NCBI RefSeq assembly: GCF_023617305.1
Contig: NZ_CP081485.1
Span: 1,478,501 to 1,542,500 of the forward strand
Source: Methanobrevibacter sp. TLL-48-HuF1
Lineage (GTDB): Archaea; Methanobacteriota; Methanobacteria; Methanobacteriales; Methanobacteriaceae
Direction of reading: 5' to 3'
Length of the DNA: 64,000 bases
Part shown: positions 1-64,000 of the stretch, in pieces
Position numbering within the stretch: the first letter of the stretch is position 1
Layout: every line of letters starts with the position of its first letter
Notes under the pieces: model-generated
The model's input: only the letters and a program-made list of their open reading frames with translations
Told to the model about the DNA's origin: nothing
Database searches by the model: none
Position numbers and translations under genes: made by a program

Positions 1-1054
1 TTAAAATTGTTAAAACATTTGCACCTTTTGAATAAAATGGTTTGGTGAAAAACATCACTAACAATACTTCTTTAGAAAAAATCATTATAAATAAACATAT
101 TGGTACCATTATGATTAAGTTATATCTTAAAGCATTAAACATATATTTTTTAAGTATATTTGTATTTTTTGATGCAAACATTTCAGATGTTACAGGTAAT
201 ATTGTAGTAGCTAAAGAATTAGAAATCATCAGGGGTAGTCTTGCAATAGGTTCTGCTATTCCAAAATATCCAACTTCAGAGATTGTAATGAATAAAGGCA
301 TTATTGTGGTGGTCATACTGTATATTCCTATTTCTGAAATTGTAGTTAAAATAACTGGAATTGAAAATGAGATTATTTTATAAGCAATTTTTATTTCTTC
401 TTTAAAATCCATTTTTAATTTTAACATTCCTTGGAAGACGTCTAAAAAATATTTATGTAAAATTATAATAACTGAGATTAATGAAGAGAAAAAACCAATT
501 ACACTACCAAATATGGCACCTACAACTGAAAAACCAAGTATAATTAATACGATAGCTGATAAAATCATAGTGATCTGTTCAATAGCTCGACTAGTTAATA
601 TATGTGTCATTTCATATGTTCCTTGAAATATTCCTCTAAATACACCTACAATAGCACTAAATGGGACGATTAAACCTATAATTTGTAAAGGTAGTAATAG
701 TGATTTGTTATTATAAATTTTAACAAGTAAAGGTGCTATAAAAAAAATCATTAATAGTCCAAAAGTTATTCCTAATAAGATTGCAATTTTTATAGAAACT
801 AATATGAGTTTATAGGAATTTTCTTTTTGATTTGTAGCATTATATTCTGACACATATTTACTTATGGTTGGAGGCAATCCTCCTGCTGCTAATGTTTGCA
901 ATATATTTTGAAAAGGAGAGATAATTGTTAAAATACCATAAGCATAGTTGTTTAGAAGATAAACCATTAAAAATTTGTATATATATCCACCTATTTTAAA
1001 AAATACATTTCCAAATAAAATAGCTAAATTATTTTTAAGAAAATTATTAACCAT
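1..1054 (-). CDS. Oligosaccharide flippase (MATE/RfbX-like), 3' end cut by the window edge
   Basis: Reading the minus strand from an ATG at 1054 gives about 351 codons with no stop to the window edge, so the C-terminus lies outside. The product is very hydrophobic, with many predicted membrane helices. It starts MVNNFLKNNLAILFG and contains the segment AAGGLPPTISKYVSEY, typical of the N-terminal part of polysaccharide flippases of the MOP superfamily (Wzx/RfbX, MurJ-like). Members move lipid-linked sugar units across the cytoplasmic membrane for surface polysaccharide, S-layer glycan or pseudomurein precursor export. The substrate cannot be told from sequence. An in-frame stop lies shortly upstream of the ATG, which supports this start. 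The ribosome binding site is weak. The neighbour on the 5' side is 640 bases of AT-rich DNA with no gene. Confidence 0.8.
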   Translation of the reverse strand, partial: MVNNFLKNNLAILFGNVFFKIGGYIYKFLMVYLLNNYAYGILTIISPFQNILQTLAAGGLPPTISKYVSEYNATNQKENSYKLILVSIKIAILLGITFGLLMIFFIAPLLVKIYNNKSLLLPLQIIGLIVPFSAIVGVFRGIFQGTYEMTHILTSRAIEQITMILSAIVLIILGFSVVGAIFGSVIGFFSSLISVIIILHKYFLDVFQGMLKLKMDFKEEIKIAYKIISFSIPVILTTISEIGIYSMTTTIMPLFITISEVGYFGIAEPIARLPLMISNSLATTILPVTSEMFASKNTNILKKYMFNALRYNLIIMVPICLFIMIFSKEVLLVMFFTKPFYSKGANVLTIL

Positions 1055-1700
1055 AATTTCAGCTCATAAATCTACACAATGTTCTAGAATTGGCTTTATT
1101 AATTACCAAGTTGTAACTAATATGTAATTTAAATGAATATTGGGGAAACAATACTCATTTTTTAGTTATTATTTGCTTCTAACAATGTTACTATTCGCAT
1201 AATAATATATATTAGCTTTATTTTGTATTAAATGGGATATAATTTATTTTTCATTTAACAAATCATTATTTGATTAACTGATTGTTTAATTAAGAATGAT
1301 AATTAATTAAATGATAGTAAAGAGTAATAACTATATAATTGTTAGTATAGATGAACAAGGTTATTATAGTTTTATTTTAAATTTAATTATTTTATAATTT
1401 TTTATTTAATGTTTATATAAATTTAAACAAGTTTTAAGTTAATTCAATTGATTTTATCATTTAGAAAAGTTTTGTTAATATTTTAAAATTATGTTTTGAT
1501 TGTTTTTTTTCATTAAAGTTAATGGGTTTAATTGAAATATACTTATTTTAGAAAATAATCAATTTAAATTACTTATTTTTTCTTTAAAAATAATTTTGCA
1601 TGTTTTTTATTATTTTTATTATTTTTATTCCCATATTTAAAAAAGTAATACTTTTAACAAAAATAATACTATTTGGATGTGTCCTAAAACTCCCATTTTT
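1055..1700. other. AT-rich intergenic region with no gene
   Basis: About 640 bases between the start of the flippase gene and the 3' end of the transposase remnant. It is extremely A+T rich, with long T and A runs and stops in every frame. No RNA gene or coding stretch was recognised. The promoter of the flippase must lie near 1055-1150, but no single TATA box stands out. The segment around 1675-1695 (gtgtcctaaaactccc) is probably the outer end of the insertion element that follows. Confidence 0.5.
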
Positions 1701-2956
1701 TTAATTTTTTTCTATGATGTTTTTATGAATTATTTTGAGATTATGGGCTGTTGTTTCAATATTTAAATTTATAATACATTTTTGTTTTCCCAATCTTTTT
1801 AAACCGTTGTAATTTCGTCCTGTTTTTAAAACGCCAAATATTGATTCAGTTATGGGTGTTCTTTTTTTGTAAATTTTTTGCCCATAATCAGAGAAGTAAT
1901 CATCTTTTAATTTTTCTTTATATGGGTCTACTACTTCAGTTATTTCTCTAACTCTGCTAAAAGTGCATGATTTTAGTTTTGGGCATTGTTTACATTTGGT
2001 TGTTGAATATATTTTATGTAATTGCTCATTTATTTTTCTATAATTTTTGAAAGGTAATTTTACTCCTTCTGGGCAAATGAAGTAGTTTTCTACCCTATTT
2101 TCTGTAAATTTGCATTTTGCATATTTCTTTTTTGGCCTATTGCTTTTTCTTTCTGCTTCAGTTCTATCGGGAATTATTATTTTTATATTGTGTTTAAAAC
2201 AGTATTCTAATGCCTTATCTGTATAATATCCATTGTCTATGGTGAAAAATTCTGGTTTTGTTTCCAAACTCATGATTGATGATTCATTCATGTTTATTAA
2301 TGGTACATAATCATTATTTTGAATATTTACGGTGTTATACATTATCATTTGGTTTTTTGAGTCTGTTGCTACTTGATAATTATAATTGTAACAATATATT
2401 CCTTTTTTATCATTTATGAATCTGGATTCAGGATCTCTTAAATTGATGTCATAATTGGTTTTTAAGGAGTAAAAAGTCTGTATTTCTTTTAAAAAATCTA
2501 ATATATGTCTTTTATTTATGATTTGTTCTAATAATTTTTTTGCGGGATTATTTAGTTTTTTAAGTATTTTATTGATTTTTGATGTCTTAATTTTATTTTC
2601 AAAGTAATTTTTAAGGTCTTTTTGAAGTGAATTTTTTTGCTTGTTTTTTCCAATAATTTTTATTTCTTTTTAACTGGCTCGATTGTTTATTCCAGCGTTT
2701 ACTTTTAAAAAAGTTCCATCAATTTCAATTACTTTATTTGATATTAAATTTAGTTCTTGTCCTTTTTTAACTGTAAAATAGAAGAATTCTGAAATCAATA
2801 ATTCATTTTCATTTTTGAATTTAGAAATTGTTGATTTACTTGGTTTTTTATTGTTTAAAATGTAATTTAATGATTCATCATTGTTTTTTTTACTGCTTTT
2901 TTCATTTTCCTACATGTTCTTATTTCTCTTTCATGACAATCAATTGTTAATCCCAT
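1675..2956 (-). mobile_element. Decayed IS1182-type insertion element, boundaries incomplete
   Basis: The element consists of one broken transposase gene. The 3' side ends in a candidate terminal sequence near 1675-1695 (tgtcctaaaactccc). The reverse complement of this end was not found in 2956-3460, so the other end is missing or has drifted. No target-site duplication could be recognised. The element lies in gene-poor DNA directly upstream of the translation operon. The right boundary is given as the first usable start codon only. Confidence 0.55.
1701..2956 (-). pseudogene. IS1182-family DDE transposase, disrupted by a frameshift and a stop
   Basis: Homology can be followed from an ATG at 2956 to a TAA at 1701, but not in one open frame. 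The first section, with IRTCRKMKKAVKK, leaves frame at a run of eight T at 2884-2891. Adding one base there restores the frame into KPSKSTISKF and EIDGTFLKVNAG, which carries the first catalytic Asp. A TAA at 2670-2672 then interrupts. The remainder is open through TIDNGYYTDKAL (second Asp), a Cys-rich segment (CKQCPKLKSC) and TPITESIFGVLK (catalytic Glu). The conceptual product is about 418 residues, shorter than the usual 450-500, and the N-terminal part upstream of the IRTCRK segment is missing. The gene is almost certainly inactive. A single-base sequencing error could explain the frameshift but not the separate stop. Confidence 0.85.
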
Positions 2957-3461
2957 AATTCTTTCTTTTTTACTTTAATTTTATTGTTTTTTCTTTATCT
3001 TAATTTTGAAATTAGCTATTGCAAAATTCAGTTTTCATGTTTTTGTTACAACAAAAATACCTGCTCTAAAAAACAGAGTATAGAGTTTATTTTGTATGTA
3101 GATGAAAACTAATATAAGCAATAAAAACAAAGAAATAATATTCAAATAAATCTTTGAAATATTTTTTTATTTAATCAAAACTGACTTTCAACAAGTCAAA
3201 ATAGATACCTTTATTAATGTTAAAAAAGATAAATCATCATAAGATATCGACAATTAATGGAACATAGTTATGTGTGCTTTTTACTATGCTTCCAATAAAA
3301 GATCATGATATCTTCATTTTTAGATAATTTAATTGTCTAATTAATTATTATATTATTAACTAGTTATATCTTTGAATTTAGATTGTATTAGCTATTTTTA
3401 GCTGTATAAATCGCAGCGGTGGATTCTTAGATATGTTTAATAAAAGTTTAGAGGAAATATT
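2957..3461. other. Intergenic region upstream of the translation operon
   Basis: About 500 bases between the transposase remnant and rps12. It is AT rich with no coding stretch or RNA gene recognised. The missing end of the insertion element would be expected here but was not found. The last 100 bases should hold the promoter of rps12 (see the separate entry). Confidence 0.5.
3395..3412 (+). promoter_or_regulatory. Candidate TATA box for the rps12-rps7-fusA operon
   Basis: The sequence gctgtataaatcg at 3401-3413 resembles an archaeal TATA element. A start of transcription 25-30 bases downstream would fall near 3432, giving a leader of about 30 bases before the rps12 ATG. An alternative AT-rich element lies at 3361-3370. 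The assignment rests on spacing and sequence only. Confidence 0.35.
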
Positions 3462-3887
3462 ATGCCAGGACTTTTTGCTGCAAAAAAACTTAAAAAAAAT
3501 AGACAAAATTTTAAGTGGAAAGATGTAGATTACAAAAGGAAAGCTTTAAGATTAGATGTTAAAGCAGACCCTCTCGAAGGAGCTCCTCAAGCTAGAGGAA
3601 TTGTAATCGAAAAAGTAGGGATAGAAGCAAAACAACCTAACTCTGCTATACGTAAATGTGTTCGTGTTCAATTAATCAAAAACGGTAAACAATTAACCGC
3701 TTTCGCACCAGGTGACGGAGCTATTGGATTTATCGATGAGCACGATGAAGTTATGATTGAAGGAATTGGTGGACCATCTGGAAGATCTATGGGAGATATT
3801 CCTGGAGTTCGTTGGAAAGTATCTAAAGTTAACAACGTAGCTTTATCCGAGATGGTAAGTGGAAAAATAGAAAAACCTGTAAGATAA
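3462..3887 (+). CDS. rps12: 30S ribosomal protein uS12
   Basis: The 141-residue product matches archaeal/eukaryotic uS12 in length and sequence. It has the highly conserved loop QPNSAIRKC at residues 58-66 and the [13 protein letters not shown] segment near residue 103. uS12 sits at the decoding centre of the small subunit and takes part in tRNA selection. The ATG is preceded by gaggaaat, a good Shine-Dalgarno sequence. It is the first gene of the translation block, 13 bases before rps7, in the archaeal str-type order S12, S7, EF-2, EF-1alpha, S10. Confidence 0.97.
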
Positions 3888-3900
3888 GGATGGTATTTTT

Positions 3901-4461
3901 ATGAGTAAATTATTTGATAAATGGGAACTCGATGAAGTCAAAATCGAAGATTTAGGTTTAGTAAAATACATCTGCTTAGATGAAACTCTTGTTCCTCACA
4001 CTTCAGGTAGACATGTAAAAAGACAGTTTGCAAAATCTAAAGTATCTATCATTGAAAGATTAATGAATAAAATCATGAGGACTCACATCAACTCAGGTAA
4101 GAAAAACAAAGCTTACAATATTGTAAAAGATGCATTGGATATTATCAACAAAAGAACTAAAAAGAATCCTGTTCAAGTTTTAGTTACTGCAGTTGAAAAT
4201 ACTTCCCCTCGTGAAGAAACTACTCGTATTAAATACGGTGGTATCGGATACCAAGTAGCAGTGGACATTTCTCCACAAAGAAGGGTAGACCTTTCATTAG
4301 GATTTTTAACTAGAGGAACTTTACAATCAGCATTTAAAAACAGAAAATCTGTTGCTGAATGTTTAGCTGATGAATTAATTCTTGCTTCTGAAGAAGATTC
4401 CAGAAGTTTTGCTTTACAGAAAAAAGAAGAAAAAGAAAGAGTTGCAAAAGCAGCACACTAA
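3901..4461 (+). CDS. rps7: 30S ribosomal protein uS7
   Basis: The product is 186 residues, the usual length for archaeal uS7, which nucleates folding of the 16S rRNA 3' major domain and contacts the E and P sites. Conserved segments include MRTHINSGKKNKAY and the region near VQVLVTAVENTSPREET. It lies 13 bases after rps12 and is followed closely by fusA, so the three are almost certainly co-transcribed. The ATG follows the SD-like sequence aaggatgg. Confidence 0.97.
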   Translation: MSKLFDKWELDEVKIEDLGLVKYICLDETLVPHTSGRHVKRQFAKSKVSIIERLMNKIMRTHINSGKKNKAYNIVKDALDIINKRTKKNPVQVLVTAVENTSPREETTRIKYGGIGYQVAVDISPQRRVDLSLGFLTRGTLQSAFKNRKSVAECLADELILASEEDSRSFALQKKEEKERVAKAAH

Positions 4462-4485
4462 TCATATTTATATAAGGTGATTTCT

Positions 4486-6678
4486 TTGAGTAGAAGAGAG
4501 AAAATGATTGCAAAAATTAAGGATTTAATGTATAAACCGGATTCCATCAGGAATATTGGTATCTGTGCTCACATTGACCACGGTAAAACTACATTATCCG
4601 ATAACCTTTTAGCAGGTGCAGGAATGATTTCCGAAGAACTTGCTGGTGATCAAAGGTTTTTAGATTTTGATGAACAAGAACAAGCACGTGGTATTACTAT
4701 TGATGCAGCAAACGTATCAATGGTTCACAATTACAAAGATGAAGAATACTTAATCAACTTAATTGATACTCCAGGTCACGTTGACTTTGGTGGGGATGTA
4801 ACTCGTGCTATGAGAGCTGTAGATGGTGCAGTTGTTGTTGTTTGTGCTGTTGAAGGTATCATGCCTCAAACTGAAACTGTACTTAGACAAGCTTTAAAAG
4901 AAAATGTTAAACCTGTTTTGTTCATTAACAAAGTTGACAGATTAATCAACGAGTTAAAATTAGAACCTGATGAATTACAAAAAAGGTTCATTAACATTTA
5001 CATGGAAGCTAACAAATTAATCAAAAATATGGCTCCTGAAGATAAAAAAGAAGAATGGGCTGTTGATTTCACTGATGGTAGTGTAGCATTCGGTTCAGCT
5101 TATCACAATTGGGCTATTAACGTTCCAATGATGCAAGAAACTGGAGTTAACTTCAAAGACATCATTGATTACTGTAATGAAGATAAACAAAAAGAATTAG
5201 CTCAAAAAGTGCCATTATCTGAAGTATTGCTTGGTATGGTAGTAGAACACTTACCTTCTCCTAAAGTATCTCAGGAATACAGGGTACCTAATATCTGGGA
5301 AGGTGACATTGAATCTCCTGCAGGTCAAGGTATGATTACTACAAGTCCTGACGGACCTTTAGCTGTAATGGTTACTAATGTATCTGTAGATAAACATGCT
5401 GGTGAAATTGCTACCGGTAGGGTTTACGGAGGATCAATTGAAAAAGGTACTGAAGTTTACTTAGTTGGATCTCATTCCAAATCCAGAGTTCAGCAAGTAG
5501 GTGTATACTTCGGACCTGAAAGAGTTAACACTGATGCTGTACCTGCAGGTAACATTGTATATATTGCTGGTGCAAAAGGTGCAATCGCTGGGGAAACCAT
5601 CTGTTCTCCTGAAGATAAAATCAAAGAGTTTGAAGGATTAGATCATATTTCTGAACCTGTAGTTACAGTTGCTGTAGAAGCTAAAAATACTAAAGATTTA
5701 CCAAAATTAATTGAAGTATTAAGGCAAGTAGCTAAAGAAGACCCAACCATTAAAGTTGAAATTAACGAAGAAACCGGTGAACACTTAGTTTCAGGTATGG
5801 GAGAACTTCACTTGGAAGTTATCAGTTACAGAATTAAAGAAAAAGGTGTGGAAATCCAAACTTCAGAACCTATTGTTGTATACAGAGAAACTGTATCTCA
5901 ATTATCTCCACAAGTTGAAGGTAAATCTCCAAACAAACATAACAGATTCTACATTACTGTTGAACCTTTAGAAGATGAACTTTTCAAAGCATTACAAGAA
6001 GGAAAACTCAAAGAAGGTAAAGTTAAAGGTAAAGAATCTGCTAATGACTTCATGGAATACGGTTTGGATAAAGAAGAAGCAAGAAAAGTATGGGATGTTT
6101 ACAACAGAAGCTTATTCATTAATGCTACTCGTGGTATCCAATACTTAGATGAAGTAAAAGAGCTTTTAATTGAAGGATTTGAATCTGCACTTAATGACGG
6201 ACCTTTAGCTAAAGAAATAGCTATGGGATTAAAATTCAAACTTCACGATGCAAAACTTCACGAAGATGCAGTTCACAGAGGACCTGCACAAGTATTGCCA
6301 GCTATTAGAAATGCAATTTATGCATCTATGATGTCTGCTGGTCCTACTTTACTTGAACCTATGCAAAAAGTGTTCATTAACACTCCACAAGATTACATGG
6401 GTCCATGTACCAGGGAAATCCAAAACAGAAGAGGTCAAATAGTTGACATGGGTCAAGAAGGAGACATGGCTACTATTGAATCTAAAGTTCCTGTAGCTGA
6501 AATGTTTGGTTTTGCTGGAGATATCAGATCCGCTGCTGAAGGTAGATGTTTATGGTCTACTGAAATGTCTGGATTTGAAAGATTACCACGTGAAATGCAA
6601 AATCAAATCGTTAAAGAGATTAGGCAAAGAAAAGGCTTATCTCCAGAACCTTATGGTCCTGAACATTATGTAGGATAA
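4486..6678 (+). CDS. fusA: Translation elongation factor aEF-2
   Basis: This is the translocation GTPase of the ribosome, 730 residues. The G domain has AHIDHGKTT (residues 28-36), DTPGH near 93 and NKVD near 149. The C-terminal domain has [12 protein letters not shown], in which His597 is the expected diphthamide site. I chose the TTG at 4486 rather than the in-frame GTG at 4477. The GTG lies inside the Shine-Dalgarno sequence aaggtgat, the TTG is spaced five bases after it, and the product then begins [16 protein letters not shown] like other methanogen EF-2 proteins. The gene is 24 bases after rps7. T-rich tracts follow its stop at 6690-6716. Confidence 0.96.
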
Positions 6679-6722
6679 TTAAAATTTAATTTTTAATTTT
6701 TTTATATTTTTTATTTGAAATT

Positions 6723-6750
6723 ACGAAAAAAACATTACATATTTATATGT
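6723..6750 (+). promoter_or_regulatory. Candidate promoter of tuf
   Basis: In the 150-base gap after fusA, an A-rich stretch (acgaaaaaaac) resembling a BRE precedes acatatttatatg, a plausible TATA element at 6738-6748. Initiation would fall near 6770, leaving a leader of about 60 bases. A separate promoter would allow the very high expression expected of EF-1alpha. Confidence 0.35.
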
Positions 6751-6829
6751 GAATAATTAAAATTTAAATTAAGCTAAAATTATAAGCTTAATGAATGTTA
6801 TTTCGATTTATACGAAAAGAGGTATTATT

Positions 6830-8071
6830 ATGGCAAAAACTAAAGAACATATTAATTTAGCATTTATCGGACACGTTGACCACGGAAAATCCACATTAGT
6901 TGGACACTTGTTATTAAAAGCAGGTGCAATCGCTGAACAACAATTAGATGACGGAGAAAACAAATTCAGATTTGTTATGGACAAATTAGGAGAAGAAAGG
7001 GAAAGAGGAGTAACTATCGACCTTGCTCACCAAAAATTCTCTACCAAAAAATACGACTACACTGTTGTAGACTGTCCTGGACACAGAGACTTCGTTAAAA
7101 ACATGATTACTGGTGCTTCCCAAGCAGACGCTGGTGTATTAGTAGTAGCTGCAGACGACGGTGTAATGCCACAAACCAAAGAACACGTTTTCTTATCCAA
7201 AACTTTAGGTATTAACCAATTAATCGTTGCAATCAACAAAATTGATTTAGTAGATTATGATGAAGCAAAATTCAACGAATTAAAAGACGAAGTATCTGCT
7301 TTAATTAAAACTGTTGGATTCAACCCTGCTAATGTTCCTTTCATCCCTGTTTCTGCATTTGAAGGAGACAACATTAAAGATGCAAGTCCTAACACCTCCT
7401 GGTACAAAGGTGACACTTTAATGCAAGCTTTAGATAATTTAGCAGCTCCTGAAAAACCTGTATCCTTACCATTAAGGATTCCTATTCAAGATGTTTACTC
7501 CATTACTGGTGTAGGTACTGTACCTGTAGGAAGAGTAGAAACTGGTGTTATGAAAAAAGGAGAAAACGTAATCTTCGAACCTGCTGGAGCTTCCGGAGAA
7601 GTAAAATCTATCGAAATGCACCACGAAACCTTTGAAACTGCTGAACCTGGTGACAACATTGGATTTAACGTAAGAGGTGTAGGTAAAAACGATATCAGAA
7701 GAGGAGACGTAGCTGGTCACGTAGATGATGCTCCTGCTGTAGCTAAAGAATTTGATGCACAAATTGTTGTTTTACAACACCCTGGTGTAATCACTGTTGG
7801 ATACACTCCTGTATTCCACTGTCACACTTCTCAAGTTGCATGTACTTTCTTAGAATTAACTGCAAAATTAGACCCTGCAACTGGTCAAGTAGCTGAAGAA
7901 AACCCTGACTTCTTAAAAACTGGTAACGCAGCATTCGTAAAAGTTAAACCAACCAAACCTATGGTAATCGAAAACGCTAAAAAAATCCCTCAAATGGGTA
8001 GATTCGCTATTAGGGATATGGGTCAAACTGTTGCTGCTGGATTATGTATTGACGTTACCCCAGCTAAATAG
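6830..8071 (+). CDS. tuf: Translation elongation factor aEF-1alpha
   Basis: This GTPase delivers aminoacyl-tRNA to the ribosome. The product is 413 residues, the family norm. It has the P-loop GHVDHGKST (residues 14-22), DCPGHRDF and NKIDLV, followed by the two beta-barrel domains. An in-frame ATG at 6791 would add 13 residues ([13 protein letters not shown]) with no family counterpart. The ATG at 6830 sits seven bases after gaaaagaggt and gives [19 protein letters not shown], so I chose it. Codon use is clearly different from the neighbours, with many C-ending codons (aac, gac, ttc), as expected for one of the most highly expressed genes. A strong terminator hairpin follows. Confidence 0.97.
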
Positions 8072-8090
8072 ATTTATAAGTAGTTAATTA

Positions 8091-8125
8091 AAAGAAAGGA
8101 TTATTCCTTTCTTTATTTTTTATTT
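8091..8125 (+). terminator. Terminator hairpin after tuf
   Basis: A perfect 10-base inverted repeat (aaagaaagga / tcctttcttt) with a four-base loop at 8091-8114 is followed by attttttattttt. It lies between tuf and rps10, so rps10 is reached either by read-through or from its own promoter. Confidence 0.75.
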
Positions 8126-8138
8126 TTGGAGGATAATA

Positions 8139-8447
8139 ATGCATCAAGCAAGAATTAAGCTTACAGGAACTGATCCGGAAAAATTGGCTTATGTCTGTGA
8201 TCAACTTAAAAAAATCGCTGAAAGAACTGGTGTTGATTTGTCTGGTCCTATCCCATTACCTACTAAAAAATTAGTAGTACCTACAAGAAAATCTCCAGAT
8301 GGAGAAGGAAAAGCTTCTTGGGAAAAATGGGAACTTAGAATTCATAAACGTTTAGTTGGAATTGGTGCTGACGAACGTGCTATGAGACAAGTCATGAAAG
8401 TTAATGTTCCTGATAATGTAAGTATTGAAATAGAACTTAAAGGATAA
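8139..8447 (+). CDS. rps10: 30S ribosomal protein uS10
   Basis: The 102-residue product has the usual archaeal uS10 length and sequence ([10 protein letters not shown] at the start, IPLPTKK and [19 protein letters not shown] in the loop). uS10 is part of the 30S head. The ATG is preceded by the strong SD ggaggat. It closes the translation block and is followed at once by a terminator hairpin and two tRNA genes. Confidence 0.97.
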
Positions 8448-8482
8448 ATATTTAGATTTTTTCTAAATATTTTTCTGTTTTT
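8446..8482 (+). terminator. Terminator hairpin after rps10
   Basis: An 11-base perfect inverted repeat (aaatatttaga / tctaaatattt) with a five-T loop begins in the rps10 stop codon and is followed by ttctgttttt. It separates rps10 from the first tRNA gene. Confidence 0.65.
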
Positions 8483-8484
8483 AT

Positions 8485-8567
8485 GCCGAGATAGTCTAGT
8501 CTGGTAAGGCGCAGGACTTGAAATCCTGTGGAGTTTCTCCGCCTGGGTTCAAATCCCAGTCTCGGCG
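8485..8567 (+). tRNA. tRNA-Ser (anticodon TGA), copy 1
   Basis: The acceptor stem pairs gccgaga with tctcggc and is followed by discriminator base G, the serine identity base. The anticodon stem is cagga/tcctg with loop cttgaaa, anticodon TGA at 8519-8521. A long variable arm (tggagtttctccg) marks a class II tRNA. The T arm has ggttcaaatcc. No CCA is encoded. No intron was seen. Confidence 0.95.
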
Positions 8568-8621
8568 TTATCTTTTTTACTTTTTATATATTTTTTTCTA
8601 ATTTTTTTTAATAGTGTATTT

Positions 8622-8704
8622 GCCGAGATAGTCTAGTCTGGTAAGGCGCAGGACTTGAAATCCTGTGGAGTTTCTCCGCCTGGGTTCAAATCCCAGTCTC
8701 GGCG
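8622..8704 (+). tRNA. tRNA-Ser (anticodon TGA), copy 2
   Basis: This is identical over all 83 bases to the copy 54 bases upstream: same acceptor stem, TGA anticodon, long variable arm and G discriminator. The spacer between the copies is T rich and not conserved with their flanks, so only the tRNA body is duplicated. Confidence 0.95.
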
Positions 8705-8715
8705 TTCTTTTTTAT

Positions 8716-9510
8716 TTAAAAATAGTTATTTATTTTTTCGTCCAATTCATCTAAATTAGAAACAATGTCTTTCTTATTTAAATCTTTGATTTTTGGACGT
8801 TTTAACATGATGACACCTATATCTTTTAAATTAGCAGCATTGATTTTATTGATTACTCCTCCAATATCACCACTCTCTTTTGTTATTATAACACTTGCTT
8901 GTGTTTCTTCAATTATTTTTAGGTTTTCTTCTAAGCTGGAGGTACCTTTCATTTCTATGATATGTTCTTCAGGAACATTCAGCAATTTGCATTTTTCCAG
9001 AGATTTGGGAACTTTTAAAATTCTTGCATAAAATCTGTTTACCGGAACATATTTTAAAATAGCTTCCATAGTATTTGCTCCTGCAAGATGCAGTACATTT
9101 CCGGAAGTAAAATCACTAGCTATTAATTTTCCAGCTTCATCAAGGGAAGTTACTTCATGAACTCTTGATGTGTCAACATTATCAAGGTTTGATGGAGGTC
9201 TTTCAAAGCGAATATATGTTATGTTAAATAATTTGGATAGGCTAACAGTAGTTTGGGTGATATGTGATGCGTAAGGATGAGTTGCATCAATTAAAAGATT
9301 GAATTCATTAGTTTCAATAAGTGTTATGAATTCATCTTTTAAAAGTGGTTTAGCTATTGTGTCATCACTTCCGGACTCAATAGCTAATTTTGATCCATAC
9401 TCTGTAGTTGTTGTAGTCAGAATATATGAATCATATTTTTCTTTTATGTGTTTGGTTATGTTACTTGCGTCTTTTGTTCCTCCAATAAGGAGGATGTTTA
9501 GTTTTTTCAT
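8716..9510 (-). CDS. cobK: Precorrin-6A/cobalt-precorrin-6A reductase (CobK/CbiJ)
   Basis: The 264-residue product matches the CobK/CbiJ family, which reduces the precorrin-6A macrocycle with NAD(P)H during cobamide synthesis. Methanogens need cobamides for the MtrA methyltransferase. Visible features are an N-terminal IGGTKDASNI nucleotide-binding loop, the family segment IDATHPYASHIT near residue 75 and ITKESGDIGG near residue 213. Its ATG overlaps the TGA of the upstream P-type ATPase gene by four bases (atga), so the two are translationally coupled. Why a metal-ion pump gene is coupled to a corrin gene is not clear. Confidence 0.9.
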   Translation of the reverse strand: MKKLNILLIGGTKDASNITKHIKEKYDSYILTTTTTEYGSKLAIESGSDDTIAKPLLKDEFITLIETNEFNLLIDATHPYASHITQTTVSLSKLFNITYIRFERPPSNLDNVDTSRVHEVTSLDEAGKLIASDFTSGNVLHLAGANTMEAILKYVPVNRFYARILKVPKSLEKCKLLNVPEEHIIEMKGTSSLEENLKIIEETQASVIITKESGDIGGVINKINAANLKDIGVIMLKRPKIKDLNKKDIVSNLDELDEKINNYF

Positions 9511-11963
9511 TCTACCACAATTTTGTTTGCTATTTTGTTGGACACTAATATTGTAGCTGCGATTATGAATATCAGTATCCAGTCTGTAATTCCAATGCTG
9601 GTTGTTCTGAATATCAGTTGCAGTTCAGGTATGTATACAATTAATATCTGTAATATGAAACAAGCTATAATAGCCAAATAAAGATAAGTGCTTTTTTTAT
9701 CTGAATTGGATTTTGAATTATATGCATTAAATAACTGATACATTACAAATAAAGTAAATGCTACAGTCATTGCCTGCTTTTGACTTGCGCCAATTGCCAA
9801 TTTGTAGCTGAACAGTGCTATTGAACCTATTGCCATTACAAGACCTGCAATAAATATTTTTATCAATACCTTTTTATTCAGAATATCTCCTGTTTCAGGC
9901 TGTCTTGTCATAATATTTCTTTCGCTGCCTTCCATTCCTAAAGTTTGGGCAGGAGGTCCATCCATTACAATGTTAATCCAGAGCAGTTGTACAGGGTTAA
10001 ATGGTACAGGAAGCATGAAAATACTTGTTCCGACAATTGTTAAAATAGCTCCTACATTTGTTGATACCTGAAATTTGACAAATCTTTTAATATTGTCGTA
10101 TATTTTACGTCCTTCACGAATGGCAGTTACTATTGTTTCAAAGTTGTCGTCCTGAATAATCATATCTCCGGATTCTTTTGCAACATCAGTACCTGATCCC
10201 ATAGCAACTCCTATAGATGCGTTTTTAAGTGCAGGAGCATCATTTACACCATCTCCAGTCATTGAAACAATTTCGCCTTTTTGTTTTAAAGTTTCAACAA
10301 TTCTCATTTTCTGTTCTGGTTTTACTCTTGCATAAACTTGTATGTCGTCTACTATCTCAAAGTACTCTTCATCACTTAATTTATCCAGAGTTTCACCGTC
10401 AATTACTTTTCCGTCTGTCAGGATTCCAATTTCGCGGGCAATAGCTGAGGCTGTTTTTAGATGGTCTCCTGTTATCATTCTTACTTTAATTCCGGCTTTT
10501 TTACATGCAGCTATTGATTTATCAACATTTTCTTTTGGAGGATCAATTATTCCAACAAGTCCTGTAAATATCAAATCATTTTCTGCATTATTTTCAATAT
10601 CTGCTGTATTTTTATATGCAATTCCTAAAACTCTCAGAGCTTTATCACTCATTTCATTTATTTTTTCAGTTAGTGTTTCCTTTACTGGATCATCAAGAAT
10701 TTCAATACTTCCATTGTTATCTATGTGTTTACATTTATCAATAATAATTTCTGGTGCACCTTTAGAGAGAACCAAATACTTTTCACCATTTTCATGTATG
10801 GTAGTCATCATTTTACGACTACTGTCTAATGGAATTTCATTAACTCTGGGATATTTTTCCTCTAAATCCTCTTTAAAATAATTATTTTCCTGACTGTATT
10901 TTAAAACAGCACCGTCTGTAGGATCTCCAATAGTTTTACCATCTCTAATTGTGGAATTGTTACACAGTGCATTGATTTCTAAAGATTTGCTTTTATTGTA
11001 AAAAAATACATCTCTAACAGCCATTTTATTTTCAGTTAAAGTTCCTGTTTTATCACTGCAGATAACTGTACATGAACCTAAAGTTTCTACTGAAAGCAGT
11101 CTGCGAACAATTGCATTGGATTTGGTTAACTGCTGCATTCCTAAAGCTAAAGTTAATGTTAAAACTGCAGGCAAACCTTCAGGTATGGCAGCTACTGCAA
11201 GTGAAACTGCTGTTAAAAATGTTTCAACAATAGGGATTCCTCTGAATAATTCAAAAATGAATATAAATACACAAACAATAATAGCTATTACTGAAAGTGT
11301 TTTTCCGAGTTTGTCCATTTTCTTTTGAAGGGGAGTTGCTCCTTTTTCTTCCTGAATTACTTCAGCTATTTTTCCTATTGATGTATCCATACCTATGGCA
11401 GTTACAATTCCCGCTCCGTTTCCTAAAGTTACATTTGAATCCATATATGCTTCTTCTTTTGGAGATTTTTCAACAGGTACAGATTCTCCGGTCAAATTTG
11501 ATTCGTCAACTTTCAGTCTGTTGGTTTCAATCAGCACTAAATCTGCGGGAATCTTATCTCCTTCTTCAAGAATTACAATGTCTCCAATAGTCAGTTCTTT
11601 TGCATCAATTTTTTGCACTTGTCCCTCTCTTCTAACAACTGCATGGGATGTTGTAACACTTTTAAGCATTTCAATTGCTTTTTCTGAACGGTATTCCTGT
11701 ATGAATCCGATTATTGTATTTAAGAGTACAGCTATTAAAATTACGCATGAATCAATAACATCTCCAACAAAATATGCCGCAATAGCCGCAACAATAAGTA
11801 GAGCTATTAAAACATCAATGAACTGTTCTAAAAAGAGCATAACTGGACTTTTTTTCTTTTTTTCTTTTAATTCATTAAGACCATTCTGATTTTGGCGTTT
11901 TGTTACTTCACTAGAATTCAGCCCTTCTTTTGAAGTATGGTATTTTTTTAAAAATTCTTCCAT
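9507..11963 (-). CDS. Calcium-type (P2) cation-transporting P-type ATPase
   Basis: An 818-residue membrane pump of the P-type family. In order it has the N-terminal cation-ATPase domain, helices M1-M2, the actuator domain with LTGESVPVEKSP, M4 with PEGLPAVLTL (Ca-binding signature of type II pumps), the phosphorylation site SDKTGTLT (Asp about residue 304), TGDGVNDAPALK at the hinge, and six C-terminal helices. It should expel Ca2+ (possibly other divalent ions) from the cytoplasm. The start is taken as the ATG at 11963. The in-frame GTG at 11972 is part of the SD sequence aggtg. It lies nine bases after the UPF0146 gene and overlaps cobK by four bases, so all three form one operon. Confidence 0.93.
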   Translation of the reverse strand: MEEFLKKYHTSKEGLNSSEVTKRQNQNGLNELKEKKKKSPVMLFLEQFIDVLIALLIVAAIAAYFVGDVIDSCVILIAVLLNTIIGFIQEYRSEKAIEMLKSVTTSHAVVRREGQVQKIDAKELTIGDIVILEEGDKIPADLVLIETNRLKVDESNLTGESVPVEKSPKEEAYMDSNVTLGNGAGIVTAIGMDTSIGKIAEVIQEEKGATPLQKKMDKLGKTLSVIAIIVCVFIFIFELFRGIPIVETFLTAVSLAVAAIPEGLPAVLTLTLALGMQQLTKSNAIVRRLLSVETLGSCTVICSDKTGTLTENKMAVRDVFFYNKSKSLEINALCNNSTIRDGKTIGDPTDGAVLKYSQENNYFKEDLEEKYPRVNEIPLDSSRKMMTTIHENGEKYLVLSKGAPEIIIDKCKHIDNNGSIEILDDPVKETLTEKINEMSDKALRVLGIAYKNTADIENNAENDLIFTGLVGIIDPPKENVDKSIAACKKAGIKVRMITGDHLKTASAIAREIGILTDGKVIDGETLDKLSDEEYFEIVDDIQVYARVKPEQKMRIVETLKQKGEIVSMTGDGVNDAPALKNASIGVAMGSGTDVAKESGDMIIQDDNFETIVTAIREGRKIYDNIKRFVKFQVSTNVGAILTIVGTSIFMLPVPFNPVQLLWINIVMDGPPAQTLGMEGSERNIMTRQPETGDILNKKVLIKIFIAGLVMAIGSIALFSYKLAIGASQKQAMTVAFTLFVMYQLFNAYNSKSNSDKKSTYLYLAIIACFILQILIVYIPELQLIFRTTSIGITDWILIFIIAATILVSNKIANKIVVE

Positions 11964-11972
11964 TAAAGACAC

Positions 11973-12359
11973 CTATAATATGTAAAAACTTGCTTTTTTA
12001 TAATTTTTTAATCTTGCTTTTTTGGAACGTATATTTAAATCTTCATTACATAATGGTTTTATAATGAAAGTTCCCTTTACTTTTTGAGATAATTTTTCTA
12101 TATGTGGCTGTAATTCGCTTGGAGGGCGAATAGAGTAGATAATATCAGCATTTTTATATAACTCTAAATTAGGATTTGTAATATCATCTTTTATTACTTC
12201 ATCATCATCTGGTGAAATATCAGTTTTGATAATTTCTATATTTTCATTTCTCTTTAAATACTGGTATACTCCGTCAAATTTTCCAACAGCTATTTCCACT
12301 ATCTTTGTCGGATTTTCAGTTGCCTGTGTTAAAATGAACTCTGCGAAATCATTCCACAT
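11973..12359 (-). CDS. UPF0146 family protein
   Basis: A 128-residue protein matching the archaeal UPF0146 family. The fold is Rossmann-like (VEIAVGKFDGVYQYL near the N-terminus, then the acidic ISPDDDEVIKDDI segment). Family members have no assigned reaction. It is the first gene of the operon with the P-type ATPase and cobK. The C-terminal end is lysine rich. The ATG at 12359 is the only good start. Confidence 0.8.
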   Translation of the reverse strand: MWNDFAEFILTQATENPTKIVEIAVGKFDGVYQYLKRNENIEIIKTDISPDDDEVIKDDITNPNLELYKNADIIYSIRPPSELQPHIEKLSQKVKGTFIIKPLCNEDLNIRSKKARLKNYKKASFYIL

Positions 12360-12435
12360 TTTTTAACCTAAAAAATTATATATTTATTTATTGATATATA
12401 ATCTTTCAAGATTAATTTAAATTATAGGTTTATAG

Positions 12436-12873
12436 ATGATAATTAGAGAATTTGTTCCGAATGATTTAAAACGTGTTTGTGAAATAGAAAAGATGTCTTT
12501 TGACGAGTCTTATGAACTTAGCATGTTTAAACAGTTGCATGATATTGGTGCAGGTTTTTTGGTAGCTGAAGATGAAGGTTATGTTGTAGGTTATGTCTTA
12601 TTTTGGATTAAATATGAAAATGAAGGCCATATCATCTCTTTAGCTGTTGATAAGGATTATCAAAGAAAAAAAGCAGGAACAAAGTTATTATCAAAAGCTA
12701 TAACTGTTTTATCATTATTTAAAATAAATAAAATACTTTTGGAAGTAAATGAGAATAATCATGGAGCTATTGAATTTTATAAAAAATTTAATTTTGAAGT
12801 AGATAGGAAAGTTCCCCATTATTACAATAATGGTGATGGAGCTATGGTAATGTATCTGCCAATTATGGATTAA
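12436..12873 (+). CDS. rimI: Ribosomal-protein-alanine/protein N-terminal acetyltransferase (GNAT)
   Basis: The 145-residue product is a single GNAT domain with the acetyl-CoA motif A (ISLAVDKDYQRKKAGTKLL, residues ~69-87) and the C-terminal NNHGAIEFYKKFNF motif characteristic of RimI/Ard1-like N-terminal acetyltransferases. Archaeal members acetylate protein N-termini broadly. The 3' end overlaps the convergent zinc-ribbon gene by 11 bases. No strong SD precedes the ATG. Confidence 0.85.
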   Translation: MIIREFVPNDLKRVCEIEKMSFDESYELSMFKQLHDIGAGFLVAEDEGYVVGYVLFWIKYENEGHIISLAVDKDYQRKKAGTKLLSKAITVLSLFKINKILLEVNENNHGAIEFYKKFNFEVDRKVPHYYNNGDGAMVMYLPIMD

Positions 12874-13390
12874 TGCCGGTTAAATTACCACTTAACATTT
12901 GTGTAGCATTATTAAAAGTGGTTAAATCAAGATTTCCGGTTAGGTATAATGTCAATATTAAAATTCCATATAATACTAAAATAGTTAATTGAATATATCC
13001 ATGTTTTTTAGCTACCGGATCTTTTCTTGTTGCAAGATAAAGAGCTAATATTACTCCAATTATTCCCCCAAGTAAAGAAAAGATATAACCGAGAATAATG
13101 ATTATTTTACTGGTAGGTTTATATTCTTTTTGTTCTCTGGCGGATTTGCTGATTTCTTTTTTAATAACTATCGGATTTAATGTTGTGTTAATTCCGTTTA
13201 ACTGGTTTTTGAAAATTAGTGGAGTACCACATTTAACACAAAATGTAGCTTCATCAGGATTTGCAAATCCACAGTAAGGACAAGCATTTTCATTTTCTGC
13301 TATTTTTGGGAATTCATATCCGCATTTGATACAAAATCCGTATTGGTCATCACATGTTGAGTGACATTTTGGACATCTTCTTAAAACCAT
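12863..13390 (-). CDS. Double zinc-ribbon membrane protein
   Basis: A 175-residue protein of unknown role. The N-terminal 65 residues hold two zinc ribbons made of four Cys pairs (CPKCHSTC, CIKCG, CPYCG, CVKCG). After a polar linker come two membrane helices (about residues 98-120 and 133-152) and a short tail. The topology suggests a cytoplasmic zinc-ribbon head tethered to the membrane. Proteins of this layout are common in Methanobrevibacter. It overlaps rimI tail to tail. Confidence 0.75.
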   Translation of the reverse strand: MVLRRCPKCHSTCDDQYGFCIKCGYEFPKIAENENACPYCGFANPDEATFCVKCGTPLIFKNQLNGINTTLNPIVIKKEISKSAREQKEYKPTSKIIIILGYIFSLLGGIIGVILALYLATRKDPVAKKHGYIQLTILVLYGILILTLYLTGNLDLTTFNNATQMLSGNLTGINP

Positions 13391-13503
13391 ATTATCATCT
13401 TCGTTATTAATAATTAGTATTTATACTATTTAAAGTTCTTTCATTAATTATTTATAAGGTGAAATTACATAAATATATTATTATATTAATTTAAGGGATT
13501 AAA

Positions 13504-14742
13504 ATGGCAGATGTATCATCAAAAGAATTATATAAATTTAAAAAAACTTTAAAAGAATTATCAGAGAAAAAAGGTAGAGGTACAGAGCTTGTTTCCGTTT
13601 ATATTCCTCATGATAAACAACTCAGTGATGTAGGTAAACAGATGAGGGATGAGCTCGGTCAGAGTGCTAACATTAAAAGTAAACAAACAAGAAAGAATGT
13701 ACAATCGGCTATTGAAGTAATTTTACAAAGAATAAGACTGTTTAAAGTACCTCCTGAAAATGGTTTGGTTCTTTTTGTTGGTATGATTCCAAAAGGTGGT
13801 CCGGGAACTGAAAAAATGGAAACTTATGTTTTTGAACCTCCGGAACCTATTACAACTTACTGGTATCAGTGTAACAATGAGTTTTTCTTAGAACCTCTCG
13901 AATACATGATTGAAGAAAGGGAAACTTATGGTTTGGCAGTTATCGACAGAAAAGAAGCTACAATAGCTACTTTAAGAGGTAAAAAAGTAAATATTTTAAA
14001 TCATTTAACTAGTGGTGTTCCAGGTAAACACAAAGCAGGAGGTCAATCACAAAGAAGGTTTGATCGTGTAATTGATTTGGCTGCTCACGAGTTTAAAAAA
14101 CGTATCGGGGAACACATGAATGAAGATTTCCTTGCTTTAGATGAACTTGAAGGAGTTATTATTGGAGGTCCGGGTTTTACAAAAGAAGAATTTGTAAAAG
14201 GGGATTATCTTAACTATGAAATTAAAGATAAAATCATAGCTACTGTAGATACTTCATATACTGGAGAATTTGGTATTAGGGAAGTAATAGATAAATCTGC
14301 AGATATTCTAAATGATTTGGATGTTATGCAGGAGAAAAAAGTAGTTCAAAAATTCTTGCATGAACTAGTTAAAGACAAAGGACTTGCATCTTATGGTGAA
14401 AGGGAAGTTAGAACTAACTTAATTATGGGTGCAGTTGACACATTATTGTTATCTGAAGATTTAACTTCAATGCGTAAAGTTTTTAAATGCCCTAGCTGTG
14501 GCAGTGAAGAGGAAATCACAGTCAAATCCCAGAGTGAAGCAGATAAACTTGAAAAACCATGTTCCAATTGTGGTGAAACTTTAAAAGAAGAATCTTCACA
14601 AACTTTAATTGAAGATTTTGTTGAAAAAGCTGAAGAAATGAATTCTGCAGTGGAACTTATTTCTACAGAAACTGAAGAGGGTATGCAACTCTTAAGAGCA
14701 TTTGGTGGAGTTGCAGCTATTTTAAGATACCATGTTGGATAA
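13504..14742 (+). CDS. prf1: Peptide chain release factor aRF1
   Basis: The 412-residue product is the archaeal class I release factor, which reads all three stop codons. The N domain carries the stop-recognition motif NIKS (residues 56-59), the M domain has GGQ (179-181) that triggers peptidyl-tRNA hydrolysis, and the C domain has a small zinc ribbon (CPSCG near residue 330, CSNCG near 354). Length is normal for archaea. It stands alone with its own leader of about 110 bases. The upstream sequence taagggatt is a reasonable SD. Confidence 0.96.
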
Positions 14743-14765
14743 ATATTTTTAATTCCATTATGGTT

Positions 14766-15053
14766 CTATTTTGAATATTCCATACAAACATAGTTATCTG
14801 GATGTTTATCATGATAGCTAAATGGATTATTTGCTCTTTTTGTTTTTTTAATTGGATTAAATGCATTTGCACCTTCATCTATTCTAATTTTGTCAATAAT
14901 TTTAATAAATGTTTTTTTATCCATAGGATATTCTTTATTGAATTTAGCATAAAGTGAATAAGTAGTTTTTGGATTTTTTAAATAATCTTCTTTCAATTTG
15001 TCATATTTGGATTTTGATATTTTTAATTCATCAGTTGGTTTATATACAGCCAT
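14766..15053 (-). CDS. Small basic protein of unknown function
   Basis: A 95-residue lysine-rich ORF with SD-like agagagaat before the ATG. No family was recognised. The middle (LKISKSKYDKLKEDYLKNPK to FIKIIDKIRIDEGAN) looks helical and could be a small helix-turn-helix, but no firm motif is visible. It converges on prf1 with a 23-base gap and has 467 bases of gene-free DNA upstream. Composition is like the neighbours. Confidence 0.6.
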   Translation of the reverse strand: MAVYKPTDELKISKSKYDKLKEDYLKNPKTTYSLYAKFNKEYPMDKKTFIKIIDKIRIDEGANAFNPIKKTKRANNPFSYHDKHPDNYVCMEYSK

Positions 15054-16855
<1,802 letters not shown>

Positions 16856-16868
16856 ATTCATTTAATTT

Positions 16869-16905
16869 AGCTATAGTTAATTTTATAGCTTTCTTATTTT
16901 TTATT
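16869..16905 (+). terminator. Terminator hairpin after gdhA
   Basis: Inverted repeat agctata / tatagct (16869-16875 and 16884-16890) followed by ttcttattttttattttt. It overlaps the 3' end of the convergent regulator gene. Confidence 0.6.
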
Positions 16906-17544
16906 TTTTACAATATTAAGATATTTAGTTCCTTTTGGTGTTATACTGTAATATCTGTATCGTTTATCATTTTCATTAAGACAAACCACTAATCCAGATT
17001 CTTTCAATGTTTTCAGATATTTTGAGATGTGGTGGCTGCTGTCATTTATGTCTTTACTAATTACTGAAGGAATTTTATTTTCATTTTTTAGAGATTCCAG
17101 GACTTCTAATCTTTTTTTAGATCGGGATAATAAAGAAATGATTTCCATATCTTGTTTTTCATCAGTTAAATCTTCAAGCTCATCAAGTAATTTTTCAAGT
17201 TCTTCATCACTTATTTCTTCATCCTCAATAATAGTACATAATGGGATATCAAAAAGCATTTCATTATCATTATTTTTTATTGCGTTTTTTAGTTCTTTAT
17301 TTTCTTTTTTTAATTTAATATTTATCTCTTTTATTTTTTTTCCTTCTAAAATTTCTTTTAATCGAGCATTTTCTTTTTTATTTATGTATTGTTTAATTCC
17401 AATTTTATCTCCATTAACTGAAAATAAAGAAGGTAGAAATATCTTGTGGGGAATTGTTATAGTTATAGCTATGTTTAAATCAATTTTGATTCCATTAAGT
17501 AATATATTTGGATTTACAATTCCTGAAATAGCCAGTAATTTCAT
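16894..17544 (-). CDS. Winged-helix transcriptional regulator, N-terminus uncertain
   Basis: The C-terminal ~80 residues form an ArsR-like winged helix (VLESLKNENKIPSVISKDI, HHISKYLKTLKESGLVV, then KRYRYYSITPKGTKYL), preceded by an acidic stretch and a Lys/Glu-rich probable coiled coil. The open frame runs to an ATG at 17544, but its first ~45 codons are antisense to an acyltransferase remnant and look like a shadow. The only other in-frame ATG is at 17259, giving a 121-residue protein without the coiled coil. No ATG, GTG or TTG lies in frame between these two, and no good SD precedes either. The gene may have lost its natural 5' end in a rearrangement. The target is unknown. Confidence 0.6.
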   Translation of the reverse strand: MKLLAISGIVNPNILLNGIKIDLNIAITITIPHKIFLPSLFSVNGDKIGIKQYINKKENARLKEILEGKKIKEINIKLKKENKELKNAIKNNDNEMLFDIPLCTIIEDEEISDEELEKLLDELEDLTDEKQDMEIISLLSRSKKRLEVLESLKNENKIPSVISKDINDSSHHISKYLKTLKESGLVVCLNENDKRYRYYSITPKGTKYLNIVKNKK

Positions 17545-18010
17545 TGAAATAAATGGATATTTGATATTTGTGATATTAGGTTATTTATTGTCTGTAATGG
17601 ATGTGTCTAGAGTAAAAAGGATTATTATCTATATTATTGGGATATTATCTGTAATAATTCGTTATGGATATACTTATTGCATGTCAATAAATGCAAACAT
17701 GTTAATTGATCATTTATTTGATTACACCTCCCTGTTAAGTGTATTTTTAGCAGTAAGTGTTTTTCTATTAATTAAAAATATTTCATGGGATAAATTAAAT
17801 GAAAAAAGTGTAGCTGTGTTAGCTAGCTGTACTATGGGAGTTTATTTAATTCATATTCAAATTAAGTACACGATTTTTAACACTATTTTTCCTTTTGCCC
17901 AAACAAATTTAATTTATAGAATTTTAGGGACATTCTGTTTGTATATTCTCTCAGTAATAATTGTATTGTTAATTAAAAAGATGCCTATAATTAATAAAGT
18001 GGTTCAGTAG
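17420..18010 (+). pseudogene. Acyltransferase 3 family protein, C-terminal remnant
   Basis: From about 17420 to the TAG at 18008 the plus strand encodes the C-terminal ~190 residues of a membrane acyltransferase (acyltransferase_3 family, sugar O-acylation). Signs are repeated hydrophobic helices, the GYLIFVILGYLLS segment and, near the end, MGVYLIHIQ. The N-terminal half with the catalytic histidine is absent. Upstream, the same frame is open but reads a Ser/Phe-rich sequence antisense to the regulator. There is no SD or start at the homology boundary, so this is a truncated gene. Confidence 0.6.
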
Positions 18011-18063
18011 TTAAAAATTATTTTCATAATATTTATTAAATAGTTTAAATTAAAATAAAAATG

Positions 18064-18090
18064 CATGAACTAAACATTTTTCATGAGGTG
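18064..18090 (+). promoter_or_regulatory. Leader hairpin touching the uspA ribosome binding site
   Basis: catgaa (18064-18069) can pair with ttcatg (18080-18085) across a ten-base loop, and the second arm runs into the SD gaggtg at 18085-18090. Such pairing could limit translation. The stem is only six pairs, so chance is possible. Confidence 0.25.
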
Positions 18091-18097
18091 AAAAATT

Positions 18098-18517
18098 ATG
18101 TATAAAAAAATTTTAGTTCCTACTGATGGATCAGAAGCTGCGGAAAAAGAAGTCGAAAAAGTTGGAGATTTACTTGCTGAAGGTGGTGAAATCATCATTT
18201 TATCAGTTGCATCTGAATTAACTCCACACCAATTCCAAAGTAAAGATGATATTGATAAATTAAATCAGTCTTTCTTAGATGAAGCCCAATTTAATGTTGA
18301 TAAAATGAAAGCTAAATTTGATCCAAATCTTAATATTACAACTAAAGTTCTTGTTGGTTTTCCTGCAGAAACTATTGTTGGAGTTGCAGAAGATGAAGAT
18401 GTTGAATTAATAGCTATTGCATCATCTGGTAAAGGTAGAGTTACAAAATTCTTTATTGGAAGTGTGGCTGAAAAGGTTATTCACTCTTTTAAAAAAGATG
18501 TTTTATTAGTACATTAA
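18098..18517 (+). CDS. Universal stress protein (UspA family)
   Basis: A single 139-residue Usp domain. The N-terminal strand is ILVPTDGSEAAEKE, and the C-terminal nucleotide-binding signature is SSGKGRVTKFFIGSVAEKVI (Gly-x2-Gly-x9-Gly-Ser type), so it is probably of the ATP-binding subgroup. Such proteins are induced by stress, but the biochemical role is unknown. A strong SD (gaggtg) precedes the ATG. It is a single-gene unit, ended by a hairpin at 18520. Confidence 0.9.
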   Translation: MYKKILVPTDGSEAAEKEVEKVGDLLAEGGEIIILSVASELTPHQFQSKDDIDKLNQSFLDEAQFNVDKMKAKFDPNLNITTKVLVGFPAETIVGVAEDEDVELIAIASSGKGRVTKFFIGSVAEKVIHSFKKDVLLVH

Positions 18518-19246
18518 GTAGCTATTTTTCATAGCTGTTTTATTTTTTTTAATGAGTTAAGTGACGGATTATAGTTTTTAACAGGATTAAACTTAACTCT
18601 TTTAATTATTTTAATTTAGCTTTTATTTCCTAGGATTAAATAAAAAAGCTATTGTTTTTAGATAATGTTAATCCTGCTGAAACTTGTTCTGTTTCTTTTT
18701 TTAATAAATTTTCTAATTAAAATGTTTTTGGCAATGATTTAATTTAAAAAATTATAATGGTTGTTTAATGGGGTCTGTCAGGTATGGAGAGATTATTTTT
18801 GAAAAGTAATGATGATATTTGGCATTGCTTAAGTGAGGGTGTTTTTTGGGGGATTATGTAAAACTTGATTATTGGATTTTATTGAAAAATTTTAGGTATT
18901 TGTTTGGATCATGTGAATAAGTTATATTTTTAGTTTATGTAGAATGTCTTAAAACATATTTATTTAATAATTGGGGGCATAGTAAACTATAATCTATATT
19001 TTATTTTTAATTTTAGTTTATTTTTAGCAGGTTTTTATAAACATTTATTTATTTTGTTAATTTATAATGTTTGTTAATTTATTTTTTTCCATTTTTGCTT
19101 TAATAATGTTTACTGGATTTGAATTGTTTATATTTTTATTGAAATATTTTATACAAATTTAAATAGTATTATTTTTAAATTATTAACTATAGATTACTTT
19201 TTTTTGAAGTGAGCTATATCTTATTAATTTAGAGAAATAGATTTAA
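18518..19246. other. Gene-free 729-base region with several hairpins
   Basis: There is no coding stretch longer than about 25 codons here. The region begins with the uspA terminator. It then holds a hairpin at 18618-18650 (agcttttattt / aaataaaaaagct), copies of aggattaa near 18582 and 18632 and an inverted copy ttaatcct near 18667, and a G-rich plus-strand patch at 18769-18860 that stands out from the AT-rich surroundings. A short ORF at 18784 (MERLFLKSNDDIW..., 25 codons) lies in this patch but has no SD. The region may hold a non-coding RNA or the remains of a gene. Confidence 0.4.
18520..18550 (+). terminator. Terminator hairpin after uspA
   Basis: agctat (18520-18525) pairs with atagct (18531-18536), loop ttttc, followed by gttttatttttttt. 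Confidence 0.6.
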
Positions 19247-19726
19247 ATGAAATTAAATTCAAAAATATTAGTTACATTACTTTTTTGTGTTGTAGCTGCA
19301 GTTACTATAGGTATAGTAGCTGCTGAAGATGTCACGTTACCTGATGGAGCAACTTATGTAGTTCCTGATGGATTTGAAGTTCAAACTGATGATGATGGAA
19401 ATACTGCTTTAGTTAAAGATAATCTTGCAATTATTGTTTTAGCTAGTGATGCTAAAAGTCCGGAAGATGCAAAAAAAACTCTTGAATCAAAAGGTTATAC
19501 CTTTAAAAGTCAAAAAGATGTTTCTGGATTTGGTGATATAAAAGTATTTGAGCAATCTTATGATAAAGATGGAATGCCTATATATGGATATGTTTGTGAA
19601 GTAAATAATATCCAATATATTGTTTGTGCTGCAAATACTCCTTCTGATTGGGATGTTTCTGATAATAGTAATCCTGTAAACATTTTAATCAAGTCTATTG
19701 ATACAAGTAATGTTCAAACTGAATAG
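19247..19726 (+). CDS. Small secreted protein of unknown function
   Basis: A 159-residue product with a clear signal peptide: MKLNSK, then a hydrophobic core to about residue 22, then VAAEDVTLPDG as the likely cleavage region. The mature part is acidic and polar (FEVQTDDDGNTALVKDN) with no membrane anchor, so it is exported and soluble or loosely bound. The pattern of a short beta-rich domain ending VNILIKSIDTSN is common among small secreted proteins of Methanobrevibacter. No enzyme motif is visible. It stands alone between two long gene-free stretches, close to the adhesin genes. Confidence 0.7.
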   Translation: MKLNSKILVTLLFCVVAAVTIGIVAAEDVTLPDGATYVVPDGFEVQTDDDGNTALVKDNLAIIVLASDAKSPEDAKKTLESKGYTFKSQKDVSGFGDIKVFEQSYDKDGMPIYGYVCEVNNIQYIVCAANTPSDWDVSDNSNPVNILIKSIDTSNVQTE

Positions 19727-20152
19727 ATCATTACTTATTTTTTTCTTTTTTTATAAAACACTATTTGGCCTCTGTAGAATAGAAATTGTGAATTTTTATT
19801 TCTGTCAGTTGAAAATATATCAAAACTATTTTTTAACAAGCAATATAAACAAATTGGAGCATGTTAAAATCATTATCTAAAAAGATTATAGCTTGAAATT
19901 GGAAAATAATTAGTTAAAATCAGGTAAAATAATAAGCTTAATCTTAAACATGATTTTTATCGTTAATTTTATATAATTTTTATACTAAATCTTTAATTGT
20001 ATTCTTTAATATATTGATATAATGAATATAATGTTTAGTTAATGGTAATTTTTTTAGATGTTTGTTTATTTTTTGATAATTTTAATTATCATTAATCAAT
20101 TATATTTTATAAAATATAAAATAAATTATGATTCAATGGAGGTTTGAAAAGA
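19727..20152. other. Gene-free upstream region of the first adhesin gene
   Basis: About 425 bases, very AT rich. The beginning has T tracts after the small secreted-protein gene that may end its transcript. No RNA gene was recognised. The last 60 bases hold a perfect AT palindrome and a strong SD (see the separate entry). The length is typical of upstream regions of surface-protein genes. Confidence 0.4.
20100..20119. promoter_or_regulatory. 20-base AT palindrome in the adhesin promoter region
   Basis: ttatattttataaaatataa is a perfect palindrome of A and T only, 33 bases before the chosen start codon and 18 before the SD. It includes a TATA-like core and may be promoter, operator or both. 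An AT-only palindrome is not very improbable in this DNA. Confidence 0.35.
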
Positions 20153-23100
20153 TTGAAACATGGTAGATTGTTAATTGTTATGTTAATGTTAATCTTATGT
20201 AGTATGCTAAGTTTTGCCAGTGTTAGTGCTACAGATTTAACTAATGAAACAATTGGGAATTTACAGGATAATCCTGTAATTGATGATAATAATCTGATTA
20301 TTGGTGAGAATAATGATCCAATAATTAGTGAAGAAAATAATGGCAATTCTCTTTATGTTAGTGTAAAAGGCAGTAGTTTTGCTGATGCTACTTCTTGGAG
20401 CAGTGCTACTAATTCATTAGATTGGGCTATGTTTTTAGCTAAGGATAATACTACTATTTACATTGATAATGGAACATATAAGGGTTCAGATAATTCAAAA
20501 ATTAAGATAGATAAGTCTGTAAATATTGTAGGTTCTACTAACACGGTATTTGATGGATTGAATAAAAACTATTTTTTCACGATTTCTGATGGTGTAACTG
20601 TTAGCATTAGCAATATAACTTTTATTAATGCATTTAAAAAGCTTGATTATCTTCAGGATAAAAAAAGCATATATGGTGCAGTATTGGACGTTAAAAAAGC
20701 AACAGTTTTTATTAACAATTGTACATTTAACAATAATCGTATGGCGCATATAGAATCTACAGGTAAGTCAAATTATGGTGGAGCCATTAGTAATCTCGGT
20801 AATATGACTATTATTAATTCCAGATTTTCTGGCAATTCAATGACTTCTGATGCACCGAATTATGCTCATGGAAGTGATGTTTATAATAATGGTTCTTTAA
20901 AAATATTTGATTCTACATTTAAAGGTTCACATATTGGAGATTTTGGATTTGGTGGGTCAATTTCTAATGATGGTAATTTAACATTAACTAGGGTTGTAAT
21001 GTCTGATAGTAGAACTGATCAACAAGTTAAAGGAGCAGTTCTTTATAATTCTGGAAATTGTACTATGGTAAATTCCACTATTAAAGATTCTTTTGTAACT
21101 AGAGCTTTATTTAATACTCTTTTTGGCGTTGTTTATAATGAAGGTAATTTAAAAGCTATTGGGTGTATTTTTACAAATAATGGTGGAGTAAAAGACAGCT
21201 CTATTCCGGTTTATAAAGGTACTGTCAATATTTACAATGTCGGGGAAATAGATATAAGTTACTCTGCATTTTTAAATAACAAAGCATTACCTGAAAGTTA
21301 TTCTGATTTCTTTGCAGATGGTGGTAAAAACATTTATTTGGATAATAATTGGTGGGGATCTAATGAAAAGCCAGTTAATAAGTCTAATGTTAATAAAGTG
21401 GAGTCATGGTTAATGTTAGTTGGATTTCCCGAATATAGTGCTCTTGATATAAATGGATCAACTGATATTTCAGCTATTTGGAAATCCAGTAGTGGAAAAC
21501 CTATTAATATTAATTTATTCCCTATTTTTGATGTTTCATTTAATACTTGGGTTAATGGAACTCCACAAACAATAACAAAAACACTATTTGATGGAAGTGC
21601 TACTATTAACTATAATTGGACTCAAAAGAAAGGAAGCTATGATGTTTCAATTAGTTTAGGGGATTTTACTCAGAAAGTATTGGTTGATGTAGGTAAACTT
21701 GTATCAAATATGACTGTAAGTGTTAATGATATTTATTATACTGAAAATCTTGTTGTTAATGTAACTGTAAGTGGTATAGGTTCACTTCTGCCTGGAGGAA
21801 ATGTTTCAATTATCATTGGTGGAAAAACATACACTGAAAGATTAGTTAATGGCAAATCAACTTTTAACATACCTAATTTGCTTGCCGGAAACCATACATT
21901 AAATATTGCTTATATGGGGGATAATGAATATTTTAGAGCATTTGCTTATAAAAATATCACTGTAAATAAATGTCCTATTTATTTGAACCTTTCAATTCCT
22001 GAAATTAAAGTTGGAGAAATAGCAAAAATGAATATACACGCATCTCCTAAAGAAATTCAAATTATGGCATATTTAAGTATTAATGGTAAACGTGTACAGA
22101 TGATTGTCATAAATAAGGAAAATACTTCAGTTACAATTAAAAATTATGGTGGGGCTGGAGTGTATAACATTACAGTTGAAACATGGGGTGGTGAACTTGA
22201 TGAGCAACTTTACGAAATGACTTCAGCCAGTGCATTATTGAAAGTAAATAAATATGAAACAAATTTAACTGTTAATGCTAGTGATGTTAAGGTAGGTGAA
22301 AATGTAACAATAACTATTAAAATAAGTCCTGAAGATGTTAGAGGGGAAGCAATACTTGTTATAAATGGTGTTGAAAGTAAAATATTTTTAAAAGATGAAA
22401 TAACTAATGTAACATTACATGATCTGGCTGGCGGAAAATATAATGTGACTGTTATTTATCCGGGAGATAATAAATATGCTAATTCAACTGCATCAACTTC
22501 ATTTTTCGTTTTAAAGGAAAGTTGTAATTTAACTGTTGATGTTGTTCAAAATGATAATCTTACAGGTATTGTTAATATAAAAACAAATCCTAAAAATTGT
22601 ACTGGACTTATTGGAGTTTATGTAAACAATGTATTTTATCAAGCAAAATTAGTTAATGGAATAGCTAATATTTCTGTTAACTTTACAAAAGGAACTAATT
22701 ACATTTATGTATACTATCCTGGAAATGACTATTATGATGAAGCATCATGGAATACAACGATAAATATAACTGATAAATGTATTTTAACTGGTGAAGATAT
22801 TATAATGGTTGAAGGGGATGGATCTAAATACACAGTTAAAGTAACTGACTTGGAGGGCAATCCATTTACTTATGTGGTTGTTGTAATTGAAGTTAATGGT
22901 GAAAAATACAATGTAATTACAAATAATGTCGGTAAAGCTTCACTTCCTCTTAATTTAACTTCTGGAAATTACACAATATCTGCTACCTATGACTATACAA
23001 AAATATACAATAATATTGCAGTTAAACCTCTTGATTTTAATTTGACTGTAGATAACATTGAATATGGTGAAAATGCAGTTATTAAGGCTAATTTCAATGC

Positions 23101-25363
23101 TTTAATTAATGGAACTATCACATTTATAATTAAAAATCATTTAAATAAAACTGTTGAGGTAATCTCTGGAAATGCTAGTTATAGCTTTGGTGGATTAAAA
23201 TTAGGCACTTATACTGTAGAAGCTATATATAATTCTAAACTATCAAAAACAACTTCATTTACAGTATCTAAAACTACTCCAAACTTAAATGTGGATATTA
23301 AGGATGTTCTTGCAGGACAAGATGAAGTAATCACATTAACTCTTCCAAATGATGCAACAGGTGAAGTTACATTTATTGTAGATGGAATAAAATATATAAA
23401 AACACTTAATAATGGAATAGCTACAGTTACAATCTCTGATTTATCTTTAGGAAATCATAGTTTAAAAGTGATATATTCTGGAGACAATAATTACAACAAC
23501 AATACTGCAGACATAACATTCAGTATTAAGAATTCACTTTCAAAAACTGTCATTGAGGTAAATAACACTGTTTATGGTGAAAATATAACTGTAATGGCTA
23601 GTGTAACTTCTGGAGCAACTGGTAATGTTACTTTCATCATTGGAAATTTAACTAAAACAGTTGAAATTATAAATGGTAAAGCAGTAGCTGTTTTCAATAA
23701 ATTAAATGCTGGAACTTATAGTGTTAAAGCAGATTATTTGGGAAATTCTGTTTATTCAAAGTCATCTGATGAAAAATCATTTAATATAAATAAAGCTAGT
23801 TCCCATATTGAAATTGTCACCAGTGAAATATTATTTGATAAAAATATTAGGATTTGGGCTGTTGTAAATGATGATGCAACAGGTAATGTTACTTTTAGAA
23901 TATTGGGATTATATTCACCAAGAAATAAAACTATTGTTGGAGGTAATGCATCATGGTATATCTCACCTTTAGACAGCGGTTCATATGTAGTTGTAGCTAC
24001 TTATAATGGGGATAATAACTATTTAAGTTCAAATACAAGTAAGGTTATTTCATTAAACCAAACCACAAGTATTTTAAAAGTAACTGTTGAAGTAGGTGAA
24101 GATGACATTGTATTTAGTGCAACTCTTAAAACAGAAGACGGTCAACTAATTACAGGTAATGTAACTTTGGAAGTTAACAATGAATTTTATAAAATTGTTG
24201 TAGTTAATGGAACAGGTATGAGAAGTATTGATAAGCTTCCGGAGGGCAAATACACATATTCTGCAACATATAAAGGAACTGATAAAATTTCCAGAGCTAT
24301 AGATAGTGGTGTTTTTGAGGTTAAAGCTGTTGAGTATAATGTTATTTTAAATGCTCCTGATGTTAAAATGATTTATCATGATGGTACAAGATTTATAGCT
24401 ACTTTAACTGATAAACAGGGGAATCCTATAAGAGATGCTGCAATTGAAATAACAATTAACGGGAAAACCTATACTAAAACAACAGATGAAAAAGGTGTTG
24501 TAAGTTTAGGGCTGAGCTTGGACAGTGGAATATATTCTGTTGTTGTTAAATTTAAAGGAACAGCAGATTATACTCCGATAACCAAGCAGGCGAAAGTTAC
24601 TATTGAACCGACAGTTAAAGGATTGGACGTTGTTAAAATGTTTAGAAACGATACTCAGTATTATGCTATATTTACTGATTCACAGGGTAATCCTCTTAAA
24701 AACAAAGATATTCAGTTTAATATCAATGGTGTCTTTTACACTAAAACCACCAATGATAAGGGAATAGCTATGATGGGTATTAACTTAAATCCGGGCAAAT
24801 ATGTTATAACGGCAATCAATCTGGTTACTGGTGAGCAGTCAGGTAATAATATTACTGTAAAATCACTGATTGTTCAAAATGATTTAACAAAATACTATTT
24901 GAATGCTTCCAGATTCCAGACAACCATCTACAACAAGGACGGATCTTTAGCTGTAAATAAGGAAGTAACATTTAACATCAATGGTGTTTTCTACACTAAA
25001 AAAACTGATAACAATGGTGTTGCAAGCTTAGGAATTTCTTTAAGACCTGGAGAATACATTATAACCACGATGGTCGATGGATTAAGTATAGGGAACAAAG
25101 TCAATGTATTGCCGACATTAATTACTAAAAATTTAGACATGAAATACCTGGACGGAAGCAGCTTCACTGCACAAACATTAGATGGTCAAGGCAATCCAAT
25201 AGCTAACCAAAATGTTTCATTTAATGTAAATGGAGTATTTTACCACAAACTCACAGACAATAACGGTATTGCCAAATTAGGAATCAGACTGATGGCTGGT
25301 GAATACATTATAACTTCCTACTGGAATGATTTCCAAACAGGGAATACTATAAAAATATCTTAA
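20153..25363 (+). CDS. Adhesin-like surface protein (beta-helix plus Ig-like repeats)
   Basis: A 1736-residue exported protein. A signal peptide (LLIVMLMLILCSML) is followed by a right-handed parallel beta-helix region (residues ~60-420, many short Asn/Thr-rich rungs). Next come about ten Ig-like repeats of ~90 residues marked by YxGDNxY (residues ~500-1390), with one carboxypeptidase-regulatory-like unit among them near 880. The protein ends in four related ~85-residue units (from about 1400, key motif INGVFYTKxTDNxG). There is no C-terminal membrane helix, so cell attachment must be through the repeats or other wall contacts. I chose the TTG at 20153. The in-frame TTG at 20144 directly abuts the SD ggaggt and leaves no spacing. 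A role in binding host or microbial glycans is inferred from the family. Confidence 0.88.
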   Translation: MKHGRLLIVMLMLILCSMLSFASVSATDLTNETIGNLQDNPVIDDNNLIIGENNDPIISEENNGNSLYVSVKGSSFADATSWSSATNSLDWAMFLAKDNTTIYIDNGTYKGSDNSKIKIDKSVNIVGSTNTVFDGLNKNYFFTISDGVTVSISNITFINAFKKLDYLQDKKSIYGAVLDVKKATVFINNCTFNNNRMAHIESTGKSNYGGAISNLGNMTIINSRFSGNSMTSDAPNYAHGSDVYNNGSLKIFDSTFKGSHIGDFGFGGSISNDGNLTLTRVVMSDSRTDQQVKGAVLYNSGNCTMVNSTIKDSFVTRALFNTLFGVVYNEGNLKAIGCIFTNNGGVKDSSIPVYKGTVNIYNVGEIDISYSAFLNNKALPESYSDFFADGGKNIYLDNNWWGSNEKPVNKSNVNKVESWLMLVGFPEYSALDINGSTDISAIWKSSSGKPININLFPIFDVSFNTWVNGTPQTITKTLFDGSATINYNWTQKKGSYDVSISLGDFTQKVLVDVGKLVSNMTVSVNDIYYTENLVVNVTVSGIGSLLPGGNVSIIIGGKTYTERLVNGKSTFNIPNLLAGNHTLNIAYMGDNEYFRAFAYKNITVNKCPIYLNLSIPEIKVGEIAKMNIHASPKEIQIMAYLSINGKRVQMIVINKENTSVTIKNYGGAGVYNITVETWGGELDEQLYEMTSASALLKVNKYETNLTVNASDVKVGENVTITIKISPEDVRGEAILVINGVESKIFLKDEITNVTLHDLAGGKYNVTVIYPGDNKYANSTASTSFFVLKESCNLTVDVVQNDNLTGIVNIKTNPKNCTGLIGVYVNNVFYQAKLVNGIANISVNFTKGTNYIYVYYPGNDYYDEASWNTTINITDKCILTGEDIIMVEGDGSKYTVKVTDLEGNPFTYVVVVIEVNGEKYNVITNNVGKASLPLNLTSGNYTISATYDYTKIYNNIAVKPLDFNLTVDNIEYGENAVIKANFNALINGTITFIIKNHLNKTVEVISGNASYSFGGLKLGTYTVEAIYNSKLSKTTSFTVSKTTPNLNVDIKDVLAGQDEVITLTLPNDATGEVTFIVDGIKYIKTLNNGIATVTISDLSLGNHSLKVIYSGDNNYNNNTADITFSIKNSLSKTVIEVNNTVYGENITVMASVTSGATGNVTFIIGNLTKTVEIINGKAVAVFNKLNAGTYSVKADYLGNSVYSKSSDEKSFNINKASSHIEIVTSEILFDKNIRIWAVVNDDATGNVTFRILGLYSPRNKTIVGGNASWYISPLDSGSYVVVATYNGDNNYLSSNTSKVISLNQTTSILKVTVEVGEDDIVFSATLKTEDGQLITGNVTLEVNNEFYKIVVVNGTGMRSIDKLPEGKYTYSATYKGTDKISRAIDSGVFEVKAVEYNVILNAPDVKMIYHDGTRFIATLTDKQGNPIRDAAIEITINGKTYTKTTDEKGVVSLGLSLDSGIYSVVVKFKGTADYTPITKQAKVTIEPTVKGLDVVKMFRNDTQYYAIFTDSQGNPLKNKDIQFNINGVFYTKTTNDKGIAMMGINLNPGKYVITAINLVTGEQSGNNITVKSLIVQNDLTKYYLNASRFQTTIYNKDGSLAVNKEVTFNINGVFYTKKTDNNGVASLGISLRPGEYIITTMVDGLSIGNKVNVLPTLITKNLDMKYLDGSSFTAQTLDGQGNPIANQNVSFNVNGVFYHKLTDNNGIAKLGIRLMAGEYIITSYWNDFQTGNTIKIS

Positions 25364-25405
25364 AAAAAGAGGTTATTTAATTAATCTCTTTTTGAATTTT
25401 TTTTT
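25361..25405 (+). terminator. Terminator hairpin after the first adhesin gene
   Basis: aaaaagag and ctctttttt flank an AT-rich loop right after the stop, followed by gaattttttttt. It separates the two adhesin genes, so each has its own promoter. Confidence 0.6.
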
Positions 25406-25496
25406 AGATAAATATATAAACTATTTTTTACATATACTTAATTGTCTTTTAGTTTGAACTTTAAATAAGTTTTTTTTAATCTTATGAGATGGCTTA

Positions 25497-25529
25497 TTTT
25501 AGTTTTAAAAGATTTTATTAAAACTAAAA
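25497..25529 (+). promoter_or_regulatory. Leader hairpin directly before the SD of the second adhesin gene
   Basis: A perfect 12-base inverted repeat (ttttagttttaa at 25497-25508, ttaaaactaaaa at 25518-25529) with a nine-base loop ends one base before the SD ggaggtga. In the mRNA it would form a stem abutting the ribosome binding site, a suitable place for control of translation or mRNA stability. Confidence 0.45.
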
Positions 25530-25533
25530 GGAG

Positions 25534-27846
25534 GTGAAAAAGATTAAATTAAGTCGAAAAATAATTATTACGTCTTTGTTAATGTTATTTTTCGTGATTA
25601 TGGGATGCGTTTCTGCAAATGATTTATCAACATTAAGTGAAAATACTACTGTAACTAATATGACTGTTGGTGATGCACCGGATATTCCAGATGTGCCGGA
25701 TATTCCAGATATTCCTGTTACTCCTGATGATCCGGAAACTGGTGATAATAATTCAGATGTGGTTAATTTGACTATATTTAACATTGATGAGTATTTTGTT
25801 AATGGTACTTTAGGAGTTGAGCATTCTAATACTAAATTTGTATTAACTCAAAACTTTGATAATTTAGGTCTTTTAAAAATTAAAGCAAATAATGTAACTG
25901 TTGTAGGTAATAATTTTACCTTGACAAATATTGCATTTTTGATTAATGGTAAAGATGTTACATTAACTAATTTCACATTAATTAATGAATTTGATTTTAA
26001 AGATGCTGACGGTGCTTCAATTCTTACATTGGCTGATAATACTTGTATACGTAATTGTGTTATAAATTATACTGTTCCTCGCGATACTGAAGGTTATGGT
26101 ATTTCTGCAGTTGGAAGAAGAATCGCTCCAATTAGTGGTTTACAAGTTATTAACTGTACAATTAATTTTGAAGGTCATAATTATAAGAAAAATACATATT
26201 GTTATGCTTTAAAATTAAGTAATTGTCCTAATGCATTAATTGCAAATAATAGCATTTATACTCAACTTCCATTGAGGGATGTTAATTTTGGTGCAGTTGG
26301 AGCTACTTTAGACTCTGATTTTGTAGCAAGTGTAGGTATTGAGTATAGTAATAATTTAACATTTATTGGGAATATTGTTGCAAGTATTGTTAATAAAAGA
26401 CCAGGAAGTTCTTTTCCTACATTAGATGGCATAATCATTGCTGATTCAAATAATTGTCTTATTAAAAATAACACTTTGTATATGGAAGATTTCGTAACTT
26501 TCCCAGGTCTTAATAATTATCTTTATGGTATTGATGTATGGCGTGTAAATAGTTTGACATTAGATTCTAATAATATAGCTATTTTAACAACTGGTGGGAT
26601 GTTAGCTGCTGGTACTGCATACCCTATACAAATTACTGGACCTTCTAAGAGAATAAATATAACTAATAATGATTTATATTCAGTATCTAATGGGCCAAAT
26701 ATAGGAATTTATTCACAAAATTATTATGGTGATACTCAGTTGTATATTGCAAATAATAAGATTAATATTACTGGATTGGCAGGTAATCATAGTTGGGCAC
26801 TTGTTGCAGGTATAGAAGCTCAAGATTCTAATGATACTATTGTTAATAATACAATTGAAGTTCATAGTGTTGCAGAAGTTAAGGATAATGATAATATTTA
26901 TGGTATCAGTTATTCTCAATCAACTAAAGGTAACCATACTTTTATAATTAAAAATAATACAGTTACTAGTGAAGCAAAATATGCAATTTCGCTAATAAGT
27001 GCTGTAAATTCGGTTATTGTTGATAATTTATTAATATCTACTAGAAAAGATGCGAAAGCTAGTTATGATGCATTCAATACGAAAGGTGAATTTTATAATA
27101 CATCCTATTATAATAATCGTGTAGTTAATGCATTTGATTATTATGCGGAAATTTACAATCATGTTGATGGTGGTTTTGAATTTAATTATACGAGCCCTAC
27201 TAATGTGAACAATTTGACAAATAAAGTTGATGGTTCAAAAATAAAACCATGGTTCCCTAGTTTCCCTAATAGGAATCCTTTACTTCCTAAACCTGGTGAT
27301 GGAAGTAGTGTTATTGTAACCCCTGATGAGGATACTGATAAAGAAACTTCAAATATTCCGGACAGACCTGATGGTGATTCTGGTTATACAGATGTTCCTG
27401 ATTTGTCCGGTGATGATGGCAATTCAAAAAATCCTTCTAATGGTACTAGTAGTACAGATAAAGATTCTAACAAATTAGGTTTAAGCTTGCTTAATGCTTT
27501 GATTAATTTCCTGACTTCAAATACAGATAGTGGAGATTCAAGATCTAACTCATATAGTGGTACTGTACGTACAAATACAAGTACTTCATCTAGTGATAGT
27601 CCAAGTCTTGAAGGAAATCCATCTCCAGCAAGTAGTACTAAATCCTCTTCTGGATCAAATGCAAAAAGTACTGGAAGTTCTGTAGGTGAAGACAACGGAC
27701 AATCTTCAAACAAAAAAGCATATGAGATTGATAAGAATATAATAAAGGATAATTCAAATACTATTGTCGCTTCCATTATATTGATTATAATCGTTGCATT
27801 CTTAATATTTGTTGGATATAAACGCAGAAAATTAAACGAAGAATAA
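25534..27846 (+). CDS. Membrane-anchored adhesin-like protein (beta-helix)
   Basis: The product is about 770 residues. It has a signal peptide (IIITSLLMLFFVIMGCVSA), then an Asp/Pro-rich low-complexity stretch (DIPDVPDIPDIP) at residues ~48-70. A long parallel beta-helix (NosD/pectate-lyase-like rungs, residues ~75-560) follows, then a Ser/Thr/Pro-rich stalk (~590-735). It ends in a single membrane helix (IVASIILIIIVAFLIFVGY) and a short basic tail. It is therefore anchored in the membrane with a glycosylatable stalk, unlike its neighbour, and lacks Ig-like repeats. The start is uncertain: the GTG at 25534 lies inside the SD ggaggtga, and the codon at the usual spacing is ATT at 25543. The next ATG would remove most of the signal peptide. 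Confidence 0.85.
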   Translation: MKKIKLSRKIIITSLLMLFFVIMGCVSANDLSTLSENTTVTNMTVGDAPDIPDVPDIPDIPVTPDDPETGDNNSDVVNLTIFNIDEYFVNGTLGVEHSNTKFVLTQNFDNLGLLKIKANNVTVVGNNFTLTNIAFLINGKDVTLTNFTLINEFDFKDADGASILTLADNTCIRNCVINYTVPRDTEGYGISAVGRRIAPISGLQVINCTINFEGHNYKKNTYCYALKLSNCPNALIANNSIYTQLPLRDVNFGAVGATLDSDFVASVGIEYSNNLTFIGNIVASIVNKRPGSSFPTLDGIIIADSNNCLIKNNTLYMEDFVTFPGLNNYLYGIDVWRVNSLTLDSNNIAILTTGGMLAAGTAYPIQITGPSKRINITNNDLYSVSNGPNIGIYSQNYYGDTQLYIANNKINITGLAGNHSWALVAGIEAQDSNDTIVNNTIEVHSVAEVKDNDNIYGISYSQSTKGNHTFIIKNNTVTSEAKYAISLISAVNSVIVDNLLISTRKDAKASYDAFNTKGEFYNTSYYNNRVVNAFDYYAEIYNHVDGGFEFNYTSPTNVNNLTNKVDGSKIKPWFPSFPNRNPLLPKPGDGSSVIVTPDEDTDKETSNIPDRPDGDSGYTDVPDLSGDDGNSKNPSNGTSSTDKDSNKLGLSLLNALINFLTSNTDSGDSRSNSYSGTVRTNTSTSSSDSPSLEGNPSPASSTKSSSGSNAKSTGSSVGEDNGQSSNKKAYEIDKNIIKDNSNTIVASIILIIIVAFLIFVGYKRRKLNEE

Positions 27847-27857
27847 TTTAAAATTTA

Positions 27858-27890
27858 AATAGTCTTTTTGACTATTCTTTTTCTTTTTTT
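27858..27890 (+). terminator. Terminator hairpin after the second adhesin gene
   Basis: aatagtc (27858-27864) pairs with gactatt (27870-27876) across five T, followed by ctttttcttttttt. Confidence 0.7.
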
Positions 27891-27914
27891 ATAAAAAATA
27901 GTAAAAATGTAGGT

Positions 27915-28520
27915 TTATAATCTACCTACTTTAATTAAAGATTCAATAGGAACTTCTTCAATTTCAGAAAGTCCTGATTTATCAATTAGTACAGTAACAG
28001 CTATTGGTTCTCCACCATGATCTTTTACTGCATGAATAACTTCTTTTACAGTTTTACCACTAGTTATAACATCATCAACAATTACAACTTTTTTACCTTC
28101 AACAGATCCGAAGTTTGTACTTATAGCTCCTTCACCGTCATCTTTTTCTTTTCTGTGTTTGTGTGGGTGGTATACTGCAAGTGAGGTTTCAACTTCACTC
28201 ATATCTTCTAAAAAGTCAGCCATCATAGTTGCAAATGGCACTCCGCTAACAGCTATTCCAAGTATTACTTCAGCTTCTCCATGTGATAATGCCATGTCAC
28301 TTAAAGCTCCTGAAACATATCTTAAACGAGTTGAATTTCCACCTAAGCTTTTCCAATTTATAAAAAAGTCAACAGGAGCTTCTGGTTTTTCTTCAGCAGG
28401 TTTTTGAAGAGTTAACCATCTGGCTGTATCCATACTCACATTAAGTTCGTCAGCTATCTCTCCAGTTGTAAAACCATGTTGCCTAAGCTCTTGAGCTTTT
28501 TTAATTAATTTTTCTTTCAT
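27915..28520 (-). CDS. PRTase-like transcriptional regulator (PyrE-like, GfcR type)
   Basis: About 201 residues. The N-terminal ~45 residues form a helix-turn-helix ([28 protein letters not shown]). The rest is a type I phosphoribosyltransferase fold with the PRPP loop [14 protein letters not shown] near residue 137. This HTH plus PRTase layout is that of the archaeal orotate-phosphoribosyltransferase-like family, which includes the haloarchaeal sugar-metabolism regulator GfcR, so a ligand-sensing regulator is more likely than true OPRTase. The ATG at 28520 is preferred, since the in-frame GTG at 28529 is part of the SD aggtgg. It is nine bases after the oxidoreductase gene, likely co-transcribed. 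Confidence 0.85.
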
Positions 28521-28529
28521 CAAAACCAC

Positions 28530-29486
28530 CTATTCAAGTTCATTAAAGCTAATAGGCCTATGTTCTTTTGAGGATTTAGTAGCAGCTATTACCATTTTAA
28601 GTGCTTTAAGACCATCTTCACCAGTAATTTCCGGTTCAGTTTCATTAACAACTGAAGTTAAAAATGATCTTAATTCTTCTTTCAATGGTTCTTCATGTTT
28701 AATATCAATATCTTGAGCAAATTTACCATATACGTCAATACTTTGTTCGATATAGTCTACTGAAATGATTCCGTCAGTTCCAGTAATTTCAATTTGTCTC
28801 CTTTTGTATGGAGTTAACCAGTTTACTTCGAGAATTCCTGTAGATTCATTTTTAAAGTTAATCATGATTTCTGCATGGTCTTCAAATTCACATTTTTCTA
28901 AGATACTATTCATAGTACCGTAAACTTGAATGACCTCTTCATCAAATAAATAATTCATTACATCTAAATCATGAATAGCTAAATCGATAGTTACTCCAAC
29001 ATCTTTTATTCTTGGAGGGAATGGGCCTACTCTTTTTGCAGATGCAGATACAATATCTCCAATAACATCATTGTCAATGAGTTCTTTAGCTTTTTGAACA
29101 GCTGGATTGAATCTTTCCACATGTCCAGTTGCTAAAATAACTCCAGCTTCTTTTGCAGCAGAAATCATGTCTTCTGCTTCTTTTAGGGTAAAAGCTATTG
29201 GTTTTTCAACTAATACATGTTTTCCATATTTAATAGCTTCCATTACAACATCATGGTGGAAGGTAGTTGGAACACATACACTAACTACTTCTATTTCAGG
29301 ATCTTTGAGTAAGTCTTCATAATCAGTGAAACCTTTTGCATCATATTTTTTAGCTACTTTATTTAATGTTCTTTCACTTACATCACTAACAGCAACTAAA
29401 TTAGCTTCTTCTAATTTATAATATACACGTGCATGGTTGTATCCCATTGCACCTACTCCAATAACTCCTACATTAACTGTTCTCAA
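28530..29486 (-). CDS. Gfo/Idh/MocA family NAD(P)-dependent oxidoreductase
   Basis: A 318-residue two-domain dehydrogenase. The N-terminal Rossmann fold has GVIGVGAMGYNH, and the family signature VLVEKPIAFTLKEAE lies near residue 92. The C-terminal sheet domain includes IDLAIHDLDVMNYL with the usual catalytic Asp/His. Close archaeal relatives include the UDP-N-acetylglucosamine 3-dehydrogenase of Methanococcus used for surface sugar synthesis. Substrate specificity cannot be fixed from sequence. The start is TTG at 29486 with SD ggagga. It lies between hemC and the PRTase-like regulator gene on the same strand. Confidence 0.85.
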   Translation of the reverse strand: MRTVNVGVIGVGAMGYNHARVYYKLEEANLVAVSDVSERTLNKVAKKYDAKGFTDYEDLLKDPEIEVVSVCVPTTFHHDVVMEAIKYGKHVLVEKPIAFTLKEAEDMISAAKEAGVILATGHVERFNPAVQKAKELIDNDVIGDIVSASAKRVGPFPPRIKDVGVTIDLAIHDLDVMNYLFDEEVIQVYGTMNSILEKCEFEDHAEIMINFKNESTGILEVNWLTPYKRRQIEITGTDGIISVDYIEQSIDVYGKFAQDIDIKHEEPLKEELRSFLTSVVNETEPEITGEDGLKALKMVIAATKSSKEHRPISFNELE

Positions 29487-29500
29487 TTTTATTCCTCCAA

Positions 29501-30370
29501 TTAAACATAATCCTTAAAAATTTTTCCTATTTTTGTACCAAATTGGATGGCATCTCTTATTGATCCTTTTTCACTATGTTCTTTTAGAACTTCTCCTTCT
29601 TTGGTTAATAGGATTGAGTATATACAAAATTGTTTGTCTTTCATTTGTGCTATAGCACCAATTGGCCATTGACAACCTACACCTAGTTCTTCAAGCACTT
29701 GTTTTTCAGCAAGCACTTCTTGCCTGGACTGATAGTCATTTAATTTAGAAATAATTTCTTTTTTATCAGAATCTTTTCTAGTTATAATAGCTAGTGCTCC
29801 TTGACCTGCAGCAGGAGTGATATAATCTAGAGGAAACACTGTTTTTATGTGCTGTGTAAGATTTAATCTTATTAATCCTGCCTGAGCCATAATTGTTGCA
29901 TCTAAATCACTATCATTAACTTTACTGATTCTGGTTTCAATATTACCTCTAATTGGTTTAAGTTCGAAGTTTTTATTGTGGTAATTACAAAAAGCTTCTC
30001 TTCTAAGGCTACTAGTTCCAAGTTTGGACTTGGGACCTAGTTCATTCCAGTTTTTATTAGAGATTAATACTTCATTTGGAGCTACACGTTTTGGAACTGC
30101 AACTATTTCAAGTTCTTCATCTAATTCAGTTGGTAAATCTTTAAAACTATGTACAGCAAAATCTATTTCTTCTTCAAGTAATGCTTTATCAAGTTCTTTA
30201 GTAAAAAGACCTTTTGCATCCATGTTGTATAATTGAGAATTAGTTATTTTGTCGCCTTTTGTTTTAATTATGTTAACATCAATGTTTTCATGAGTAATTG
30301 ATGCTAAATCTTTACAAACTTGATTAGTTTGTGCAAGTGCTAATTGACTTCCTCTTGTTCCAACATTCAA
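29501..30370 (-). CDS. hemC: Porphobilinogen deaminase (hydroxymethylbilane synthase)
   Basis: The 289-residue enzyme polymerises four porphobilinogen units to hydroxymethylbilane, the precursor of uroporphyrinogen III and hence of F430 and cobamides in methanogens. It has the N-terminal TRGSQLALAQTNQV, LPTELDEELEI, the Arg-rich LGTSSLRREA, and ELGVGCQWPIGA, whose Cys (about residue 232) holds the dipyrromethane cofactor. The start is TTG at 30370 after ggagatt. It is 14 bases upstream of the oxidoreductase gene on the same strand. Confidence 0.95.
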   Translation of the reverse strand: MNVGTRGSQLALAQTNQVCKDLASITHENIDVNIIKTKGDKITNSQLYNMDAKGLFTKELDKALLEEEIDFAVHSFKDLPTELDEELEIVAVPKRVAPNEVLISNKNWNELGPKSKLGTSSLRREAFCNYHNKNFELKPIRGNIETRISKVNDSDLDATIMAQAGLIRLNLTQHIKTVFPLDYITPAAGQGALAIITRKDSDKKEIISKLNDYQSRQEVLAEKQVLEELGVGCQWPIGAIAQMKDKQFCIYSILLTKEGEVLKEHSEKGSIRDAIQFGTKIGKIFKDYV

Positions 30371-30513
30371 AATATAATCTCCAATTTAAAAGTATTATTT
30401 CTAATTTAATAATAAATTTTAACTTATAACTATCATTAAATTACAAATTATAATATTTAGCTAATATTTATTAAATGTTTCAATTTTATGTAAAACTAAT
30501 GTTACATTTTTTA

Positions 30514-31929
30514 CTATCTTTTATTAAGTTTTCTATAATCTGAGCGATAAATTAAAAGCAAGTTTTTATTATTGTGTATAGCTTGTTTATAAACATCATG
30601 GAAGTTTTTTGAATATTCTACTTTTTTATTCATTTTTTTTAAAATTCCTTCACCTACTTCTCCGGTTAAAATGATATTGTAATCAAGAGTGTTTAAATAG
30701 GCGCTGACTTTAGATTCATCAATTTCTTCACAGGTTATTCCATAATCTCCGCCAATGGCAATGTAATAGTCATCTAAATTATTTATCATGTTTATAGACT
30801 CTTCAATAGCTTTTGTATTGATTCCTGGATTGATTTCTTCTATGATTGTTGAATTTTCAATGATTTTTTTATTGGTTCTTCCTTTAATTCCTTTATAATT
30901 AGCTAATCCTTTAATAATTTTTTCTTTTGGAATATTTAATGATAAACAAGTTGTAATAACTCCTAAAACATTTTGCACATGGTGTTTTCCAGGAGCAAAT
31001 GTTTCAATCTGAAATTCTCCAGAGATTACTTCATTATTGGTGGTTATTATATTGTTATAACTTACATTAATCTTTGTTTTATCTAAATCATATTCTATGT
31101 CTTTAATCGTTACATCGGCATAGTTTTTTAGGGAAAATGTATTTATCTTTTTATGGTTGATGTTTTTGTAAAATTTATCTAATGTTTCTTTTTGGATAGC
31201 TACGATGCTGCAATTAAATATTTGACTTTTAGCTGCACTGGCAGTTCTTTTATTTTTAGCTATTGGATAATTTTCAACGATATTTGTTAAAAGACCTACA
31301 TCTCCAATTCCGCTGACTCCGAGAGAACTTTCAAAAATAGCACAGCCATATTTTTTAAGATTTTGGCTATCACAGTTACCTGCAGCTATTTCACATATTG
31401 GGTTGGCTATTTTATATGCAAGGTCAATTGTTTCTTTAATATTTGCAGGAGTAATTGATATATTCTGTTTTAATGTTTTTTTCACTCCGTTTTCATATAA
31501 TAATGCACCTAAGCTGGATAAAATTAGAGGGTTTTTATCAATTAAAATTTCTTTAAGCATAAAAACACAGCTGGTTTTTCCTTTAACTCCTGTAACTTCA
31601 ATTTTGGGAATATCATTGCCCCAGTTTTTCAGAAGTTCTTTAATTATTTCGTGATGGGTTAAAAAAGTATAATTTAGGGAAGGATTATACTTTTCAATAT
31701 CTCTTTTAGTTAAAGGCAAATGAACAGGATAGATTACTCTTAAATTTCCATTTAGGTTATTTAAATAGTCCAAATCTATGACTTTAACATTATAAACATC
31801 CAGCATTTTTTTATCAACACTTTTCAAAGTGTTGTAAATGTCGTAGGCATAGACTGTTTCGTCTTTTTTTGCAAGGCTGACGGCTATTTTTACTCCGCCA
31901 TGTGTCATGTCAATTACGAGGCTGTTCAT
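30514..31929 (-). CDS. cfbE: Coenzyme F430 synthetase (Mur-ligase family)
   Basis: A 471-residue Mur-ligase-like protein with the ATP loop GVKGKTS (residues 114-120), the central-domain ESSLGVSGIGDVGLLTN, and the C-terminal domain starting near KGIKGRTNKK. It lacks the N-terminal UDP-binding domain features of MurE. The sequence pattern is that of CfbE, which activates the g-propionate side chain of the F430 precursor to close the final ring, giving the cofactor of methyl-coenzyme M reductase. Its ATG overlaps the stop of the NAD-kinase gene by one base (taatg), so the two are coupled. hemC lies just downstream on the same strand. Confidence 0.9.
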   Translation of the reverse strand: MNSLVIDMTHGGVKIAVSLAKKDETVYAYDIYNTLKSVDKKMLDVYNVKVIDLDYLNNLNGNLRVIYPVHLPLTKRDIEKYNPSLNYTFLTHHEIIKELLKNWGNDIPKIEVTGVKGKTSCVFMLKEILIDKNPLILSSLGALLYENGVKKTLKQNISITPANIKETIDLAYKIANPICEIAAGNCDSQNLKKYGCAIFESSLGVSGIGDVGLLTNIVENYPIAKNKRTASAAKSQIFNCSIVAIQKETLDKFYKNINHKKINTFSLKNYADVTIKDIEYDLDKTKINVSYNNIITTNNEVISGEFQIETFAPGKHHVQNVLGVITTCLSLNIPKEKIIKGLANYKGIKGRTNKKIIENSTIIEEINPGINTKAIEESINMINNLDDYYIAIGGDYGITCEEIDESKVSAYLNTLDYNIILTGEVGEGILKKMNKKVEYSKNFHDVYKQAIHNNKNLLLIYRSDYRKLNKR

Positions 31930-33767
31930 TAGTTGTTGATGCCTCCTTCATTTAACTTGTCTTTAACTTTTTTATAGAAGCATTTATTTGAGTTTCTTAT
32001 GAAGTAAACGTGTTTGTCTGATTTTTTGAATCTGATTTCTTCCTGGTATTCTGCTTCTTCATTTATTTGACCGTCCATTACAAATACTGCAGTTTTACCT
32101 TTTTTAAGTAATTTGACAATAATTTCACTTTCATCAGATACAATAAATGGCCTTACTCCTAGTTTATATGGGCAAATTGGGATAATGATAAATCCTCCAA
32201 CATTCGGATCAACAATTGGACCTCCTGCAGACATGGAATATGCTGTAGATCCGCTTGGAGTTGATATTATGAGACCGTCAGCTCTGAATTCTTCAATAAT
32301 TTCTCCATCTACCTGTACCTGGAAGTGAAGCATTTTTGAAGGTTCGTCAGTCATTACAACAACTTCATTCAGTGCAGAATAATGATGGTTTTCATGTGAA
32401 ACAACTAATTTTGTTCTTTTTTCCAGGTAATATTCTCCTTTTAAGATTTTTTTAAGTGAATCAAATGTTTCATTAACTTCAATTTCAGTTAAAAATCCAA
32501 CAGTACCCATATTGATTCCGAATATCGGTATTTCTTCAGTCATTTTAGTTTGTGTTCTTAAAAGTGTTCCGTCTCCGCCGAGAATAATTGCCATATCACT
32601 TTTAAAGTCTTGTATGGTTCGTGAGAGCAATTTAAATTCAATATTAAAGTTTAAATTTTTTAACTGGTCCTTTAACTCAGGATGTTCTTTTATAGTTGTG
32701 TTAATTATATTTTTCAAATTAGGGTCTTTTTTAAGCTTTTCAAGTTTTCTGGCCAATGATCTTTCAATAACTACATCAATACCGTTATTTAAAAGATAAT
32801 CTATAATTTTTACAGAGAATAATATTGCATGATATTCATCTACACGGCTCACTACTCCAACTTCTCCGATAACATCACTTTCATTGTCATTTAAGATATC
32901 GATTATCTGTTTGTGGAGTATATTGTTATTTGCTGCAACAACAATTGTTCTTTCATAGATACTTAATTTATTGTCCAGTTTTTCACCGTATTTGTCGGTA
33001 ATAATTCCCCCTGCTTCTTCAACAATCAATTTAGATGCTGCAATGTCTATTATTCTGCTGCCTCTCAAATCAAGAAATGCATCATATCTTCCACTGGCCA
33101 CATATGAAAGTTCTAAAACAACAGAACCTAAAACACGCATACGTCTTGCATTATCAACTAATTTGGAAGCGGCTTTGGTTCCACTTTTAGTAAAACCTCC
33201 GAGAGACATGTCACTGATGTTTACAATGTTGGAAGGGTGTACTTCTTCATTATTTAACCAGCATCCTTTTCCTTTTTCAGCTTCAAAGAAATTACCGTTT
33301 CCAAAGTTGCTGATAAAACCTAGTTCAACATCATTTAATGTAGCTAATCTGCCATCAGGAACATTTGCAACTGCTATTGAAATTCCATAAGCAGGTATTT
33401 CTTTAATTGCATTGCTTGTACCGTCAATCGGATCTATTAAGAAGATGAATTTAGGTTTTTGCTCCGGAGTTAAATCAGTTCTTCTAAGTTCCTGAGTTAT
33501 AACAACACTTTCTTTTTTTCCATGTCCAACTTTCAGCTCTCCAATTTCTTCACTGATGATATAGGAGTTTATGGGAGCGTTTTTTAAAATGTTAATTACC
33601 TGATCTTCAGCTATAACATCAATATATGATGTTGGAGTGCCGTCAGCCCCCATTTTAACTTTTTCTCCAGATTCAGGTTTTCCAACATATGGTCTAATAG
33701 CTCTGCCTACCTCTTTTATAATCTCGTAACAAAGATCTGTAGCTATTTTTTTATCTTTTGCATCCAT
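31929..33767 (-). CDS. nadK: Bifunctional NADP phosphatase / NAD kinase
   Basis: A 612-residue fusion. The N-terminal ~280 residues are an inositol-monophosphatase/FBPase-type domain with metal-binding EEIGE and DPIDGTSNA (112-120). The C-terminal ~290 residues are an NAD kinase with GGDGTLLR near residue 397, NMGTVGFLTE and PSGSTAYSMSAGG. The same fusion in Methanocaldococcus has both NADP phosphatase and NAD kinase activity, so the enzyme can set the NAD/NADP ratio in both directions. All key residues of both halves are visible. It is followed by cfbE with one base of overlap and preceded by pdaD at a three-base gap. Confidence 0.93.
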   Translation of the reverse strand: MDAKDKKIATDLCYEIIKEVGRAIRPYVGKPESGEKVKMGADGTPTSYIDVIAEDQVINILKNAPINSYIISEEIGELKVGHGKKESVVITQELRRTDLTPEQKPKFIFLIDPIDGTSNAIKEIPAYGISIAVANVPDGRLATLNDVELGFISNFGNGNFFEAEKGKGCWLNNEEVHPSNIVNISDMSLGGFTKSGTKAASKLVDNARRMRVLGSVVLELSYVASGRYDAFLDLRGSRIIDIAASKLIVEEAGGIITDKYGEKLDNKLSIYERTIVVAANNNILHKQIIDILNDNESDVIGEVGVVSRVDEYHAILFSVKIIDYLLNNGIDVVIERSLARKLEKLKKDPNLKNIINTTIKEHPELKDQLKNLNFNIEFKLLSRTIQDFKSDMAIILGGDGTLLRTQTKMTEEIPIFGINMGTVGFLTEIEVNETFDSLKKILKGEYYLEKRTKLVVSHENHHYSALNEVVVMTDEPSKMLHFQVQVDGEIIEEFRADGLIISTPSGSTAYSMSAGGPIVDPNVGGFIIIPICPYKLGVRPFIVSDESEIIVKLLKKGKTAVFVMDGQINEEAEYQEEIRFKKSDKHVYFIRNSNKCFYKKVKDKLNEGGINN

Positions 33768-33770
33768 ATT

Positions 33771-34232
33771 TTATCCCTCAATTATTTCATCATTTAAATA
33801 AACAACTGAAGCTACAACTGAAGCTATATTTTCAACAGTTGTGCTGGCTGACTCAATTATAATCTCTTTAATTTCCACTCCACGTTTTTCCATCATGTAA
33901 TTTACCATAAAGTTAGCTTCTTCGATTAAATCATCTTTGTCTTTGTTTGTTCCAGTTGTTTCAACTACACAGCCTAATTTTTCCCCAATAGCTACTGCAA
34001 CAACTGCAGTTATTGTATCTCCAGGTTTACTTGAGGTAACTGAAGAAAGCACACAATTAACCATAGCTCCGGCTTTGAGTTTTGGCAATTTTTTAACTCT
34101 GGTATTTTTTCCAAGCATACTTGATACTTTAATTAAATTGACATCTCCTATTCCGGCATCAGTTAATGCATTGTCAAATGCATTTAACCTTGTCGGACCC
34201 TCATCTTTTCCTGATACAATAGCTATTTTCAT
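33771..34232 (-). CDS. pdaD: Pyruvoyl-dependent arginine decarboxylase
   Basis: About 153 residues, the PvlArgDC family norm. The proenzyme self-cleaves at a Ser-Ser pair in KVSSMLG (residues 37-38 from this start) to form the pyruvoyl group. The product converts arginine to agmatine, the first step of archaeal polyamine synthesis. The ATG at 34232 is preferred: the in-frame GTG at 34241 and ATG at 34238 lie in the SD aaagtgat. It diverges from aIF5A and agmatinase genes and is the first gene of the nadK-cfbE unit. Confidence 0.92.
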   Translation of the reverse strand: MKIAIVSGKDEGPTRLNAFDNALTDAGIGDVNLIKVSSMLGKNTRVKKLPKLKAGAMVNCVLSSVTSSKPGDTITAVVAVAIGEKLGCVVETTGTNKDKDDLIEEANFMVNYMMEKRGVEIKEIIIESASTTVENIASVVASVVYLNDEIIEG

Positions 34233-34405
34233 TTTCATCACTTTGTTTTAAATTTGTAATTTCTATTTAATATTTATTATTGAAGTCCCGGTTGTTAAAA
34301 CGAATAATTTATATAAAATGTTGGATAGAATTATTATTAATCTAAAATAATTCTTATTATAGATTACTTATTTAAATCTATTTTTTAATTTATGGAGGAA
34401 AATTA

Positions 34406-34795
34406 ATGTCAACAAAAGTTGTAGAGATTAAAACATTAAAAGTTGGTAAATATATCGTATTAGGTGGGGAAGCATCTAAAATCACAAGTTTAACTACTTC
34501 ATCCCCTGGTAAACATGGTGCTGCTAAAGCTAGATTAGAAGCTGTAGGTATTTTCGATAACCAAAAAAGAAGTATTGTAAAACCTGTAGATACTAAAGTA
34601 GATATTCCAATTATCGATAAAAGGGTTGGTCAGGTATTATCTATCCAAGGTAACAATGTTCAATTAATGGATATGGAAAATTACGACACTTTAGATTTAC
34701 CTATGCCTGAAGAATTAAAAGATCAAATTACTGAAGGTATTGAAGTAGATTACATCGTAGCTTTAGGAAATATGAAAATTATGAGAACTAAATAA
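34406..34795 (+). CDS. eif5A: Translation factor aIF5A
   Basis: The 129-residue factor relieves ribosome stalling and carries (deoxy)hypusine at the Lys of [10 protein letters not shown] (Lys36). The N-terminal KOW-like domain and the C-terminal OB domain are complete. A strong SD (tggagga) precedes the ATG. Hypusine is made from a polyamine, and the flanking genes pdaD and speB act in polyamine synthesis. A terminator hairpin overlaps the stop codon, so agmatinase downstream may be expressed at a lower level. Confidence 0.95.
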
Positions 34796-34815
34796 TTTTA
34801 TTTAGTTCTTTTTTG
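34784..34815 (+). terminator. Terminator/attenuator hairpin overlapping the aIF5A stop
   Basis: agaactaaat (34784-34793) is perfectly repeated inverted as atttagttct (34800-34809), loop aatttt, then ttttt. The left arm includes the last codons and stop of aIF5A. It lies 14 bases before the speB start. Confidence 0.65.
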
Positions 34816-34822
34816 ATTTATT

Positions 34823-35698
34823 ATGCTTTTAAACACATATGAGCCATGGAAATTTGCTTTTTCCCAGGAAGAAATTGATTTTAACAACCTTGAAGAAGGT
34901 GCTTGGGGAATAATTGGTGTTCCGTTTGACAGTACGACATCTTATCATCCGGGTTCACGTTTTGGACCTATAGTAGTTAGAGAAGCTTCCTATGGGTTTG
35001 AAAAATATAATACTATTTTTAATACACAATTGGACAATATTTTTTACGATTTCGGAGACGTAAATGTTGTTTTTGGAAACTGTAAAAAAACATGTGACAT
35101 AATTGAAGATACTGTTAACGAACTGTCTGATTTAAAAATCAAACCATTGACTATTGGGGGAGAACATAGTTTAACTATTGGTGTTCTTAATTCATTAACT
35201 GAAAAATATGATGATTTGACTGTTGTCCATTTAGATGCTCATAGGGATCTGGCAGATACTTTTATTGGAGAGGAATATTCTCATGCCAGTGTTATGAAAA
35301 GGGTTCATGAAATGAGCATTAAGGAATTGATTCAGATAGGTATCAGGTCAGCTTCAAAGGAAGAGGAGAATTTTGTTGAAAATCACTCTAACATTATGAC
35401 ATTTAAAAGTAATGAAGTATTCAGTCATCTTGATAATATAGAATATTATTTAAGTGCTGTGGACACTCCAATTTATCTCTCTATCGATATGGATGTTTTT
35501 GACCCGTCTGTTGCTCCAACTGTTGGCAATCCAACTCCCGGTGGAATATTATATGATCATATAGAAGCAATACTCAAAACTTTATCTTTAAAAAATGTTG
35601 TTGGTATGGATGTTGTTGAAACAGCTGGTGACAGATTAGGGGATATTACTGCAGTTCTGGCTTCAAAAATAATTTATGATTTTTTATCATTATTGTGA
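34823..35698 (+). CDS. speB: Agmatinase
   Basis: A 291-residue ureohydrolase with the manganese-binding motifs GGEHSLTIG, HLDAHRDL and SIDMDVFDPS. It hydrolyses agmatine to putrescine and urea. Arginase is a possible alternative, but the nearby arginine decarboxylase supports agmatine. The start has only a weak SD, and the gene follows aIF5A by 27 bases across a hairpin, so it may be expressed by read-through. Confidence 0.92.
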   Translation: MLLNTYEPWKFAFSQEEIDFNNLEEGAWGIIGVPFDSTTSYHPGSRFGPIVVREASYGFEKYNTIFNTQLDNIFYDFGDVNVVFGNCKKTCDIIEDTVNELSDLKIKPLTIGGEHSLTIGVLNSLTEKYDDLTVVHLDAHRDLADTFIGEEYSHASVMKRVHEMSIKELIQIGIRSASKEEENFVENHSNIMTFKSNEVFSHLDNIEYYLSAVDTPIYLSIDMDVFDPSVAPTVGNPTPGGILYDHIEAILKTLSLKNVVGMDVVETAGDRLGDITAVLASKIIYDFLSLL

Positions 35699-35872
35699 TA
35701 ACTTGTTTTTATTTTTAATCTGATTTGACTTTTATTATTTTATTCATCATCCTTTTTTAGAATTTTTAGTTGATTATCTGCTTTTTTTATAAAAAATTAA
35801 TATGGAATTATTTAAATATTAGCTTAAAGTAAAATTAAAATATTAATAATTAATTAATTAGGAGCAAAAATT

Positions 35873-37096
35873 ATGAATAGTAGAACAATTGAACTTTCTG
35901 GTCATGTTATTGATTCATTAACTTTACCAAAAGCTCTGGATATTATCATGGATAAAGGTGGAGATTTTGATTTCTTAGAATTTGATGTAGGTAAAAGAAA
36001 AACTGATACTAGTAAGGTTAAGATGGCTGTTTATGCAGAGTCTATCGACCTTTTAAATTCTATTTTAGATGAATTGTCAGTATTAGGTGCATCAATATCT
36101 GAATTAAAAGAGGTTGAATTAGTTGCATCTTCAAAAGATAAAGTTGCTCCGGAAGGTTTTTATTCTACTTCAAATCATACAACTCATATTCTCTATAAAG
36201 GTAATTGGATAGTTGTTGAAAACATTGAGATGGATTGTTTAATCTGTGTTGATGAAAAGAATTCTCGTGCATCAGTTAAACCGATAGCAGAGATTAAGGC
36301 AGGAGACATGATTGTTGTTGGTCGTGATGGAATAAAAGTTACACCACCTCAAAGGTCCAGAGAAAAAAGCGGAACTTTTGAATTTATGAACAGTGATGTT
36401 TCTTCTGAAAAACCATTGATGAATTTAATCAGGGGAATTGCAAAGGAAATTAAAGAAATCAAAAGTAAAGGCGGTAAAATAGCTATTGTTGGGGGTCCGG
36501 CTATTGTACATACAGGATCAGGTAAATATCTGGCGGCTTTAATTAGGGAAGGATATATTGATTCTCTTCTTGCAGGTAATGCACTGGCTACTCACGATAT
36601 TGAAAGCAATATTTTTGGAACTTCCCTGGGTATTGAAGTGGAAACAGGAGAAATTATAGCTCATGGGCATACTCATCATATGAGGGCTATTAATAAAATT
36701 AACCGTTCAGGATCAATTAAACAGGCTGTTGAAGATGGCACATTAACTGGCGGAATCATGTATGAATGTATTAAAAAGGATATTCCGTATGTTTTGGCAG
36801 GTTCTATTCGTGATGACGGTCCTCTGCCTGATGTAATAACTGACACTGCCGAGTCACAAAAATTAATGCGTAAACAGGCTCAGGAAGTGGATATGGTAAT
36901 TATGATAGCTACCATGTTGCATTCAATAGCTATGGGTAATTTACTTCCTTCAAAAGTTAAAAGTATCTGTGTAGATATTAATCCGGCTACTGTTACCAAA
37001 TTATCTGACAGGGGAAGTGCTCAGGTAGTTAGTATTGTAACAGATATAGGTACATTTTTACCTCTTTTATATGAATCCCTACATGAAAGTGATTAG
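35873..37096 (+). CDS. TIGR00300/LOR-SDH family protein, probable ornithine cyclodeaminase
   Basis: A 407-residue protein matching the archaeal family once annotated as LOR/SDH-like. It has an N-terminal domain (residues 1-110, ELSGHVIDS...), a middle segment with MDCLICVD, and a C-terminal nucleotide-binding domain starting [23 protein letters not shown] near residue 200. Relatives in methanococci and the C-terminal part of the cyanobacterial arginine-guanidine-removing enzyme convert ornithine to proline and ammonia. That role fits the arginine/polyamine neighbourhood but is inferred here. The ade gene begins on the base after its stop, so the two are co-transcribed. Confidence 0.75.
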
Positions 37097-38812
37097 ATGC
37101 AATTCAGTGCATATATGTTAGATGTTATAACTGATTCAATTTATCCAGCACGTATTTCAGTTGAAGACGGATTTTTTAAAGAAATACTTCCTATTGTCAT
37201 TAACGATGACAGTGAATTGGATATTCAGGGGATTATTCTTCCGGGATTTATTGATTCCCATATCCATATTGAAAGTACAATGCTTACTCCTGCACAGTTT
37301 GCAAAACTGGCTGTAAGGTTCGGTACTACTTCAGTTGTTTGTGATCCTCATGAAATAGCTAATGTTGCAGGTACTGACGGGATAGATTTCATGATTGAAA
37401 ATTCAAAATCTGTTCCTTTTAATTTTTATTTTTCAATTCCTTCCTGTGTTCCTGCAACCTGTTTTGAAACATCAGGAGCTATTCTGGACAGCGAAACTAT
37501 AGGAGAACTTCTTAAAAAAGATGAGGCTGTTGCACTTGGTGAAATGATGAATTTTCCAGGTGTGATAAATGGAGATGAGGAAGTTTTGGCCAAACTGGAA
37601 AAGGCAAAAGAACTTGGAAAACCTATAGACGGTCATGCGCCTCTGCTTTCTGGAAAAGATTTGGATAAATATGTTGGTGAACATATCTCTACTGACCATG
37701 AATGCAGCAATTTTGCAGAAGCTATTGAGAAAAAAGAAAAAGGTATGAAAATAATGGTTCGTGAAGGGTCTTCTGCTAAAAATATGGAAGCTCTTTTTGA
37801 TTTTAGCGACAGATTAGAATACTGGAAAAATCACGAAAGTTTTGGAAAAATGCCCAATGAAGTTCTGGAAAAAAGAATACATCTGCCTATTTTTGATTTT
37901 ATCGTAAGTGATGATAAGCACACCACTGACTTAATTAAAGGTCATTTAAATGAATCCATTAAAAAAGCCATTGATTTGGAAGTCAGTCCGATAAGTGCTA
38001 TTGAGATGGTTACAGTTAATCCGTCAACACATTATAATTTAAACACAGGAGCTATTGTAAAAGGAATGCAGGCAGATTATGTTGTTGTAGACAATCTGAA
38101 TGATTTAAATATTTTAAAGACATATGTTGCAGGTAAATGTGTTTTTGATGGTAAAGATGTTTTATTTGATGTGAATGAAACAGAATTCAAAAATACTTTT
38201 GATGTTTCCAAAAAAGAGTCTGAGGATTTTGAAATCTCATGTGATGAACCTTCAGCAGATGTTAATGTAATCAGATGTTTCAACGGGGAATTAATAACTG
38301 AGGCTGAAAATGCAACATTGGAAACTAAAAATGGATTTGTACAGCCTGATTTGGAAGAGGATGTTTTAAAAATAGCTGTTGTTGAGCGTTATGGCGGAAA
38401 TTCAATAGCCAACGGATTTATAACTGGATTTAATCTTAAAAAAGGAGCAATTGCCTCTTCTGTAGCTCATGATTCCCATAATATTGTAGTTGTAGGAACA
38501 AATAGTGAGGATATGGCAAAAGCAGTTAACTGTTTGATAGATAATGAAGGCGGTTTTGCTATTGTTGACGGTGATTTTGAAGATTCTTTGGCATTGCCTA
38601 TTGCAGGATTGATGACCAATGAAGACAGCTATGAAGTAGCTGAAAAATTAGAGAATTTGCAAAAAACAGCTGCTGATTTCGGGTGCAAACTGGATTCTCC
38701 GTTTATGACTATGTCATTTATGGCTCTTTTAGTAATTCCAGCTATCAAAATATCTGATAAAGGTTTATTTGACTGTATAAACTTTGATTTTATTGATGTA
38801 ATTAAAAATTAG
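37097..38812 (+). CDS. ade: Adenine deaminase
   Basis: A 571-residue amidohydrolase of the microbial Ade family (adenine to hypoxanthine and ammonia). It has the metal-binding [13 protein letters not shown] near residue 50, [10 protein letters not shown], the segment HAPLLSG and, at the C-terminus, the [13 protein letters not shown] domain special to Ade. It starts directly at the stop of the TIGR00300 gene (tagatg). The 3' end overlaps the convergent DUF447 gene by four bases. Confidence 0.94.
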
Positions 38813-39435
38813 GGGGAATACCCTTTTTTTATTAATTCTTTTTTTATTTCATGGATTGCTTTTTGTTCTTCTTTTGATCCAACTTTATTGATTACTCTTT
38901 TTGCTTCCCTAAATCTTCCAAGATAATATTCTTTTTGTTCATCATCAACCATGTCTATTCTTGTAAAATTAACTAAAGTTTCTATAAGCAGCCCCATGGC
39001 ACGGTTAATAGCTTTTATATTTTTATTGATTACATGTGATGTAACTTTGGCTTTTATAACAATAGCTTTTGAGTTACTTTTAATCGGATCGCTTCTTTTA
39101 ACAGCTTCTATTAAGTCAGTAACTTCACATTTAAAATAGCTTTCAATATTTTTAATGGAATTGTTTTCATCAAAATAATTTTCTGGAAGGTTATCAATTG
39201 TTGAAAGAGTGAAAAGTTGTGGATTTTCAGTAATATTTACAGTAAATTCCTTTTGAGAAATAATGTTTTCTAAAGTAGTGCTTCCTTTGAATATGCGACA
39301 GATTACACTATCTTTGCCGGTACAGATAACTCCAATTGGAGCAGCATTTCTTTTGCCCTCAAGGCTTATTGTAGTTATTATTGTTTCGTATTGTCTTCCT
39401 TTTTCCATTCCAACTGAAGATAAATTTATTTCCAT
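38809..39435 (-). CDS. DUF447 family protein (FMN-binding split-barrel type)
   Basis: The 208-residue product resembles DUF447, an archaeal family with a flavin-reductase-like split-barrel core. Conserved features are the N-terminal [21 protein letters not shown] and the helical C-terminal half. FMN binding is likely and the reaction is unknown. It converges on ade with a four-base overlap and diverges from the SIS-domain gene. Confidence 0.8.
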
Positions 39436-39549
39436 ATTTATAAGTTTAATAATATTTACTTAATTAAAGTATCGATTTTTAAAAAACATTTTTATATGTT
39501 AATAAACAATATTATAAGTATTATATATTAATTTTAAGGAGTTTAAGCA

Positions 39550-40557
39550 ATGAACTATAAAATGTATGATGAAATGATGGAGCAACCTGATTCACTTAGA
39601 AAGACATTTGCAAGTGAAATGTCTAAAATGGACAGTGTTTCAGAAGCTGTATCAAAAGCAGATAAAATTTATTTAATTGGTTGTGGTAGTTCTATTTCTA
39701 CATGTTATAGTGTTAGGGATGCATTAAGAATGTCCTGTGACATGAGTGTAGAAGTATTTACCGGCTATGAGTTTTATTACAATAAAAAATTAATCAACGG
39801 GGAAAATTCAGTAGCTATTTTCACATCACAATCCGGTGAAACTGCAGATACTTTGGCATCTCTTAAAAGAGCTAATGAATATGGAATTCAGACTGTTTCA
39901 ATTTCTAATGAACCTGATAGTTCAATGATAAAAGAAGCTAAAACTCCAATTATAACACAATGTGAAAGGGAAACAGCAATTCTTGGAACTAAAACATATG
40001 TAACTCAATTGGCTTGTCTTTATCAGATTTTATTTAAAGGGTCTGATTATGATAAGGCAGATGAACTGTTAGGTGATTTGAAACATATTCCGGATATTAT
40101 TGAAGAATTATTAAAAACAACTGAAGAAGATAATAAAAAATTAGCTGAAGAGTTTAAAGATGAAGATATCTTTTACTGTTTAGGCAGCGGACCTAACTTC
40201 GGCCTTTCATTTAAATTAGCTATGACTATGCTTATGGAAGGAGCAATTAAACATGCCTGTCCTGTTTACTCTGCGGAATTTAGGCATGGTTTAATAGAAC
40301 GTGCAGAAAAAGATGTTCCAATTATTTTCCTGCGTTCAGGTTTTGAATCAGATGAAATAACTGACAAAGCTATTGAATTTTCTAAAAATTTAGAATTGAA
40401 GTCTATTGTTTATAATTTGGAAGATTATGCAGATATCAATCCGTTATTATCTCCATTAATATTTGTAGTTCCTTTAGAATGGTTTGTTTATTATTTGGCA
40501 CATTTTAATGGTGAAGACCCTGGTGCTACAAGACATATCGGAAAAGTCAGATATTAA
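39550..40557 (+). CDS. SIS-domain sugar-phosphate isomerase/deglycase
   Basis: A 335-residue protein with two SIS domains ([17 protein letters not shown] near residue 40, [15 protein letters not shown] near 94, second domain from about 195). It resembles the isomerase half of GlmS and the AgaS/FrlB group, without the N-terminal glutaminase domain. Thus it should act on an amino- or glycated sugar phosphate with free ammonia or by hydrolysis. The exact substrate is unknown. A good SD (aaggag) precedes the ATG. A shared hairpin separates it from the convergent hsp20 gene. Confidence 0.82.
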
Positions 40558-40577
40558 TTTTTTTTAAAAAAAGAAAT

Positions 40578-40610
40578 ATGTAGAAAATTTATTCTACATT
40601 AATTTTATTT
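40578..40610. terminator. Bidirectional terminator hairpin
   Basis: atgtagaa (40578-40585) and ttctacat (40592-40599) form an eight-pair stem. Downstream on the plus strand comes taattttattttttt, and on the minus strand the flank is also T rich. It serves the convergent SIS-domain and hsp20 genes and overlaps the hsp20 stop codon. Confidence 0.6.
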
Positions 40611-41179
40611 TTTGGTGTTTTTAATTTAGGAATAGTTATTAAAACTGTTCCGTTATTGAATTTTGCACTGATTTTATCAATTTCAATATTGTTGCTGAAT
40701 CTGATGCTTTTGCTGCATTTTCCTTGTTTTATATCTGAAATTAAAACAGTTTTATCTTCTTCTTCAATTTCTTCAGTATACGGTTTGAAAGTAGCTACAA
40801 TTGAGATGTCTTTGTCTCCAGCTTCAATATCAATTTCTTCTTTTTCAATACCTGGAACATCTACTTTCAAGTAGTATTTTTCTTCAGTTTCTATTAAATC
40901 AACGTCTAAGCTGTGGATGGTTGCTTTTTTATAATCATCAATTTTCTGATCAATTATTTTTTGAATTGATTTAATACCTTCTTGAAGATCATCAAAGCCT
41001 TTGGATAAATCTTCTGTCATTTTTCCAGCCATATTTTTTGTCTGTTCCCTTTTTTCGTTTAATTTTTCCTTGCGGTAATTGATTTTTTCTTCAGCCTTTT
41101 CTTTGTGTTCGTCAATTTTTTCTTCAGCTTTTTCTTTGCCTTCGCTAATTTTGGTTTCGATTATATCTTTCTCTACCAT
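40589..41179 (-). CDS. Hsp20/alpha-crystallin family protein with coiled-coil N-terminus
   Basis: A 196-residue small heat-shock protein. The C-terminal ~100 residues are the alpha-crystallin domain (YYLKVDVPGIEKEEIDIE, then NGTVLITIPK). The N-terminal ~80 residues are a highly charged Lys/Glu coiled coil with an 11-residue unit repeated in tandem (KEKAEEKIDEH, KEKAEEKINYR), encoded by a 33-base repeat. Ordinary sHsps have a hydrophobic N-terminal arm instead, so oligomer formation may differ. It is a single-gene unit. Confidence 0.9.
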   Translation of the reverse strand: MVEKDIIETKISEGKEKAEEKIDEHKEKAEEKINYRKEKLNEKREQTKNMAGKMTEDLSKGFDDLQEGIKSIQKIIDQKIDDYKKATIHSLDVDLIETEEKYYLKVDVPGIEKEEIDIEAGDKDISIVATFKPYTEEIEEEDKTVLISDIKQGKCSKSIRFSNNIEIDKISAKFNNGTVLITIPKLKTPKNKINVE

Positions 41180-41247
41180 ATTTGTGACTCCATTATGTTT
41201 AATTAAATTTAATTGTTATTATGGACTTTTAATATATAAAGGTATCT

Positions 41248-42258
41248 TTAATATTCCTCTTCTTCATTTCTTTCTATTTTTTTAACAGAGTCTAAAACTT
41301 TATTTATTTTATCAATACCTTCTCCCTCAATAGCTGATATGAAAATAGAGTTATCTAATTCATCAACATACTGTTCCACATAGCTGGTGTCTTCAATAAG
41401 ATCCATTTTATTAAATAGGTAGATTACAGGAATGTTGTCAAATATTTTTTCAATCTGTTTTAATAAATTGTACTGACTTTCCAGACCAAATCCGCAGGTT
41501 TCAGATGCATCGAAAATAAATAAAATAGCATCCGCCAAATGTTCCAAAGCCACTATTGCATTTAATTCAATATCATTCATTTCTAAAACCGGTCTGTCTA
41601 AAAGTCCTGGAGTGTCAATAATTTGAATACTTTTCCAATGTCTTTCCACATGTCCTATTTGAATACCTTTAGTTGTAAAAGGATAGTTGGCTATTTGGGG
41701 GTCTGCTCCAGATATCTGGTTAAGAAGTGTGGATTTTCCAACATTTGGAAATCCTGCTATTACAATTGTTGTTGCATTGAAGTCAATTGTAGGCATATTT
41801 CTTAAGTTAGCTTTTGCAAAATCAAGGAAATCCAAATCCTTTTTGATTTTGTTTACAACAGATGCAATTCTACCATATGCTTGTTTTTGAAGGGTAGTTG
41901 CTTTTTCTGATGGATTTTTTCTGATTTTGCTCCCATATTCTTTTTCAAGTTGTGTTAAAATACCATAAGCCCAGTTAAGCCCTCCAAGAGCCTGTTTCAT
42001 ATCATCTACACCAACAGTAATGTCAATGTAATCCTGATAGAATGGGGGAAGGTCTTCTATATCTGGAACACTATCTAAAATGGATTTTAATTTGTCTTTG
42101 ATTACCTGACAAGAAGTTATAACTCTTCTTTCTTCAATTCTTTTTCCTTTCAGATGTTTAGGTATTTTCTGTGTTCTCATTAAATCTGCCTGTTTTTTCC
42201 CTCTGCTAAATCCTTTGTCAAGTAATTCATCAGGAGTAGGTATTGTAGGTATCATCAT
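41248..42258 (-). CDS. NOG1-like GTPase (Obg/HflX superfamily)
   Basis: About 336 residues. An N-terminal helical domain of ~150 residues precedes a G domain with [18 protein letters not shown] and NKMD. The archaeal family is related to eukaryotic Nog1, which acts in large-subunit ribosome assembly, and lacks its C-terminal extension. I prefer the ATG at 42258 ([20 protein letters not shown]): it follows the SD aaagtgat, while the open frame up to an ATG at 42303 adds 15 residues with no SD. The gene diverges from the helicase gene. Confidence 0.88.
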
Positions 42259-42506
42259 TGTTATCACTTTAAATATCAGTTGCTTATACTGCTTCTCTTT
42301 CAATAGTTATATAATATTCTTTAGCTAGGATGCTTAATTAAACTTGTGGCTAATGTTTAATTAAAAGTTGTTTCAATATTATTTATAAGATATTAGTTTA
42401 AACATACATAAAATAATTTGTTAATGCTGTTTACAACCGTTAATGTTTTTTGGACTTTTAAGAGAATCTTTTACATTTAATTTATTTTAATTAAGGGGGA
42501 TAATCA

Positions 42507-45083
42507 TTGAAAGAATATTATCAAATTGAAAATTTGCCAATTGAATTAAAAAATGAACTTAAAGATAATGCTTCTTTTTTTGATAATTTTGAGGGCAAAT
42601 CATTAGACGAACAACAAAGAATTGCCTGTATTTTGAATGATTGTGATTTGGAAATTATTGCAGGTGCAGGAACTGGTAAAACTCATACATTACTTGCTAA
42701 AGCAGAATATTTGATTGAAAAGAAAAATATTTCTCCTGATGATATTTTATTTTTATCATTTTCAAAATCTTGTGTAGAAGAATTAATTGAAAAATTAAAT
42801 TATGATGTTCCTACAAGTACAATTCATTCTTTTGGGCTGTCGTTAATCAATGAGTACAGGGATAAAGAAGTATATGATGGTAGAGGTTTTAAAAAGATTT
42901 TTGAGAAGTATTTAAAAACAGCATCAGATAAACAAATAGATGATATAACAACTTACTGTGAAAATAATCTTAACTCTCACGATATGATTAAATTAATAGA
43001 GTTGGATCGGGAAATTGAAAAATTTAATCATTTAATTTCAAAATCGAATATTTCTTCAAGAATTAAAAGTTTCATTGATTTATTTAAAGGTAAAGGATAT
43101 GTTGCTTCTGATTTTAAAAAGATTAAATCTAAATGTAAACATGACTTTGAAACTAATAATGGCGGATATTATACAAATAAAAATTATTTAAATAACATGG
43201 CTTTTATTCAGATAGTTAAATCAGTCTTTAGGTTTTATGAGGGTTACCTTTTTAGAAATCATTTAATTGACTTTAATGACATGATTAACAAAGCAATTGA
43301 ATTGATTGAAAAGGAAGGAATATTCAATAATTTTAAATATATTTTTGTTGATGAATATCAGGATATCTCTTATAAAAATTTTCAGTTTATAAAAACTCTC
43401 AAACAAGCTTGTAATGCTCATTTGGTTGTTGTTGGGGATGATTGGCAATCTATTTATGGTTTCAGAGATAGTGATATTACTCTGTTTAATGATTTTTGTG
43501 ATTATTTCCCAAATGCAAATAGGGTTTTCATTGAAAAAACTTACAGAAATCCTCAGGAATTAATTGACATTGCAGGTAATTTTATAATGAAAAATGAGTC
43601 ACAATTTAAAAAATCATTAAAATCAGATAAATCTATTGAAAAACCTGTAAAAATAATTTTTGATAGTGATTCAGATTCAATTTATAATCTCATTTATAAT
43701 TTATCAAAAGATAATGAAAAGGTATTCATTTTAGGCAGGTATAATGGGGATATTGATAAGTTTATATTTGATACTGACTTAGTTAAAAAATCAAAAGGTA
43801 GTTATAAACAAATAACAAATGATTATGAAAGTATAAAGAATGTGGAATATCGTACAATTCATAAAGCAAAAGGTCTTGAAGCAGATTATGTAGTTTTAAT
43901 CAATGTTTTTAATAGGGATTGGGGATTTCCTAATAAATTTTATCCACCATATTTCGTGAATTTAATACAGGATTGGGATTATGATAAAAAATTGGAAGAA
44001 GAACGTAGATTGTTTTATGTTGCTATTACTCGTGCTAAAAAAGGAGTTTATATATTTACAGAAGATTATAATCAGTCTGAATATATTGATGAATTAATAG
44101 ATGAAAATAATTTAGAATTAATTTATAGTGATGATTTTAACCGATTTAAGGAATTTGATAGTGTAGAGGAGGAAGATGTTAAAGCTAATTTAATTGATTT
44201 AAGCGATTTTGATAATTCTAAAGGTATTGAAATTAAAGCTAATCAGAAGGATTTTGGAAATAAGCTCCTTAAATCAAGAAAGTATGATGAAGCAGAAGAT
44301 TTTTATAAAAAATTAATAACTAATATGTATTTTTTAAATGATTATTATCCGTATAGAAAATTAGTTGAAGTATATTATAAGAAAAGAGATAATTTGAATG
44401 TTATAAACACAGTTGAAGAATTTTTTAAAAGTGGACGATTTTGTAATGAATCACAGGTATTGTGGTTTGAATCAAAATATAAAAAAGCATGTAAGTACTC
44501 TGGTCATAGTTTTTCTAATTTTGACGTATGTTTGGATTATTTTAATGAACATGGCCGTAAAAATAAAGACAAACAAAATGAACCTGTTCCAATTGCAGCA
44601 AGAATTCAAAGTGGTGGAAGAAAGGTAAAAATTATTTCTCAGGAGGCACATAATATAAAATCTGAATATCATGAGTTAAGCCTTAAATATAAATCTGCCA
44701 GATCTAGTAAAAAAGCATTATATTTTTTCGAGCAGTTATGGGATAGAAAAGAGTTTACAAAAAATTTAACTGCATATAAAAGATTATGTTCATTATATTA
44801 TGATACACAACAATATGAAAAAGTAATAGAAGTTGCAAAGGAATATTTTAATAGTGATGCCCGTAAAACTAAATCAAGTCCTGCTTGGTTTAATAAAAAA
44901 ATTGCAGAAGCTAGTAAAAAATTAGATAAATCTCCAGTAAACGAATCATCGGATTATATTAAAACAACTAACTTATCAAATGATGAATTATTATTTAAAT
45001 ATGCTGATTTATATGAAAAAGGATTATTAACTAAATATGAATTTGATAGAAAGAAAAAGGAATTATTATTTAATGATGATTGA
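42507..45083 (+). CDS. UvrD/Rep-type (SF1A) DNA helicase with TPR-like and SHOCT-like C-terminal regions
   Basis: An 858-residue protein. SF1 motifs are complete: Q-motif and Walker A GAGTGKT (52-58), motif II IFVDEYQD near 277, motif III VGDDWQSIYGF near 308, motif V TIHKAKGLEADYV near 449 and motif VI RRLFYVAITRAKK near 498. It is thus an ATP-driven 3'-5' DNA translocase. After residue ~560 comes a region of helical repeats resembling TPRs, including two similar blocks (YDEAEDFYKKL, YEKVIEVAKEYF). The last ~35 residues resemble a SHOCT domain (KYADLYEKGLLTKYEFDRKKKELL). No nuclease domain is seen. The start is TTG at 42507 after aaggggga. It stands alone, divergent from the GTPase gene. Confidence 0.88.
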   Translation: MKEYYQIENLPIELKNELKDNASFFDNFEGKSLDEQQRIACILNDCDLEIIAGAGTGKTHTLLAKAEYLIEKKNISPDDILFLSFSKSCVEELIEKLNYDVPTSTIHSFGLSLINEYRDKEVYDGRGFKKIFEKYLKTASDKQIDDITTYCENNLNSHDMIKLIELDREIEKFNHLISKSNISSRIKSFIDLFKGKGYVASDFKKIKSKCKHDFETNNGGYYTNKNYLNNMAFIQIVKSVFRFYEGYLFRNHLIDFNDMINKAIELIEKEGIFNNFKYIFVDEYQDISYKNFQFIKTLKQACNAHLVVVGDDWQSIYGFRDSDITLFNDFCDYFPNANRVFIEKTYRNPQELIDIAGNFIMKNESQFKKSLKSDKSIEKPVKIIFDSDSDSIYNLIYNLSKDNEKVFILGRYNGDIDKFIFDTDLVKKSKGSYKQITNDYESIKNVEYRTIHKAKGLEADYVVLINVFNRDWGFPNKFYPPYFVNLIQDWDYDKKLEEERRLFYVAITRAKKGVYIFTEDYNQSEYIDELIDENNLELIYSDDFNRFKEFDSVEEEDVKANLIDLSDFDNSKGIEIKANQKDFGNKLLKSRKYDEAEDFYKKLITNMYFLNDYYPYRKLVEVYYKKRDNLNVINTVEEFFKSGRFCNESQVLWFESKYKKACKYSGHSFSNFDVCLDYFNEHGRKNKDKQNEPVPIAARIQSGGRKVKIISQEAHNIKSEYHELSLKYKSARSSKKALYFFEQLWDRKEFTKNLTAYKRLCSLYYDTQQYEKVIEVAKEYFNSDARKTKSSPAWFNKKIAEASKKLDKSPVNESSDYIKTTNLSNDELLFKYADLYEKGLLTKYEFDRKKKELLFNDD

Positions 45084-45147
45084 TGGGATATTTTCAGAAA
45101 ATTTAGTGAAAATCCCATTTGTCACCACTATAAGTAATGTTACTTTA

Positions 45148-45705
45148 TTATTTAAATATTTGTCCCTGAAATGTGTATACATCACAGCTTTCATCTAAAT
45201 AGCTGTCTGCACTAATTCCTGCTTTCATACATGTATGTTCTAAAAAAGTTTCTACATCAAAGTTATTTTCAGTTGCTACTTGAGGAAGCAGCAATCCTTT
45301 TGAATATCCTTTTTTAATCATTAATCCGTCTTTGCCGATTTTGATATTGTTTAGATATTCACTTGGATGTGCAATTTCCATTAATTGGGGTTTTGTTAAA
45401 ACTGTAACCTCAAATTCCAGATTACCGTATTCTTCAGGAATTACCTGAGGAAATCTCGGGTCCTCAGATGCTGCTGCAATTGCTACACTGATTGTTGCCT
45501 GAATTGCACTTTCAATAGGTTCAGGATATCCGATACATCCTCTTAACTGATTATTTTTGTTTAAAGTTACAAAAACACCTAATTTTTCTTTAAGTTCTTC
45601 AGGACAGTCTTCAGGAACAAGAATTTGTTCGCCGGTTTCAAGATAAGTTTTTACCGCTTTTTTAGCTATATTTAACAAATATTCTCCATGTTCTTGGCTT
45701 ATCAT
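45148..45705 (-). CDS. AMMECR1 family protein
   Basis: A 185-residue single-domain protein with the conserved LRGCIGYPEP motif near residue 55. The AMMECR1 family is universal in archaea and eukaryotes, has no proven function, and often lies by MEMO or radical SAM genes. Here it follows tldD by 18 bases on the same strand. The SD agaggtg precedes the ATG. Confidence 0.9.
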   Translation of the reverse strand: MISQEHGEYLLNIAKKAVKTYLETGEQILVPEDCPEELKEKLGVFVTLNKNNQLRGCIGYPEPIESAIQATISVAIAAASEDPRFPQVIPEEYGNLEFEVTVLTKPQLMEIAHPSEYLNNIKIGKDGLMIKKGYSKGLLLPQVATENNFDVETFLEHTCMKAGISADSYLDESCDVYTFQGQIFK

Positions 45706-45723
45706 TTTTATTACACCTCTTTA

Positions 45724-47094
45724 TTAGCTACTTCCGCCAACTAAAGCATTTAAAATTCTTGTATGTGGTCCGCCGTCACCTACCGGTGCAGTCTGACCGT
45801 CTTTTCCACAGAATCCAACACTTAGTTCAAAGTCATTGCCGATAGCGTCAACATTTTTTAGGGTTTCTAATATATTTCCTGATAATGAAACGTCTCTTAA
45901 CGGAGTGGTTATTTCTCCGTTTTCTATTTTAAATCCTTCTGCAGCATTGAACTGGAATATTCCTTTTCCGGTATCAACTTGTCCGCCTCTTGAGCCTTTA
46001 AGATAAATTCCGTCAGGAATATCTTCTATCAGCTCTTCAAAAGACATCTCTCCAGGTTTTAAGTAAGTGTTACTCATTCTTACAATTGGTTTGTCAGCTA
46101 TTATTGATCTTGCATTTCCGGAAGATTCCATATTTAATTTTGATGCGGTTTCTCTTGAATTTAAAAGAGATATTAATTTACCGTCTTTTACTAGCTGATT
46201 AGGTTTGGTTTTAACTCCTTCTACATCATAAGGATAATATCCGAATCCGTCTTTTAAGCTTGCATCATCGTAGATATTGACTATGTCTGAACCTATTTTG
46301 CTTCCTAATTTATCTTTAAGAATTGAATCATTTTGCAAAATCAGATCCCCTTCTACTGCATGACCTAATGCTTCGTGAACAAATACTCCGGTTAAATTAG
46401 GGTCAGCAATAATTGGGAATCTTCCTGAAGGTGCGCTTTCAGCTTTCAATAATCTTACAGCCTTTTCACCTATTTTTCTTCCAAAAGCTTCAATGTCTTC
46501 GTCACTTATAGCTTCAAAGCCTTTTACTCCACCAATACTGTTGTGTCCGATTTGCATCATGGTTCCGTCACTTGCAGCAGCATTTAAAAACATTGCAACC
46601 CTATTTGTGTTCATTTCAATGTTTGTACCTTCACTGCTTAAGATAACTTCCTGGCTTTGTGAATCGGAATAGGAAACAGTAGTGCTGGTTACTTCTTTTA
46701 AACTGGCAGCTTTGCTGGCTTCAGACATTATTTCTTTTTTTTCTTCTATTGAAACATCACTGAAGGGTATTTTAACATCAGTAGATACTTTATCCTGAAT
46801 TATATCTGCTTTAGACAATGATTCATCTCCTTTAAGGGAGTTTGATATCTTTATAGAGGTTTGTGCTATTTCATCTAATTTTGATAAATCATTTGTATAA
46901 GCAAATCCCCATGCACCATTATTTAAAACTCTTATTCTTATGCCTAATGAGTTTCCTGTGTTGATTTCCTGTACTTCTCCGTCTTTCATGATTATGGAGG
47001 TGTTATTTCCGTTTCCACCTCTGATATCCACATAATCTACTTTGGGAATGGTTTTGTTAATGACTTTTTCAAATAAATCAAGATTTTCATTCAT
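45724..47094 (-). CDS. tldD: TldD/PmbA-family metalloprotease
   Basis: A 456-residue TldD-type subunit with the zinc motif [11 protein letters not shown] near residue 240, and the conserved C-terminal [15 protein letters not shown]. TldD pairs with an inactive PmbA/TldE partner to degrade unfolded peptides or to mature peptides. No tldE gene is in this window. It is the upstream gene of the pair with AMMECR1. Confidence 0.92.
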
Positions 47095-47273
47095 TGTTTC
47101 ATATCCATGATAATATATTATTATCTATTTTTAGAGTTTAAGTTTAATATATGTGTTGTAATAAAGGGAATTCTTTTTTTATTTCTTTTTCCAAATATAT
47201 CCTTTGTGTTTAAATACAATAAAAAATATAACTCATGTTATAGATTTTTTTTTAAAAGTTATAAGGTGATTAA

Positions 47274-48473
47274 ATGGTAATAATTGTAGGTTCTGGAGCA
47301 GGAGGAGCAATATTAGCAATGGAATTAGCTAAATCTAATGTGCCAGTAACCATAATCGAAAAAGGAAAATATATTGACTCTAAAGATGCTTTTAATTATT
47401 ATGATAAATACAATGACAGTGTTGATTTGCTTACAGCTACATGTGTTGGAGGTTCAACAATGGTTTCAATGGCTAATATGGTTAGGGCATTAGATGAGGA
47501 GTTATATGATTATGGAATTGATCTTTCAGAAGAATATGATTATGTTGAAAATCTGATTAAGGTTCATGGTTTGGATGACACTCATATAGGCAAAGGAACA
47601 CAATTATTTTTGGATGCAGCTGAAGAGCTGGGTTTAAATCCGATTAAAATGCCGAAAGCGATTTATGAAGAAAAATGTATTCAGTGCGGTCAGTGTGCAT
47701 TTGGATGTCTTGTTGATGCAAAATGGACAGGAAAACACTTTGTTGACATAGCTATTGAAAATGGTGCAGAATTCATTGATGAAGCTGAAATCACTGGCTT
47801 GATAACTGAAGATAATCGGATAAAAGGAGTCAAATTTATTAAAAATGGAAAAGAGGAAATATTGCACTCTGATACAGTGGTATTGTCTGCCGGAGCTATT
47901 GGTTCTGCTTTAATTTTAAGGAAAATAGGGATTGATGCCGGAAGAGAACTGTTCTTTGATCCCTTTGTTTCAGTAGGAGGAGTTATAAAAGACATTAACT
48001 TCAACACTGAAGTTCAGATGGCAGGTCTTGTTGCTGGCAAAAACTTTGTTCTGTCACCTCATTACTCATCATTCATTCCGTCTAAAATAGGGGGGGATGT
48101 TGAACCTAAAGATATATTGAGTATCATGGTTAAAACATCTGATGAATGCAAAGGATACATAACTGATGGCGGGGATGTTGTTAAAATAAACACTATTAAT
48201 GATATTAGGTATTTGGCTGAAGGTGCAGCTGCTGCAGGTTTTATTCTGGAAAAAGCAGGTGTTAATCCAGCTACAATAGCTTCTACAGTTTACAGGGGAG
48301 CACATCCTGGCGGCAGTGCAGCTATTGGAAAATTTGTAGACAGCAATCTGGAAACTGAAATTAAAGGTTTGTTTGTTGATGATGCAAGTGTGTTACCAAT
48401 TTCTCCAGGAAAACCTCCGATTTTAACTATTCTGGCATTATCTAAAAGATTGGCAGATTATTTAATTGGCTGA
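47274..48473 (+). CDS. GMC-family FAD-dependent oxidoreductase
   Basis: A 399-residue flavoprotein. It begins with the dinucleotide-binding MVIIVGSGAGGAILAMELAK. It has the family's Cys-rich segment CIQCGQCAFGC near residue 133, then the substrate and C-terminal GMC parts (HPGGSAAIGKFVDSNLET, PISPGKPPILTILALS). GMC enzymes oxidise alcohols or reduce side-chain double bonds. In methanogens the substrate is unknown. It is shorter than bacterial GMC enzymes (500-550). The SD aaggtga lies just before the ATG. The gene converges on pyrI. Confidence 0.82.
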   Translation: MVIIVGSGAGGAILAMELAKSNVPVTIIEKGKYIDSKDAFNYYDKYNDSVDLLTATCVGGSTMVSMANMVRALDEELYDYGIDLSEEYDYVENLIKVHGLDDTHIGKGTQLFLDAAEELGLNPIKMPKAIYEEKCIQCGQCAFGCLVDAKWTGKHFVDIAIENGAEFIDEAEITGLITEDNRIKGVKFIKNGKEEILHSDTVVLSAGAIGSALILRKIGIDAGRELFFDPFVSVGGVIKDINFNTEVQMAGLVAGKNFVLSPHYSSFIPSKIGGDVEPKDILSIMVKTSDECKGYITDGGDVVKINTINDIRYLAEGAAAAGFILEKAGVNPATIASTVYRGAHPGGSAAIGKFVDSNLETEIKGLFVDDASVLPISPGKPPILTILALSKRLADYLIG

Positions 48474-48501
48474 TTTTTTTTATAAAAAAATAAGTGGAAG
48501 A

Positions 48502-48981
48502 CTATTCGAATTGTTTTTCGATATCTTCTGTTTTAATTAATTTTTCACAGTAATGGCATCTGACAACTGGCGGATGGTTGTTTATAACATTAAATTTAGG
48601 AGTTATCGGTTCATTTGCATAATTGGTTATGCATTTGGAGTTGGTACATTTGATAATTCCTGTAACTGTATCAGGCAGTATAATTTTATCTTTTTTTACT
48701 GGTTTGTAGTCTCTGATAATGTTAACACTGGCTTTAGGTGCAATTAATGCAATTTGGTCAAGTTCTTCATGGTTCAATTCTCTGTTTTCAATTTTCACTA
48801 TGTCTTTTCGACCAATTTCTTTTGAAGAAACATTCATAGCTACTGTAACATTTTTAGTTTCACTGTCTGGAAGCCCTAGTATTTTAAGGATATGCAATGA
48901 CTTATTTGCAGTAATATGGTCAATTACTGTACCATTTTCAATAGCTCTGATTTTTAATTCAGATTTTTTATCAACGCTCAT
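48502..48981 (-). CDS. pyrI: Aspartate carbamoyltransferase regulatory subunit
   Basis: The 159-residue product has the allosteric N-terminal domain ([14 protein letters not shown], nucleotide site) and a C-terminal zinc domain with four Cys (CTNSKC and CHYC). PyrI binds CTP/ATP and assembles with PyrB to control pyrimidine synthesis. pyrB is not in the window, so the subunits are encoded apart. Three bases separate it from the flavodoxin gene on the same strand. Confidence 0.95.
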
Positions 48982-48984
48982 AAT

Positions 48985-49479
48985 TTACCCACTGTACATT
49001 TTTAAGTCTAATATGTCAATAATTACTTCAGTATCATTGATTAAAGTTTCAATATCTTTATCCTTTGTGTTTAATGTAAATGTCTCAATAACTCTGGCTC
49101 CACGAGCTTTTACTTTTTCAGCCATTCTGTCTACTGTAGCCTGTCCCCCTCTGCCAGTCATTGTTGCAAAGAGGTATAGGTCTTTTCCTCTTAAATTGCA
49201 TCTGTCAATTAATGTTATAATTGCAGGTGTTGGTTTTCCTGCCCAAGTTGGAGTTCCGATGTAGATTGAATTATATTCTGTTAAATCCACTTCAGAAGGA
49301 GCTATTTCAGTTTTTGTTTCTTTAATTGAGTCAATACAGGAAGTTAGTTTATTTTTAAATCCACTTCTATTTTTCAAATCAGTAACTTCAAGTATATCAG
49401 TTCTTAACTCTTTTGCAAGTGTTCTAGCTACAACTTCTGTACTTCCATGTTGGGAATAATAAATTATCAAAGTTTTCAT
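48985..49479 (-). CDS. Flavodoxin family protein
   Basis: A 164-residue single-domain flavodoxin-like protein. The FMN phosphate loop YYSQHGSTEVVA lies at residues 7-18, and IGTPTWAGKPTPAI near 75 is part of the flavin-binding loops. It probably carries electrons or binds FMN in a reductase role. It is the upstream neighbour of pyrI, three bases apart. Confidence 0.88.
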   Translation of the reverse strand: MKTLIIYYSQHGSTEVVARTLAKELRTDILEVTDLKNRSGFKNKLTSCIDSIKETKTEIAPSEVDLTEYNSIYIGTPTWAGKPTPAIITLIDRCNLRGKDLYLFATMTGRGGQATVDRMAEKVKARGARVIETFTLNTKDKDIETLINDTEVIIDILDLKMYSG

Positions 49480-49530
49480 ATTATCTCCCTCTCTTTGATT
49501 TTATTTGTTTGTTTTAGGGTGTTATATATT

Positions 49531-50550
49531 TTATGGATTAAGCCCAAAATATTTTAATCCTGCTGTTTCATCTAATCCAAGCATTATGTTCATATTTTGT
49601 ATAGCCTGACCTGATGCACCTCTAACAAGATTGTCGATACAGGAAAGCATTACAACTCTTCCAGTATCATCAATTTCAAATCCTCCAATATGAACAAAAT
49701 TGGATCCTCTAACAGAACTTAAATGGGGAATTTCTCCCTCATCCATTAATTTAATGAAGTATTCTTTACCGTATGTTTTTTCATAGAATTTTCTTAATTC
49801 ATCAGGAGTAATGTCTGAATGCTCTTCTTTTAAGAAACTGTGGCTTGTTGTTTGGATTCCTCGAATCACCGGAACTAAATGTGGGGTAAATGAAACTTTA
49901 ACATCTTCAAACCCATGTAATTCCTGCTGAATTTCAGAAACATGTCTGTGTGAAGAAATTTTGTAGGGATTGACATTATCTGCAATATTTGGGTAATGTG
50001 TGGTACTTGAAGGATTTACTCCTGCTCCGCTAACTCCGGTTTTTGAATCAATGACTATTCTGTCAACCAAATCATTATCTACTAAAGGGTAAGAGGATAA
50101 TATTGCTCCTGTTGGGAAACATCCAGGATTTCCTACCAAATCAGCTTTTTTAATTTCATCTCTGTAAATTTCCGGAAGGCCATAAACACCTTTAATGTCA
50201 CTGGTATGTTCCAATCCGTACCATTTTTCATAAACTTTGGTGTCACGGTATCTGTAATCTCCGCTTAAGTCAATAACTTTAACTCCGGTTTCAAGCAAGT
50301 CCGGAACTATTTTCATTGATGCTCCGTGAGGGGTGGCTGTAAATATTATATCTGCATCCAATTCACCTGGCTGTTTATTTTTGAAAACTAATCCGGAATC
50401 TCTTATGTGCGGGTGTATTTTATGTGCAGGTGTTCCATCATATTTTCTTGAAGTAATATCATTTACTTCTACTTCGCTATGATTTAATAACATTCTAAGA
50501 AGTTCTCCACCAGTATATCCGCTTGCTCCTACTATTGCTACATTATACAT
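49531..50550 (-). CDS. argC: N-acetyl-gamma-glutamyl-phosphate reductase
   Basis: A 339-residue ArgC enzyme of arginine synthesis. It has the Rossmann [15 protein letters not shown] near the N-terminus and the catalytic Cys in GNPGCFPTG near residue 148. The start ATG follows tgaggtag. Upstream, ribL is 14 bases away on the same strand. Confidence 0.95.
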
Positions 50551-50564
50551 ATTTATCTACCTCA

Positions 50565-51026
50565 TTAATCACAATTATCGTTTATTTTTCCTTTGAAATC
50601 CATTTTTTTTATTTTTTTAATAATTTTACAGCTGCTGTCTAATTCTGCATTGTGGTATGCTTTCACACGTTCCACTTTAGCTTTTAATCCTCTTTTGTTA
50701 ATAGCTTTTTGTAATTTAGTAATGTCGTGTCTTTGATCAGCACCAATAGCTATTATGTCAGGATTAATTTCTTCTACAATTTTAAGGAAGTCTCCATTTT
50801 CATTACCTAGATAGGCTTCATCTACTCCTTTTATCATCTTTATTAACTCTAAACGTTGTTGTTCTCCAACTATAGGGTATCTTTTTCTTTTTTCAACAGT
50901 TGAATCACGAGCAATTACTACATAAAGTTTAGCGTCTTCGCCTCCAAGTTTTTTAGCTTCGTTAAGGTAAATTCCATGTCCAGGATGTAATAAATCGAAT
51001 GTACCTGTTGCCATTACTTTTTTCAT
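50565..51026 (-). CDS. ribL: Archaeal FAD synthetase (RibL)
   Basis: A 153-residue cytidylyltransferase-fold protein with [11 protein letters not shown] (HxGH motif). It transfers AMP to FMN to make FAD in archaea. The short length and the C-terminal Cys (SSCKI and the final NDNCD) fit RibL, whose air sensitivity has been linked to Cys residues. Glycerol-3-phosphate cytidylyltransferase is the alternative. It is seven bases downstream of hisA. Confidence 0.85.
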
Positions 51027-51033
51027 AATTTCA

Positions 51034-51771
51034 CTACCTGTTTTGGTATTTTAAAGCTTCTTTTAAATCGATTTTATCTTTGTAAAGTGCAGAACCAATT
51101 ACAATACCTTCAACACCACTTTCATTTAATTGTTTAACATCGGAAATGCTGGTTATTCCTCCGGAATAAACAATCGGCAAGTCAACAGAGTTTTTAAGCT
51201 TAATAACCGGCTCAGTATAAAATCCTCCTAATAAACCTTCAACATCAACATTGGTAAAAAGAATACTTCCTGCTCCATGTTCTTTAAATTCATTTGAAAG
51301 TTCTGCTGGACTTTTATCAATCTTTTCCTGCCATCCTTTAATTACAACTCTGTTGTCTTTACTGTCAAGTGAAATCATTATTCGCTCTGATCCGTATTCA
51401 TCTGACAGCTGGGTTATGGTTTCAGGATGTTCAATTCCCATGGTTCCGATAATTAATCTTTCTATGTCTAAATCGAGAAGTCTTTTGGCATAATCAATGC
51501 TTCTTATACCTCCGCCTAATTGTATAGGTACACTAACTTCCTTTAATATTTTTTTAATTACATCGAGGCTGGTTTTCCCATCAATTGTTCCGTCCAAATC
51601 AATAATATGTAAATTTTTAGCTCCCAAATCTTCCCAGTGTTTTGCAACATTTTCAGGATTTTCAATAGCTATCATTTCACTTCCAGGCTGTCCCTGGACT
51701 AGCTGTACACATTTGCCATTTTTAATATCAACTGCCGGCATTATTAACATTTCATCTTTTTTAAATGACAT
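51034..51771 (-). CDS. hisA: Phosphoribosylformimino-5-aminoimidazole carboxamide ribotide isomerase
   Basis: A 245-residue HisA, a TIM barrel catalysing the Amadori step in histidine synthesis. It starts [21 protein letters not shown] (catalytic Asp), with [17 protein letters not shown] and [12 protein letters not shown] phosphate loops. It is the first gene of a hisA-ribL-argC unit. The ATG follows tggagt. Confidence 0.96.
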
Positions 51772-51910
51772 TTATAACTCCATTACTAAATTTTTTGGTT
51801 TATAATATTTTTATAATTAATATGGTTTAATAGTTACTGTTAAATGCAAATCTTTTTTGGAAAAAATATATATAATATTGCCAATAATAAATTTAGGTAT
51901 GACTAAATAT

Positions 51911-51936
51911 TTATATAATATTTTTATATAATATTT
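51911..51936 (+). promoter_or_regulatory. 13-base tandem repeat in the ABC transporter promoter
   Basis: ttatataatattt occurs twice head to tail, at 51911-51923 and 51924-51936. Each copy resembles a TATA element. The downstream copy is 30-42 bases before the start codon, placing initiation near 51955. The duplication may give two promoters or a paired operator. Confidence 0.45.
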
Positions 51937-51965
51937 TAATTAATATTATTATTAAGTGATTTAAT

Positions 51966-52670
51966 ATGAGTGATATTGTAAAATTTGAAAATGTGGTCAA
52001 GGAGTATAAATCCGGAGAGCATATTTTAACAGCTATTGATCATATCGATTTTACTATTGAAGAAGGTGAATTTGTTGTTATTTTAGGTCCTTCAGGAGCT
52101 GGAAAATCAACTCTTTTAAACCTTTTAGGAGGTTTAGACACTGTCACCAGTGGTAAAATTATTGTAGATGGAAACAATATTGAAAGCTTCAATGATAATC
52201 AGCTAACTAAGTACCGAGCTAAAAACGTTGGTTTCATATTTCAATTTTATAACTTAATTCCCAATCTGACCGCTCTTGAAAATGTTGAACTTATGAAGGA
52301 TATTGTAGATGTTGATATTAATGGAATGAAAGTTCTGGCATCTGTCGGATTGGACAGGCATGCTAATCAGTTTCCTTCACAGTTGTCAGGTGGAGAACAA
52401 CAAAGAGTTTCAATAGCTAGGGCTGTTGCTAAAAAACCGTCTATGCTTTTATGTGATGAACCAACAGGTGCACTGGATTCTAAAACAGGTGTTTCTATTT
52501 TATCCTTGCTTCAAAATATGAGTGTTAATGATAATACAACAGTAATTATTGTTACACATAATGCAATCCTTGCTGAAGCTGCTGATAAAGTTATGAGAAT
52601 TAAAAACGGTCAGATTGAAAGTATAACTATTAATGAGAATCCTAAAAAGATAACTGATTTAGAATGGTGA
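51966..52670 (+). CDS. ABC transporter ATP-binding protein (MacB/LolD type)
   Basis: A 234-residue ATPase with Walker [10 protein letters not shown], the family-typical [17 protein letters not shown], signature LSGGEQQR and Walker [12 protein letters not shown]. This subgroup partners with FtsX-like permeases. The permease gene follows after four bases, so they form one transporter. The SD aagtgattt precedes the ATG. Confidence 0.95.
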
Positions 52671-52674
52671 GTTT

Positions 52675-54942
52675 ATGTTAGCTAAAAAGATGTTTAGAGA
52701 CATTATGAATCATAAAACTCAATTCATTTCAATCTTTTTAATGGCTTTTTTAGGAGTATTTGTATTTGCAGGAATTGGTGGGGAATACACAGGATTTGAA
52801 GAAAGTGCTAATAATTTTTATGATGCTACTAATTTAGCTGACGGGTGGATTTATAGTGCTCATTTAGATGATAATACTGTAGATAAAGTTAACAATATAA
52901 GTGAAACTACATCTAGTGAAAGGCAGCTGGTTATTGATTCAGTAGCTGATTTTGATAATGATCCGGATGTGACACTGCACTTTTTAGAAAAGAACGATAT
53001 TTCTAAATTTTATTTAGTTGAAGGAGAAGATGTTGATATTGATGATGCAAATGGTGTATGGTTAGATAAACGTTTTGCCGATGCTAAACATTTAAGTGTC
53101 GGAGATAATATTTCATTTTCATGTCATGGTATGACTCTTGAAAAGGAAATTAAAGGTATAGGTTATTCTCCAGAGTATGTTTACACATCTTCAGAAAATT
53201 CCATACTTCCTGATTTCAATAAATCAGGATATGCATATTTATCTTACAAGGCATTTCCAACAAATATTCAGTATAATGTATTGTTAGTTGATTTTAATGG
53301 AAGCGGAGATGATTATGCTAAGGATTTGGATTCAGCTATCGGTGAAAATTACACCTCTTTTGTAAAACAGGAAAACCATCCAAGTGTCTCTCAGTTTAAT
53401 GAAGAAATGGATCAGCATAAGATGATGGGAGATATTTTCCCTGTAATGTTTATATTAATAGCTGTTCTAACTCTTTTAACCACAATGACAAGAATAATTA
53501 ATCACCAAAGAACTCAAATCGGAGTTTTAAAGGCATTAGGGTTTAAAGATAGAACAATCATGTTGCATTACATTTCTTACGGTTTCTGGCTGGTTCTTGC
53601 AGGAAGTATAGCCGGGCTGATAATCGGACCGATGACGATTCCATGGCTGTTTTTAGGTTCTATGAGTACATTTTATACTTTACCTGAATGGCACTTTGGA
53701 TATAGTATTAGCTTTGTAGTTGTTGCAGCTGTCATGGTTTTAGTTTCATTGATTGCATCATATTGGGCAACAAGATCCATTTCAAAAGAAAATCCTGCTA
53801 ATTCGATTAGACCAAAATCTCCAAAGGTTTCAGTTTCCGGATTTTTAGAAAGATCAAAAATATGGAAAAAATTCGGTTTCAATTCCCGTTGGAACTATAG
53901 AGATGCAAAAAGAAATAAAACAAGAGCATTAATGACAATTGTAGGTGTTGCAGGATGTACTGCATTGCTTATATCTGCATTTGGAATGAATGATGGGATG
54001 AATGATTTAAGAGACTGGGAATATGAAGACATTAATCATTTTTCATCTAAATTAATAATTGGTAATGAAACTTCTGTTACTCAGGTAGACAACATTGCTG
54101 ATGAAGTCAATGGTGAAAAATTAATGGAAGGGGGAATTGAACTTGAGGCCAACGGCGTTAAAAAATCAGGAACGCTGCTGGTTTTAAATGAGTCAAATCT
54201 GGTAACTCCTACTGGTGATGATAGACAGCCAATAAGTATTCCTGAAGATGGTGTTTCAATTTCTGTTAAAATGGCTCAATTACTTGATGTGGAAAAAGGA
54301 GATACAATTAAATGGCACATTGCCGGAAGTGATAAATGGGTAACAACTAAGATAGCTTCTGTTCATGCAGACCCAATATCCCAAGGTTTAGTTATGACTC
54401 CGAATTATTTGGAGGATTTGGGATTAAATTATACACCAACAAGTATTGTAACTCATGAAAATGTTACTAAGGAATATGATGGTATTAATGCGGTAAACAG
54501 TATGGATACATTGGTTTCTGCATGGGATGATATGACTCAGTCTATGATGATGATGGTATCTATTTTAATATTCTTTGCAGCAGTATTGGCTGTTGTAGTG
54601 CTGTATAACCTGGGTTTGTTATCATTTACAGAAATTGAAAGGGAAATAGCTACTTTAAAAGTTATCGGATTTAAAACAGCTAATTTAAGAAAGCTGCTGT
54701 TAACTCAGAATTTATGGTTTACAGCTGTCGGATTCATATTTGGTGTTCCTTTAGGTTATTACTTGATGAAACTGATGATGGATTCTGCAGGAGCATCATT
54801 TTACTATCCAATAAGATTAACTGTCGGAAATATTCTAATAAGTTTTGCAATAACATTTTCTTTATCTATATTAGTTAATTTAATGTTTTCAGGTAAAATC
54901 AGAAAACTGAACATGGTTGAAGCTCTAAAAGATGTTGAATAA
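52675..54942 (+). CDS. FtsX-like ABC transporter permease
   Basis: A 755-residue permease. An N-terminal helix (~17-35) is followed by an extracytoplasmic domain of ~220 residues, then an FtsX domain with three helices (~252-365). A second extracytoplasmic domain and a final FtsX domain (~625-755, EIEREIATLKVIGFKTANLR) complete it. The duplicated FtsX layout is typical of MacB-type mechanotransmission or lipid/protein-export ABC systems. The substrate is unknown. It starts four bases after the ATPase gene with SD ggtgag, and ends in a terminator. Confidence 0.92.
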   Translation: MLAKKMFRDIMNHKTQFISIFLMAFLGVFVFAGIGGEYTGFEESANNFYDATNLADGWIYSAHLDDNTVDKVNNISETTSSERQLVIDSVADFDNDPDVTLHFLEKNDISKFYLVEGEDVDIDDANGVWLDKRFADAKHLSVGDNISFSCHGMTLEKEIKGIGYSPEYVYTSSENSILPDFNKSGYAYLSYKAFPTNIQYNVLLVDFNGSGDDYAKDLDSAIGENYTSFVKQENHPSVSQFNEEMDQHKMMGDIFPVMFILIAVLTLLTTMTRIINHQRTQIGVLKALGFKDRTIMLHYISYGFWLVLAGSIAGLIIGPMTIPWLFLGSMSTFYTLPEWHFGYSISFVVVAAVMVLVSLIASYWATRSISKENPANSIRPKSPKVSVSGFLERSKIWKKFGFNSRWNYRDAKRNKTRALMTIVGVAGCTALLISAFGMNDGMNDLRDWEYEDINHFSSKLIIGNETSVTQVDNIADEVNGEKLMEGGIELEANGVKKSGTLLVLNESNLVTPTGDDRQPISIPEDGVSISVKMAQLLDVEKGDTIKWHIAGSDKWVTTKIASVHADPISQGLVMTPNYLEDLGLNYTPTSIVTHENVTKEYDGINAVNSMDTLVSAWDDMTQSMMMMVSILIFFAAVLAVVVLYNLGLLSFTEIEREIATLKVIGFKTANLRKLLLTQNLWFTAVGFIFGVPLGYYLMKLMMDSAGASFYYPIRLTVGNILISFAITFSLSILVNLMFSGKIRKLNMVEALKDVE

Positions 54943-54966
54943 AGGGATATTTCCCTTTTTTTATTC
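54941..54966 (+). terminator. Terminator hairpin after the ABC permease
   Basis: aaaggga (54941-54947) pairs with tccctt t (54952-54958), loop tatt, followed by tttattcttt. The stem starts in the stop codon. Confidence 0.65.
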
Positions 54967-55092
54967 TTTAGAGTCTTTTACACTAAATTTTATTTTCCTA
55001 TTTATTTGTACTTAAATAGCTTATTAATTATTTTTTATTTTAATTATTGATTCTATAGAAATCTATTTTATGAAATCATCAGATTAAAAGTT

Positions 55093-55161
55093 AAGTAAGT
55101 GATTAAACTTCATTTACTTACTTTTTTTTATTTTTCGAGCCGAAAAGTCAATGTTGCGGCT
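55093..55161 (+). ncRNA. Two hairpins between the ABC permease and truA, possible small RNA
   Basis: agtaagt (55094-55100) and acttact (55115-55121) flank a short loop and are followed by nine T, like a terminator. It lies 150 bases after the permease's own terminator. Immediately after comes a GC-rich hairpin, agccg (55138-55142) / cggct (55157-55161), unusual in this AT-rich gap. A short transcript could end at the first hairpin. No known RNA family was recognised. Confidence 0.25.
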
Positions 55162-55211
55162 GTCCTTTAAAAGAAATATATTTTAATTAATTATACAATA
55201 ATATAATAATC

Positions 55212-56078
55212 ATGAAAAGAACAGCTTTAAAAATTGGCTATATAGGATCTAATTTTCATGGTTTTCAAAGACAACCTGATTTAAGAACTGTTGAAGAAGA
55301 GCTGATTTACCATTTACGTAAACTTGATTATATTGATGATTTAAAAAAGTCCAGATTCAGAATAGCTGGAAGAACAGATGCAGGAGTTCACAGTTTAGGT
55401 AATGTAATCAGTTTCCAGTCTGAAAATGAAGTTAGGGTTAATGAAATCAACAATAGCTTACCTGATGATATTCAGATATTGGCTAAAGCTCCGGTTCGCT
55501 TTGGTTTCAAACCGAGATATGCTGAAATGAGGCAATATCGTTATATATTGTTTAGGCAGGATTTGGATTTAGATAAATTAAATGAAGTAGCTGAAATTTT
55601 TAAGGGAACTCATAATTTCACTAATTTTACTAAAAGATTTCAAAAAACAACAACCAGAACTATTGAAGATATTAAAATCAGCAATGGAATTCTTAATGAC
55701 TATCATAAAAAGGAATTTCCAAATTTACATGATACAATTTCTCCAGTTTTTGTAGATATTTATGGAGAGAGCTTTTTGTGGAATATGGTTCGTAAAATGA
55801 TGAGGGTTTTTGTAGATGCAGCTATTGGAAAAATGTCTTTAGAAAAAGTTGAAGAATTGTTAAATCCTGGTGAAAATGACCCTAGAGCCAATATTAAAGT
55901 TTTGGATCCGGATTATCTGATTTTAATGGATATTAAATATGATGGGGTTAAATTTGTTTATGATGATTATGCCTGTGAACGCTTTAAAAGAAATTTAGTT
56001 GATTCATTAGGCGATTTGCAAAGAAAATATGCTATAAGGGAATCCCTGATAAAAAGTTTGGATGATCTGAACGGATAA
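55212..56078 (+). CDS. truA: tRNA pseudouridine synthase A
   Basis: A 288-residue TruA, which modifies U38-40 of the anticodon stem. It has the N-terminal KIGYIGSNFHGFQRQP and the catalytic Asp in IAGRTDAGVHSLGNV (near residue 56), and SFLWNMVRKMMR near residue 192. Length is as in other archaea. It is a single-gene unit, followed by a hairpin at 56161. Confidence 0.95.
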   Translation: MKRTALKIGYIGSNFHGFQRQPDLRTVEEELIYHLRKLDYIDDLKKSRFRIAGRTDAGVHSLGNVISFQSENEVRVNEINNSLPDDIQILAKAPVRFGFKPRYAEMRQYRYILFRQDLDLDKLNEVAEIFKGTHNFTNFTKRFQKTTTRTIEDIKISNGILNDYHKKEFPNLHDTISPVFVDIYGESFLWNMVRKMMRVFVDAAIGKMSLEKVEELLNPGENDPRANIKVLDPDYLILMDIKYDGVKFVYDDYACERFKRNLVDSLGDLQRKYAIRESLIKSLDDLNG

Positions 56079-56160
56079 ACTAAAAAACAGGTAATTTTTA
56101 TTGTTACTTGAGTTTATTATGAAAAAATTCTGCATTAAAAATAAGTTTTGATAAAAAAGA

Positions 56161-56197
56161 AGAATTCGGGAAATAAGATGTCCCAAATTCTATTTTT
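56161..56197 (+). terminator. Terminator hairpin between truA and the small gene
   Basis: agaattcggga (56161-56171) and tcccaaattct (56181-56191) pair with one mismatch, followed by attttt. It overlaps the stop of the convergent small gene. Confidence 0.6.
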
Positions 56198-56438
56198 CCA
56201 TTTCAAATGAAAATCTGTATTCTTGGTTTACAAGAACCATGTCTTTGATTTTAGCATTCAAAATCCCTGAAATTTTGTATAAATCTTCCATGGTAACTAA
56301 ATTACCTTCATTTATACTTAAAAAGAAGGTTACAATATCATCTGTAATAAGATAATTTAAATTGTAGTCTTCGTCTTTGTGATATTTTTTTAATATATCA
56401 TATATTTTTTCTTCAATTTCTTTATCAAGGTCGGTCAT
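56190..56438 (-). CDS. Small acidic protein of unknown function
   Basis: An ORF of about 82 residues (MTDLDKEIEEKIYDILKKY...). The SD ggggtgat precedes the ATG at 56438, the best start. An in-frame GTG at 56447 is inside the SD. Predicted secondary structure alternates helices and strands, and no family was recognised. It converges on truA and diverges from wecB. The good SD and composition support a real gene. Confidence 0.6.
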   Translation of the reverse strand: MTDLDKEIEEKIYDILKKYHKDEDYNLNYLITDDIVTFFLSINEGNLVTMEDLYKISGILNAKIKDMVLVNQEYRFSFEMEK

Positions 56439-56533
56439 AATAATCACCCCAATGTGTATTAGTAGAAGTTTATACTATTTAAATAACCAACATTTATTAT
56501 TCATGATTAACTAATTTTATATAGGTCGATAAA

Positions 56534-57856
56534 ATGAAAATAGCTATTATACTCGGAACCAGGCCGGAAATTATTAAAATGGCTCCAATTATTGATGAAA
56601 TTGAAAAGCGAGGTATAACTTCCTGTCTTATTCATACTGGCCAACATTATGATAAAGAAATGTCGGATAATTTCTTTAAAGACTTGGAAATCAAATCTCC
56701 AGATTATAATATTCACGTTGGTTCTGGTTCCCATGGAAAACAAACTGGTTTGATGATGCAGGGTATCGAAGAAGTTTTGCTTGATGAAAAACCGGATATA
56801 GTTCTTGTTCAGGGAGATACAAATGCAGTTCTTGCAGGAGCACTGGTGGCTTCTAAATTACATATTGCTGTTGGACATGTTGAAGCGGGACTCAGATCAT
56901 TTGATATTACGATGCCTGAAGAATTAAATAGGATGGCTGCAGATGCCTGTTCTTTGATGTATTTTATTCCGACTGAAGAATCTGCAATTAACCTTTTGGC
57001 TGAAGGAATTTCAAGAAAAAAACTTTTTATTACAGGAAATACTGTAGTTGATGCCTGTTTCAGGCATTTGGAAATAGCAAACAAAGCGGGAATTCAGGAA
57101 GAGTCTTTAGCTAACTTGGACATTGAAAATATGGATAATATTTTAACTTTGACTATGCATAGGGCAGAAAATGTTGATGATAAGGAAAGGTTAATAAATA
57201 TTATTTCCGCTTTAAAAGAACTGAAAGACATGAATATTATTTTTCCGATTCATCCAAGAACTAAAAAGACTTTGGAGAACTTTAATTTATTTGATGAATT
57301 AAATGAATTGGACAATGTCCATATTATTAAACCGTTGGGATATTTGGACTTTTTAATTTTAACTTCACATTCTACTTTAATTTTAACAGATTCCGGAGGT
57401 CTTCAGGAAGAAGCAATTACTTTGGATGTTCCTGTTTTAACTTTAAGGTATAATACTGAAAGGCCTGAAACAGTCAGTGCAGGGGGAAATATTTTGGTGG
57501 GAGCTAATAAAAATAATATTTTAGAAAACGCTGAAAAGATTCTCAATGATGAAGAATTTGCAAATAAAATGAAAAATGCTAAAAATCCTTATGGAAAAGG
57601 GGATGCAGCTATTAAAACTATTGATGCAATCGAAGAAGCATATAATAATTGTTTATTGGATATTAAAGCCCCTGAAAATATAATGTCATCATTTGACCGT
57701 AAAATGATAAAAATTAATGAAGATGTTTCTGTTAAGGAATTTGAAGAAAATGAAAATGCATTAGTGCATATGGTTTTTGATGGTGAAAAAATGATTTTCC
57801 CATTGAACAATTTAAATTTAAAAGGTATGATGATTACTTATGATGTCTATCAATGA
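56534..57856 (+). CDS. wecB: UDP-N-acetylglucosamine 2-epimerase, with C-terminal extension
   Basis: A 440-residue WecB-type non-hydrolysing epimerase that makes UDP-ManNAc for surface glycans. It has [15 protein letters not shown] at the start, THRAENVD-like [11 protein letters not shown] near 214, and [11 protein letters not shown] near 287. The usual length is ~370. The last ~70 residues (from about [10 protein letters not shown]) are an addition with no recognised motif. The 3' end overlaps mfnD by 17 bases in another frame. Confidence 0.93.
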
Positions 57857-58937
57857 TGATTCAATTTTACTGTTCGAATATTTTACAGCTTCCGGTGAAA
57901 AAGATAAATGTATTATTTCAGAAGCGGAAGCTTTAATATTTTCACTTTTGGATGATTTAAAAGATTATGATGTAACAGTTGTTCTTAATGAATCTTACAA
58001 GGAGATTATGGGGGATTATGACAACGTTACACCAATATTTATTAATGAAGATATAATTTCCTGGCTTGAAAAAAATGCAGCTAGTTTTAAAAAAGCTATT
58101 TTCATAGCTGCAGAAAATAATAATAGCCTATACAATATTACAAAAATTTTAGAAGAGAATAATGTAAAAATTTATAATTCATCTTCTGAAGCATGTTACA
58201 ATTCCTCTGACAAATTTGTTTCTTATGAATTGTTATACAATATTGTTCCACAGCCTAGAACTTTTAAATTAAAAATAGACAAAGTGGGATATTGGAAAAG
58301 AGCATTGGAAAACCTTTATAAAAAATGGCATGCTGAAAAACCATTGGATGATTTAAAACTTATAATCAAACCTCTTGTTGGTGTGGATTGTGAAAATATT
58401 AAAATAATAAACGGCATTGATGATTTGGATTATAGTTTGGAAAAAATATTTCTTCCAGGTTCCAGAGTAATAGTTCAGGAATTTATCGAAGGAACTGATA
58501 TTAGTGTTAGTTTGCTTTGTGACGGCAGTACAGCTATTCCAATAAGTTTAAATAAACAGATTATAGATTTAACTGCTGATAAGGGAACTTATTTAGGGGG
58601 ACAAATCCCATTTGAAAGCAAATTTAAAGATTTGGCTTTTAAAACAGCCATTAAAGCAGTTGAATCAATTGATGGTTTAAAAGGATTTGTTGGTGTGGAT
58701 TTGGTAATCAGTAATGATGAAAAAGACATCGAGGATGTTTATGTTCTTGAAATTAATTCCAGATTCACCACTCCTTACGCAGGTCTTAAAAAAATAGCTA
58801 ATATTAATATTGGTTCATCTATCATTGATTTGATTGATAAAAATGTAGATATTAAAGATTTAAATGAAAAAATAGATTTAAATGGAAAAATTGAATTTAA
58901 AAAATCAGGGGATAATTTAGTAATTAGGAGTATTTAA
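57840..58937 (+). CDS. mfnD: Tyramine-L-glutamate ligase (methanofuran biosynthesis)
   Basis: A 365-residue ATP-grasp enzyme. It has an ATP-grasp core with [36 protein letters not shown] and the metal-binding [12 protein letters not shown] near residue 303. The sequence pattern is that of MfnD, which adds the first glutamate to tyramine in methanofuran synthesis. It is followed after two bases by mfnF, a gene of the same pathway. The start overlaps the end of wecB by 17 bases. The ATG at 57840 or the next one at 57843 are both possible. Confidence 0.85.
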
Positions 58938-58939
58938 GA

Positions 58940-59962
58940 ATGAAAGTAGCAGGTTTTGATATTGGCGGTGCAAACACTGACTTGGCAGTTGTTGATTTTG
59001 AAAATAATGAAGTAAAAAATATTGAAGTGGATTTTGCTTATCTTCCGATGTGGAGCAATAATGAAGCATTACCTAAAGTTTTAACTGAATTGATTGAAAA
59101 TATTTGTCCGATTGATGAAATTGATGCTGTAGGAATATCTATGACTGCAGAATTGGTGGATGCATATGATACAAAAAAAGACGGAGTTTTAGATGTTGTT
59201 AAAAAATGTGAGGAAACTTTTGAGTGTCCGACAGCTTATGTTGGAATTGATGGGATGTTATCAAAAGAAGAAATTGAAAAAACTCCTTTAAAGGCAGCAG
59301 CTGCTAACTGGATAGCTACTGCCCAAATAGCTACATTAATAAGTGATAATTGTATTTTCATAGATACTGGAAGTACAACAACTGATATTATTCCAATTAA
59401 AGACGGAAAAGAATGTGCAATTGGAAGATCCGATTTTGAAAGACTGGCTACCGGCGAACTGGTATATACAGGAACATTAAGAACCAATTTGGCCAGCTTC
59501 TTGGATAAGGTTCAGTTACATGGAAAAGAATACAGGGTAGCTTCCGAGCTATTTGCACAAACTGCAGATGTTTACACTGTTTTGGATTTAATAACTTTGG
59601 ATGATTATGTTTGTGATACTTTTGATGGTGAAAACAAATCTAAAAAAAGTTGCATGAAAAGAATAGCCAGAGTATTGTGTGCTGATTTGGATTCATTAAG
59701 TGAAGAGGATGTTGTTGAATTAGCCAAATTCACCCATCAAAAGCAGGTTGAACAAATTGCAGATGCTTTAAAACAGGTATCTGAAACTCAAAATTTGGAT
59801 TTGATTGTAACTACTGGTCTTGGAAAAGATATTTTAGATAAAAAAGCTGCAGAATTCTTAGGTCTTGAAGTTAAATCTATGGATACCATTTTAACTGATG
59901 AAGAATGTGTTGTTGCACCGGCAGTTGGTACTGCAGTGATGATGAACAGATTTTTAAATTAA
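58940..59962 (+). CDS. mfnF: Methanofuran biosynthesis protein MfnF (hydantoinase/oxoprolinase-like, TIGR03123)
   Basis: A 340-residue protein of the ASKHA-type hydantoinase/oxoprolinase group, with N-terminal FDIGGANTDLAVVD and FIDTGSTTTDIIPI near residue 138. This family was known as an H4MPT-linked C1 protein. It is assigned to MfnF, which joins the furan and tyramine-glutamate parts of methanofuran. Adjacency to mfnD supports that. The SD ttaggag precedes the ATG. Mutual order of wecB-mfnD-mfnF points to one operon. Confidence 0.82.
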   Translation: MKVAGFDIGGANTDLAVVDFENNEVKNIEVDFAYLPMWSNNEALPKVLTELIENICPIDEIDAVGISMTAELVDAYDTKKDGVLDVVKKCEETFECPTAYVGIDGMLSKEEIEKTPLKAAAANWIATAQIATLISDNCIFIDTGSTTTDIIPIKDGKECAIGRSDFERLATGELVYTGTLRTNLASFLDKVQLHGKEYRVASELFAQTADVYTVLDLITLDDYVCDTFDGENKSKKSCMKRIARVLCADLDSLSEEDVVELAKFTHQKQVEQIADALKQVSETQNLDLIVTTGLGKDILDKKAAEFLGLEVKSMDTILTDEECVVAPAVGTAVMMNRFLN

Positions 59963-59982
59963 AAAAAGTTTAAATGTGTGGT

Positions 59983-60549
59983 TTAATACCATACATCTTT
60001 TATTCCTATTAAGTAAGCTCCGGTATTGGCCACTAAATGTATAATCAATGTTAATACAATAGCTATTGCAACAAATGTTATGGAAAAGCTCACCATTACT
60101 GAACTGAATATTAAAGCAACAATAAGAAAATCAATCTGGTCTAAAATTGGGGCAGGTTTTCCCTGTCCAATTCCCACTCTTCTTTTTAAAAAACTTCCTA
60201 CTGCATCCCCAACCATTGCACCGAATCCAAGTAAAAATCCTACTATTATTCCTTCTACTAAATTTGTACAGATTGGAGTATAAATAAATTCTCCGAAGTT
60301 TTCAAGTATCATTGGCCCAAGCAATCCCTGAATTGCTCCTATAAGGGTTCCCATAATTGTTCCGCCGATTAATCCTTTCCATGTAACTCCGTTACCTATC
60401 CATCGGTTGCCATTTTTGTCTGTTTTTTTGAAATCTAAAGGAAGACCTCCTCCAAAGACTAATGCAGAACCGTTTGATACATAAGCAGGTAATATAAAGT
60501 ATAGGATAGTAATACAAGCCATTATAAAAATTTGGGTATTATCAACCAT
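59983..60549 (-). CDS. carS: CDP-archaeol synthase
   Basis: A 188-residue integral membrane protein with about five helices. Conserved polar loops are SALVFGGGLPLDF near residue 28, NGVTWKG near 53 and the cytidyltransferase-like GDAVGSFLKRRVGIGQGKPAP near 114. It activates digeranylgeranylglyceryl phosphate with CTP for archaeal polar lipids. It converges on mfnF and diverges from the radical SAM gene. The SD gaggaa precedes the ATG. Confidence 0.93.
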   Translation of the reverse strand: MVDNTQIFIMACITILYFILPAYVSNGSALVFGGGLPLDFKKTDKNGNRWIGNGVTWKGLIGGTIMGTLIGAIQGLLGPMILENFGEFIYTPICTNLVEGIIVGFLLGFGAMVGDAVGSFLKRRVGIGQGKPAPILDQIDFLIVALIFSSVMVSFSITFVAIAIVLTLIIHLVANTGAYLIGIKDVWY

Positions 60550-60710
60550 GTATGTTCCTCATTTTTTTATTAAGTTTTATCTTTGTATGTGTTATCTTTT
60601 ATATTTAATGTTAAAACATTAATTAACTTTAAATATTAAATTGAGTTAATATATTTATATTATGTAATGAATGGTTAATAGTTTATTAATTATTAGCAAA
60701 GGGTGATTTT

Positions 60711-62219
60711 GTGAGAATAAAAATGACAAAAAGTTTGTGTCCAATTTGTTTCAAACCACTTGATGCAGAGGTTTTTGATGAAGACGGTAAAATCTTGATT
60801 AAAAAAACCTGTGATGAACATGGTGAGTTTGTAAATACATATTGGAGTGATGATAAGCTTTATAATAGGGTTAAACAATTTGAACCTACAATAACTTCAG
60901 TTGAAAACCCTTCTGTAGAGAAATTCGGAGATTGTCCTAATAATTGTGGGCTTTGTGAAGACCATGAAACCTCTACTGTGTTAGGTTTAATTGATGTTAC
61001 AAATAGATGTAATTTAAGATGTCCTGTTTGTTTTGCAAATGCGGCTGTTTCCGGACGTTTGTATGAACCTACACAGGATGAAATTAGGGAAATGTTAAGG
61101 AACCTGAGGAATTTAAAACCTCATCCAACTCCGGCTATCCAATATGCAGGTGGTGAACCGACTGTTAGGAAGGATTTGGTCGAACTTGTAGCTATGGCTA
61201 AAGAAGAAGGTTTTACTCATGTTCAAATAGCTACTAATGGTTTAAGATTAGCTAGAAAAGAAAATTTTGCAAAAGAATTAAAAGATGCTGGTTTAAACAC
61301 AGTATACTTGGCTTTTGATGGTGTAACTCCTGAACCATATATCAATAACAGAGGTAAAAATTTACTTCCTCAAAAGATTCAGGCTATTGAAAATTGTAGA
61401 AAAGCAGGTCTTGGAGTAGTTCTTGTTCCAACATTAATTAAAGGTGTCAATGATCAGCAAATCGGTGAAATTATTAAATTTGCATTTGACCATAGGGAAA
61501 ATGTTTATGGAGTCAATTTCCAGCCGGTTTCATTTGCAGGAAGAACTCCTGCAAGTCAGGTTGAAGAACAAAGGATAACTATTCCTGATTTTGTTAATGA
61601 GATTGCTAAACAAACTCATGGCGATGTAAAGGTTGATGATTTTTATCCTCCATCTTCTGTAGAACCTGTTGCACGTTTTATCGGTGCTCTTGAAGGGGAA
61701 AGCCCTGGTGTTACTTTAAACTGTAATCAGCACTGTGGAATAGCTACTTATGTGTTTATGGAAGAAACTGAAGGTAAAAATACATTAAACAATTTGATTC
61801 CTATTACTAAATTCATTGATGTTGAAGGTTTATTTGAATTATTGGACAAATATTCCGACAAACTTGAAAAAGGGGGATTTGGAATTAAGAAAAGGGTTGA
61901 AGCTAGTGCTGTGAAAAACCTTCCTAAATTGATTAATACAGATGAAGCACCTGAAGGTTTGGATATTAAGAAAATATTGTTAAATGTATTTACTAAAAGA
62001 TCTTATGATGCTTTAGGAGAATTTTCAAAAGATGCTATGCTTATTTCTTGCATGCACTTTATGGATCCATTTAATTTTGATGAAGATAGGGTTAAAAAAT
62101 GTATTATCCATTATGCAACTCCCGATGGTAGAATTATCCCGTTCTGTACTATGAATTCTATGTATCGTGAAAGTGTGGAAGAAGAATTCTCAACACCTTT
62201 AAAAGAAGATAAGAACTGA
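60711..62219 (+). CDS. tes: Radical SAM enzyme of the Tes (tetraether lipid synthase) family
   Basis: A 502-residue protein with a radical SAM cluster motif CNLRCPVC near residue 100 (Cx3Cx2C). Two further Cys groups precede it (CPICFKPL, CPNNCGLC) and Cys residues follow the core (CNQHC, SCMH), consistent with extra Fe-S or metal centres. The family joins phytanyl chains to form tetraethers. A role in C-methylation for methanopterin was also proposed. The neighbours carS and mptG fit one role each. The GTG at 60711 is spaced four bases after the SD aagggtga. It is 12 bases before mptG, so probably co-transcribed with it. Confidence 0.85.
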   Translation: MRIKMTKSLCPICFKPLDAEVFDEDGKILIKKTCDEHGEFVNTYWSDDKLYNRVKQFEPTITSVENPSVEKFGDCPNNCGLCEDHETSTVLGLIDVTNRCNLRCPVCFANAAVSGRLYEPTQDEIREMLRNLRNLKPHPTPAIQYAGGEPTVRKDLVELVAMAKEEGFTHVQIATNGLRLARKENFAKELKDAGLNTVYLAFDGVTPEPYINNRGKNLLPQKIQAIENCRKAGLGVVLVPTLIKGVNDQQIGEIIKFAFDHRENVYGVNFQPVSFAGRTPASQVEEQRITIPDFVNEIAKQTHGDVKVDDFYPPSSVEPVARFIGALEGESPGVTLNCNQHCGIATYVFMEETEGKNTLNNLIPITKFIDVEGLFELLDKYSDKLEKGGFGIKKRVEASAVKNLPKLINTDEAPEGLDIKKILLNVFTKRSYDALGEFSKDAMLISCMHFMDPFNFDEDRVKKCIIHYATPDGRIIPFCTMNSMYRESVEEEFSTPLKEDKN

Positions 62220-62231
62220 GGGTTTGAATAC

Positions 62232-63221
62232 ATGATTATTAAGTCACCTTCAAGACTTCATTTAACTTTAATTGATATGAATGGGTCTTATGGAAGGATA
62301 GATGGAGGTATAGGTCTTACAATTAAGGACCCTAACTTTGTCTTATACGGAGAACCAGCAGAAAAAGGAATTACTGTTGATTTCAAGGATAATACTCAGT
62401 TTAACGATGTGATTCGCAATGAATGTGTGTCTAAAATAACTTCTGCAGCACAAAAAGTAATTGACCATTTTGATATTGGCGAAGGATTTTATTTTAGAGT
62501 AGATGAAGCTTATCTTCCCCATTCTGGTTTAGGTTCTGGAACTCAAATGGGTTTATCAACCGGAAAGCTTATTGCTGAACATATTGGTGCTTATTCAAAC
62601 GGATATTCTTTAGGAGAAATTATAGGACGTGGAGGAACTTCTGGAATTGGTGTGTTTTCATTTGATTTTGGAGGATTTATTGTGGATGGTGGACATAGCT
62701 TAAAATCAAAATCATCATTTTTACCATCATCTGCTTCACAAGCTAAACCGCCTCAATTATTGGCTCACTATGATTTTCCTGATGATTGGGAGATTTTACT
62801 GGTTATTCTTAATTCCAAAAATACAGTAAACGGTCAAAAAGAAGTAAACATATTTCAGGATTACTGTCCTGTTCCTAAAAATGAAGTGGAACAAACTTCT
62901 CACATTATATTTATGAATATGATTCCTTTTTTACTTGAAAGGGATTTGCCGGCATTTGGCCATTCAATAGATGAAATTCAAAAAAGAGGCTTTAAAAATG
63001 TGGAAGTTTCACTTCAGTCTCAACAAATCAGGGATTTGATGGATAAATTAAGGGAAATTGGAGCTTATGGTGTAGGTATGAGCTCTTTTGGACCTACAGT
63101 TTATTCAGTATTTGATAAAAATAATAAACACATAGTTGAAGAGATTAAAGAGTATGTTGGAGACAGAGGCATAGTTCTTACAACTAAAGCACAAAATTAT
63201 GGTCATGAAATCCAAAAATAA
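62232..63221 (+). CDS. mptG: Beta-ribofuranosylaminobenzene 5'-phosphate synthase
   Basis: A 329-residue GHMP-like protein. It has IDGGIGLTIKDPN near residue 30 and the glycine-rich SGLGSGTQMGLSTG near residue 97. It condenses 4-hydroxybenzoate or p-aminobenzoate with PRPP and decarboxylates it, the first committed step to the methanopterin aryl side chain. It lies 12 bases after the radical SAM gene, and leuD starts ten bases downstream. Confidence 0.92.
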   Translation: MIIKSPSRLHLTLIDMNGSYGRIDGGIGLTIKDPNFVLYGEPAEKGITVDFKDNTQFNDVIRNECVSKITSAAQKVIDHFDIGEGFYFRVDEAYLPHSGLGSGTQMGLSTGKLIAEHIGAYSNGYSLGEIIGRGGTSGIGVFSFDFGGFIVDGGHSLKSKSSFLPSSASQAKPPQLLAHYDFPDDWEILLVILNSKNTVNGQKEVNIFQDYCPVPKNEVEQTSHIIFMNMIPFLLERDLPAFGHSIDEIQKRGFKNVEVSLQSQQIRDLMDKLREIGAYGVGMSSFGPTVYSVFDKNNKHIVEEIKEYVGDRGIVLTTKAQNYGHEIQK

Positions 63222-63230
63222 GTGATATGT

Positions 63231-63716
63231 ATGGATATAATTAAAGGAAAAACATGGACTTTTGGTGAGAATATTGATACGGATGTTATTATTCCAGGAA
63301 GATATTTGAGAACCTTTAATCCTCAAGATTTGGCTGATCATGTACTTGAAGGAGAACGTCCAGATTTTACAAAGAATGTTAAAAAAGGAGACATAATAGT
63401 AGCTGATGAAAATTTTGGTTGCGGTTCATCAAGAGAGCAGGCTCCAGTAGCTATTAAAACTGCAGGTGTGGATGCTATTGTGGCTAAATCTTTCGCCAGA
63501 ATTTTTTACAGAAATGCAATTAATATTGGATTGCCAGTAATTGTTTGTGATATTCAGGCAAAAGACGGAGATATTATAAACATTGATTTGTCAAAAGGAA
63601 TATTAACTAATGAAACTACTGGTGAATCAGTTACTTTTGAACCTTTTAAAGAGTTTATGTTGGATATTTTAGAAGATGATGGTCTTGTTAATCATTATCT
63701 AAAAGAAAAACAATAA
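63231..63716 (+). CDS. leuD: Small subunit of 3-isopropylmalate/homoaconitate dehydratase
   Basis: A 161-residue swivel-domain protein with [12 protein letters not shown] near residue 15, [16 protein letters not shown] near residue 59 and the substrate loop [16 protein letters not shown]. Archaeal small subunits of this type serve LeuCD or the homoaconitase of coenzyme B synthesis. Which one cannot be told, and the large subunit is not in this window. I chose the ATG at 63231. The in-frame GTG at 63222 lies in the SD aagtgat. The gene follows mptG by nine bases. Confidence 0.9.
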
Positions 63717-63741
63717 TTTTTATTTTTTGGAGGCATTAATA

Positions 63742-64000
63742 ATGGAGTGTCCAATTTGCGGTTCTGATGATTTCGATATTTTAAATTCAAAGCAGAAATC
63801 ATCTAAAAAGAAGATTACGGAAGAATATTTATTAAAATGTGTGGATTGCGGATATGTTTTTAAAAATGTTGTTTCATCTAAAAAACCTCAATTGTATAGG
63901 GTTATCATTTCAAAACAGGGAGAATCTATAAAAACATTCATTGAATTATCACCTAATGATGAATTAGCTGTTGGAGATAGTTTACTTACTGATGAAGGGC
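63742..64000 (+). CDS. HVO_0476-like zinc-finger protein, 3' end outside the window
   Basis: The frame from the ATG at 63742 is open to the window edge (86 codons). It begins with two Cys pairs (CPICG and CVDCG) forming a zinc ribbon. It continues as a beta-rich domain (YRVIISKQGESIKTFIELS, then AVGDSLLTDEG) typical of a widely conserved archaeal zinc-finger family named after HVO_0476. Function unknown. The strong SD ttggaggc precedes the ATG, 25 bases after leuD. Confidence 0.75.
   Translation, partial: MECPICGSDDFDILNSKQKSSKKKITEEYLLKCVDCGYVFKNVVSSKKPQLYRVIISKQGESIKTFIELSPNDELAVGDSLLTDEG

Follow-up and report, generated by a model that had tools for sequence, protein, structure and literature searches.

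UvrD/Rep helicases are listed among the SHOCT-bearing enzymes in a passage of the 2013 paper that defined SHOCT (PMC3581485), and an experiment outlined in the same source argued against SHOCT being an oligomerisation domain. Protection of E. coli from the phages T7 and lambda is conferred by a DprA-PRTase pair, which has been proposed to act as a sensor of phage DNA (PMC9122126). RqlH, a RecQ-like helicase-PRTase, is genotoxic unless the DprA-like RqlI is present (PMC4670107). The gene compared with these systems here is located in a stretch of 64,000 nucleotides, hereafter the window, from a Methanobrevibacter genome consisting of one contig of 1.95 Mb, presumably that of a gut methanogen, in agreement with the archaeal setting presumed in an initial annotation of this DNA.

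The helicase gene occupies 42507..45083 on the forward strand and comprises 858 codons from a TTG start, the position of which is shared by the orthologues. An AAGGGGG ribosome-binding-like stretch is found just 5' of the start codon, and a promoter scan remained at chance level (26 found, 24.4 expected). The helicase core, residues 15–534 (42549..44108, forward strand) as delimited by the NCBIfam model PRK11054, the motifs and Foldseek, is intact, as had been claimed initially. Pfam places UvrD-helicase at residues 34–333 (9.5e-41) and UvrD_C at residues 441–517 (6.7e-19), and every SF1A motif searched for is present (GAGTGKT at 53, DEYQD at 282, GDDWQSIYGFR at 310, YRN at 346, TIHKAKGLE at 450, and VAITRAK at 505), with Walker A, the DExxQD-type motif II and motifs III–VI that characterize the SF1A UvrD/Rep superfamily following one another in order. 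The best curated UvrD-family model in NCBIfam is DNA helicase IV (HelD, PRK11054; 7.7e-80 over residues 15–534, with a score of 269.2 bits that is below the equivalog cut-off of 543), whereas PcrA (1.5e-48) and UvrD/Rep (near 1e-37) are weaker, which makes the original label "UvrD-like" imprecise. The core aligns to positions 179–677 of PRK11054, and since positions 1–178 are absent, the N-terminal domain of helicase IV is missing; no Pfam match precedes residue 34. PcrA and UvrD come first in a sequence comparison with the PDB, and UvrD, PcrA and Rep come first (1e-17 to 1e-21) when Foldseek is run with the full-length model. Judged by its sequence, the protein is assigned to the HelD (helicase IV) branch of SF1A and not to UvrD proper, and from what is typical of the family, 3'–5' translocation on ssDNA and unwinding of duplexes can be expected. 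Pfam, NCBIfam and defence-model scans returned no nuclease family match in the protein, as the initial annotation had it, and a nuclease domain, as in helicase-nucleases of the RecB/AddA/AdnB type, is neither fused nor adjacent.

Beyond the core, HMM searches for TPR and SHOCT gave a picture that differs from an ordinary UvrD C-terminal region. Both the helical repeats and the SHOCT-like segment suspected at first are recovered; the extension exists, but the part with the repeats and SHOCT begins near residue 572 and not at 560. A first TPR-like helical array, residues ~572–690 (44220..44576; AF2 helices 572–689 and alignment), is followed by a conserved linker and beta-hairpin, residues 698–710 after PVPIAARI (44598..44636), and by a second TPR-like array, residues ~712–805 (44640..44921), the latter two defined by alignment and AF2. 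A SHOCT helical hairpin, residues 825–855 (44979..45071), comes after these, and all four features are on the forward strand. In the AF2 model, obtained with 20 relatives, the mean pLDDT of the tail is 86.5, and eleven helices are distributed across the two repeat arrays. Single-repeat Pfam TPR matches are sub-threshold in the window protein (TPR_1, E 0.0027 at 584–602); in the orthologue of genome G004, the scores are 2.4e-6 for TPR_7, 7.8e-6 for TPR_1, and 1.3e-5 for TPR_19. Designed PPR and natural TPR proteins (OGT, LGN, LapB, and Ctr9) are the best PDB matches in a Foldseek search with the tail (E 6e-4 to 1e-2), and because the TM-scores reach only about 0.3–0.4, the TPR fold class is supported but a close homologue is not. 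With high confidence, the C-terminal module of ~230 residues is thus predicted to be TPR-like.

For SHOCT (PF09851), the match at residues 831–854 straddles the Pfam cut-off of 27 bits, with 24.5 bits (E 2.2e-5) in hmmscan and 29.5 bits in the genome search. The AF2 helices 825–837 and 843–855 form a hairpin that agrees with SHOCT, and we tentatively assign the hairpin 825–855 to this domain at a Pfam score on either side of the cut-off. The link between SHOCT and oligomerising proteins that was drawn initially runs against the experiment in PMC3581485, as far as that source is concerned. Proteins of ~310 aa with SHOCT and a zinc ribbon adjoin ion-channel-like genes at L109:6353-7315, L110:3206-4162, and L112:3892-4812, and their SHOCT tail is nearly identical to that of the window helicase.

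Within the order searched, the TPR module is carried by the HelD clade, DinG-type helicases, VRR-NUC proteins, and stand-alone double-module proteins, all of them in Methanobacteriaceae. The stand-alone proteins of 520–560 aa (L115:4067-5632, L116:5054-6739, L198:2723-4339, and L199:2718-4334) consist of two TPR modules with no other recognisable domain, and are possible adaptors. What follows the module differs from orthologue to orthologue: nothing in G052, a second TPR module in G004, SHOCT in the window protein, and SHOCT plus ~100 residues in G065. The SHOCT tail of the window protein is ~85% identical in DNA over 91 bases to a zinc-ribbon protein of G062 that is unrelated in its other parts. 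With its common TPR part and differing tails, the C-terminal region has the appearance of a modular adaptor whose ends can be exchanged.

Full orthologues that include the TPR region are restricted to 3 of 66 congeners, G065 (78% identity to the window protein), G004 (73%), and G052 (58%), and thus to 4 of 67 genomes when that of the window is counted. When 68 HelD cores were placed in a maximum-likelihood tree, the four formed a fully supported clade, which a fifth, TPR-less protein of G006 joins, and the sister clade (support 87) includes PRTase fusions. The larger Methanobrevibacter HelD group is separate from Bacillota and Bacteroidota helicases, in a tree that was built by a quick method and has provisional deeper joins. 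Another protein of the genome under study, of 2151 aa (C1:1648435-1654890, equal to L108:8436-14891), carries a HelD core around residues 1235–1988 and zinc ribbons at either terminus.

Compared with its closest relative, G006, the window carries the helicase in a 2.8-kb insertion, 42363..45148 (the blastn match stops at 42362 and resumes at 45149), which is missing from G006 while the flanks are ~98% identical. On the left is a conserved GTPase gene (41248..42303, reverse strand), recognised by synteny in congeners, and on the right an AMMECR1-like gene (45148..45705, reverse strand) that adjoins the GTPase gene in many congeners, where the two are 3–4 bp apart or slightly overlapping. In G065 and G004 these genes are 3–4 bp apart, the junction is empty and the helicase is located elsewhere; each of the four copies has a different neighbourhood. 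The GC content of the helicase gene is 25.1%; 45 window ORFs average 32.2% (sd 3.1), and two other ORFs of the window are equally low. No convincing terminal repeats were found when the insertion was scanned for repeats. The insertion with its absence from G006, the empty junction in G065 and G004, and the low GC content indicate that the gene is accessory and its slot variable. Inserts of 0.6–4.2 kb, with genes that differ by species, occupy this junction (window 42303-45148; L153, L270, L271, L272, L274, L276, and L277), which is an insertion hotspot; in other species, transporter, adhesin-like or metabolic genes are found there, so that the slot is not defence-specific. An argument for horizontal transfer from protein identity was dropped, because the 73–78% found for G065 and G004 falls within the 65–86% of the flanking core genes, so that identity alone cannot show transfer; mobility is argued instead from the absence in G006, the changing position, and the composition.

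Bacterial members of the UvrD family remove proteins or recombination intermediates from DNA. Given this precedent, the intact core, and the solitary copy among housekeeping genes of the window, the protein could be an accessory DNA-repair or replication-restart helicase that clears such obstacles from host DNA, with the TPR/SHOCT part docking host replication or repair proteins. We consider this unlikely for a gene found in so few congeners (4/67 genomes), missing from G006 between nearly identical (~98%) flanks, and with orthologues next to phage terminase, defence RT, McrBC, and ShosTA-like genes.

Among these surroundings, a gene for a terminase large subunit (PHROGs, 4.9e-75) is found at a distance of 1.3 kb from the G065 orthologue, with a transposase-like gene between. 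In G006, the slot that corresponds to the one of the window helicase contains 1.1 kb of unrelated DNA with two terminase fragments, which are 85% DNA-identical to this terminase gene. In addition, PHROGs has a family of HelD-type phage helicases, phrog_1967, that matches the window protein at 2e-73. Each of these points is consistent with a gene of a mobile element, a provirus remnant or satellite, that would serve the replication, transfer or counter-defence of the element. Such an origin is nonetheless improbable, as no integrase or capsid gene was recognised next to any copy, the full protein finds among viral contigs at best 37–38% identity over part of the core, and no place in the phage records covers 80% of the query. 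With the C-terminal module as query, the viral contigs gave no match.

In G004, an RT_UG5-nitrilase gene (3.2e-191) ends about 20 nt before the start of the orthologue, and McrBC, PDC-S02, and RecB-like (UvrD-PDDEXK) genes are located upstream. A fixed partnership with the UG5 RT was rejected, since no HelD helicase adjoins this RT in three other genomes of the order that carry it, and the adjacency is thus not conserved. In G052, four genes on one strand nearly touch in the order PRTase, DprA, TPR/cold-shock protein, and HelD-TPR helicase, the first three with scores of 1.3e-15 (ShosT-like), 6.5e-69 (ShosA-like), and 3.2e-103 (PADLOC), respectively. Recognised defence genes therefore adjoin two of the four orthologues. 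Given the defence and mobile regions in which the orthologues are found, the suggestion of a phage-related helicase made at the outset is plausible, while its description as solitary, outside any visible multi-gene system, fits the window copy but not the 58%-identical orthologue of G052 with its PRTase-DprA-TPR/CSD-helicase operon.

The gene order of G052 recurs in G077, a member of another genus, where a DinG-type helicase that shares the TPR module is encoded last, and where the PRTase belongs to a protein of 709 aa (L193:12942-15068) that weakly matches a DinG reference. PRTase proteins by DprA with weak DinG-reference matches, 700–860 aa in length, are also noted in G066 (L220:8137-10242) and G099 (L221:5235-7808), and in G136 a RecQ-looking protein adjoins DprA (L229:8313-10406). 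The type of helicase at these DprA loci appears to be exchangeable. A fixed partnership with the TPR/CSD gene was rejected as a general rule: among 30 loci, helicase and DprA are near in G052 and G077 only, counted within the flanks read, and in G055 they are within about 11 kb. In G055, PRTase, DprA, and HelD helicase genes are consecutive. At L117:3768-8892 and L119:91-2899 (G041 and G046), HelD helicases carry a C-terminally fused ShosT-like PRTase and are directly followed by a ShosA-like DprA, and the gene content identifies these loci as putative RqlHI-like pairs with HelD replacing RecQ. When the genome of the window itself was searched, neither a DprA of the ShosA-like kind, nor a TPR/CSD protein, nor a UG5 RT was found.

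The operon of G052, and the PRTase fusions with adjacent DprA in the sister HelD clade, would fit a history in which the window protein is the orphan helicase of an RqlHI/ShosTA-like toxin-antitoxin operon (PRTase, DprA, TPR/CSD, and helicase) whose partners were lost on transfer, and which is now decaying or repurposed. We regard this as quite improbable. The three operon-less copies (window, G065, and G004) group together and have intact, full-length frames with gained or exchanged C-terminal tails, and hence look maintained. Moreover, since the operon is present in just one of four copies, a gain in G052 is as likely as a loss elsewhere.

Our preferred reading, to which we assign a probability of roughly 0.45, is that of a mobile, defence-associated 3'–5' ssDNA motor that recruits partners through the C-terminus. 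The relatives found among anti-virus genes favour an accessory motor for defence or DNA conflict over a core repair enzyme. The helicase would load on ssDNA from invading or damaged DNA, to which it would recruit a nuclease, an effector or a toxin switch of the DprA/PRTase type. As the architecture suggests, a partner protein would dock on the TPR scaffold, which is likewise present on DinG-type helicases and VRR-NUC proteins, and the exchangeable tail, here SHOCT, would decide the partner or site. Alternatively, the helicase itself may disrupt phage or plasmid replication. In the genome of the window, the helicase would act alone or with an unlinked partner. Counted against a defence motor are the presence of defence genes by just 2/4 orthologues, the unconserved UG5 adjacency, a slot open to other cargo, the lack of a candidate partner in its own genome, and of a viral-contig match to the C-terminal module.

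A broader reading, which we hold to be doubtful, is that the TPR cassette of Methanobacteriaceae is a common docking platform that plugs interchangeable enzymes acting on DNA (HelD, DinG-type helicases, and VRR-NUC nuclease) into DprA-PRTase (ShosTA/RqlHI-like) and other immune systems. The window protein would be a mobile and self-contained member, in which SHOCT has replaced the previous tail. If true, this would be an undescribed archaeal helicase defence module, in which a DNA-sensing motor is combined with a plug-in adaptor. Should the proposed role of the helicase hold, its family would connect, in archaea, motors of the HelD type with DprA-PRTase toxin switches and a portable TPR adaptor. 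The SHOCT domain, so far unexplained, would then be placed in a concrete context, as an exchangeable tail on a DNA motor whose partner can be sought. To our knowledge, little work has been done on the immune genes of methanogens from gut and rumen; these genes bear on whether viruses can be used against methane producers.

With respect to known systems, the window protein has the whole SF1A core in common with DNA helicase IV (E. coli HelD), but lacks the N-terminal domain and adds the TPR-like module and SHOCT. The HelD proteins of Bacillus and Mycobacterium that recycle RNA polymerase share the SF1 core fold (Foldseek, 3.6e-13), but the match is much weaker than for UvrD/PcrA, and NCBIfam HelR scores only 0.0026. 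A UvrD-like core is also shared with Gabija GajB, for which PADLOC has many models that match the protein (best 4.1e-43). The fit to the helicase IV model is better, however, the C-terminus is extra, and the neighbours are the GTPase and AMMECR1 genes and not GajA; we therefore rejected Gabija and ascribe the matches to general UvrD similarity. RqlH/RqlI and ShosTA are approached by the G052 orthologue, which likewise sits in a PRTase-DprA operon, and by the related HelD helicases, in which an RqlH-like PRTase fusion next to DprA is also found. PRTase and DprA are encoded together with the helicase for the G052 orthologue only, and not at the window locus, where the protein lacks a PRTase, the genome lacks such a DprA, and the helicase is of HelD and not RecQ type. 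No description of the HelD-TPR-SHOCT combination was found in the literature searched, in which subscription journals are mostly not covered. The initial view that no DNA-repair helicase of this layout had been described is nevertheless not supported, given the UvrD/Rep-SHOCT helicases of PMC3581485, in which, as is probable for the window protein, an SF1 helicase is joined to SHOCT. Compared by description, the passage in that paper names no TPR-like module, whereas the window protein has one. As the union of UvrD/Rep with SHOCT was thus on record in 2013, going by this passage, the layout is best regarded as a variant and not as a new kind.
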